In this document: positions 1 to 43,233 of the stretch, one piece after another
Numbering within the stretch: the stretch's first letter is position 1
Layout: the number at the start of each line of letters is the position of its first letter
NCBI GenBank assembly: GCA_012735575.1
Contig: JAAYGY010000028.1
Span: 1-43,233, forward strand
Length of the DNA stretch: 43,233 nucleotides
Reading direction: 5' to 3'
DNA from: Clostridiales bacterium
Lineage (GTDB): Bacteria; Bacillota; Clostridia; Caldicoprobacterales; UBA3941
Translations under genes and position numbers: made by a program
Notes under the pieces: model-generated
Database searches by the model: none
Told to the model about the DNA's origin: nothing
Seen by the model: the letters and a program-made list of their open reading frames with translations, nothing else

Positions 1-111
1 AATACTTACACCATTTTCTGTTATTTCACAAAGTATTGTGTCTGCCTGACTCTTGTATATTTTTCTATCTAATGTCTGCTGTACCTGTCCATTTATATTA
101 AGTCCGCCCAT
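1..111 (-). CDS. Unidentified protein, N-terminal 37 residues only (cut by window edge)
   Basis: A minus-strand reading frame starts at an ATG (rc of 109-111) and runs off the left edge with no stop in 37 codons. It begins MGGLNINGQVQQ and continues with mixed polar residues. A good ribosome binding site (GGAGGAGAA) lies 4-10 bases upstream, which supports a real gene start. I do not recognise the family, and too little is present to assign a function. The upstream 230 bases separate it from the alpha-fucosidase gene, whose terminator lies in between, so it is probably a separate transcription unit. Confidence 0.55.
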   Translation of the reverse strand, partial: MGGLNINGQVQQTLDRKIYKSQADTILCEITENGVSI

Positions 112-267
112 ATCATTCTCCTCCATTTTTCTATCGGGTTATAGTTTCTAGATGTATAGTTCCTGGAGGCCAGGTTTATTATAAACTACTTTTATTCCAT
201 AGATAGAATTATATTATTAAAAATCCTTTAATTTATAATCCCTAAAAATATAATATCTTAAAAATGA

Positions 268-303
268 TAATAAGAAGGCTTCCTATGAAACCTTCTTATT
301 ATA
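268..303 (-). terminator. Rho-independent terminator after the alpha-fucosidase gene
   Basis: An almost perfect inverted repeat (AATAAGAAGG paired with CCTTCTTATT) has a loop of about 10 bases. It lies about 40 bases downstream of the fucosidase stop codon. The stem ends are A/T-rich, so the hairpin may act in both directions. It ends the lacZ-fucosidase transcript. Confidence 0.7.
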
Positions 304-340
304 ATTAGCTATATATAATTAATTATTTTCTGGTTAAAAA

Positions 341-1744
341 CTAATATATCGCCATATGTTTTAATGTGGGGCTTTTGCGGAATTTTTCAAATACAACATG
401 CACTTTACTAACTTCTATAGGTTCTATCGGGCATATCCTTTTATAACCTATGGTCGTCCCCCTATATAAAACTTTTGGCTTTCCATTTTTCAGTTCCCCT
501 TCTACGTAAAAAGACTCTACTCGTTGACTTAGGCGAATCTGCTCCTGGAGTACCACGTATTTTATCTCTTTTGGTTGACCAAGATCCACTGTTATCCTGC
601 AACCATCAATATAATCCTCAGACTTCCAGTAACTCTCATCATGGGAAACTATATTCTTTGCGTCAGTACCTTTATCTGTGGAGGTGGCGGTCACATTAGA
701 TGTCATTAAATTATCTTTAAAATCATTTCTTATAAAATCGCCAAGCTCTTGCAGTCTTGTCCTGTCCTGTTCAGTTATATAACCATCCCTATGGGGCGGG
801 ATATTTAACAATAGGACGCTGTTTCCTCCTACAGATTGAAGGTATATTTCTTTTAATACTTCAAGAGACTTTACCTTATCATCCTCATTATCATGATGAA
901 ACCAGCCAGGGCGTATAGAAACATCTACTTCAGCAGGATACCAGATTAGTTCTTCAGTATCTTTTACTACTTCACGGCTTCCCAAATCCTTGGTCTGTTC
1001 TGTTAGTCCTTTCTGTCTGAATTCCTCACTGTCCTCCTGCTGTGAATGTTCCTGTATATATTTTTGAGAGAACAAAGAAGCAGGTACTACGCTCCACTCC
1101 GATTCTCTGCATTCCCCAGCTTCATTCCCGCACCATCTAACATCAGGACCACATATGGAAATAACGGCTTCAGGCTGCAGGGATCGAACAACCTTGTAGT
1201 AACGATCCCAGTCATAAATTTGTTTTTTGCCATTCTTACCCTCACCACAGGCTCCATCAAACCATACAGTATATATTTCCCCGTAGTTGGTTAGAAGCTC
1301 TGTTAACTGCCCACAGAAGAAATCATCATATTCCTTCCCTTTTCCGTAGGACTCTTCATGCCTGTCCCATGGCGATAGGTATACTCCGAATTTTAGACCG
1401 TATTTTTTGCAGGATTTGGCCAGCTCTGCTACAATGTCCCTTTTAAATGGTGTATGCATTACAGAATGGTCTGTGTAGGCCGTATCCCATAAGCAGAATC
1501 CATCATGATGCTTGGCGGTTATAATACAAGCTTTAATTTCAGCAGCTTTCAGTGCCTCACACCACTGATCTGTATCCAGATTTTTGGGATGGAAGACCGA
1601 TATATCTTCCTTACCGGTCCCCCATTCCCTATCATAAAAACTATTTATTCCGTAATGTAGAAAGGCCGTGAACTCCAGCTGCTGCCATTTTATTTGTCTT
1701 TCACTGGGAACTACCTTTACTAATCTCTCTACTAAGCTATCCAT
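341..1744 (-). CDS. Alpha-L-fucosidase, GH29 family
   Basis: A 467-residue glycoside hydrolase of family GH29, cleaving terminal alpha-L-fucose from glycans. The (beta/alpha)8 catalytic domain covers about residues 15-335. The segment LHYGINSFYDREWGTG and the motif TAKHHDGFCLW (about 77-87) are typical of the family. VWFDGA carries the catalytic nucleophile Asp163. A later PAEVDVSIRPGW segment (Glu272) is a candidate acid/base, as in the GH29-B (alpha-1,3/1,4-linkage) group. The C-terminal roughly 110 residues look like a beta-sandwich (F5/8-like) module. There is no signal peptide, so the enzyme is probably cytoplasmic and acts on imported oligosaccharides. It starts 16 bases after the beta-galactosidase gene and is surely cotranscribed. 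The pairing suggests breakdown of fucosylated galactosides from plants or host glycans. Family assignment is firm; linkage specificity is inferred. Confidence 0.93.
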   Translation of the reverse strand: MDSLVERLVKVVPSERQIKWQQLEFTAFLHYGINSFYDREWGTGKEDISVFHPKNLDTDQWCEALKAAEIKACIITAKHHDGFCLWDTAYTDHSVMHTPFKRDIVAELAKSCKKYGLKFGVYLSPWDRHEESYGKGKEYDDFFCGQLTELLTNYGEIYTVWFDGACGEGKNGKKQIYDWDRYYKVVRSLQPEAVISICGPDVRWCGNEAGECRESEWSVVPASLFSQKYIQEHSQQEDSEEFRQKGLTEQTKDLGSREVVKDTEELIWYPAEVDVSIRPGWFHHDNEDDKVKSLEVLKEIYLQSVGGNSVLLLNIPPHRDGYITEQDRTRLQELGDFIRNDFKDNLMTSNVTATSTDKGTDAKNIVSHDESYWKSEDYIDGCRITVDLGQPKEIKYVVLQEQIRLSQRVESFYVEGELKNGKPKVLYRGTTIGYKRICPIEPIEVSKVHVVFEKFRKSPTLKHMAIY

Positions 1745-1760
1745 AAAGCTATACCACCTT

Positions 1761-4766
<3,006 letters not shown>

Positions 4767-5036
4767 TTAGTGAATTGTATTTATATTAAGACTATATAAA
4801 AACAAACTCCTATTTCTCGTATGAATGCTAGTATTCCTCTAAAATGAACACATATATTCATAATGTAATATATTTGCTACAATTTATATACAAAAGCAGC
4901 CCTGTTTTTTATGAATTCGGTCTTTTTATTTAAGATTTTTGATAGCTCAAGCCTGTAAATAGAAATATGGGTGGGCTTTTGTTGAAATTTAAATGGATTT
5001 TATAATATAAAATTAAGCTTGGTTTTATGCTGAATT

Positions 5037-5072
5037 GTGTAAGGCCAGCAGTTGATACTGCTGGCCTTACAC
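5037..5072. repeat. Perfect 15-bp inverted repeat without a U-tract
   Basis: The arms GTGTAAGGCCAGCAG and CTGCTGGCCTTACAC are exact reverse complements around a 6-base loop (TTGATA). It lies about 60 bases beyond the stop of the shorter NHLP leader gene and upstream of lacZ. Neither strand has a run of T directly after the stem, so it is not a textbook intrinsic terminator. It could still end transcription, protect an mRNA 3' end, or bind a dimeric protein. The flanking intervals (4755-5036 and 5073-5130) show no gene with credible coding features. Confidence 0.8.
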
Positions 5073-5130
5073 TACTGTTATGTTCCAGACTCTTTCCGTC
5101 GGCTACCATGTCCATGGTGCTATCAGAAAG

Positions 5131-5352
5131 CTATCCTTCTGCCCCTTTAAAATCGGGAAGTACTATAGTTACAGTTGCCTTGTTCTCTATCATCTTGATA
5201 TCAAAATTATCTGGGATCTCTTTTTCAGCAAATTCTTTTATTGCTTCTTTAGGATTTTCCAGACACAGTTTTCTGAAATCAGCATCCGTGGTAGACCTTT
5301 CTATTACTTTCTCCATAACAGACCTAACTTCTTCAGGAGTCCATTGGATCAT
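5131..5352 (-). pseudogene. NHLP-type RiPP leader peptide, copy 2, cut short by an in-frame TAG
   Basis: A 73-residue protein of the NHLP family (nitrile-hydratase-like leader peptides of ribosomally made, modified peptides). It is about 70% identical to the neighbouring copy at 5486-5764 over its whole length, sharing DADFRKLCLENPKEAI and TIVLPDFKG. Copy 1 continues with GELSDLELDQVAGG after PDFKG; this copy has a TAG at the Glu position (5131-5133, GAG in copy 1). The same frame then continues LSDSTMDMVADGKS for another 60 codons before the next stop (near 4930). The expected Gly-Gly cleavage site has become Asp-Gly. The gene is therefore probably a decaying duplicate, although the 73-residue product has a good GGGGGGA ribosome binding site and could still be made. 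Confidence 0.75.
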
Positions 5353-5485
5353 TTATATCCCCCCTAATGATCCTAATTTATATATAGAAAAGTCAAAATT
5401 AAGATCTTTATTAAAATTGCTTAATTGTATATTTCATAAGGTCAAAAGATACCTGCATAACTTCCCAAATAACATTGAATATTTC

Positions 5486-5764
5486 CTAAACTTGGCCCTT
5501 TCCTCCAGCTACCTGATCCAATTCCAAATCCGACAACTCTCCATCAGTACCTTTAAAGTCAGGAAGAACAATGGTAATTGTCGCTTCATTTTCTACCATC
5601 TTAATCTCAAAATCATCCGGAATTTCCTTATCAGAATACTGTCTGATTGCTTCTTTAGGATTCTCTAAACACAATTTTCTAAAATCAGCATCAAATGTAG
5701 ATCTTTCTATAACATTGGTCAAAACTGACTTGATTTCTACTTGGTTCCATTCTCCTAAACTCAT
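5486..5764 (-). CDS. NHLP-type RiPP precursor/leader peptide, copy 1
   Basis: A 92-residue protein resembling the N-terminal helical domain of nitrile hydratase alpha subunits, as found in NHLP leaders (TIGR03793-like) of class II-type modified peptides. The leader ends in the classic form LSDLELDQVAGG, the double-glycine site cut by C39 peptidase-ABC exporters. Only four residues (KGQV) follow before the stop, so there is no normal core peptide with Cys, Ser or Thr to modify. No lanthionine, YcaO, radical SAM or C39 exporter gene is present in the window. It may be a leader-only relic, a decoy, or a precursor whose product is the leader itself. The ribosome binding site GGGGAGGG is strong. 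Two LytTR-like direct repeats lie about 95-130 bases upstream of the start. Family assignment is good; function is unknown. Confidence 0.8.
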   Translation of the reverse strand: MSLGEWNQVEIKSVLTNVIERSTFDADFRKLCLENPKEAIRQYSDKEIPDDFEIKMVENEATITIVLPDFKGTDGELSDLELDQVAGGKGQV

Positions 5765-5856
5765 ATACCTTGCCCTCCCCTAATAGTAAGGCTATATGAA
5801 TATTCACCCTAATAATATCAACTGATAATATAGATATAAACCATTTATGGATGAAA

Positions 5857-5896
5857 GGTCTGAATAACCAAATAAACGGTCGAATAACCAGATAAA
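5857..5896 (-). promoter_or_regulatory. Tandem direct repeats upstream of NHLP copy 1, candidate LytTR-binding site
   Basis: Read on the minus strand, TTTATCTGGTTATTC-GACC is followed by TTTATTTGGTTATTCAGACC. The 9-base core TGGTTATTC (5862-5870 and 5882-5890) repeats exactly, 20 bases apart. Two imperfect direct repeats about two helical turns apart are the usual layout of sites for LytTR-domain regulators such as AgrA and VirR. The regulator gene ends about 90 bases away on the same strand, and the repeats sit upstream of the NHLP gene. The regulator-target link is inference from position and spacing. Confidence 0.5.
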
Positions 5897-5904
5897 ATGA
5901 AAAA

Positions 5905-5944
5905 GCAGAATGTTTATTGTAAAATACTCCCATAAACATTCTGC
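5905..5944 (-). terminator. Intrinsic terminator after the LytTR response regulator
   Basis: A perfect 13-bp stem (GCAGAATGTTTAT / ATAAACATTCTGC) encloses a 14-base loop and is followed on the minus strand by TTTTTCATTTTA. It sits about 45 bases past the regulator stop codon and separates the two-component genes from the NHLP genes, so the latter need their own promoter. Confidence 0.85.
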
Positions 5945-5987
5945 TAAAAAATGACAATATATATTATACATTAATAGATAATATATA

Positions 5988-6719
5988 TTAATATCTTAAT
6001 ATACGCTTTAACTCCTTCGCATATTTACGACTAACAGGAATAATATCGGGATGGTTTGCAAATCTTATGTGATAAGTATTATTAAACATTGGAAGGATAA
6101 CTCTTATCTTATCAATATTTATAAGAAAGGCTCTATGACATCTAAAGAAATTAAGTTGAGACATTCTTTCCTCCCAGTAATTTAAGGTCTCCTTTACTCT
6201 ATAACACTCACGCTGAGTAACCACTATCACATTGCCCTCATCTGCATAAAAATATAAAACCTGATCCGGATCCAGGAGTACAATTCTATCTCCTCTCCAG
6301 GCAATAACCTTGTTAATCTGCTTTCTAAACAAAGAGCTAGATCTGTCATCTAAAATCTCACCCCAGCTTTTTGACAGTTTTTCAATGGTCTGTTTAAGGC
6401 GTGATCGTGAAACCGGCTTTAAAACATAGTCTATGGCATTGATATCAAAGGCCTTAACAGCATACTCATCATAACCCGTTATGAAAATAATCCTTACATC
6501 TGGTAAAACTTCGTATATTTCTTCAGCCACTGTAAATCCGTTCATCTGGGGCATCTCAATATCCAAAAAGACAGCATCGGATTTTAGCGCCTCCAGCCTC
6601 TCAAGGGCCTCAAGGGGATCGGTAAAAACCCCCATAACTTCAACATTCTCGTATTGTTTAATTGCATAGCTAAAATTTTCTAAGGCAGCAGGTTCGTCAT
6701 CAATTATAATTACCTTCAT
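5988..6719 (-). CDS. LytTR-family response regulator
   Basis: About 243 residues from the preferred ATG at 6719, which has GAGGGA seven bases upstream; a GTG in the same frame at 6734 is a weaker alternative. The N-terminal receiver domain (about 1-120) has the acidic pair in IIIDDEP and the phospho-acceptor Asp53 in VFLDIEMPQ. The C-terminal LytTR DNA-binding domain (about 138-243) includes [15 protein letters not shown]. It overlaps the end of the kinase gene, so the two are translationally coupled and form a cognate pair. LytTR regulators of this type commonly control bacteriocins, toxins or cell-wall genes. The adjacent NHLP genes with direct repeats in their upstream region are the natural candidate targets. 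The kinase is interrupted, so activation of this regulator may now be altered. Confidence 0.92.
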
Positions 6720-9700
6720 TTGAATATCCCTCACTTGTACTTGAATTTAGAATCTCCATGGAAACTATAGTACCCTTCCCAACCTCACTTTTGATTTTCA
6801 GTCCTGAACCATAATGCCTTTTTAACCTCTCATTTAAATTTCCTATTCCTATACCATCCCTTTGCATCTGGTCTTCCAATAATAAGGAGTTTGCTTTTTT
6901 CTGTGACATTCCCACACCATCATCCTGTACAGTCATTAAAACCTTACCATTATTTTTTTCTACTGATATCCAAACGGTGCCTCCTTCTTTCTTGGGATAG
7001 ATCCCATGTTTGACAGCATTCTCTACTAAAGGCTGCAGTATTAGGGGAGGGATCTCTAAATCAACTCCTTCCTCTATGTGGTATTCTACATTTAACCGGG
7101 TACCAAAACGGGCCTTTTCAATATTGAGATAGGATTTTACCAGTTCCAACTCTTCCTCAAGACTAATAAAACTATCTAAGTTCTTATACCTGAACTTACC
7201 CTGTAGATATGTACCCAGCTCATCTATAAGCATATAAGTTTTCTTAGGGTCTGTAATACAAAAACCCATTATGACGTTTAAGGTATTATAGAGGAAATGT
7301 GGTTTAATTTGTGCCTGTAGGAATTTAAGTTCTGCATCAATAGCCTGTTTTCTAACCTTTTTCATAGTAACCAGGTTTTTTACCCGGGCAAGCATTTCCT
7401 CCCTATCAAAGGGTTTTGACAGATAATCATTAGCACCGCTCTGAAAACCCTGTAGTATATCTTCAATTCGATTTCTTACTGTTAGTATAAGTACCGGTAA
7501 TTCTACCAGTGAATATTTATCCCTTATGTGGCTACATAACTCATATCCCGACATTTGAGGCATCATAACATCTGTTATAACCAGGTCAAAATCCTCATCT
7601 CCCTCAATTATCTTTAAGGCTTCCTCCCCACTGTATGCCGTTATAACGGAATAGTTCTCTATACTTAACTGACTGGCTAATACCTTGCAGTTTACGGGTT
7701 CATCATCTACCACAAGAATCCTGCCCTTGTCATTATCTCCTTCCTGTTCCATAGCTACAGCTGTTGCAAGCTTTGCCTCCTCAATTTCCCATCTAAACTC
7801 TTCATGTACTATGCCCCTGGGTATAATATATACGTTTCTGTCAGCCTTAGCCTTGCTGACAGGAAGGGTAAATATGAATTCCGATCCTTTCCCAACCTCC
7901 GACTCAACCCTGATTGAACCCCCATGGAGCTCAACCAGTCTTTTTGTAATATCAAGGCCCAAGCCTGTGCCCTGGTATCCAGTTATATTGGAGTAGCTTA
8001 TCTGCTCATAGGCACCAAAAATATAATCAATTTTATCTGCCGGTATACCCACCCCTGTGTCAGATACAGAAATTTCAACAAAGTCATCCTTTACCTTGGC
8101 TGAAACTGTTATACTGCCGGATTGTGTATATTTTATTGCATTGCCAATGAGATTGTATAATATCTGCTGCAGGCGATTTTCATCTGCTTCAACCGGCGGG
8201 ATATCTTCAGATATATTGTTATAAAGTTTCAGAGGCTTGTCTAAAATAAGAGGTTTGCAAAGAACCATTACTGTATGAACCACCTGTTTTATATCTGTAC
8301 TCTTGGTTATTAAAGTAACATCTCTGTTCTTAAGCTTGGTGAAGTCCAATATATCATGTACCAGCATGGCCAGGCGTCTTCCACTGGAAACAATTAACGA
8401 AAGATTGTTTATTTCTTCACTGTCCAGCTTTCCTTCAGCTATATCTTTGACGGATTCTGCTATACCTATCATGCCATGTAAAGGTGTTAATAGTTCATGG
8501 GTTACATGTGCAAGAAATTCATCCTTCATTTTATCCATAACCAGCAAGCGTTGGGACATTCGCTCCACGGTTTTGAAGGCTTTGGAAAAGCGGCTGGCTA
8601 TAACAATTGACTGAGCCAGTATAAATATAAACAAACCAAATGGCGACAGGCTACCTGTGAACAACTTCTCATTAAAATAGAGAATATCATTTAAAGCTGT
8701 TACTGTGAAAGCAAAGGAACCAAATAAAACAAAGTATACACCCTCTCTCTTCCTGAAAATCGCTATCACTAGAGCAACTACTAAATAGGAACAGACTAAA
8801 AGAGTGAATATTTGATAATAAATCAGTATTGTAGAATAGAAATTTGCTTCTGTAACTAGCACTATAGAAGAAAAAACAAGGCCAAAGACAGTAATAAATA
8901 TATTTGCTTTTCTGGATGTTTCATCAGGAAAAAGAGAGTGAATAAAAAGAGAAAAAGAAGTTATTCCTAGATAAAAGGTTAAATACTCTACTTTCAAAAC
9001 AAATTCCTGAGATATTTGAGGGAAATAATACAGGAGGATAATCTTCCCCACCAATATATTTCGTAATGAAATAAAAAAACATAACATGCCAAAATATAGG
9101 GGGGACTTTTCTTTTGGTCTGAGAGCATAAAGGGCTAAGTGAGACAGCCCCATTATGAGAAGGCTTCCAAAGAGTATCATGTCAGCCAGTATTTCGCTCT
9201 TCCAGGATTTTAATATATCCTCACTATTGCCTAGCTTAATTGACTGCCAGATCCCACCTCGTCTATGAAAAAAATTGGATACTTGCACAATGAATTCCAG
9301 GGTTCCACCAATTTGTTTTAGGGGAATAACTTTGGAATAGTACTTGGCCTCACTTCCTTCGCTGGTATTGGTCACCCGTCCGGAAGAGGACATGAGTTCC
9401 CCGTTTATCCATAGCTTGTGTGCAGTACTAATGGGTGATAACTCTATGGCTTTGGTTGTATTGTCTTCAGGCAGCTTAACTATTAAGCGGAAGGTTGCAT
9501 AGCCGATTCCCTTTACAGGCTCGCCCTCATAAATATATCCGTTCCATGAACGAGGTATATTGATTAGATCTTTCCCATTAACTATGCTGCTATTAAGGAA
9601 GTTATGGGGTGTATGTAATTTTTTTCAGTAAAATTCCTACTGACCATCAAGATTGACCGGTCCATTTACATCAAAATCCCATTTAGTTAGGTCAAGAATG

Positions 9701-9825
9701 CCATCTATAGCTGTTGGTGGGTCTGCTTTGTTTATATCCTTTTGACAAGATGTGAGTATGATAATAAGTATCAACATGCAGGTAATATAGGCCCAAACCT
9801 TCTTCCAATAAAATGAAGTAACCAT
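6700..9825 (-). pseudogene. 7TMR-DISM hybrid sensor kinase with two kinase modules, interrupted by TAG and TGA
   Basis: One frame from an ATG at 9825 (site AAAGGAG) to 6700 encodes about 1,040 codons. It starts with a lipoprotein-like signal (ends LILIIILTSC) and a DISM-type extracellular domain. Two stop codons cut this domain: TAG at 9637-9639 and TGA at 9625-9627, both where the motif LDGxWEFYW expects tryptophan. The remaining frame is intact: seven membrane helices, HisKA (His299 counting from the internal ATG at 9393) with HATPase, a receiver domain (Asp608), then a second LytS-type kinase (His699 in [11 protein letters not shown]) with its own HATPase. The second module probably phosphorylates the LytTR regulator encoded directly downstream. 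A shortened kinase could start at the ATG at 9393, but would lack most of the sensor. I call it an interrupted gene. Confidence 0.85.
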
Positions 9826-9858
9826 TTTTTCTCCTTTACACAAACACAACAGGCACAA

Positions 9859-10521
9859 CGGTTCTATTCCTACATTATGATATAAATCTTGTGTGTAATA
9901 GTATAATCTTTTGTATATTATGAATGATTGTTATTTATATTATATTTCCGGTGTAGATATATGTCAATAATACTAATTTTTTCAGTTCTTTACATATAAA
10001 CTTGCTGTTTATTTTTTGCAAAGCAGCTAAATGCCCGTATTTGATGGTTATGGGATTATTCATAAACACCATACATTATGCATAATCATTTATACTTATT
10101 TGTATAACGCTATACCCGTTGTGCATATTTTCCTATACTATGTGTCTGGCTTATCTGGCTATATCTGCCCATTCTATAGAGTTACTGTGGTTTTCATTAT
10201 CAAACTTCTTGTGATTTGTATAAATATTCATAGCCGGATTTTTTCATATAGAGGTTAAGGATTTATATGAAAGACGGGTCTCAATATAATATATTAACTG
10301 GTTGTACTAGTTCGATCTTTAGATCACCATGTATATAATGGCTATGATAAGAGTACGTTTAATAGACATTGTGATTCATAGGAGATGAACTAGCACAAAA
10401 GCTTATATTAACAATAGCAAGATTTGAATGAAAAAAGATAGGACTAATGATATGTAAAGGATAGAGTTTCATAACAATTATACCATATATCCAAAATGTG
10501 GATATTTAGATTTTCAGTTAT
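9859..10521. other. Gene-free stretch between the kinase and a diguanylate cyclase
   Basis: About 660 AT-rich bases. No frame here has both a good ribosome binding site and protein-like composition; the longest open frame, on the plus strand near 10031-10258, lacks a Shine-Dalgarno site and looks like chance. I see no recognisable riboswitch or tRNA. The kinase promoter should lie in 9860-9960. The remainder is unexplained. Confidence 0.5.
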
Positions 10522-11406
10522 CTACTTAACTATATTCCTTCCTGATTTTTTGGCCTTATATAACTGCTTGTCCACCAGTTCAATTACCTGATCAAAGGTC
10601 ATATCATCTGTAGCACCACATATCATATACACACCCAGGCTACTGGTTAAGTTAAATTCATTTCCTTCTATAAAAAAGTGCTTTTTCTCTATATTGTATC
10701 TTATCCTCTCTGCTGTTTTCTTTGCAGATTCCAGGTCTGTATTAGTGAGGCAGATAAGAAACTCCTCTCCCCCGTATCTGGCTACCCAGTCCCTTTTCTT
10801 TCTTATGTTTTCTTTTAGCACCCCGGCAATTTCCTTTAAAACCTCATCCCCTGCTACATGACCGTATGTGTCATTGACATCCTTAAAGAAATCCAGGTCT
10901 GCCAGAATAATGGACAAAGGCTCCTCTCTCTGTGATGCGTTTAGGAGATCTATGGGCAGCCTCTGGTTTATATAACGCCGGTTATAAAGCCCTGTCAGAG
11001 AGTCCGTTATAGCTATCCGGTTCATTTCTTCAACCATGCTAAAGATCTTTAAACCGGGAATTCCCTCTCCGCTGCCTAGCACCAGGTTGCTTGTTACCTC
11101 CTTCAGAATTTCAACTACTACTCTTTTGCCATCAACATCTACAGGAATTGCAGTAATCATATAAATTCGATCATCTTTATGCTCTAACCTGTATATTGTA
11201 TCATTTTCGTTAAAGGCTCGTATGGAAATACAGTTTTCACAAAGCTGCCTTTTTTTCCACAAGCTATAACATGGGATATCCGCCTCAAAGGACTGATTCC
11301 CCTCTATATCCAAAACCTTTTTCCTAACTGGATCTACTATTCTAATCACATCATATATATTGCCAAAATGTTCCAGTTTATCTAATATATAATCAAATAC
11401 ATTCAT
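10522..11406 (-). CDS. Diguanylate cyclase with an N-terminal cysteine-containing sensor domain
   Basis: A 294-residue protein. The C-terminal GGDEF domain (about 130-292) has LTGLYNRRY at its start and the active-site loop ARYGGEEF, so it should make cyclic di-GMP from two GTP. The product-inhibition site upstream of the loop reads KKRD rather than RxxD, so feedback inhibition may be weak. The first 120 residues look like a PAS-type fold and hold a cysteine set, Cys46, Cys56 and Cys59 (CYSLWKKRQLCENC), which could bind metal, an Fe-S cluster or respond to redox. No membrane segment, so cytosolic. It stands alone between two intergenic gaps. The sensory role is inference. Confidence 0.9.
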   Translation of the reverse strand: MNVFDYILDKLEHFGNIYDVIRIVDPVRKKVLDIEGNQSFEADIPCYSLWKKRQLCENCISIRAFNENDTIYRLEHKDDRIYMITAIPVDVDGKRVVVEILKEVTSNLVLGSGEGIPGLKIFSMVEEMNRIAITDSLTGLYNRRYINQRLPIDLLNASQREEPLSIILADLDFFKDVNDTYGHVAGDEVLKEIAGVLKENIRKKRDWVARYGGEEFLICLTNTDLESAKKTAERIRYNIEKKHFFIEGNEFNLTSSLGVYMICGATDDMTFDQVIELVDKQLYKAKKSGRNIVK

Positions 11407-11509
11407 CTATTTACCTCCATATTATATAAAGCACCTGTATTATATCACAAAAACTAAATCCTGTGCTATTTTGGAGAAAACAAATTTTAAATGGCCCAAA
11501 CATAAAAAA

Positions 11510-11538
11510 ACCGCCTCAAAATAGGGTTTTGAGACGGT
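11510..11538 (-). terminator. Intrinsic terminator of the ABC importer operon
   Basis: A strong stem (ACCGTCTCAAAA / TTTTGAGGCGGT with one G-T pair), 5-base loop and a run of T on the minus strand. It begins just after the ATPase stop codon and closes the four-gene operon that starts with the Lrp-type regulator. Confidence 0.9.
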
Positions 11539-11546
11539 TGTTGACC

Positions 11547-12323
11547 TTATGCCAGCAGCATTCGATCGCTGAAGCCTTCAAATTTCTCTAACAAATCTGT
11601 TACTTTTAGATTCTTCTTCTCCTCGCCGGAAACATCGTATACAATTTTCCCTTTGTCCATCATAATTAGCCGGTTGCCGTATTTAATAGCATCCTTCATA
11701 TTATGGGTAACCATAAGGGTGGTCAATTTGTTCTTTTCTACTAACTCCTCGGTTAACTCCAGCACCCTTACTGCAGTTTTAGGATCCAGGGCTGCCGTAT
11801 GCTCATCCAGCAGCAATAGTTTTGGTTTCTGTATTGTGGCCATTAACAGAGCCAGTGCCTGTCTCTGACCCCCTGATAAAAGACCGGCTTTAACATTGAG
11901 GCGGTGTTCCAGACCTAAATCCAGTATCTTCAGGGATTCTTGAAATTTTAACTTTTCTTCTTTTCTGACACCCCAGCCCAATCCTCTTCTTTTACCCCGA
12001 CGATTTGCAATGGCCAGGTTTTCAATAATTTCCATATCTGCAGCAGTACCCATCATAGGATCCTGAAATACTCTGCCTAAAAACGCCGCCCGCTTATACT
12101 CTGGCATTTTTGTTATATCCTCTCCTGCCAGTAAAATTTCTCCCCCTTCTGGCATATATACTCCTGCAATTAAATTTAGCAGGGTGGATTTTCCTGCACC
12201 ATTTCCACCAATTAGGGTAACAAAATCCCCTTCACTGATATGAAGATTTAAACCTGATAATACCCTTTGTTCATTTATAGTGCCAATATTAAAAACCTTA
12301 GTTAAATTCCTTATTCTTAACAT
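11547..12323 (-). CDS. ABC importer ATP-binding protein (TrpXYZ-type system)
   Basis: A 258-residue ATPase with Walker A GGNGAGKST (about 38-46), signature LLSGGQRQAL (about 148-157), Walker B LLLLDEHTAALDP and a switch His in VTHNM. It powers uptake through the permease encoded directly upstream (4-base gap). This ATPase/permease/lipoprotein set resembles the TrpXYZ-type family with an ABC_sub_bind (PF04392) lipoprotein. Members are linked to tryptophan or other aromatic amino acid uptake, but the substrate here is not shown by sequence. Transcribed as the last gene of the Lrp-led operon. Confidence 0.9.
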   Translation of the reverse strand: MLRIRNLTKVFNIGTINEQRVLSGLNLHISEGDFVTLIGGNGAGKSTLLNLIAGVYMPEGGEILLAGEDITKMPEYKRAAFLGRVFQDPMMGTAADMEIIENLAIANRRGKRRGLGWGVRKEEKLKFQESLKILDLGLEHRLNVKAGLLSGGQRQALALLMATIQKPKLLLLDEHTAALDPKTAVRVLELTEELVEKNKLTTLMVTHNMKDAIKYGNRLIMMDKGKIVYDVSGEEKKNLKVTDLLEKFEGFSDRMLLA

Positions 12324-12327
12324 ACTT

Positions 12328-13245
12328 TCACTCTGCCTTCTCTAGATTAATTTTAGGTTTTACGAATTTGGCTTTAATCTCTGGAATGGATAAAGCCATA
12401 GCGACCACAATGGCTGTAAACAGCTTTAAATTGGAAGATTTTAAGCCTATTCGCAGTACCAGGGCAATAATTATCCGATAAATAACTGAACCTGTAACTA
12501 CAGAGGTCATCCTTAAGAAATAGTTAATCCGGGTTCCGAAAAGCACCTCCCCTATAATAACAGCCGCCAGACCCATTACTATGGTTCCTGTACCCATGCC
12601 TACATCAGCATATCCCTGGCTTTGAGCTACCAAAGCTCCAGAGAGGGCTACCAGTCCATTACTTAATAGCAGACCCAGTATTTTCATCATGTCTGTATTT
12701 CCACCCATTGCCCGTGCCATATTTTCATTATTTCCCGTAGCACGGATCAGGGCACCGATTTCCGTTCCAAAAAACCAGTACAGTATCCCCATTATGGCCA
12801 ATACAAAAACCGCGCCAATACTTAGACTTACCATGGCCTTATCAAATCCTGCAGGTAAAATAAGCTGTGCTTTGGTGAAAATTGTTTCCATACCCAGCAA
12901 GGCTATATTTGCTTTCCCTCCCATGATGGTGAGATTTATAGAATAGAGAGCAATCATGGATAAAATACCTGATAAAATTGCCGGGATTTTCAGTTTAGTG
13001 TGTAAAACTCCTGTAACCACGCCTGCCAGCAAACCTGAACAAAAGGCTATTACAAGGCTTAAAAAAGGATCCCATCCCAGAATAATTAAAATAGCGCTTA
13101 CTGCGCCTCCTAAAGCAAAACTTCCGTCTACGGTTAGATCAGCATAGTTTAGAATTTTGTAAGTTATATATACTCCCAAGGTCATAATCCCCCACAATAC
13201 ACCTTGAGCAACTGCGCTGTTTATAGATAATAGCAAACCTTCCAT
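12328..13245 (-). CDS. ABC importer permease (BPD_transp_2 family)
   Basis: A 305-residue integral membrane protein with about eight to nine hydrophobic segments. Its N terminus has the LNYADLTVDGSFALGGAV motif typical of permeases paired with PF04392 substrate-binding proteins; the family is related to branched-chain amino acid and sugar permeases. It works with the ATPase (next gene) and lipoprotein (previous gene). The gap to the lipoprotein gene holds a hairpin that could lower its expression relative to the binding protein. Confidence 0.9.
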   Translation of the reverse strand: MEGLLLSINSAVAQGVLWGIMTLGVYITYKILNYADLTVDGSFALGGAVSAILIILGWDPFLSLVIAFCSGLLAGVVTGVLHTKLKIPAILSGILSMIALYSINLTIMGGKANIALLGMETIFTKAQLILPAGFDKAMVSLSIGAVFVLAIMGILYWFFGTEIGALIRATGNNENMARAMGGNTDMMKILGLLLSNGLVALSGALVAQSQGYADVGMGTGTIVMGLAAVIIGEVLFGTRINYFLRMTSVVTGSVIYRIIIALVLRIGLKSSNLKLFTAIVVAMALSIPEIKAKFVKPKINLEKAE

Positions 13246-13263
13246 GTCTTTTTATACCCCCAT

Positions 13264-13302
13264 TAGAAAGGATTTAGGCTATAAGCCCAAATCCTTTTTA
13301 TC
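13264..13302 (-). terminator. Intercistronic hairpin between lipoprotein and permease genes
   Basis: The arms AAAGGATTTGGGC and GCCTAAATCCTTT pair with one mismatch around a 5-base loop. No long T-run follows on the minus strand, so this is more likely a partial terminator or mRNA-stabilising hairpin. Such elements often make the binding protein more abundant than the membrane components. Confidence 0.6.
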
Positions 13303-13326
13303 TGAAATAATCAATTGATATTATTC

Positions 13327-14322
13327 TTATTCATTTACAAACTTTGCTCTTTCAAGCAAATCTTCAGGTATGGCTATACCAAGGGCGTCAGCCACTTCCT
13401 TGTTTATTAGCAGTTCAAAATTCTCTAGATACAGAATAGGCATATCCGCTGGATTCTTATTTTCTTTCATAATCTCAATAGCCTGAGTGCTAGTAAGCTT
13501 GCCCAGATCATAGTAGTTTATTCCATAAGTAGCCAGACCACCATTTCTTAGCATACCCTCTTCTCCTACAATAACGGGCATTTTGGCATCCTGGGCAATC
13601 ATAGATACTGTTGCCATACCGGATGCAATCATATTATCTGTAGGGCAATAGATAGCCTGAGCCTTTCCTACAACAGACTCCACTACCGATTGAATTTCAG
13701 AGGACTGGGATACGCTGGCATCGATAACATTAAGGCCCAGCTCATTAGCAGCCTCTTTGGCTAAATTAACCTGAAATACAGAGTTAGCTTCGCTGGAATT
13801 ATAAAGTACTGCTACTGTATCTGCATCAGGCAAAATTTCTTTTAAAAGCTCCATCTGTTCTTTTACAGGAGTTAAATCCGAAGTTCCCGCTACATTGGTA
13901 CCGGATTTTTCATTGGATTTAACCAGCTTTGCATCCTCAGGATCTGTAACAGCTGTAACCAGAATTGGGATCTCAGAGGTTTCGTTTGCCATAGCCTGTG
14001 CTGCAGGAGTTGCAATGGCCAGAACCAGATCCACCTTATCATTGACAAACTTAGCTGCAATGGTCTGGCAGTTGGATGTTTCGCCCTGGGCATTTTGATA
14101 ATCAATAGTAAAATCCTCGTCTTCAACAAGGCCCGCTTCTTTTAAGCCGTCTACAAAACCCTGATATGCCGCATCCAGGGCATCATGAGTTACCAGCTGA
14201 AGTACCCCAATCTTAAATGTCTTTTTTCCTCCGCTGGCCATTTGCCCGCTACATGAAGAGACAATAACCAAGCTGCAAATAAGTAACATGAGAATAAAAA
14301 CGTTTTTTACTACCTTCCACAT
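13327..14322 (-). CDS. ABC importer substrate-binding lipoprotein (PF04392 type)
   Basis: About 331 residues from the ATG at 14322 (site AAAGGGG); an in-frame ATG at 14343 is possible but poorly placed. The N terminus has a lipoprotein signal ending LVIVSSC, so the mature protein is anchored outside the membrane. The body is a two-lobed periplasmic-binding fold of the ABC_sub_bind family, with recognisable stretches KIGVLQLVTHDALDAA and AIYCPTDNMIASGM. Members bind tryptophan, tyrosine or related ligands; the ligand here is unknown. It is the second gene of the operon, after the Lrp-type regulator. Confidence 0.9.
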   Translation of the reverse strand: MWKVVKNVFILMLLICSLVIVSSCSGQMASGGKKTFKIGVLQLVTHDALDAAYQGFVDGLKEAGLVEDEDFTIDYQNAQGETSNCQTIAAKFVNDKVDLVLAIATPAAQAMANETSEIPILVTAVTDPEDAKLVKSNEKSGTNVAGTSDLTPVKEQMELLKEILPDADTVAVLYNSSEANSVFQVNLAKEAANELGLNVIDASVSQSSEIQSVVESVVGKAQAIYCPTDNMIASGMATVSMIAQDAKMPVIVGEEGMLRNGGLATYGINYYDLGKLTSTQAIEIMKENKNPADMPILYLENFELLINKEVADALGIAIPEDLLERAKFVNE

Positions 14323-14346
14323 AACAACATATCCCCTTTTCATTCT

Positions 14347-14820
14347 TTATGTATTATATATGGGAATCATAAGTTCCCTTTTCTCTGTACTGACTACTAT
14401 GCTGGTTTCCATGCTACTAATACCTGGAATAGAAACCAGAGCGTCTATAACATTCTTCTTATATACCTCTATATTAGGTGCTACAGCCTTTAAGAGGTAG
14501 TCTTTACTTCCCATTAGAGTGTAGCATTCCAATATATAAGGAAGCTCTTTGACCCTGCTAATAAAAATCTCAATGTTTTTCTGGTTGTAGGGTGCCAGGT
14601 TTATGGTTATAAAGGCTGTAATTTCAAAACCTAGTTTTTTTTCATCCAGCAAAGTAGTAAACCGCCGGATCACACCCTTTTCAATTAAATTTTTTGTACG
14701 GGCCAGGCAGGCAGAGGGTGAGAGTCCTACAGCCTTGGAAAGCTCAAGATTGGATATAGAGGCATCCTGTTCCAGAAGTAGTAATATTTTCTTATCAATT
14801 TTATCTAAATTAATTTGCAT
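14347..14820 (-). CDS. Lrp/AsnC-family transcriptional regulator
   Basis: About 157 residues from the ATG at 14820, preceded by GGAGGGG; a TTG in the same frame at 14835 is less likely. The N-terminal winged-helix domain starts INLDKIDKKILLLLEQD and contains the recognition region LSKAVGLSPSACLARTKNL. The C-terminal RAM domain (about 70-150), which binds amino acids, includes ILECYTLMGSKDYLLKAVA. It lies a few bases upstream of the lipoprotein gene and is cotranscribed with the importer. It therefore likely senses the transported amino acid and controls the operon, including itself. Confidence 0.93.
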   Translation of the reverse strand: MQINLDKIDKKILLLLEQDASISNLELSKAVGLSPSACLARTKNLIEKGVIRRFTTLLDEKKLGFEITAFITINLAPYNQKNIEIFISRVKELPYILECYTLMGSKDYLLKAVAPNIEVYKKNVIDALVSIPGISSMETSIVVSTEKRELMIPIYNT

Positions 14821-15092
14821 ATGCCCCTCCACCAAATAAAATTTTGCATTTCCGGTATCATAGCATATTATATTCTGTATGTCAAGCTATTGTTCGAATA
14901 ATCATCGGCATTTCAATGGCAAATGTATGAATATACTGAATTTTTTTATAACAGATGTTACGTCAGTAATACAAAAACTTATTTTATCTTTGTTTCTATA
15001 GTGTTAATATATATATAGGTAATGCCAGAAAATATCAAATTATAAGTGATAAGTGACCAGCCAATAAAATTTCAAAAAAAGGGGGCTTTATA

Positions 15093-15554
15093 ATGGGGAG
15101 TAAAGTGGATGATCTAACTGGTTTATATAATGCTGATACAGCCAGAGAGCATATTATTGAAAGGATGGAGAACATAAAGCCTGATACAACTGATGTCTTT
15201 TTGCTCATGGACTGTGACAACTTTCAGGATATTAATGAAACTCATGGCCATATAATAGGTGATAAAGTTTTAGAACATTTAGGAAATATTCTTAAAAAAT
15301 CTTTTAGAAAAACGGATATTATTGGACGTATGGGTGGAGATGAGTTTTGTGTATATATGAAAGATATGTCCTCTATAGAAATTGTTGAACAGAAATGCCG
15401 AAAAATAAATGATGATCTAAAGAAAGCATTAACCAATGTGGATGCATCTGTCAGCTTTGGAGTAACCTTGGTACAACATGAAGATACATATGAGAATGTC
15501 TATGAAAGAGCAGAAAGGGCTCTATATGAAGCAAAACAGAAAAGAAAAGCATAG
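15093..15554 (+). CDS. Stand-alone GGDEF diguanylate cyclase
   Basis: A 153-residue protein that is little more than one GGDEF domain: DDLTGLYNADTA at the start, MDCDNFQDINETHG with the metal-binding Asp, and the active loop GRMGGDEF. The inhibitory site RKTD sits at the correct distance before the loop, so product feedback is likely. It has no sensor, membrane or dimerisation domain, so control may come from expression level or a partner protein. The ribosome binding site (AAAGGGGG) is strong. It is one of the few plus-strand genes in this half and converges with folA, 3 bases apart. Confidence 0.9.
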   Translation: MGSKVDDLTGLYNADTAREHIIERMENIKPDTTDVFLLMDCDNFQDINETHGHIIGDKVLEHLGNILKKSFRKTDIIGRMGGDEFCVYMKDMSSIEIVEQKCRKINDDLKKALTNVDASVSFGVTLVQHEDTYENVYERAERALYEAKQKRKA

Positions 15555-15557
15555 TTT

Positions 15558-16055
15558 TTATGAATTAGAGCCCTTTTTCCGCTTATACACTTTAAAATAG
15601 TAGTCATAAGGATTTTTATAATCTCTTTTGCCTGAAATTCTGGATACCATTTCCCATTCTTTATTATTTATTTGGGGAAAATAGGTATCTCCCTCAAATT
15701 CATGGTCTATATAGGTTATATAAAGTTTTTCTGCATAAGGGAGGAAGGCGGAGTATATCTCCGCTCCTCCTATAATAAAGCACTCACTTTCATTTCTAAT
15801 ATCCCTGAATACCTCATCTATGGAGTGAGCTATTATACAACCTTCCTTAAAGTACTCCTTATTCCTTGTTAAAATAATATTCTTCCTTCCATCAAGAGGC
15901 TTGCCTATGGATTCAAAGGTCTTACGACCCATGACAACAGTGTGCCCCAAGGTCAGCTGTCTAAAATAGGCCAAGTCCTTGGGAAGCCTCCAGGGCATAC
16001 GGTTATTATTTCCTATAAGCCTGTTTCGGTCCATGGCAACAATAAGGGATATCAT
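15558..16055 (-). CDS. folA: Dihydrofolate reductase
   Basis: A 165-residue enzyme that reduces dihydrofolate to tetrahydrofolate with NADPH. It starts [20 protein letters not shown], with the substrate-binding loop [15 protein letters not shown] including the conserved Pro-Trp and Asp. [12 protein letters not shown] binds NADPH and FIIGGAEIY is the second cofactor loop. Its start overlaps the end of thyA by 4 bases (ATGA), the usual thyA-folA operon in which the dihydrofolate made by thymidylate synthase is recycled. Confidence 0.97.
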
Positions 16056-16846
16056 ACTGATACCTCCCCTTTTATATGAGGAAGTGGGTCATAGTCTACA
16101 AGCTTAAAATCATCATATTTAAAGTCAAATATGGAATCAACATCCCTATTAATAATCATTTTAGGCAGCTTTCTTGGCTGTCTAGTTAGCTGTAATTTGA
16201 CCTGGTCAATATGATTTAGGTAAATATGGGCGTCACCAAGAGTGTGTATAAATTCACCAGGTTTTAAGCCGCATACCTTGGCTACCATCATAACCAGCAA
16301 AGAATAGGAGGCTATATTAAAAGGAACCCCAAGGAAAACATCACCGCTTCTTTGGTAAAGCTGGCAGGAAAGCCTGCCATTTGCCACATAAAACTGGAAC
16401 AGACAATGACAGGGGGGCAGTGCCATCTTGTCAATGTCAGCTACATTCCATGCACTGACTATATGCCTTCTAGAGTGGGGATTATTCTTAATGTCGTCAA
16501 TAACCCTGCTTAACTGGTCTATATACGCCCCATCACCTGTAGGCCATGACCGCCACTGATATCCGTATACAGGACCCAGGTCACCATTTTCATCGGCCCA
16601 TTCATCCCATATACGAACCCCATGCTCCCTAAGGTACCTGATATTAGTATCTCCTTTTATAAACCAGAGAAGTTCATAGATTATTGATTTTAAATGGAGT
16701 TTTTTGGTAGTCAGAAGGGGAAACCCCTCCTCTAAATTAAACCTCATCTGATATCCAAAGGTGCTAATGGTTCCAGTGCCGGTTCTATCTTCTTTCTGAA
16801 CACCAGTATCCAGTATATGTTTTAAAAGGTCAAGGTATTGTTTCAT
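16052..16846 (-). CDS. thyA: Thymidylate synthase
   Basis: A 264-residue protein with the same length and numbering as E. coli ThyA. It converts dUMP and methylenetetrahydrofolate to dTMP and dihydrofolate. The catalytic cysteine is Cys146 in [10 protein letters not shown]. The phosphate-binding arginines appear in [13 protein letters not shown], and folate and nucleotide contacts in [17 protein letters not shown]. It is coupled to folA by a 4-base overlap. ATG start after a short upstream gap from the ribonucleotide reductase gene (about 65 bases), so all three dNTP genes may be cotranscribed. Confidence 0.98.
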
Positions 16847-16911
16847 TTTGTTTTTACCTCACATTTATACATTCTTGGCTAAAATTAAATATACATCCCT
16901 AGCCATTAGAA

Positions 16912-19905
16912 TTATGAACATCCTGTGGTAGCACCACATTCTTCGCATACCTTACAGGTTCCGTTCTTTCTTAGTCTGATGCTGCCACAAAGGGAACAGA
17001 CCTCACCATAGATGCGTTCGCCTTTTTCATTTTCACCTTCATAATAATCCTTATAGGAAGATTCATACTCTGATAAAGCTTTGTAATTTGAGCCTGCTAC
17101 CAGGTCCCTGGCAGATAGCATATCCCCGTCTACATCCGGCTTTGCTTCACATCTTGAAAAGTTACCCAGTTCAATATCAATTATCTTGCTTACTAAATCA
17201 GATATAGACGATGCATGTTTTATGTATGGGTGACGGCTAACAAAGCCCGATGGCTCATACTGCTGTCCCCTTAGCATCCTGGATATTTCCTGTGGTGGGA
17301 TATTATATTGAAGCATATTGGATATAGCCTTGGATAGGGAGGCAAGCAACCCCTTGACCACAGTACCCTCCTTATCTGTGGATATAAAAAGCTCGCCAAT
17401 TCTACCATCAGGGTAAAAATTCACCGTTATATAGAGTTCAATATCACCTATTTTGGCACTATGGGTAAAGCCAGGTCTTCTGCCTGTAACTTTCCTACGC
17501 ACAGCTTTTCTCTCTCTGCTGGCCTTTGCTATCTCCAGTAGTTCTTGGTAGGTCATATCTTCCAGCCTTTTTTCAGTATCATTATCCTTGGATGATGTTA
17601 GTGGCTGGCTTGCCTTTGATCCATCTCTATATATAGCAATGGCCTTAGTACCTGTGGTATAGGCTAATAAATGAATTCTTTCAATATCTTCAACAGTTGC
17701 CGTATTTGGCAGGTTTACAGTCTTGGATACAGATCCCGAAATAAGAGGGGTAATGGCAGATACCATAAGCACATGTCCCTCGGGGGCGATGGATCTTTTG
17801 CCTGTACCACATTTGCTGGCAGTGTCAAAAACAGGATAATGTTCCGGCCTTAAATGAGGCGCACCCTCTATCTTGCCATCTATAATATTATCCTTGTCAT
17901 CTTTACGTAGAATATAGGCAACAATCTCATCTATCTGCTTCTCTGTATATCCCAGCTTTTTAAGGGCAGTTTCAATTACCGGGTTGACCATCACCATAGA
18001 GGCCCCGCCTGCCAGTTTCTTATATATTACATGGGCATAGAAGGGTTCAATGGATGTAGCACCACAGTCCATAGCAAAGGATATTGTACCAGTAGGTGCC
18101 ACTACAGTTACCTGGGCATTGCGATACCCGTTTTTAACTCCCCTTTCATATGCCATATCCCATACCTTCATCAAGGTATGGCTTACACTATCCCAACCTA
18201 TCTTTCTAAGGTTTTCATGGTCTATCTCCATAGGCTGGTAGCTAAGACTCTCATAACTATCTTTTCTGGCGCCGGCAACCCTTGCATGATTTCGGATAAC
18301 CCTCAGCATATGTTCTTTGTTTATGTCATATTTTTCAAATGGACCTAATTTTTCAGCCATCAAGGCTGAAACATAATAGGAGTATCCCGTCATAATACCC
18401 ATTATGGATGCAGCCATGGTCCTGGCTTCAGGTGAATCATAGGCATAGCCGCAAGCCATGATAAGGGAGGCCAGGTTTGCAGGTCCAAGGCCTGTTGCCC
18501 TGAAAAGATAAGTCTTTCTGGCTATGTGCTTTGTAGGGAACTGTCCCCAGTGTATAGAGGCCTCTAAAACCATTTGAACCAATGCTACTGTATGCAAGAA
18601 CTCATCCAGCTTGAAGGTGCCCGACTCTACGTCTAGAAAATAGTACAGGTTTATAGATGCCAGATTGCAGGAAGTATCGTCTAAAAAGGCATATTCACTG
18701 CAGGGATTGGTAGCATTTATCTGGTTATGCTTGGCCCATAGCTGTCCGTCCTCACCTGCAGGACAGGTATGCCATTCATTAAACCTGCCATGAAACTGTA
18801 GCCCTGGATCAGCACAGTAGTATGCTGCTTGATTTATGGCATCCCAAAGTTCCTTTACCTTAAGCTCCTTATTGACGCTGGGATCCACACGACCCTTTAA
18901 GGTAATAGTTGCATTGGGGTCCTTATCCAGGTTAAGTATTTTCTTCATGGTCTCGTCCTGTAGCCGCACCGAGTTATTACCGTTCTGCCCCGAAACAGTA
19001 TTATAGGCTTCGCTGTTAAAGTCAGTATCATAGCCCATTTTTCCCAGGGCTCTAACCTTTTCTTCTTCTATCCTCTTCCAGTTTATAAAGTCCATAATAT
19101 CCGGATGATCATCATCTACAATAACCATCTTTGCAGCACGGCGGGTAGTGCCTCCAGACTTGATAGCTCCTGCATTTCTGTCAAAGCCTTTTAAAAAACT
19201 AAGCAGTCCTGATGAAACCCCGCCACCAGATAGCCTTTCCCCTTCGGCACGCAATGTAGAAAAATTAGTACCTGTACCAGATCCACCCTTAAAAAGTTTG
19301 GTCTCGGTAACATAATGATCGGATATGGACTGCTCTCCAATGAGCTTGTCCTGAATGGAAATAATAAAACAGGCTGATGCTTGGGTTCTTGTATAGAGGT
19401 CTTTACTTTCTACCACTTCTTTTTTATCTGGATCATAGTAGTATAAACCGTTGGGCTCTCCTTCTATACCATAGGCCCTCTTTAAACCGGTATTAAACCA
19501 TTGAGGAGAGTTAGGAGCCCATGCCTGAGCCAATAGCAAATATGCCAGCTCATCATATAAAATCTGTTTTTGTTCATCTGTATTAATCAGCCCTTCGTCC
19601 ATCAAGGCGGCTACCCAAAATGATACCATGCGGTGCACTATCTCCCGCATGCTGCGCTCATGGCCTACATGATTGTTTACACCTGCCTTTCTAAAATAAT
19701 GGCTGGCGATAATATCACATGCATTCTGGGAATAATGGGCTGGAAACTCCAAATCCCTCATATCGCAGATTATTTTATTGGTCCTGTAATCTCTAAGTAC
19801 TACGTCCACTGTTTTCCATTCAAAGAGATCATACACAGTCCTGCTTCTGTCAGCCTCCAACTGTTTGGTAAATTTTCTTACTATTAGTTCATCAATTTTA
19901 TACAT
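16912..19905 (-). CDS. nrdJ: Adenosylcobalamin-dependent (class II) ribonucleoside-diphosphate reductase
   Basis: A 997-residue class II reductase that makes deoxyribonucleotides using a B12-derived radical and works with or without oxygen. NPCSE (400-404) carries the radical Cys402 with its Asn and Glu partners; Cys179 (TQASACF) and Cys413 (DDTSCNLAS) form the redox pair. The C-terminal part has a TSCPD-type domain (about 780-890). The last residues contain a zinc-binding CxxC...CxxC set and a terminal Cys (TTGCS) likely to re-reduce the active site. It sits upstream of thyA-folA, so dTMP and dNTP synthesis are grouped. Confidence 0.96.
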   Translation of the reverse strand: MYKIDELIVRKFTKQLEADRSRTVYDLFEWKTVDVVLRDYRTNKIICDMRDLEFPAHYSQNACDIIASHYFRKAGVNNHVGHERSMREIVHRMVSFWVAALMDEGLINTDEQKQILYDELAYLLLAQAWAPNSPQWFNTGLKRAYGIEGEPNGLYYYDPDKKEVVESKDLYTRTQASACFIISIQDKLIGEQSISDHYVTETKLFKGGSGTGTNFSTLRAEGERLSGGGVSSGLLSFLKGFDRNAGAIKSGGTTRRAAKMVIVDDDHPDIMDFINWKRIEEEKVRALGKMGYDTDFNSEAYNTVSGQNGNNSVRLQDETMKKILNLDKDPNATITLKGRVDPSVNKELKVKELWDAINQAAYYCADPGLQFHGRFNEWHTCPAGEDGQLWAKHNQINATNPCSEYAFLDDTSCNLASINLYYFLDVESGTFKLDEFLHTVALVQMVLEASIHWGQFPTKHIARKTYLFRATGLGPANLASLIMACGYAYDSPEARTMAASIMGIMTGYSYYVSALMAEKLGPFEKYDINKEHMLRVIRNHARVAGARKDSYESLSYQPMEIDHENLRKIGWDSVSHTLMKVWDMAYERGVKNGYRNAQVTVVAPTGTISFAMDCGATSIEPFYAHVIYKKLAGGASMVMVNPVIETALKKLGYTEKQIDEIVAYILRKDDKDNIIDGKIEGAPHLRPEHYPVFDTASKCGTGKRSIAPEGHVLMVSAITPLISGSVSKTVNLPNTATVEDIERIHLLAYTTGTKAIAIYRDGSKASQPLTSSKDNDTEKRLEDMTYQELLEIAKASRERKAVRRKVTGRRPGFTHSAKIGDIELYITVNFYPDGRIGELFISTDKEGTVVKGLLASLSKAISNMLQYNIPPQEISRMLRGQQYEPSGFVSRHPYIKHASSISDLVSKIIDIELGNFSRCEAKPDVDGDMLSARDLVAGSNYKALSEYESSYKDYYEGENEKGERIYGEVCSLCGSIRLRKNGTCKVCEECGATTGCS

Positions 19906-20041
19906 AATACCCTCCTTAACAAACTGTAGTTTCGGGTAGAATTTTGTTTTATATTGTCCATAATAAAATTGTACTACTATATATATAACCAGTCAAACGA
20001 GTTTTACACCAGATATTGTGTGTATGCTTAAAATAACAAAA

Positions 20042-20086
20042 AAATCCCCGATTAATGGCAACCATATAACCAATAATCGGGGATTT
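20042..20086 (-). terminator. Intrinsic terminator after the MazG-like gene
   Basis: A long stem (AAATCCCCGATTA / TAATCGGGGATTT) with a roughly 19-base loop is followed on the minus strand by a T-run. It begins about 9 bases after the MazG-like stop codon and ends the transcript that comes from the right. Bases 19906-20041 show no gene and should hold the nrdJ promoter. Confidence 0.9.
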
Positions 20087-20094
20087 TAATATTT

Positions 20095-20421
20095 CTACTC
20101 TGTTCTGTTTTGACTCTGTTCTTTATCAAAGCCATCAGGATATCTTTTTTCCAGCTTTATAATGTTCTCTTTACATACATCGCCCAAATCAAGATCCAGG
20201 GCATCGGACATCAATGCTATATACCAGGCAATATCCCCTAGTTCCTTTTTAATATATTCTCTGTCCAGCTTATGCCCATGGAAGACGACCTTTTTGATAT
20301 GATCTACACATTCCCCTACCTCGCCAGCAAGTCCCAGACTGGCATTTAAAATCTGCTCTTCAACAGTAGAATAATTCCCTTTAGTTCGCATGGCTTTGCG
20401 CTGATATTCAGACATATTCAT
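20095..20421 (-). CDS. MazG-like nucleotide pyrophosphohydrolase
   Basis: A 108-residue all-helical protein of the MazG/dUTPase-2 superfamily. The metal-binding ExxE and ExxD pairs appear in GLAGEVGECVDH and KKELGDIAWY. Members hydrolyse nucleoside triphosphates to monophosphates and clear non-canonical or excess nucleotides. It is a single-domain version, not the two-domain MazG. It follows the free-methionine sulfoxide reductase gene by about 40 bases, so the two may be cotranscribed. Substrate unknown. Confidence 0.85.
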   Translation of the reverse strand: MNMSEYQRKAMRTKGNYSTVEEQILNASLGLAGEVGECVDHIKKVVFHGHKLDREYIKKELGDIAWYIALMSDALDLDLGDVCKENIIKLEKRYPDGFDKEQSQNRTE

Positions 20422-20459
20422 ACACTATCATTCCTTCTTAGATACAATTGTTCTGTGCC

Positions 20460-20963
20460 TTAAACAAATTTATCAGGCCAGATTAAATACTTATTGAGAA
20501 TATCCACAAAATCCTTTAGACCCTCAGCATCCTCCTCATTAAACCTTGCTTTAATGGGACTATCTATATCCAACACTCCTATAAGCCTGTCCCCTATTAT
20601 AATTGGGAGTACAATTTCTGACTGGGATGCAGCATCACAGGCAATATGCCCGGGAAACTTATTTACATCCTCTACTATTTGGATCTTTCTGGTTTTTGCA
20701 GCAGTACCGCATACTCCATTTCCTAAAGCTATCCTTACACATGCAGGCTTTCCTTGAAAAGAGGCCAGTACCAGCTCTTGTCCTTTATAGAGATAAAAAC
20801 CGGCCCAGTTGATATCTTCAAGCATTATATATAACAGGGAAGATGCATTGGATATTCCCGCCAGCCAGTCTGGCTCACCATCCAGCAAACCTGTTAGATA
20901 AGTATTTAGCTCCTTATAAAAGGATTTTTTATCCCTTGCCTTAATCTTTTCAAACTCAAACAC
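20460..20963 (-). CDS. msrC: Free methionine-(R)-sulfoxide reductase (GAF domain, fRMsr/MsrC)
   Basis: A 167-residue single GAF-domain enzyme that reduces free (R)-methionine sulfoxide. The three conserved cysteines are Cys75 (GKPACVRI), Cys85 (GNGVCGTAA) and Cys109 (GHIACDAAS), and the ligand pocket includes EIVLPI and LDIDSP. Length is typical. No signal peptide, so cytoplasmic. It protects the methionine pool, which fits the homocysteine biosynthesis genes elsewhere in the window, though the two are not linked. Confidence 0.9.
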   Translation of the reverse strand: MFEFEKIKARDKKSFYKELNTYLTGLLDGEPDWLAGISNASSLLYIMLEDINWAGFYLYKGQELVLASFQGKPACVRIALGNGVCGTAAKTRKIQIVEDVNKFPGHIACDAASQSEIVLPIIIGDRLIGVLDIDSPIKARFNEEDAEGLKDFVDILNKYLIWPDKFV

Positions 20964-21016
20964 ACTAGATTCTCCTTCTTTATTGCCTAACTGATCAACT
21001 GCACTAGCTATGAAAA

Positions 21017-22243
21017 TTAATCTATCTGATTCTTTTGATAGACTTGACTGCCCCAGTTCAAGTCCTCTTTTAGTATAAAGCCTCCTGCACTCCTTAAGTA
21101 TTCTCCCTGTAAATAATGATCTATTATAATCCTGCGAAGAGATGTATCTCTGGGTGCCTTATTAAAATCCTCTGGTTTTTTATCAAACACTCTTTCAAAG
21201 GTTTGTGAGTCATCGCTTTTTACTGGGTAGAGATAAAATTCCTGCTGGAACCTTACAATATTTGAGCTGGCAGGCAATAGTTTCTGGAACTGGGGATCAA
21301 AGAGCCAGGTGGTACACGTAAAGCCTTTGTATTCCCATTCAGGAAAATACTTTGGGAAAAACTCCTCAGCTGCCTCCATGGACTGACCGCATAGATCATA
21401 ATCCATCCTGCCGTCTGCCGGGATATGCATGTCCAGTACACGATCGTCCCTTACCATCATAAGCTGCCAGTCTGATTTTGATAGCTCTACAGCCTTGTTA
21501 ATGGCTCTGCCATGGGGAGATATTGGGTTACCTCTATAGTACTCCTCATCCTCCTGGAACTGGGATAGCCAAATTCCTTCAGTTTCATATATATTGTTAG
21601 TCCCGTTTACCTGTCCATCTCTTCTGTACCATATATCTTCTTCTGACAATGCTATAACAGATCCATCATGCTTGTTTTTGAACACTTTTACATTGCCTTT
21701 AAATCTGTCCATAGCAAACTGAAGTCTTCCCAACCTAAACAGTTTACCCGTAAAATGGTGTGTAAGCCATTGATTTTCTACTATACCCCACCTGCCGTTT
21801 TTTCTATAAAAGTCATTAAGCCAGAGCTTTATATCCTTGAAAGTATCTATAGTTACCTGGGCTGATATGTTTTTAGACTTGTGGAGTTTTAGAATCTTAT
21901 CAAAGCCTGACATCAATATAATAAGACCTAAAAAGTCGTTTATGTTTCTATCATTGTTTACCAGCTGGGGAAAAGGAACATCCCATGGATTAATTTCCGT
22001 AGGATTATCAAATATCATATGGCTAAAATGCCATACCAGCTTGGACAAAAAGGAATTATCCCTTACATAGGATACCGCCTCCAGCAGAGCTTTTAGAGGT
22101 TCTTCATCCAACAAAAGTACTTCATTAGCCTTAATTATATAACCATCCTGTAAAAACTCTATGCCGTTTTCCGGGAAATCCCTCATGGTATCTTCCCATC
22201 TGTCATACCAAGGCTCGGAATAGTTTTTTATTAGTTTCTTCAT
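21017..22243 (-). CDS. Acyltransferase-domain protein of the GNAT-like (NAT_N / GNAT_C) family
   Basis: A 408-residue cytosolic protein resembling a family common in Clostridia in which an N-terminal helical domain precedes a GNAT-like C-terminal domain. A typical stretch is VLDMHIPADGRMDYDLCGQS (about 270-290), followed by GFTCTTWLFDPQF. The family is annotated as putative acyltransferase; no biochemical role is established as far as I know. The stop is about 50 bases from the fRMsr start on the same strand. Substrate unknown. Family assignment is from memory of the motif pattern and is moderately sure. Confidence 0.65.
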   Translation of the reverse strand: MKKLIKNYSEPWYDRWEDTMRDFPENGIEFLQDGYIIKANEVLLLDEEPLKALLEAVSYVRDNSFLSKLVWHFSHMIFDNPTEINPWDVPFPQLVNNDRNINDFLGLIILMSGFDKILKLHKSKNISAQVTIDTFKDIKLWLNDFYRKNGRWGIVENQWLTHHFTGKLFRLGRLQFAMDRFKGNVKVFKNKHDGSVIALSEEDIWYRRDGQVNGTNNIYETEGIWLSQFQEDEEYYRGNPISPHGRAINKAVELSKSDWQLMMVRDDRVLDMHIPADGRMDYDLCGQSMEAAEEFFPKYFPEWEYKGFTCTTWLFDPQFQKLLPASSNIVRFQQEFYLYPVKSDDSQTFERVFDKKPEDFNKAPRDTSLRRIIIDHYLQGEYLRSAGGFILKEDLNWGSQVYQKNQID

Positions 22244-22397
22244 AACCCCACCCTATTCTATCTTGTATTTATAACTGTATCTGCACTGGTTCTTAAAATA
22301 TACTGTAACTAACAGCAAACAGCATCAGTTCTATTATAGTTAAAGGATGGAACTTATGCAATAAATTCTATAATTATTTAAAGTGTATGTTCCCCAA

Positions 22398-22559
22398 TCA
22401 AAAAAAGATTTCTACAATTTCCCTAATATACTGCCATGTAGGTATAGCAAAGAGCCTGTTAAATATATTGATAAATAAAATGCTTAACAATACTCCAATA
22501 AATAGCATAATCATCAAGAAAACATATTTTTTGTCTATGTGAAACTTTTCCATCATCAT
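22398..22559 (-). CDS. Small membrane protein, 53 residues
   Basis: Three consecutive ATG codons (22551-22559) follow AAAAGAAGGA, and the frame ends in TGA at 22398. The product has a short charged N terminus (MEKFHIDKKY), one strong hydrophobic helix (VFLMIMLFIGVLLSILFINI, about 13-32), and a tail ending REIVEIFF. It is therefore a single-pass membrane protein, likely N-in. I recognise no family. It stands alone between the GNAT-like gene and tRNA-Ser(CGA). A good ribosome binding site and clean hydrophobic segment support it. Confidence 0.6.
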   Translation of the reverse strand: MMMEKFHIDKKYVFLMIMLFIGVLLSILFINIFNRLFAIPTWQYIREIVEIFF

Positions 22560-22710
22560 TCCTTCTTTTTAATATGATGATTCTATAAATGATCATATAC
22601 TTTGATCCAGCAATAACACTAAAACTTGACCATAATAATTATTACCAAAATAATCACAGTCTTATATTAGTATGCAGAAATTTAAGAGGAAAGAACAATT
22701 GAAAATAGCA

Positions 22711-22745
22711 AAAAAGGATTTACGCATAAAACGTAAATCCTTTTT
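22711..22745 (-). terminator. Intrinsic terminator of tRNA-Ser(CGA)
   Basis: A perfect stem (AAAAAGGATTTACG / CGTAAATCCTTTTT) with a 7-base loop begins 3 bases after the tRNA CCA end on the minus strand and is followed by T residues. Confidence 0.9.
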
Positions 22746-22747
22746 AC

Positions 22748-22836
22748 TGGCGGAGAAGGTGGGATTCGAACCCACGTGCCCTTGCGGACAACCGCATTTC
22801 GAGTGCGGCGCGTTACGACCACTTCGCTACTTCTCC
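22748..22836 (-). tRNA. tRNA-Ser, anticodon CGA
   Basis: An 89-base tRNA with encoded CCA. The acceptor arms GGAGAAG and CTTCTCC pair, and the T-arm GGTTCGAATCC is normal. A long variable arm marks a class II tRNA. The anticodon loop CTCGAAA gives CGA, reading UCG codons. It has its own terminator and lies immediately downstream of tadA. Confidence 0.97.
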
Positions 22837-22860
22837 ATTAATATCTAAATTAAATCCCTA

Positions 22861-23331
22861 TCAGACTTTGTTCTTTTGCTGTCTTTTTCTTCGAAAAAAG
22901 TCCTTTATAATCTTCCTGCAGTCCTCTTCCAGAACACCTTCTACCACTTCTAATCTATGATTAAAACGACTATCCTGAACCAGATTATAAAGGCTGCCTG
23001 TACACCCAGCCTTAGGATCTCTTGCACCAAAGATAAGTCTGTCTAACCTGCCCTGTATCAGGGCTCCGGCACACATGGGACACGGTTCAATGGTAACATA
23101 AATTTCACATCCAGTCAATCTCCAGCTTTTAACTTTTTGGGCTGCACGATAAAGGGCTATCATCTCTGCATGGAGGATGGGATTCTGCTCCCTCTCCCTA
23201 AGGTTATGACCCCTGGCAATTATTTCCCCATCTTTAACTATTACTGCCCCTATAGGAACCTCGTCCAGATCATAGGCCTTTTGCGCCTCCTTTAAGGCCT
23301 CTTTCATAAACTTTTCTTGCAAATATACCAC
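22861..23331 (-). CDS. tadA: tRNA-specific adenosine deaminase
   Basis: A 156-residue zinc deaminase that converts A34 to inosine in tRNA-Arg(ACG). The zinc site is His54-Ala-Glu56 (HAEM) with Cys84 and Cys87 in EPCPMCAGAL. It starts at GTG (23331); the exact start is uncertain because the best-placed purine run is close, and a TTG three codons later is an alternative. Its expected substrate, tRNA-Arg(ACG), is at 37292-37368. It precedes tRNA-Ser(CGA); tadA next to serine tRNA also occurs near the B. subtilis origin. Confidence 0.96.
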   Translation of the reverse strand: MVYLQEKFMKEALKEAQKAYDLDEVPIGAVIVKDGEIIARGHNLREREQNPILHAEMIALYRAAQKVKSWRLTGCEIYVTIEPCPMCAGALIQGRLDRLIFGARDPKAGCTGSLYNLVQDSRFNHRLEVVEGVLEEDCRKIIKDFFRRKRQQKNKV

Positions 23332-23447
23332 ATCCTAACCAGTCATCTGTATTAGATCATATCCCTTGATATTATTTCATACTGTCCCCATAAAATCAAT
23401 AATCGTGTCACAAATTAGCCGCCGCTCATATTATATACCATGGATAT

Positions 23448-24713
23448 ATGAATTTTGCTATTCAACCCATTAATTTTCGTTGCTTAAGAAAGGGGGTCAT
23501 TGCCATATTTACCAGAAGAGCCATTTTAAAAAAAATTGATCCTGAACTGATGAAAACAATGAATACTATGTCTGACCAGCCGGTTTCAATAATTCTCCAT
23601 TCCCATAAAGGCTGTGATAATATATGTCAGGAAACCCTGGAAAAAATAGGCGCTACCGTTAAATATGAATATCCGCTTATAGACTGTTTTAGTGTGGAAA
23701 TACCCTCATCCAAGCTGCTGGACCTGGCTGCAGCAAGGTATGTGAAATATATTACTGCTGATGCATCGGTAAAGGCACAAATGGATATAGCCTCCCAGGA
23801 GGTCAAAGCTCATATACTGAATCGAACCGGTTACAAAGGTAAAGGAGTAGGGATTGCTATAATAGATACGGGCATATATCCCCATATGGACTTTCTAAGA
23901 CCCACCAACAGAATTAAAGCCTTCAAAGATTTCGTAGATAAAAAAGAGCTGCCCTATGATGATAATGGTCATGGAACCTTTGTAGCCGGGGTTGCAGCAG
24001 GGAGTGGCTATCGTTCCCGAGGAAAGTACCAAGGGATAGCACCTGAAGCCGATATAATCGCTTTAAGAGCTTTAAATAAAAACGGAAATGGCAGTACCTC
24101 AGATATATTGGCAGCCATACAATGGGTTGCTGATAATCAGGAAAAACTAAATATCAAAGTGCTATCCATGTCATTAGGTACCCAGGCTAAAAGGCTTTCT
24201 CCTAACGATGCCATGATAAGGGGTGTAGAGGCTCTATGGGATAGGGGCGTAACTGTTGTAGTTGCAGCAGGAAACTCCGGACCTCAACCATCAACCATAA
24301 CATCCCCTGGCGTAAGCTCTAAGGTTATAACTGTAGGAGCTGTGGATGATAAAAGAACTCCTGATATATACGACGACACCATAGCTGATTTTTCCAGCAG
24401 GGGACCTGTAGGCATGCGGATTAAGCCTGATATAGTAGCACCTGGTGTTAAAGTGGTATCAGTTAATACCGATAAGGAATATGAATCAGGACAGAGAAAT
24501 ATACTTTCTCCAGTTCCTTATACAACCATGTCGGGTACATCGGTAGCAACACCAATTGTATCAGGCTCAGTAGCCTTATTATTAGAAAAAAATCCTACCT
24601 GGTCTCCTAATCAAATCAAAAAACTTTTAATGGATAATGCAATCCCAATAGTAAAGGATGCCAATGCAGAAGGCAGAGGTATTATCGATTTGAAAAGAAT
24701 AATTAGAGACTAA
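23448..24713 (+). CDS. Intracellular subtilisin-like serine protease (S8 family, AprX-like)
   Basis: A 421-residue S8 protease. An inhibitor-I9-like propeptide covers about residues 45-112. The catalytic triad is Asp140 (IAIIDTGI), His175 (NGHGTFVAG) and Ser365 (TMSGTSVATP), with oxyanion-hole Asn276 (AAGNSGP). There is no signal peptide or membrane segment, so it is likely intracellular, as for AprX-type enzymes. The start is uncertain. The ATG at 23448 lacks a good ribosome binding site; a strong AAGAAAGGGGG run lies near residue 15, followed only by non-ATG codons (ATT or TTG). Plus strand against the general direction; flanked on the right by a shared terminator with the AEC transporter. 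Confidence 0.94.
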   Translation: MNFAIQPINFRCLRKGVIAIFTRRAILKKIDPELMKTMNTMSDQPVSIILHSHKGCDNICQETLEKIGATVKYEYPLIDCFSVEIPSSKLLDLAAARYVKYITADASVKAQMDIASQEVKAHILNRTGYKGKGVGIAIIDTGIYPHMDFLRPTNRIKAFKDFVDKKELPYDDNGHGTFVAGVAAGSGYRSRGKYQGIAPEADIIALRALNKNGNGSTSDILAAIQWVADNQEKLNIKVLSMSLGTQAKRLSPNDAMIRGVEALWDRGVTVVVAAGNSGPQPSTITSPGVSSKVITVGAVDDKRTPDIYDDTIADFSSRGPVGMRIKPDIVAPGVKVVSVNTDKEYESGQRNILSPVPYTTMSGTSVATPIVSGSVALLLEKNPTWSPNQIKKLLMDNAIPIVKDANAEGRGIIDLKRIIRD

Positions 24714-24732
24714 TATAATTATATAACCAATA

Positions 24733-24767
24733 TATAAAAGCAAGGACACAAAGTCCTTGCTTTTATA
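24733..24767. terminator. Bidirectional terminator between the protease and AEC genes
   Basis: A perfect 15-bp stem (TATAAAAGCAAGGAC / GTCCTTGCTTTTATA) around a 5-base loop lies between two convergent genes. The A-rich and T-rich stem edges provide U-tracts in both directions. Confidence 0.9.
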
Positions 24768-24774
24768 TACGCTT

Positions 24775-25740
24775 TTATACAACTGGGAAAATTATTCTGG
24801 ACAGATAAATTACTAAAGATAGGGTTATAGCACTGAAAACTGTTGTTATCAGTACTGTCTGTGATGCAAAATCAGGATGATTATTATATTCTACAGCTAT
24901 AAGGGCAGAATTTACAGCTGTTGGAACTGATGTAGATATCATCAATGCCTGTGCAATTATTCCGCTAAAGCCCATAAGCTTAATCAATACAAAGGCTATT
25001 ACCGGTCCTCCCAATAACCTTATAGAGGCTGCCATATAGGCATCCTTATTTCCAATTTGAAACTTGGTCCTTGAAAGCTGGACTCCCAGGGTAATAAGGG
25101 CAATGGATATCATACCATTTCTAACATACTCTAAACCTATCCATATAGGGTTTTCTGTTAAGTCATAAGGTAGCAGCTTAAGTACAAGAGCACAAGGTAT
25201 AGCATATATAACCGGCATGGTAAGGATATTTTTTATTGAATCCTTCCAATGCAGGGTAGCTCTTCCTGCATTAAAAAAACCAAAAGTATTGGTGGTTATA
25301 TTTTGAACAACCAGCACCGTGATCTGAGTTGTTAATGCTAAGTTCAAATAAGGAGTAGTTCCATCTATAATATAGGGAGTACTGCTAAAAACCAAGGTAA
25401 TCAAAGGTACTCCCACATTACCCGAATTATAGAAGAGAATTGAATTTAGAAAAGCGAACTTTTTTCCTGTATCATAACTCATTTTGGCAGATATAAGATT
25501 ACCTATTATCACATTGAATATTAGTACCAGTATGGCAAAAAATAGCACCTTTAGCATTTCTAAAGGAATTTTAGTGGCATAGATATTGGTAAATACAAAA
25601 ACTGGCACAAATATATAGAAATTTGCCTTGGTTAATGTATTTATATCTATTTTAAATTTCTTGTTTAATGCAAAACCTAGAAAAATCAATATAAATATAG
25701 GAATAATATTGTTATTAATAATATGTAAAAATGCTGCCAT
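24775..25740 (-). CDS. AEC-family (auxin efflux carrier) membrane transporter
   Basis: A 321-residue integral membrane protein with about ten hydrophobic helices, typical of the AEC family, which exports or exchanges carboxylates and other organic acids. It starts with NNNIIPIFILIFLGFALNKKF and has FNSILFYNSGNVGVPLITLV, a conserved family loop. Length is normal. The ribosome binding site AAGGGATGG is close to the ATG. Substrate unknown. It stands alone, convergent with the protease gene. Confidence 0.9.
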   Translation of the reverse strand: MAAFLHIINNNIIPIFILIFLGFALNKKFKIDINTLTKANFYIFVPVFVFTNIYATKIPLEMLKVLFFAILVLIFNVIIGNLISAKMSYDTGKKFAFLNSILFYNSGNVGVPLITLVFSSTPYIIDGTTPYLNLALTTQITVLVVQNITTNTFGFFNAGRATLHWKDSIKNILTMPVIYAIPCALVLKLLPYDLTENPIWIGLEYVRNGMISIALITLGVQLSRTKFQIGNKDAYMAASIRLLGGPVIAFVLIKLMGFSGIIAQALMISTSVPTAVNSALIAVEYNNHPDFASQTVLITTVFSAITLSLVIYLSRIIFPVV

Positions 25741-25896
25741 ATTCCATCCCTTCCTATATACAATGTAATTACTAAAAAAATACCAACTTTATATAGTATA
25801 TCATAATTGAATAGGTCCTTCTATTTAGCTTCTTATATTTTTTTGTCTAATATGTTAGAATTATATAAGAAATCCATGAAGGGGGATATATATAAT

Positions 25897-26331
25897 ATGT
25901 GGAAAGAGTTTAAAGAGTTTGCTACTAAGGGGAATGTAGTTGATCTGTCTATCGGTGTCATTATTGGTGGAGCTTTTGGGAAAATAGTTACCTCTCTTGT
26001 AAATGACATTATTATGCCCATTTTTAGTTTATTAACAGGAAGCATAGATTTTAGCAATCTCTTTATAAGTTTGGACGGAAAAGAATATAAGACCCTGGCC
26101 GAGGCAGCCGAACAAGGTGCTGCTACCTTAAACTACGGAGCCTTTATTACAGTCTTTATAGACTTCTTTATTATCTCTTTTTCTATTTTCTTTGTTATTC
26201 GTCAAATCAACAAATTTAAGCCCAAACCCGCTCCTGCTGAACACAATACCAAGGAATGTCCTTATTGCATAAGTCAGATTTCCATAAAGGCTACTCGCTG
26301 CCCCCACTGTACTTCTGTAATAGAAAATTAA
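25897..26331 (+). CDS. mscL: Large-conductance mechanosensitive channel with a C-terminal zinc ribbon
   Basis: About 144 residues from the ATG at 25897, which follows GAAGGGGG; an upstream in-frame start at 25807 would add 30 unrelated residues. [20 protein letters not shown] and [21 protein letters not shown] are diagnostic of MscL (first helix); the second membrane helix is [20 protein letters not shown]. The channel opens under membrane tension and releases solutes on osmotic downshock. The C terminus, which in E. coli is a helical bundle, here ends in CPYC...CPHC, a zinc-ribbon-like knuckle seen in some Firmicutes. Confidence 0.96.
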
Positions 26332-26336
26332 GTTTA

Positions 26337-26376
26337 AAAAACCCAGTCCATCAATTTATTGATATGACTGGGTTTT
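26337..26376 (+). terminator. Intrinsic terminator of mscL
   Basis: The stem AAAACCCAGTC / GACTGGGTTTT has an 18-base A/T-rich loop and ends in T residues on the plus strand. It lies a few bases after the mscL stop codon. Confidence 0.88.
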
Positions 26377-26379
26377 ATC

Positions 26380-26612
26380 TTATAACCAGGAAAATAATAT
26401 TTTTTGTTTTCCTTTGGGATAGTAGGCCAGTTAGAGGTTTTTAAGGTATGAAAGATATGTGAATTCGCTTTTTACAGCCCATTGGTCATTATCTATCTGC
26501 CACATATACCACAAACAATTCCGAGTAGTTATTGGACTTTTACTAAGATGTGTTTTACCAGGATGTGTTAGGGACTTTCATCCATTAAGATTGGCCCCAT
26601 GCTGGGCATACG
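26380..26612. other. Unexplained sequence between mscL and the tRNA-Arg(CCT) terminator
   Basis: About 230 bases with lower A/T bias than the other intergenic gaps and no convincing gene. A plus-strand frame passes through it without a ribosome binding site and crosses the tRNA. Read on the minus strand, it contains TTAATGGATGAAAGTCC, a phrase that recalls structured mobile RNA (group II intron-like) sequences, but I cannot prove this. tRNA genes are common integration sites, so a remnant of an element downstream of tRNA-Arg is possible. Confidence 0.3.
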
Positions 26613-26613
26613 C

Positions 26614-26648
26614 GAAAAGGGCTTCCACTTTTCTTGGTGGAAGCCCTC
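26614..26648 (-). terminator. Intrinsic terminator downstream of tRNA-Arg(CCT)
   Basis: The stem AGGGCTTCCAC / GTGGAAGCCCT encloses an 8-base loop and is followed on the minus strand by TTTT. It lies about 55 bases beyond the tRNA 3' end. Confidence 0.8.
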
Positions 26649-26703
26649 CAAAGGCTGGATTTACTGGCTTTGTAAGCAATAAATCTATTTTGCCTTTTGT
26701 ATA

Positions 26704-26780
26704 TGGTACACCCGGAGGGATTCGAACCCCCGACACCTGGTTTAGGAAACCAGTGCTCTATCCTGCTGAGCTACGGGTGC
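26704..26780 (-). tRNA. tRNA-Arg, anticodon CCT
   Basis: A 77-base tRNA with encoded CCA. Acceptor arms GCACCCG and CGGGTGT pair with one wobble. The D-arm is GCTCAGCAGGATAGAGC, the anticodon loop TTCCTAA (CCT, reading AGG), and the T-arm GGGGTTCGAATCCC. No variable-arm extension. It is followed by its own terminator. Confidence 0.97.
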
Positions 26781-26851
26781 ATATAATCAATAGTATATCA
26801 TTATCACCGTATAATTTTATAATATTTTAGGCTGAATGTCAATTAGTATTT

Positions 26852-27580
26852 TTAGTTATTAAGCTTTACTAGCTCAATATTTCCCCAGGCTCCAAGCTTA
26901 TCCTCCATGATAACCAAAACTCCCGATACACCTTCAATATTCTTTGCAGTATTTACTCCTCTTTGTATATCTTCTACCTTTTTAACCATATTTCCTATGG
27001 CAGTAGCTGCAGCATCTGCCAATACAGCACTCTTGGATATAATTACAACAGCATCTGCCCGGCCAAAACTTAGAGAATGACCTATTTTGCCCGATGAAGT
27101 GCATACACCCAGGGGACAGTCCTCTGGTTTTATTCTTATGCCAATTTTACCGGAAAGAGGGGAATCTCCAGCATAAACCCCTATTATTCTTTCCTTATTA
27201 CTTTTTATATATATATCCCCGCCATTTTCGACGATTATTTCCCGGGAAAGTTTTGATAAATCTTGACCTACATACTGGGCTATGGCGCCGGCTACTGCAG
27301 CCATAGGACCTACACCACATTTTTGAGCCGCCTGACACATATCCTTTATAATAGACAAAGCATGAACCGGACAGGGTAATGGTTTCAGGGAAGTCAAAAA
27401 TTCTGGAACTTCCCTGATATAATCCTTGATATGCTGACGGTATTTTTTAATTAGTTTAATGGACTCTTGGGTCAACATCTTGTACGCCCCAATATTTAGA
27501 TCGGTCTGCTCTACAACTACATTGAAATGAACCAGATCTTTGGATCCATGAAATTTCCTATAGAATCTCTCCTGTTTCAT
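26852..27580 (-). CDS. UPF0280 family (COG2122, ApbE-like) protein, linked to homocysteine biosynthesis
   Basis: A 242-residue protein of the UPF0280/COG2122 family, distantly related to the FMN transferase ApbE. Typical segments are CGVGPMAAVAGAIAQYVG and IVENGGDIYIKS, and GVCTSSGKIGHSLSFG near the middle. In methanogens and other anaerobes, COG2122 proteins were implicated in homocysteine synthesis together with DUF39 (COG1900) and NIL-ferredoxin proteins, possibly in sulfide delivery. All three occur within 2.6 kb here on one strand, though a 243-base gap without a gene separates this one from the NIL-ferredoxin gene, so it may have its own promoter. The exact chemistry is not settled. Confidence 0.88.
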   Translation of the reverse strand: MKQERFYRKFHGSKDLVHFNVVVEQTDLNIGAYKMLTQESIKLIKKYRQHIKDYIREVPEFLTSLKPLPCPVHALSIIKDMCQAAQKCGVGPMAAVAGAIAQYVGQDLSKLSREIIVENGGDIYIKSNKERIIGVYAGDSPLSGKIGIRIKPEDCPLGVCTSSGKIGHSLSFGRADAVVIISKSAVLADAAATAIGNMVKKVEDIQRGVNTAKNIEGVSGVLVIMEDKLGAWGNIELVKLNN

Positions 27581-27823
27581 GTTGTTCCTTTCTCGTTTAG
27601 TAATCCTAATTAACTAGCCCTACCAGTTAGTCCTATAATCATAATAACTATTGCGCTATAATAAGGATTGATAAGTAGATACCTTATTATATACTGTAAA
27701 AAAAACTAATATAGAAGTCTCTCAATTAGAAACACAAATTTTGTTTCAGGAAAATGGATTTATAGAGGCAGTTTGCAATGTATTTTGGAGGATGTGGAAT
27801 AAACCATTTTTCCTATAAAAAAA

Positions 27824-28237
27824 TCAGTCAAACATATTAACATCAATAGCCTTCACAGGACAAGCCCTAATACACAATTCACATACCAGACACTTTTGCT
27901 CATCAAAGTTTAGTTTCCATGTGTCAGTATCCATATACAAGGCACCTGAAGGACAAACTGATGTGCATACTCCGCAGTCCACACATTCTCCCTGATTTCT
28001 TACTATATTTTTATTAAAGGGACGATATTCAATCCCATAATCCCTGGTAAAAGCCAAAGCTCTCTGAATATTTTCCTCTGTTCCCTCCAACTCAATGGTC
28101 AGCCTGCCTCTCTTACCCGGCTGAACCTCTGCCTGAAGAATATTGAATATCACATCATAGTCCTTTACTAAATGATAGGTAAAGGGCTTATCAGTCTTCT
28201 CTGGAGGAAAATATAGTATTAGCTTTATTTTTTTCAT
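27824..28237 (-). CDS. NIL-domain 4Fe-4S ferredoxin (homocysteine synthesis accessory)
   Basis: A 137-residue protein with an N-terminal NIL domain (about 1-75) and two 4Fe-4S binding motifs: CVDCGVCTSVCPSG and CLVCELCIRACPVKA. It starts directly after the stop of the DUF39 gene (no gap), so the two are translationally coupled. In Methanosarcina acetivorans, the NIL-ferredoxin works with the DUF39 protein to make homocysteine from aspartate semialdehyde, presumably supplying electrons. No signal peptide; cytoplasmic. Confidence 0.93.
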   Translation of the reverse strand: MKKIKLILYFPPEKTDKPFTYHLVKDYDVIFNILQAEVQPGKRGRLTIELEGTEENIQRALAFTRDYGIEYRPFNKNIVRNQGECVDCGVCTSVCPSGALYMDTDTWKLNFDEQKCLVCELCIRACPVKAIDVNMFD

Positions 28238-29398
28238 TTATTTCACCACCATATCTTTTAATGGATTGAAGGTTCTGTCCTTAGGTAAAGGATGTACCGG
28301 CTGCTGTAGCAAAAACTCGCCCTTTTGTATGTTCTCTTTTAAGATATTGGCTATCTCTCTGGCTCTTCTTAGGCTGGACAAGGGCGCTGTTTGAACCTTC
28401 TTTCCATTTAGTTCAATACTGCCACTGCGAAGCTCCTGGTAGCTTACCTTCCTTAAGGTTGGTCGGGAACGGCTGGGCACACTGTAATCTACTACATTAG
28501 TATACAAATCCTTATTAGTGACAGCTAAAAACTCCATCATTTCCTCATCCAGAACAGGTATAGGTATTCCTACACCCACAAACATTGTGGTACCATACCG
28601 ATTAAAGCTGGCCGCCCTTAAATATCTAGAGTTCATTTCTTTTAAATTCCCTATTACAGCAAGGGTTGCTCCCGAATACATGGTAGTATCATCATCGATC
28701 ATTTCTCTATTTAATACAAACTGGGTTCCCTCCCAGGCAATATATCCCTGGGTACCAGCTAGAAATATCCTTGTCCCTATGCCTATGGTCCTAAGCTGGG
28801 GATCATTTAGGAGGGGACTTAGTTCTCCTGATGTAGAATATGTTACATTACCACACTGAGGAAGTAGGGTTCCCATGTAGGTATCCATGATTTTATTAGA
28901 TGTATTGGTGGCAGCACTATAGTTTTGATACACATTCCTGGGATTGAATAAATAAGCCTGATTCAGATCCTCCAGAGTTATATAGGTATCAATATCCAGC
29001 CTGGGATAGCAATCAGTTCCATAGGATTTTGCTACCAGCCTTACTTTCTTGCCATCCACCAGATCCTGAATAACATGGGCACCCCCGTATTCCATTCCTT
29101 TGGTCTCCGACAACTCAGTAACACCTATATAAGTGTCAACAGCAGCCAAACCACCATAGGCAGGCACATCATTTAGCCATATCTTGCACATGCGAATAGG
29201 TGGATCGGAATGGCCAAAGTTTAGGAAAGCACCGCTAGAACACATGGGGCCAAAAGTAGCAGTGGTTACCACATCCACCTGCCTGGCCGCTTCTTTTATA
29301 CCCTTCTCTTCCACTATATCAATAATCTCTTCAGCTGTCGCTACCACTACTGTTCCTTTTCGTATTTTTTCATTTATCTCTTCAAAAGTTTTTCCCAT
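28238..29398 (-). CDS. Homocysteine biosynthesis protein, DUF39/COG1900 family
   Basis: A 386-residue member of DUF39 (COG1900). It is the core protein of a route in anaerobes that converts aspartate semialdehyde plus sulfide to homocysteine, replacing acyl-homoserine-based pathways. Two cysteines lie in conserved settings, Cys53 (FGPMCSSGAF) and Cys130 (YGTDCYPRLD), and match, as I recall, the functionally important pair of the methanogen protein. It directly precedes the NIL-ferredoxin gene and begins 21 bases after htpG ends, so readthrough from htpG is possible. No SAM or other riboswitch was visible in that short gap. Confidence 0.92.
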   Translation of the reverse strand: MGKTFEEINEKIRKGTVVVATAEEIIDIVEEKGIKEAARQVDVVTTATFGPMCSSGAFLNFGHSDPPIRMCKIWLNDVPAYGGLAAVDTYIGVTELSETKGMEYGGAHVIQDLVDGKKVRLVAKSYGTDCYPRLDIDTYITLEDLNQAYLFNPRNVYQNYSAATNTSNKIMDTYMGTLLPQCGNVTYSTSGELSPLLNDPQLRTIGIGTRIFLAGTQGYIAWEGTQFVLNREMIDDDTTMYSGATLAVIGNLKEMNSRYLRAASFNRYGTTMFVGVGIPIPVLDEEMMEFLAVTNKDLYTNVVDYSVPSRSRPTLRKVSYQELRSGSIELNGKKVQTAPLSSLRRAREIANILKENIQKGEFLLQQPVHPLPKDRTFNPLKDMVVK

Positions 29399-29419
29399 AA
29401 GAACCCCACTTCCTTTTTT

Positions 29420-31303
29420 CTAAATATTACCTGTTGCTAATTTGGTTAATATTTTATTACTACGATCTATAAATTCTATCATCTCTTCACCATCTAATGG
29501 CTTGTGTGATATTAGTGCCAAATCGTATATATGCTGACATATCATCTTTACATTTTCATCCTTGGACTTATCATTAGATAATTCCACAAGAGACTTAATT
29601 AAGTCGCTGTTTCTGTTTATTATCAAGGTCTCTTCCTTAGGAGGAGTATAGTTTATGCCCATATCTCCAAACCTGGCCATCATCTCTTCCATCCTCCTGG
29701 ATTCCTCAGAAAGCAAAATCATAGCCGGCAGGCTTGCATTCTTTAAACCTTCTACCTTTATCTTTAATTCATCCTTACCAACAGCATCTTTAAAGAGTTT
29801 TTCCAAGGCCTTATCAGTCTTTTTGTTAGCCTTTTCCTTATCCTTATCCTGGGTTTCTTTCAAACTCTCAGAAATATCTGCATCTACCCTCTTAAACTTA
29901 ACAGGCTGTCTGTTCATCTCCAGGAAGGATATAAAGTGAGCATCAATAATATTATCTAGATAAACTGCATCCAAACCATTTTCTTTAAATAGTCGAATAT
30001 ATTGAGACTGCTGGGTTTTATCACTGACATAAAATATCTGGTTTTCATGCTTATCCTTGTTTTTCTCTAAATACTCATCCAGAGTAATATATTCATCCTC
30101 CAGGTTTTTGAAAATTATCAAGTCTTTCACTCGCTCATAAAACTTCTGATCCTTCATACACCCAAATTTAATGAAGGGATTGATATCATCCCAGTATTGA
30201 TTGTAGTTATCCCGTTCATTCTTGAATAGAGAAGTCAGCTTGTCCGCTACCTTTTTGGATATATGTGCAGAAATCTTTTGAACGTAGCCGTCATTTTGTA
30301 AAAAACTACGGGATACATTAAGGGGTAGATCTGGACAATCAATAGTACCCTTCAGCAGCATCAAGAATTCCGGGATTACTTCCTTTATATTATCAGCAAC
30401 AAATACCTGGTTGCAATACAGCTTAATCTGTCCCTCCAAGGTGTCAAATTGATTGCTTAACCTGGGGAAATACAATATTCCTTTAAGGTTAAAGGGATAG
30501 TCCACATTTAGATGAATCCAGAATAAGGGATCCTTAAAGTCATAGAACACCTTGTGGTAAAACTCCTTATACTCCTCTTCAGTGCAATCATTGGGATGCT
30601 TTAGCCAAAGTGGACGGGTATCGTTTATAGGCTTTTCTTCCTCTTTATCCTTCTTGTCCTTATCTCCTAGATCATCCAAATATATTTCTACAGGCAGGAA
30701 ACTACAGTATTTGTTTAAAATTTCTCTCAACCTGTAAACCTCTAAAAACTCCTTGCTGTCTTCTGAAATATATAGGGTAATAGTTGTTCCTCTGCTGGTC
30801 CTGCTGTCAGAAGGCTCCATGCTGTAATCCATGCCCGTTTCACTAATCCAGCGAACAGGTTCCGCTCCTTGCTGCCAGGAAAGGGTGTCAATTTGAACCT
30901 TATCGGCAACCATAAAGGCTGAATAAAAACCTAATCCAAAATGCCCGATTATTTGACCTTCCTCTCCTGGTTGGTCCTTGTATTTCTCCATAAATTCCTG
31001 AGCACTGGAATAGGCTACCTGATTGATGTATTTTTTAACCTCATCAGCAGTCATGCCTATACCATTGTCTATAACCCTGATGATACCCTTGTCCTTATCT
31101 AAATGGACCCTAACCTGCAGAGCAGGCTGTCCATCAAGGTTAACTTCTCCTATATTAGATAGCCTTTTTAGTTTTTGGATGGCATCACAGCCATTTGATA
31201 CTAATTCGCGAAGGAAAATATCCTTATCGGAATATAGCCACTGCTTTATTATAGGAAAAATATTATCGGTATGAACAGCGATATTTCCCCTCTCTCGAAC
31301 CAT
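29420..31303 (-). CDS. htpG: Chaperone HtpG (Hsp90)
   Basis: A 627-residue Hsp90 with the usual three domains: GHKL ATPase (about 1-210; motifs ELVSNGCDAIQKL, DNGIGMTADEV and IGHFGLGFYSAFM), middle domain (about 235-490, with the conserved RSFLQNDGYVQKI containing catalytic Arg), and dimerisation domain (about 500-620). It starts after a GGAGG site and lies between a LiaF-like gene upstream and the homocysteine genes downstream, all on the minus strand. No CIRCE element was seen in the 57-base upstream gap. Confidence 0.97.
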   Translation of the reverse strand: MVRERGNIAVHTDNIFPIIKQWLYSDKDIFLRELVSNGCDAIQKLKRLSNIGEVNLDGQPALQVRVHLDKDKGIIRVIDNGIGMTADEVKKYINQVAYSSAQEFMEKYKDQPGEEGQIIGHFGLGFYSAFMVADKVQIDTLSWQQGAEPVRWISETGMDYSMEPSDSRTSRGTTITLYISEDSKEFLEVYRLREILNKYCSFLPVEIYLDDLGDKDKKDKEEEKPINDTRPLWLKHPNDCTEEEYKEFYHKVFYDFKDPLFWIHLNVDYPFNLKGILYFPRLSNQFDTLEGQIKLYCNQVFVADNIKEVIPEFLMLLKGTIDCPDLPLNVSRSFLQNDGYVQKISAHISKKVADKLTSLFKNERDNYNQYWDDINPFIKFGCMKDQKFYERVKDLIIFKNLEDEYITLDEYLEKNKDKHENQIFYVSDKTQQSQYIRLFKENGLDAVYLDNIIDAHFISFLEMNRQPVKFKRVDADISESLKETQDKDKEKANKKTDKALEKLFKDAVGKDELKIKVEGLKNASLPAMILLSEESRRMEEMMARFGDMGINYTPPKEETLIINRNSDLIKSLVELSNDKSKDENVKMICQHIYDLALISHKPLDGEEMIEFIDRSNKILTKLATGNI

Positions 31304-31360
31304 TTATATTCCTCCTTGTGTATTTTTTCTATTTTTATTTTACATAAGTTGCATTCCTTG

Positions 31361-31882
31361 TCAATTTCCTTCTACTATATCTATCTTGCCAAATACTACA
31401 TTGGCTTCTATTACTAGTGCGGGAGTACCTTCCCCAGTTCTATAGGTATGGTCTCCGAAAACGATAGTTGATCCATCGGGGGTATTGCCACTTCCAAAAG
31501 CTGAGCTTATCTTTATCACGGTTGGTATTTCGGGATTAACCTTTATCAAAGTATTTCCAAATATAGTATTTATTTGGATATTGTCCCTAAGCTCATCTAT
31601 TGAAATAGTTGATAAGTCAATGACCATGTTGCCAAACACTACATTATATTCCTTTTCAGGATCCACTATCTCAACCTTACCATCTGAAAAAAACATATCC
31701 GATCGGTTTTTAACTACAAATCCTCCCATTAGTGCAGATACACCCATAGCTATAAAAAGAACACCAATTATTATTCTAGGCATAGAGATGTTAAGCTTAA
31801 ACTGATACTTTAAAATTAGCAGAATACCAATTCCAATGAGAAGGATTCCCCAAAAATAATTTTGCACACCTTTCATAATCAT
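31361..31882 (-). CDS. Small LiaF-like membrane protein
   Basis: A 173-residue protein with two N-terminal membrane helices (YFWGILLIGIGILLIL; IIIGVLFIAMGVSALMGG) and a beta-rich C-terminal domain of the LiaF-like type with repeated VVFGNMV, TIFGNT, SAFGSG and VVFGKI turns. LiaF proteins inhibit cell-envelope stress kinases or shape envelope stress responses. No kinase is next to it. The window holds a second, larger relative at 42313-42984. Located upstream of htpG on the same strand. Confidence 0.85.
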   Translation of the reverse strand: MIMKGVQNYFWGILLIGIGILLILKYQFKLNISMPRIIIGVLFIAMGVSALMGGFVVKNRSDMFFSDGKVEIVDPEKEYNVVFGNMVIDLSTISIDELRDNIQINTIFGNTLIKVNPEIPTVIKISSAFGSGNTPDGSTIVFGDHTYRTGEGTPALVIEANVVFGKIDIVEGN

Positions 31883-31930
31883 AACCCCCTATTTTTTATA
31901 ACTGAATCAAAACAAAATGCCTACCTCTTA

Positions 31931-33337
31931 TTATAATACTATTTGAAAATAATTCTTTGCATTATTAAAACATATATCCTGAATCATTCTACCCAACAGG
32001 TCAAAGTCATAAGGCGCCTCTCCATTTTCAACCCACTCACCGATAATATTACATAAAATCCTTCTAAAGTATTCATGCCTGGTGTAGGATAAGAAACTTC
32101 TGGAGTCGGTAAGCATTCCTACAAAGCGGCTTAATAAACCTACATTTGCCAAAACTTTCATCTGTTCTTCCATACCATCTTTTTGATCATTGAACCACCA
32201 GGCGGAACCAAATTGAATCTTACCGGGAATGCCATCCCCTTGGAAATTACCTGTCATAGTAGCTAAAACATAGTTGTCTTTTGGATTTAGAGTATATAGT
32301 ATGGTCCGAGGCAGAGCATTTTCAACATCCAAAGCATCTAAAAATCGTGATAGATTATAGGCGATGTTGTGGTCATGAATTGAATCAAATCCAATATCGG
32401 GCCCTAGCTGCCTAAACATTCTAGTATTATTATTACGCATAGCCCCAATATGTAGCTGCATTGCCCATCCCAGTTTTGCATATAATCTGCCTAAAAACAA
32501 CATTACAGCGGTCTTAAATGCTTCCTCATCCTCCAGGCTTATATTATCCTGTTTTCGTCCTTTACTGAATATTTCATCCAACTTTTTGCTGTCTGCTCTT
32601 CTGTAGGGAACATATTCGAAGGCATGATCCGATAGACGACAGCCTCTTTCATGAAAATAATTTACCCTATCCTCCAAGGCACTTAAATACTCATCAAAGG
32701 AGTTTATTGATCTTTCAGTTATTTCTTCTAACCTGTCTAACCAGTCCCTAAAAGTTTCCTTATTTATATCCAAGCCCTTATCAGGACGGAAGGTAGGTAC
32801 CACTTTTACATCAAAATCATCTAAAGCCTTAATCTTTTCATGATATCTAAGATCATCCAGGGGATCGTCAGTTGTGCCTACCAGCCTGACATTGGATCTT
32901 TTTATAAGGCCTCTGGGTGTAAATCCCTCCTCTTTTAGCATTTCATTAACCTTATTCCATATATCTTCAGCAGTATCTTCATTTAACAGTTCATCTATAC
33001 CAAAATATCTTCTAAGCTCCAGATGGGTCCAGTGGTATAAAGGATTACCTATAGTGTAGGGAACAGTGCCTGCCCATTTCTTAAATTTTTCAAAATCATC
33101 TCCATGGCCGGTTATATATTTTTCATCTACACCATTGGCGCGCATGACCCTCCACTTATAGTGATCTCCATAAAGCCATAATTCTGTTATATTTTTATAA
33201 TACTTGTTTTCCCAAATCTCCTTGGGGTCTAAGTGACAATGATAATCGTAGATAGGCATATCCTTTGCATATTCATGATATAATCTAACGGCAGTATCAT
33301 TGGACAATAAGAAGTTTTCATCCATAAACTTTTTCAA
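31931..33337 (-). CDS. uxaC: Glucuronate/galacturonate isomerase
   Basis: About 468 residues. It interconverts glucuronate and fructuronate (or galacturonate and tagaturonate), the first step of hexuronate breakdown. Metal-binding histidines are in YDYHCHLDPKEIW near the start. Other UxaC blocks are LHIGAMRNNNTRMFRQLGPD, TILYTLNPKDNYVLATM, and GMLTDSRSFLSYTRHEYFRR. A TTG at 33337 (MKKFMDENF) has the strong GGGGGAG site 6 bases before it, which favours it over the in-frame ATG at 33352. No other uronate genes are adjacent. Complements the glycosidase genes in polysaccharide use. Confidence 0.95.
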   Translation of the reverse strand: MKKFMDENFLLSNDTAVRLYHEYAKDMPIYDYHCHLDPKEIWENKYYKNITELWLYGDHYKWRVMRANGVDEKYITGHGDDFEKFKKWAGTVPYTIGNPLYHWTHLELRRYFGIDELLNEDTAEDIWNKVNEMLKEEGFTPRGLIKRSNVRLVGTTDDPLDDLRYHEKIKALDDFDVKVVPTFRPDKGLDINKETFRDWLDRLEEITERSINSFDEYLSALEDRVNYFHERGCRLSDHAFEYVPYRRADSKKLDEIFSKGRKQDNISLEDEEAFKTAVMLFLGRLYAKLGWAMQLHIGAMRNNNTRMFRQLGPDIGFDSIHDHNIAYNLSRFLDALDVENALPRTILYTLNPKDNYVLATMTGNFQGDGIPGKIQFGSAWWFNDQKDGMEEQMKVLANVGLLSRFVGMLTDSRSFLSYTRHEYFRRILCNIIGEWVENGEAPYDFDLLGRMIQDICFNNAKNYFQIVL

Positions 33338-33429
33338 TCTATACTCCCCCATTATTTCATATATGATATACTACTTAATAATTTATCATTCTTATCTGAT
33401 TAAAGCAATTCATTTGATTAAAAAATATC

Positions 33430-33679
33430 TTATCCACATTTTCCACACAATACTACCCCTTAAATTCTAGGATTTTTATGACTTTATGCCTTTAAAACTG
33501 AAAGTTATCCAGTACTTATCCACAAGTTATCCATATATCTGTTAATAACTTAATTGATTCTTATACAATTATGAATAAAAAGAAGGAAGTTATCCACATA
33601 AATTCACTTTTTTCACGGTTTTGTGGATAGTTTTGTGGATAACTTGTTTTTTCTTGTGGAATTTTTTCAGTTATCCACA
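33430..33679. other. DnaA-box cluster (five perfect boxes), possible DnaA-titration or origin-like region
   Basis: Perfect TTATCCACA boxes lie at 33430-33438, 33516-33524, 33590-33598 and 33671-33679 (plus strand) and 33634-33642 (minus). Single-mismatch boxes occur at 33439-33447, 33527-33535 and 33622-33630, with weaker ones at 33505-33513 and 33655-33663. Chance expectation for five perfect 9-mers in 250 bases is far below one. The cluster sits in a roughly 600-base gene-free region where the flanking genes diverge (uxaC minus, DUF1538 plus). dnaA is not in the window. The minus-strand rRNA on the right argues that the main origin is further right, so a datA-like or regulatory DnaA site is favoured. 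Confidence 0.85.
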
Positions 33680-33691
33680 TTTTTTATCTTA

Positions 33692-33720
33692 TTGACAAAT
33701 TTCTTTTTTACTGTCATAAT
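33692..33720 (+). promoter_or_regulatory. Sigma-A promoter beside the DnaA boxes
   Basis: TTGACA (33692-33697) and CATAAT (33715-33720) are separated by exactly 17 bases. It reads rightwards from a perfect DnaA box that ends 12 bases before the -35 element, so DnaA binding could affect it. Confidence 0.7.
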
Positions 33721-33728
33721 CAAATTGA

Positions 33729-33758
33729 TTGACAATTGCATAAAACTATTCATATAAT
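33729..33758 (+). promoter_or_regulatory. Consensus sigma-A promoter for the DUF1538-PII genes
   Basis: A perfect TTGACA (33729-33734) and perfect TATAAT (33753-33758) are 18 bases apart, one of the best promoters in the window. It would start an mRNA near 33765 with a leader of about 185 bases before the DUF1538 start. The leader contains a small ATTATCC/GGATAAT hairpin, but no recognised riboswitch. Confidence 0.8.
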
Positions 33759-33947
33759 AAATTTATCGTTAGTTTTATGCATTATCCTACTAACTAATTG
33801 GATAATCTTGGTTTTTAGTTTAGTATGGGCTTTTATCAATACTTGATATTAGCCTTTTTAACTGTTTACTTTTTTTCGTAGTATATATGCACTTACAATT
33901 TTTTTATTTTGGCAATAATATCTACACTAAAGAAAGGAGTAACGTAT

Positions 33948-34643
33948 ATGTTTGTAAGAGCACTTAAGGATCTGTGGGAGACAGCCAGTTCAGTACTTCC
34001 CCTAATGGGAGTACTTATAGTCTTTCAGCTTGGGGTTCTCCGAAAGCCCATACCCAATGCTAAGGTTTTTATTATAGCCTGTTTTTTGTGTTTATTTGGC
34101 CTTCATTTTTTCATTAAGGGTGCTTCTAATGCACTTATTCCCCTTGCCGATACTGTGGGTAGTAATATAGTTAGTATAAATAATAACTACATTATAATTG
34201 GGTTTGCCCTATTATTAGGATATGCTTCTACTCTAGTAGAACCTGCACTAGCCGCCCTGGCTATTGAAGTAGAGGAAATATCGGTAGGCGCCATTCGCCG
34301 TAATGTGCTCACTCATACCGTTGCTATAGGATTTGGTATTGGACTGGCCATTGGGATTAGTAAAATATTGTTCAACATATCCACAAAAAAAATACTTTTA
34401 CCATTATTGCTAATATCTGGTATACTTGCTTATTTTGCGCCTGAAGAGTATGTTGCTATAGCTTTTGATTCTGCCAGTGCAACCACAGGCCCTGTAAATA
34501 TTCCCATTAACATGGCATTGGCAATAGGTATTGCCAAGACTTTAGAGGGTGTAGATCCTTTATTAAGCGGCTTTGGCATAGTAGGGCTTACTTCTATGGG
34601 AACAGTTCTATCCGTGCTTACATTGGGTATACTTAACAAATAA
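33948..34643 (+). CDS. DUF1538 membrane protein (putative transporter half)
   Basis: About 231 residues from the ATG at 33948, preceded by AAAGGAG; an in-frame ATG at 33909 is less likely. It has about six hydrophobic segments and the DUF1538 stretches GYASTLVEPALAALAIEVEE and AFDSASATTGPVNIPINMALA. DUF1538 proteins are putative membrane transporters often encoded beside PII signalling proteins; many exist as two adjacent halves or one double-length protein. Only one half is present here, followed by a PII gene. It likely acts as a homodimer or needs a partner elsewhere. Transport substrate is unknown. Confidence 0.85.
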   Translation: MFVRALKDLWETASSVLPLMGVLIVFQLGVLRKPIPNAKVFIIACFLCLFGLHFFIKGASNALIPLADTVGSNIVSINNNYIIIGFALLLGYASTLVEPALAALAIEVEEISVGAIRRNVLTHTVAIGFGIGLAIGISKILFNISTKKILLPLLLISGILAYFAPEEYVAIAFDSASATTGPVNIPINMALAIGIAKTLEGVDPLLSGFGIVGLTSMGTVLSVLTLGILNK

Positions 34644-34735
34644 TAGCAAGTATTCACTTATATAAATAAATGTTGTGATATAATCATATATAAAGACTAA
34701 TCTGTATGTTTATATATTATGCATATAAAACAGAT

Positions 34736-34761
34736 TTCTGATAAACTATATCAGAAATTTT
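34736..34761 (+). promoter_or_regulatory. Hairpin upstream of the PII gene
   Basis: TTTCTGATA pairs with TATCAGAAA around a short loop and is followed by ATTTT, just before the AGGAGG site of the PII gene. A second short repeat (AATCTGT at 34699-34705 and ACAGATT at 34728-34735) lies upstream. They may act as a weak terminator of the DUF1538 transcript or tune PII translation. Confidence 0.5.
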
Positions 34762-34777
34762 AGGAGGTAATTTATTA

Positions 34778-35101
34778 ATGACTACAAAAGCTATATGCGC
34801 CATTGTAGAACGGGGCAAAGCTGACCGCATTGTAGACAAAGCAAAAAAAGCTGGAGCAGAAGGCGCTACTGTTATCTATGGTAGGGGTACAGGGGAAAAG
34901 GAGTTTATGAGATTTTTTAACCGCCAAATAGAATCATCAAAAGAGATTATTCTCATAGTTACCGAAGAGCATAAACTAGATCCTATTCTAAACGCTGTTA
35001 TTAAGGCAGGTAATCTGGATCACCCAGGGGCGGGAATTGTTTTTTCCTTCGACATTGAAAATTTACACGGTCTCCAACACAGATTAGAAGTAAAAAAGTA
35101 A
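34778..35101 (+). CDS. PII-family signalling protein
   Basis: A 107-residue PII-like protein (MTTKAICAIVERGKADRIVDKAKK start; GAEGATVIYGRGTGEKEF forms the T-loop region; HPGAGIVFSF near the C terminus). It is not a GlnB/GlnK: the T-loop lacks the usual Tyr modification site context. It follows the DUF1538 gene on the same strand, and such PII variants are thought to control the neighbouring membrane protein by binding a small ligand. The ligand is unknown. Strong AGGAGG site. Confidence 0.88.
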   Translation: MTTKAICAIVERGKADRIVDKAKKAGAEGATVIYGRGTGEKEFMRFFNRQIESSKEIILIVTEEHKLDPILNAVIKAGNLDHPGAGIVFSFDIENLHGLQHRLEVKK

Positions 35102-35111
35102 ATTATTTAGT

Positions 35112-35156
35112 AAAAATGCAGATGAAAATCAAAACTGATTCTCATCTGCATTTTTT
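35112..35156 (+). terminator. Intrinsic terminator of the PII gene
   Basis: The stem AAAAATGCAGATGA / TCATCTGCATTTTT has a 16-base loop and ends in T residues. It starts about 10 bases after the PII stop codon and separates it from the sigma-factor operon. Confidence 0.92.
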
Positions 35157-35252
35157 ATTTACTATTCTCTTTAAAGCCAGCATATATCCAAAAACTTTTT
35201 TTTGGATTTTAGGGTATATATAGTACAAGGCGTTGATGTTTGGAGGTGAATC

Positions 35253-35786
35253 ATGGAAACAAATTTACTTCAACGGTTAAAAAAGAGAGACGAAAAAGCC
35301 TTTGAAGAGCTTTATAACAAATATGGAGAATATGCCTTGAGGGTAGCAACTGCTATTACTAAAAATCATGAAAATGCTGCTGATATAGTTCAGGAAACCT
35401 TCATTAGGGTATATCACTACATTGACAATTTTGATATAAATAAACCCTTTGAACCTTGGTTCTATAGGATTTTGATAAATGAATGCAACAGGTCCTTTAA
35501 AAAGGATCATAAAAACTTGCCTATTAGTGATTATATGGATAACAGTGCCCTTTTTGCTAAAGAAGATAATCACGATTTTGTTGAATATCAGTTTCTATAT
35601 GAAGCCATAGGAAACTTAAAAGATATTTACAGAATCCCAATAATTCTAAAGTATCTGAAAGGCTTTAAAGAAGCCGAGATTGCTGAAATTTTGGAAATCA
35701 ATCAAAATACCATAAAATCAAGGCTACTAAAGGGTAGACAATATTTAAAATCAGCCTTAAATAATATAAAGAAAGGAGTTTTGTAA
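35253..35786 (+). CDS. ECF-type sigma-70 family factor
   Basis: A 177-residue sigma factor. Region 2 (about 15-85) includes ENAADIVQETFIRVYHYIDNF, the typical sigma-70 r2 helix. Region 4 (about 120-172) contains PIILKYLKGFKEAEIAEILEIN with the helix-turn-helix and NTIKSRLLKGRQYL. It has a GGAGGTGAATC site before ATG. The anti-sigma gene begins immediately at its stop, typical of a sigma/anti-sigma pair. The trigger is unknown. Confidence 0.93.
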   Translation: METNLLQRLKKRDEKAFEELYNKYGEYALRVATAITKNHENAADIVQETFIRVYHYIDNFDINKPFEPWFYRILINECNRSFKKDHKNLPISDYMDNSALFAKEDNHDFVEYQFLYEAIGNLKDIYRIPIILKYLKGFKEAEIAEILEINQNTIKSRLLKGRQYLKSALNNIKKGVL

Positions 35787-36542
35787 ATGAATGATAAATT
35801 TGATGACAATATCAAAAAAGCCCTTGAATACGGCACCAGCCATGTATTAGACCAAAAAGATCAAGTCTGGGAAGCTATCAAAGTAAGAACCTATTATTTA
35901 CCAAAAGGAGTTAGCAGAATGAATAAAAAAAGAAAGAAAAGAAATCCCTTTATTAAAATTATGGCAGCATCAACTGTTGCAGCAGCACTATTACTAACAT
36001 TTTTAATAGAAACAGAGCCAGGTAAGGCAGCCATTGACAAAATTAAGGAGATGTTTGAACCTCAAAAGAATATAGTACAGGAGCTGGAGGGAAATAAGGA
36101 GGAAACTCAGGTAGAACTAAACCATAGCAAGATGGGCTATATTATATATGTTGATAAAGAGATGTATGATATGGTAAAAACTGATGATGCTGATAAAATT
36201 GTAGCCAAACATAAAGCCGAAGGACTGCCTGAGGTATTTATGGAAATTACACAGATTGTAGATAAAGATCCCAATACTGTAGCAGCTGATATTGAAAACC
36301 AGTTAAAAGCAGAGTTTCCTATAGTGGAAAACCGTGGCCAGGTATCTGATCCTATAAAAGGAATTCTAATCCGTGCAACAACAGGCCATGAATGGAATGA
36401 TAAGGTAGTAGTCTACTATCTGGTAGACAATACACAGGGTGGAACCTTCTTAATAAAGCAGCAGTACTTTATGGAAGCCTCAGAAGGCCATGGTGCAAGA
36501 TTCTACCATATGCTTAAGGAATTTGAAATAGTAAAAGAATAG
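35787..36542 (+). CDS. Membrane-anchored anti-sigma factor, DUF4367-like
   Basis: A 251-residue protein with a cytoplasmic N-terminal roughly 65 residues (basic patch NKKRKKRNPF), one membrane helix (IMAASTVAAALLLTFLIE, about 66-83) and an extracellular domain rich in beta-strand. A DUF4367-like segment (GYIIYVDKEMYDM onward) follows. It directly abuts the sigma-factor gene with no gap. It likely holds the ECF factor inactive until an envelope signal reaches the outside domain. No zinc-binding anti-sigma motif (HxxxCxxC) is visible. Confidence 0.8.
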   Translation: MNDKFDDNIKKALEYGTSHVLDQKDQVWEAIKVRTYYLPKGVSRMNKKRKKRNPFIKIMAASTVAAALLLTFLIETEPGKAAIDKIKEMFEPQKNIVQELEGNKEETQVELNHSKMGYIIYVDKEMYDMVKTDDADKIVAKHKAEGLPEVFMEITQIVDKDPNTVAADIENQLKAEFPIVENRGQVSDPIKGILIRATTGHEWNDKVVVYYLVDNTQGGTFLIKQQYFMEASEGHGARFYHMLKEFEIVKE

Positions 36543-36570
36543 AAAAACAAACATTCAAATTAATTATTAA

Positions 36571-36599
36571 TGATCGGCCTATACAGGCCGATCTTTTTG
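36571..36599 (+). terminator. Intrinsic terminator of the sigma/anti-sigma operon
   Basis: GATCGGCC (36572-36579) pairs perfectly with GGCCGATC (36586-36593) around TATACA, followed by TTTTTG. It lies about 30 bases after the anti-sigma stop. Confidence 0.93.
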
Positions 36600-36726
36600 T
36601 TACCGTTACTTATCTAATTTATATTTCATATCTTTTACTTTCATGCACATTTTATAAACATATATCATAATATATCCTGTAAGATAATATAAAATATCTC
36701 TTTTAGGATATATGGAGGTGTGAAAA

Positions 36727-37020
36727 TTGGATAATAACTATGAAAGCAGCTTATTAATACCTCAAAATCCGAATAAATGTAAAAAGAAAGACCAATCATG
36801 TCCTCAATTACCTGGTACCCTGCTAAGGATTTTTATTCCGGCTGGAGCCACAATCAACCTTTTAAACCTAATTGAAGTAACCTCACCTTCAGGAATTTGC
36901 CTTATCGTTAGAATACCTTTGTTAGGTGATGTCTCAAAGGATGGTAAAAGACTTCCATTAGGTAATATAATATCTGCTATCGAAGAGCTAGGCGGCAGTG
37001 TTGAAATTATGACCGACTAA
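36727..37020 (+). CDS. Unknown protein, 97 residues
   Basis: Starts at TTG 36727, six bases after GGAGGTG. The sequence begins MDNNYESSLLIPQNPNKCKK, has two cysteines close together (CKKKDQSC), and continues with LPGTLLRIFIPAGATINLLN, a beta-rich section. No signal peptide or membrane helix. I do not recognise the family. Transcribed alone between two terminators (36571-36599 upstream, 37090-37127 downstream), so probably an independent unit. Confidence 0.6.
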   Translation: MDNNYESSLLIPQNPNKCKKKDQSCPQLPGTLLRIFIPAGATINLLNLIEVTSPSGICLIVRIPLLGDVSKDGKRLPLGNIISAIEELGGSVEIMTD

Positions 37021-37089
37021 TTCACTCCATTCCCATCTGAACAAAAAGACCTAATCCCCTTTTATAAAATTCTATTCACATTAGTATGC

Positions 37090-37127
37090 ATGGTTTCTAT
37101 ACTCTAAAGGAACCATACATTTTTTTT
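37090..37127 (+). terminator. Probable terminator after the 97-residue gene
   Basis: ATGGTT (37090-37095) and AACCAT (37111-37116) pair across a 15-base loop, and eight T residues follow at 37120-37127. The stem is short, so termination may be partial. Confidence 0.55.
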
Positions 37128-37241
37128 ATAGAGCATTGCTAATTATACTAACAGTGGTTACATGATATAATTTGGCATAAAAAATATAAAGCTTAATACC
37201 TGGATTTAATAAAGAGATGAAACAAAAACATATATAAAAAA

Positions 37242-37278
37242 AGCTGGTACTTGTACAATGTTTGTACAAGCACCAGCT
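37242..37278 (-). terminator. Intrinsic terminator of tRNA-Arg(ACG)
   Basis: AGCTGGTACTTGTACAA and TTGTACAAGCACCAGCT form a 17-bp stem with one mismatch, followed by TTTTTTT on the minus strand. It begins about 14 bases downstream of the tRNA. Confidence 0.9.
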
Positions 37279-37291
37279 GATCGCCTAAAAA

Positions 37292-37368
37292 TGGTGTACC
37301 CGGAGGGATTCGAACCCCCGACCTTCTGATTCGTAGTCAGACACTCTATCCAGCTGAGCTACGGGTAC
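37292..37368 (-). tRNA. tRNA-Arg, anticodon ACG
   Basis: A 77-base tRNA with CCA encoded. Acceptor GTACCCG/CGGGTAC, D-arm GCTCAGCTGGATAGAG, anticodon loop CTACGAA (ACG), T-arm GGGGTTCGAATCCC. A34 is the substrate of TadA (encoded at 22861-23331), giving inosine to read CGU, CGC and CGA. Confidence 0.97.
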
Positions 37369-37442
37369 ATACAAACTAAACGGCTTATAACATTTTACAT
37401 TATGGACATGATTATGTCAAGATACAATTTTTGTGAAAAAAT

Positions 37443-37468
37443 AGCGACCCTGTATAAAACAGGGTCTT
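37443..37468 (-). terminator. Intrinsic terminator after the zinc-ribbon gene
   Basis: GACCCTG pairs with CAGGGTC around TATAAAA; on the minus strand the stem is followed by GCTATTTTTTC. It lies about 175 bases after the zinc-ribbon gene stop and upstream of tRNA-Arg(ACG). No gene lies between 37469 and 37641. Confidence 0.65.
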
Positions 37469-37641
37469 AATATATGATAATAAGGGGAGTTAACAATGAA
37501 ATTTAACTCCATATATTATAACATTTTTTCGACAAAAAGCCAAGGTTTTTTATAATTTTTTTATATTTTCCCAATTTACATCAGACACAATAAGTATAGA
37601 AAGAGAAACAATACGGAGCATTGGAAGACAAAACTATACTC

Positions 37642-37815
37642 TTAAGTAAAAATATTATCTTCAAAATCCAAAGTTACTTCTTCATAACAATCTTTACAAT
37701 GTCCTCGATACATATAGCTGCATTGCTCACAGATTTGCCCACCACAATCGGGACAAAGGGAGATATTTTCCTGATCAAAAGAATAACCGCATATAGAACA
37801 AGTTACTTTAACCAT
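37642..37815 (-). CDS. Small cysteine-rich protein with two zinc knuckle pairs, 57 residues
   Basis: A 57-residue protein reading MVKVTCSICGYSFDQENISL at the start. Cysteines are at 6, 9, 21, 24, 29, 32, 40 and 43, that is CxxC-x11-CxxC-x4-CxxC-x7-CxxC, enough for two zinc sites. The C terminus is acidic (TLDFEDNIFT). A ribosome binding site AAAGGTGGG lies upstream of the ATG. I do not recognise the family; it may bind nucleic acid or be a protein adaptor. The tight cysteine pattern makes it very unlikely to be a chance frame. Confidence 0.75.
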   Translation of the reverse strand: MVKVTCSICGYSFDQENISLCPDCGGQICEQCSYMYRGHCKDCYEEVTLDFEDNIFT

Positions 37816-37950
37816 GGATTTTATCCCACCTTTCCTCTTGTTTCTCTCTTATTATACCTATATAAACCTTATTTATTCCTATAAAACTTCCAATCATATT
37901 TAATTATGAAATACTATGAATATGAAATACCAACAAAGTTCAAAAAACAA

Positions 37951-37989
37951 AAAAACATATCTTACCTATATTAATGAAGGTAAGATATG
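37951..37989 (-). terminator. Intrinsic terminator of the tRNA-Ser pair
   Basis: CATATCTTACC (37956-37966) pairs with GGTAAGATATG (37979-37989), loop 12 bases, followed on the minus strand by TTTTTTTGTTTTTTG. It lies 7 bases beyond the tRNA-Ser(GCT) end. Confidence 0.92.
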
Positions 37990-37996
37990 GTTTTTC

Positions 37997-38087
37997 TGGC
38001 GGAGAAGGAGGGATTTGAACCCTCGCGCCGGTCACCCGACCTACGCCCTTAGCAGGGGCGCCCCTTCGGCCACTTGGGTACTTCTCC
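37997..38087 (-). tRNA. tRNA-Ser, anticodon GCT
   Basis: A 91-base class II tRNA with encoded CCA. Acceptor GGAGAAG/CTTCTCC, anticodon stem CGCCC/GGGCG with loop CTGCTAA (GCT, reading AGC and AGU), long variable arm, T-arm GGGTTCAAATCCC. It follows tRNA-Ser(TGA) by 14 bases; the two form one unit downstream of serS. Confidence 0.97.
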
Positions 38088-38101
38088 ATATATTATTAGC
38101 T

Positions 38102-38190
38102 TGGCGGAGAGGGAGGGATTCGAACCCCCGGCACCTTTCGGTGTCACTGGTTTTCAAGACCAGCTCCATAAACCACTCGGACACCTCTCC
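38102..38190 (-). tRNA. tRNA-Ser, anticodon TGA
   Basis: An 89-base class II tRNA with encoded CCA. Acceptor GGAGAGG pairs with CCTCTCC, anticodon loop CTTGAAA gives TGA (reads UCA and other UCN), long variable arm present. First of the two-tRNA serine unit; serS lies 161 bases upstream on the same strand. Confidence 0.97.
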
Positions 38191-38219
38191 TTATTGAGAG
38201 TATACAATAGTTGTTAAAC

Positions 38220-38255
38220 AGTTATGAAATCTATGTAAACATAGATTTCATAACT
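38220..38255. repeat. Perfect 16-bp inverted repeat between serS and the serine tRNAs
   Basis: AGTTATGAAATCTATG and CATAGATTTCATAACT pair perfectly around TAAA. No T-run follows on either strand. On the minus strand it lies about 95 bases after the serS stop and about 30 before the tRNA. It may end serS transcription, protect the 3' end, or help processing of a serS-tRNA precursor. Confidence 0.8.
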
Positions 38256-38351
38256 GACACTTTAATAGTATATCAAAAGAAATAAGGTCTGTCAACTTAT
38301 TTTATGTTCCAATTTCTCTCAAAAAAGGCTGAAAAATGGGCTACTTAAACA

Positions 38352-39900
<1,549 letters not shown>

Positions 39901-40103
39901 CCCTCTAAATTGTTACTTATTATTATACTATATTGGCTCAGATATGCAACAGCTTTTTACTATCATTTTTACATCAGCCTGTGAAAGTTCTATGAATGAA
40001 TATATCAGCTTTTGGATATACTTAAAATATTATGAACTTCTATGCAACAATCCTAAAAAATTTAAACATCCTTTGGCTAAAGTGTAGAATTTATCGAAAA
40101 TTG

Positions 40104-40131
40104 TTGTAAAATGTCTAGAATATGTTATAAT
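40104..40131 (+). promoter_or_regulatory. Extended -10 promoter for a candidate small RNA
   Basis: TTGTAA (40104-40109), 16 bases, then TATAAT (40126-40131) preceded by TG-T, which is an extended -10. It points rightwards into a region without a plus-strand gene for more than 1 kb, and away from serS. Confidence 0.55.
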
Positions 40132-40137
40132 CTAATA

Positions 40138-40275
40138 AACAATAAATTACGGATTTTTAACATATTTGTTAAATATCTTTTAAATGATGTTAGTCAATAA
40201 TATTAGTGTGCTTTATTGACATCCTTTTATATATATACTTTATGCCGGCCTTTTTATAGCCGGCATTATTTTTTA
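40138..40275 (+). ncRNA. Candidate three-hairpin small RNA between serS and niaR
   Basis: After the promoter there are three perfect stems in order: TTTAACA/TGTTAAA (40156-40173), GTCAATAA/TTATTGAC (40193-40220) and ATGCCGGC/GCCGGCAT (40242-40266). The last is followed by TATTTTTT on the plus strand, a good intrinsic terminator for rightward but not leftward transcription. No open frame with a ribosome binding site lies inside. The expected RNA is about 135 bases and its 3' end overlaps the niaR stop codon, so antisense control of niaR is possible. The hairpins could instead belong to the niaR 3' end on the other strand. No known family recognised. Confidence 0.45.
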
Positions 40276-40791
40276 GCTTTCCAAAAGATACCCCTTTTCT
40301 TTCAGAGCTTCTTCTATTTTATCCAATATACTGGAATCCTGCGCTTCAACGGTATGCAGGTGAATACCTTCGCTGAGGTATGATAAAGGCTTTACCCCTT
40401 TTTTCTCCATCTCCTGGACAAAATTTATAACGTCATAGGCAGATGAAATCATTAGGTCAGCCTTAAATTCACCATAAACATCGTGCTCTACTCTTACATC
40501 TATAATTGTGCCTCCAAAGTTAACTATTGTCATTAGTTCGTCCTTCATATCATCGTAGTCATGCTTGCAGGCAATAACCCTTCTAGTACGGTGTTTATCA
40601 AATATTTTAGGTATCATATATCCCTGGGGGGTTGCTATAATTTCTTGTCCACTGGCTCTCAGTAAAGCAATATCCTGCACTATTACCTGTCTACTTACAC
40701 CAAAAATTTCAGCTAATTGGGATCCTTTTACCGGCTTATGGCTTTTCTTTATATTTTCTAAAATAGCCTGCCTTCTTTTCTCAGAACTCAT
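40273..40791 (-). CDS. niaR: Nicotinate-responsive repressor NiaR (HTH plus 3H domain)
   Basis: A 172-residue regulator. The N-terminal winged helix (about 1-60) includes GSQLAEIFGVSRQVIVQDIA. The C-terminal 3H domain has its metal ligands in CKHDYDDMKDEL (His77, Glu85) and GIHLHTVEA (His144, His146). NiaR represses NAD biosynthesis and niacin uptake genes when nicotinate is plentiful. No nad genes lie nearby in the window, so its targets are elsewhere. The ribosome binding site GGGGAGGAT is strong. Confidence 0.93.
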   Translation of the reverse strand: MSSEKRRQAILENIKKSHKPVKGSQLAEIFGVSRQVIVQDIALLRASGQEIIATPQGYMIPKIFDKHRTRRVIACKHDYDDMKDELMTIVNFGGTIIDVRVEHDVYGEFKADLMISSAYDVINFVQEMEKKGVKPLSYLSEGIHLHTVEAQDSSILDKIEEALKEKGYLLES

Positions 40792-40854
40792 ATAAATCCT
40801 CCCCTCTTTAATAATTATACCATATTTAACCCTATCATTCTCACAAAAATAAAA

Positions 40855-40885
40855 AGCCTCACGGTTAACTCAAAACCATGAGACT
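40855..40885 (-). terminator. Intrinsic terminator of trxA
   Basis: AGTCTCATGGTT pairs with AACCGTGAGGCT (with one G-T and one mismatch) around 7 bases, followed on the minus strand by TTTTTATTTTTG. It begins about 20 bases after the trxA stop. Confidence 0.88.
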
Positions 40886-40905
40886 TCTTTAAACCCATTT
40901 TATAA

Positions 40906-41235
40906 CTATGCTATTAAACTATCCAGTACACTGGTCAGCTGCCCTTTAGGTCTGGCTCCCAGTATACGCTGCACTTCTCTTCCATCTTTGAAAAAGATCA
41001 AAGTAGGTATACTCATTACTCCAAATTGTAAGGCAAGATCTCTGTTTTCGTCTACATTGATTTTTGCCACAGTGGCTTTGCCCTTATATTCCCTTGCTAT
41101 CTGATCAATAATTGGAGAGATCATTTTACAAGGACCGCACCAATCAGCGTAAAAATCTACTAATACCGGTTCTTTGCTACTTAACACTTCTTCCGCAAAA
41201 TTCTGTTGGTTTAATTGAATAACATTACCCACCAT
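40906..41235 (-). CDS. trxA: Thioredoxin
   Basis: A 109-residue classic thioredoxin. The redox site is WCGPC (Cys33 and Cys36), followed by the conserved cis-Pro region MSIPTLIFFKDGREV. It reduces disulfides in enzymes such as ribonucleotide or methionine sulfoxide reductases, both found in this window. A strong AGGAGGAAG site precedes the start. It is monocistronic, with a terminator after it. Confidence 0.97.
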   Translation of the reverse strand: MVGNVIQLNQQNFAEEVLSSKEPVLVDFYADWCGPCKMISPIIDQIAREYKGKATVAKINVDENRDLALQFGVMSIPTLIFFKDGREVQRILGARPKGQLTSVLDSLIA

Positions 41236-41388
41236 GCTACTTCCTCCTATAAATTTTCCTTATTTCTATATCGTAATATTATGATATAATATTATTATGT
41301 TTTTGTCAATACTCTTTTATAATATTTTTCTTAATTAAATTTTAAGTTTGGGAAAGAATAAAGAAAAACATAAAAAGGAAGGCTTGAC

Positions 41389-42297
41389 ATGAAAATAAGT
41401 ACTTATTTAATAATATTTTTTATAATACTTTTATTTGCTCTAGGCTTTGTACTAGGATATAATCAGAATCCAAATGCTACAAAATTTCAGAATGAAAACA
41501 ATAAATTTATCGATCATAACGAAAGACAAATTTATGAAGAAAGACAGATTGGAATAACAGATCAGCAAGAAACTAAAAACAATATAGTATTTGGCACAAA
41601 AACTGATAATGAAACAGAGTCGGAAAAAGCTCCAGATGTGGAATATTATAAAAAAGCAAAAGTATTACAAAATCTTTATCCTGATACCTTTATAATGAAC
41701 CATCAAACCTTTGAAAAGAAAATAGCTCTAACCTTTGATGACGGTCCTGATGGAAAAACTACTCCAAGAATCCTGGATACTCTTAAAGAATATAATGTGA
41801 CTGCCACCTTTTTTGTATTAGGTAAAAATGTAAAATTATACCCCAAAATAGTTAACCGAATGATAAATGAAGGACACCAGGTGGCTAATCATAGCTGGTC
41901 TCATCTACGACCTACAGAACTGTCCCTTGAAGAATTTTTGCTGGAAATAGATTCTGCTGAGGAAATTTTACAAAACTATATCAATAGATTAGAGTTTTTC
42001 TACTACCGCCCTCCCTATGGACTACTAACTCCTGAACAAATAGAAGAAATTAATTATAAAGGATACAAAATTATTAGCTGGTCTATAGATTCATTGGACT
42101 GGAATGTATCTGAACCAGAAAAGATCCAGGATAAGGTAATCTCATCTGTTCATCCCGGGGCCATTATACTTATGCATAGTGCAGGAGGCAAAGATCAACG
42201 GGAAGGCACAATTAAAGCCCTGCCTGGTATCATCGAAAACCTTACCAAACAAGGCTATGAGTTTGTTACAGTCCATAATTTAATAAATGAAATTTAA
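41389..42297 (+). CDS. Polysaccharide deacetylase (NodB domain), membrane-anchored
   Basis: A 302-residue protein with an N-terminal signal anchor (YLIIFFIILLFALGFVLGY, about 6-24), a low-complexity linker to about residue 85, and a NodB catalytic domain (about 108-298). Catalytic and metal residues are in LTFDDGPD (Asp117, Asp118) and NHSWSH (His168, His172). The YRPPYG, DSLDW and ILMHS motifs also match. It should remove acetyl groups from peptidoglycan or other exported N-acetylated glycans. Plus strand, convergent with the LiaF-like gene downstream. Confidence 0.94.
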   Translation: MKISTYLIIFFIILLFALGFVLGYNQNPNATKFQNENNKFIDHNERQIYEERQIGITDQQETKNNIVFGTKTDNETESEKAPDVEYYKKAKVLQNLYPDTFIMNHQTFEKKIALTFDDGPDGKTTPRILDTLKEYNVTATFFVLGKNVKLYPKIVNRMINEGHQVANHSWSHLRPTELSLEEFLLEIDSAEEILQNYINRLEFFYYRPPYGLLTPEQIEEINYKGYKIISWSIDSLDWNVSEPEKIQDKVISSVHPGAIILMHSAGGKDQREGTIKALPGIIENLTKQGYEFVTVHNLINEI

Positions 42298-42312
42298 TAA
42301 ATGAAAGATAAT

Positions 42313-42984
42313 TTAATTAAGTATATCTATACCCCCGAACATGACAAGGCATTTTATTTCAAGTACAGGCTGATTTTCTATATCACCTACAGAGGTTTTG
42401 ACTTTATTTTCCCAAGCTCCAAATATTGGTGTACCTTTTACTACAACCCGCCAGTGGTCCGGTACTTTAACCTCAATACCACCAAAAACAGCAGTTAATT
42501 CCAAAAAAGCACCTTCCTGAGACAGCTCAGCCTGCCTTAGATCTAAATCAATACCACCAAAGGCAACCGTAGCACTTCCTCCAGTAAAATTTTTCGAAAT
42601 ACATTTATTCTCTAATCCTGAAAAAACAACAAAGTGGTCGATGATATCATCTGTATATTCTTCTAGGTTATCTTTTTTTTTAGGGCGTTCAAATATGATG
42701 AATAAACCTATAACTATTAGAATAGTTGGCCATAAATACTTACCTATATCACTAGGTAATAGACCTAAAATTTTTAATTGGAAAAACCCACCGATAAATA
42801 TAAGGATAATAGCTGATTTAGAAGAATGCCCTTTAGAAAAAAGCTGATTAACACCTATAGCTATCAAAATCACAGGCCAGTACATGGATACTAATGTAGC
42901 AAACTTTATAATTTCCAGTTTATCTAATAGAAATAAAGTCCCTAGTATAACGAACAATATTCCAATAAAAGTTCGACCACGCAT
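42313..42984 (-). CDS. LiaI/LiaF-like membrane protein
   Basis: A 223-residue protein with about four membrane helices in the first 105 residues (a LiaI/DUF5668-like module) and a C-terminal LiaF-like beta-domain (about 125-223) with repeated VAFGGIDLDL, AVFGGIEVKV and VMFGGIDILN. It is the larger relative of the 31361-31882 protein. LiaF proteins modulate envelope stress sensing. The ribosome binding site AGGGGG is strong. No LiaRS kinase/regulator pair is next to it. Confidence 0.85.
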   Translation of the reverse strand: MRGRTFIGILFVILGTLFLLDKLEIIKFATLVSMYWPVILIAIGVNQLFSKGHSSKSAIILIFIGGFFQLKILGLLPSDIGKYLWPTILIVIGLFIIFERPKKKDNLEEYTDDIIDHFVVFSGLENKCISKNFTGGSATVAFGGIDLDLRQAELSQEGAFLELTAVFGGIEVKVPDHWRVVVKGTPIFGAWENKVKTSVGDIENQPVLEIKCLVMFGGIDILN

Positions 42985-43065
42985 ATATTAACCCCCTATA
43001 TCAAATTATAACCAGTTTATAGGAATTTTTGGGGAAAGTCAATATGAATTTTCAGATACAAACAA

Positions 43066-43095
43066 AGCCCCAAGGGATTAACCTTGAGGCTCTAA
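43066..43095 (-). terminator. Intrinsic terminator of the rRNA operon
   Basis: CCTCAAGG and CCTTGGGG pair around a short loop (one G-T pair), read on the minus strand about 15 bases after the 5S gene and followed by T-rich sequence. It ends the rRNA transcript that comes from the right. Confidence 0.8.
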
Positions 43096-43107
43096 AATAT
43101 ATTTGAA

Positions 43108-43192
43108 TCCGGCAGCGACCTACTCTCCCAGGGGGTCTCCCCCCAAGTACCATCGGCGCTGAAGGGCTTAACTTCTGTGTTCGGTATGGGAA
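43108..43192 (-). rRNA. rrf: 5S ribosomal RNA, 3' portion
   Basis: Read on the minus strand, the last roughly 85 bases of 5S are present: CCATACCGAACACAGAAGTT, the CGCCGATGGTACTTGG stretch, and the GGGAGAGTAGGTCGCTGCC end. The first roughly 30 bases of 5S are missing, since the sequence runs directly into 23S-like sequence. The gene is therefore incomplete. Confidence 0.9.
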
Positions 43193-43233
43193 ATCTTATC
43201 TTGAGGGGGGCTTCACGCTTAGATGCCTTCAGC
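43186..43233 (-). rRNA. rrl: 23S ribosomal RNA fragment joined directly to 5S
   Basis: The minus strand here reads GCTGAAGGCATCTAAGCGTG and then AAGCCCCCCTCAAGATAAGA, which is the 23S region near its 3' end (around E. coli position 2750 onward). In a normal operon at least 100 more bases of 23S, a spacer, and the 5' part of 5S would follow. Here the sequence switches to mid-5S at a shared seven-base TTCCCAT (43186-43192). The join is most easily explained as an assembly artefact at a contig end. Confidence 0.85.

Follow-up and report, generated by a model that had tools for sequence, protein, structure and literature searches.

A conserved cluster of DnaA boxes upstream of uxaC, away from oriC, in a family of Clostridia: a likely DnaA sink

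The intergenic region upstream of uxaC in the window (the whole stretch of DNA analysed, 43,233 bp in length) contains a cluster of DnaA boxes that is real and conserved, and is likely to act as a sink for DnaA. On balance we favor its assignment as an extra-oriC DnaA-box cluster (DBC) of the kind found in Bacillus subtilis, which would draw DnaA away from oriC. The best reading of the sequence is that the cluster serves as a DnaA sink or a regulatory platform, and it may in addition control the leftward uxaC operon.

RESULTS

DnaA boxes of the cluster and their surroundings

A box scan of the window identified five perfect DnaA boxes and three with one mismatch at 33430-33679, in both orientations. 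The positions are the same as those in the preliminary description of this DNA, which had listed five perfect and at least three one-mismatch boxes. No other perfect box occurs in the 43-kb window, where 12 boxes with up to one mismatch lie outside the cluster, and the cluster is the densest perfect-box site of the assembly. Its features are as follows.

33430..33447, plus strand: tandem pair of DnaA boxes, TTATCCACA + TTTTCCACA, in a 9-bp register, forming the left edge of the element
33430, plus strand: perfect box TTATCCACA, first of the left tandem pair
33439, plus strand: one-mismatch box TTTTCCACA, second of the left tandem pair
33516..33535, plus strand: pair of DnaA boxes, TTATCCACA + TTATCCATA, in an 11-bp register, in the middle part
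33527, plus strand: one-mismatch box TTATCCATA, second of the middle pair (the perfect box is at 33516, plus strand)
33586..33682, plus strand: 97-nt conserved core, with boxes in the orientations plus, minus, minus, plus at offsets 0, 32, 44 and 81, and one degenerate box
33590..33598, plus strand: core box 1, TTATCCACA, perfect in 6/6 family genomes
33622..33630, minus strand: core box 2, CTATCCACA, one mismatch (0-2 mismatches in relatives)
33634..33642, minus strand: core box 3, TTATCCACA, 12 bp from box 2 in 6/6 family genomes
33655..33663, minus strand: degenerate box AATTCCACA within the invariant block TTGTGGAAT, which is identical in six genomes
33671..33679, plus strand: core box 4, TTATCCACA (0-1 mismatches in relatives)

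Single boxes mean little, because the 51 perfect boxes in the whole genome (2,588,171 bp in 105 contigs) barely exceed the 41 found with a reversed-pattern control. Random placement of 51 sites gave a maximum of three per 250 bp, reached 18 times in 20,000 trials, and the probability of finding at least five perfect boxes in 250 bp is estimated as approximately 1e-9.

The genes on the two sides diverge, as had been described: uxaC runs leftward from 33352 and a DUF1538 gene rightward from 33948. The AT content is 83% at 33353-33429 and 76% at 33681-33947, compared to 63% for the window, and two rightward promoter-like sites match the consensus at 11/12 and 12/12 positions, in agreement with the AT-rich DNA and two strong promoters noted earlier. 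The surrounding features are as follows.

31931..33352, minus strand: uxaC, glucuronate isomerase (PF02614, E 7e-227), left neighbor in 5/6 family genomes
33380..33408, minus strand: candidate leftward (uxaC) promoter, TTGCTT-N17-TAAATT, with TG before the -10
33692..33720, plus strand: promoter-like site TTGACA-N17-CATAAT, 11/12 consensus, 12 bp right of the last box
33729..33758, plus strand: promoter-like site TTGACA-N18-TATAAT, 12/12 consensus
33948..34643, plus strand: DUF1538 membrane protein (PF07556), seen as right neighbor only in the window genome
34778..35101, plus strand: PII-type regulatory protein (PF00543), the next gene after DUF1538
43107-43233, minus strand: partial 5S rRNA gene at the contig end

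The PII genes of the preliminary description thus reduce to one PII-type gene, at 34778 and behind DUF1538, and its rRNA is indeed on the minus strand but extends only to the partial 5S gene. A search near the cluster for a small gene like sda gave only short, unconvincing open reading frames. Elsewhere in the window, there is a T-box leader at 39677-39889 on the minus strand, upstream of serS. A LiaF-like membrane protein at 31361-31882 and a putative second one at 42313-42984 flank the cluster, at distances of approximately 2 and 9 kb. Where LiaF homologues occur elsewhere in the order, there is no cluster nearby.

Inverted boxes could also form a hairpin in a transcript rather than act as DNA sites, and both strands do fold better than shuffled sequences (z approximately -3.5 to -5). 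The two strands fold about equally well, however, as inverted 9-mers must; directly repeated boxes outside the hairpins are conserved too, and there is no Rfam match. We regard an RNA hairpin as a very improbable explanation.

Conservation within the family

The 97-nt core is present in all six available genomes of the family, which represent four genera, with scores of 79-96 bits. When five of the genomes were used to model the core sequence, the model found the sixth, G002, blind (79 bits, E 2.8e-22); outside the family, its highest score in 93 genomes was 26.7 bits. At an E value of 1e-4, the only matches among 30 genomes of the order are the six family genomes.

The core boxes are at offsets of 0/32-33/44-45/81-83 in the six genomes, a variation of no more than 2 bp. 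Conservation is concentrated in the boxes, where 37 of 44 columns are invariant, versus 17 of 53 in the spacers (Fisher p 2e-7). Outside the core, the left tandem pair with its 9-bp register is recognizable in all six genomes, with 0-2 mismatches per box, and a box 74-75 bp to the left of the first core box is kept in five of them (perfect in three).

The flanking genes vary. In the congener G001 the cluster is at the same place upstream of uxaC, in DNA that is about 82% identical, and it is present also in G003, G004 and G005. The right neighbor could be compared in the window genome (G000) and in G002-G005, the G001 contig stopping short of the right-hand gene. Where G000 has DUF1538-PII, G003 and G005 both have tRNA-Arg(ACG), G002 has a small unrelated gene, and G004 has a gene for a SAM hydroxide adenosyltransferase. 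Past a variable insert, G000 and G002 both have tRNA-Arg(ACG), two tRNA-Ser genes and serS. On the left, G004 lacks the local uxaC and has a LiaF-HSP90 operon directly adjoining the cluster, and the G002 contig includes just the first codons of uxaC. That box letters and spacing are kept family-wide while flanking genes change argues for the cluster having a role of its own.

Two other observations were made in these comparisons. In G005 (L073:1261-4013), genes for a BrxC/D-type ATPase and a TerB-domain protein are found near the tRNA-Arg side of the cluster, a pair that may represent a defence locus. One or two in-frame stop codons (TGA or TAA) are reported within the otherwise full-length serS of G008 and G025 and the DUF1538 homologue of G004.

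Relation to the origin of replication

The dnaA gene is on another contig, C49, where rnpA diverges from it and dnaN, recF, gyrB and gyrA come next (gene names other than dnaA being based on a reading of translations and gene order). Locating dnaA-dnaN was a check proposed in the preliminary description, and it places them apart from the cluster, with boxes of their own on both sides of dnaA. The gap between dnaA and dnaN carries the DnaA-trio run CTACTACTATTACTACTA, with six trios in a row; a similar run is reported for oriC2 of Clostridioides difficile, which carries CACCTACTACTATTACTACTATGA (PMC7561715).

The GC skew was computed for the window and is negative to the left and to the right of the cluster; a small positive stretch at 34-37 kb tracks local plus-strand genes. 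Because the skew stays negative apart from such short stretches, we place the window on one arm of the chromosome with the origin to its right, as do the gene strands. The minus-strand 5S gene, at which the contig stops, fits this placement. The serS gene was of no use as a marker of distance from oriC, having no consistent place relative to dnaA. The skew does not change sign at the cluster, which bears out the earlier judgement that a main origin here was unlikely.

The same description had raised the possibility of a second or displaced origin. A second, displaced or latent origin, whether chromosomal or from an integrated replicon, would be in keeping with boxes in both orientations adjoining AT-rich DNA. 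Against this, there is no run of three or more DnaA-trios in 33300-33950, compared to the six in the oriC on C49; the sign of the skew is unchanged; no initiator gene was recognized among the scanned neighbors; and no plasmid or phage DNA related to the region was matched. An origin at this site is therefore extremely improbable. We rejected it on the missing trios, the constant skew and the canonical oriC on C49, and a mobile or integrated replicon on the lack of plasmid or phage matches.

Control of the neighboring genes

The preliminary description also proposed a DnaA-controlled promoter for the PII genes. Control of the DUF1538-PII genes would fit the two near-consensus rightward promoters, the first of which is 12 bp from the last box and is kept in G001. 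That site is absent from G002-G005, however, and the second, at 33729, is degraded already in G001. A first contig scan with DUF1538 gave no matches, and the following comparison gave four close homologues (46-68% identity), all lacking upstream boxes. Since the right neighbor also differs in G002, G003, G004 and G005, all of which keep the core, we consider control of these genes quite improbable, and it is not supported as a conserved role.

On the left the situation is different, and DnaA control of the uxaC operon is a real rival, because all five genomes with uxaC retain a promoter-like motif facing leftward. This possibility was not proposed previously and arises from the present analysis. 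In its strong form, this reading sees the cluster chiefly as the promoter region, under DnaA control, of the leftward operon uxaC-LiaF-like-HSP90-HcyBio, whose carbon-use and stress genes would go up or down with replication state, as at sda or ywcI of B. subtilis. It is consistent with uxaC being the left neighbor in five of the six genomes, with those five sharing the motif TTGMTT-N17-TARATT at an equivalent position between uxaC and the cluster, and with a first box approximately 21 bp upstream of the -35 of the candidate promoter. The genes under DnaA regulation in B. subtilis include sda, ywlC, vpr and ywcI-sacT (PMC4447404). G004, however, keeps the core with neither a local uxaC nor the promoter-like motif; its other uxaC, and uxaC genes elsewhere in the order, lack an upstream box cluster; and conservation within the cluster is highest at the end most distant from uxaC. 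For these reasons we think it unlikely, though well short of negligible, that promoter control is the main role.

DISCUSSION

The cluster as a DnaA sink

A DBC has been defined as three or more DnaA boxes at a mean distance below 100 bp (as cited in PMC7561715). Here, eight boxes with at most one mismatch fall within 250 bp, outside the dnaA/oriC region on C49. The separation from the real origin, together with near-fixed spacing in six of six family genomes, leads us to read the conserved cluster as a probable docking site, keeping DnaA from the origin, and not as an origin itself.

The arrangement suggests how such a site might act. Four or five boxes at fixed spacing in the core, together with the tandem pairs on the left, would allow several DnaA molecules to bind cooperatively. 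As the core has no DnaA-trio or unwinding part, the bound DnaA would be held or remodelled and the DNA would stay unopened. Once duplicated following initiation, the site would pull DnaA from oriC and postpone re-initiation, a negative effect on initiation that is predicted from the sequence. In the dnaA-dnaN region of the same genome, two head-to-head boxes are 41 bp apart, compared with 37 bp in the cluster, which has no trios. The core thus resembles the box part of that region minus the unwinding part, which is what a sink would need.

The closest parallels are the DBCs of B. subtilis (for example gcp/ydiF, ywcI/vpr, ywlC and yqeG/sda), which likewise consist of closely spaced intergenic boxes away from dnaA, in similar number (4-11; PMC4447404 Table 1), in a Firmicute host with a bipartite oriC. 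The strongest DnaA-binding regions of B. subtilis in vitro carry 4-12 boxes (PMC4447404), and deletion of six DBCs outside oriC leads to early initiation (PMC5295017, PMC13220808; review literature). The present cluster differs in that its uxaC locus is none of the B. subtilis sites, its spacing is fixed across genera, and its DnaA binding and effect on initiation are predictions. In B. subtilis, only the removal of all six DBCs has a strong effect, and several of these sites regulate transcription as well. The sink role may for this reason not be the selected one, and a role in transcription is possible because the left neighbor is nearly constant (uxaC in 5/6).

The datA locus of Escherichia coli is similar in having five strong DnaA boxes outside oriC, with sites conserved over spacers (PMC4585315), and in the negative effect on initiation proposed here. 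However, datA needs IHF, and is unrelated in sequence and from another phylum. No match to the IHF site (WATCARNNNNTTR) was found in 33353-33950, and we therefore do not claim a datA mechanism. Titration, offered previously as a datA or B. subtilis-type cluster, is the best supported of the three readings in that description, in its B. subtilis form. The DARS1 and DARS2 loci of E. coli, too, lie outside oriC and have a DnaA-box core of conserved spacing, but their effect, reactivation of ADP-DnaA, is the opposite of that of a sink. Finally, with regard to the bipartite oriC of Clostridia (oriC1 and oriC2 around dnaA), the cluster has box sequences and head-to-head pairs resembling those of the dnaA-dnaN region of this genome, but the trio run, CTACTACTATTACTACTA in this genome and CACCTACTACTATTACTACTATGA in C. 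difficile oriC2, has no counterpart in the cluster.

Other box clusters and turnover

The genome contains a second extra-oriC cluster, on contig C82 at 2256-2361 (L005), beside an ArsR-type regulator and spo0A. DNA similarity identifies it in the same six family genomes, with near-identical box spacing in G000 and G002. In an order relative, three perfect and three one-mismatch boxes occur at L047:9316-9399 (G009:C2), upstream of apparent amino-acid ABC transporter genes.

The region 3' of tsaD (gcp) is a known DBC position in B. subtilis (gcp/ydiF; PMC4447404 Table 1); our literature search found no paper linking tsaD with DnaA boxes. In 57 genomes, we counted boxes in the 400 bp that follow tsaD on its 3' side, taking at least three as presence. 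Outside the family, 28 of 51 genomes have a cluster, including 20 of 22 of the same order, compared with none of the six within it; control 400-bp stretches beside the region mostly had none. The tsaD clusters often have a 9-12-42 bp box spacing (examples are L162:1329-1425, L172:2485-2610 and L186:1270-1341).

That the family lacks this widespread cluster and has two others suggests turnover of such sites, a suggestion rather than a proof because the absence in all six genomes may go back to a single loss. More tentatively, and with considerable doubt, an ancestral tsaD cluster may have been lost in the family and replaced by the uxaC and spo0A clusters, so that total DnaA-binding capacity was preserved and its place moved. 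Whether extra-oriC clusters in Firmicutes are selected as regulators of replication or are by-products of promoter control is an unsettled question. The tsaD pattern, with a cluster in most of the order and none in the family, provides a natural gain-and-loss comparison for initiator titration.
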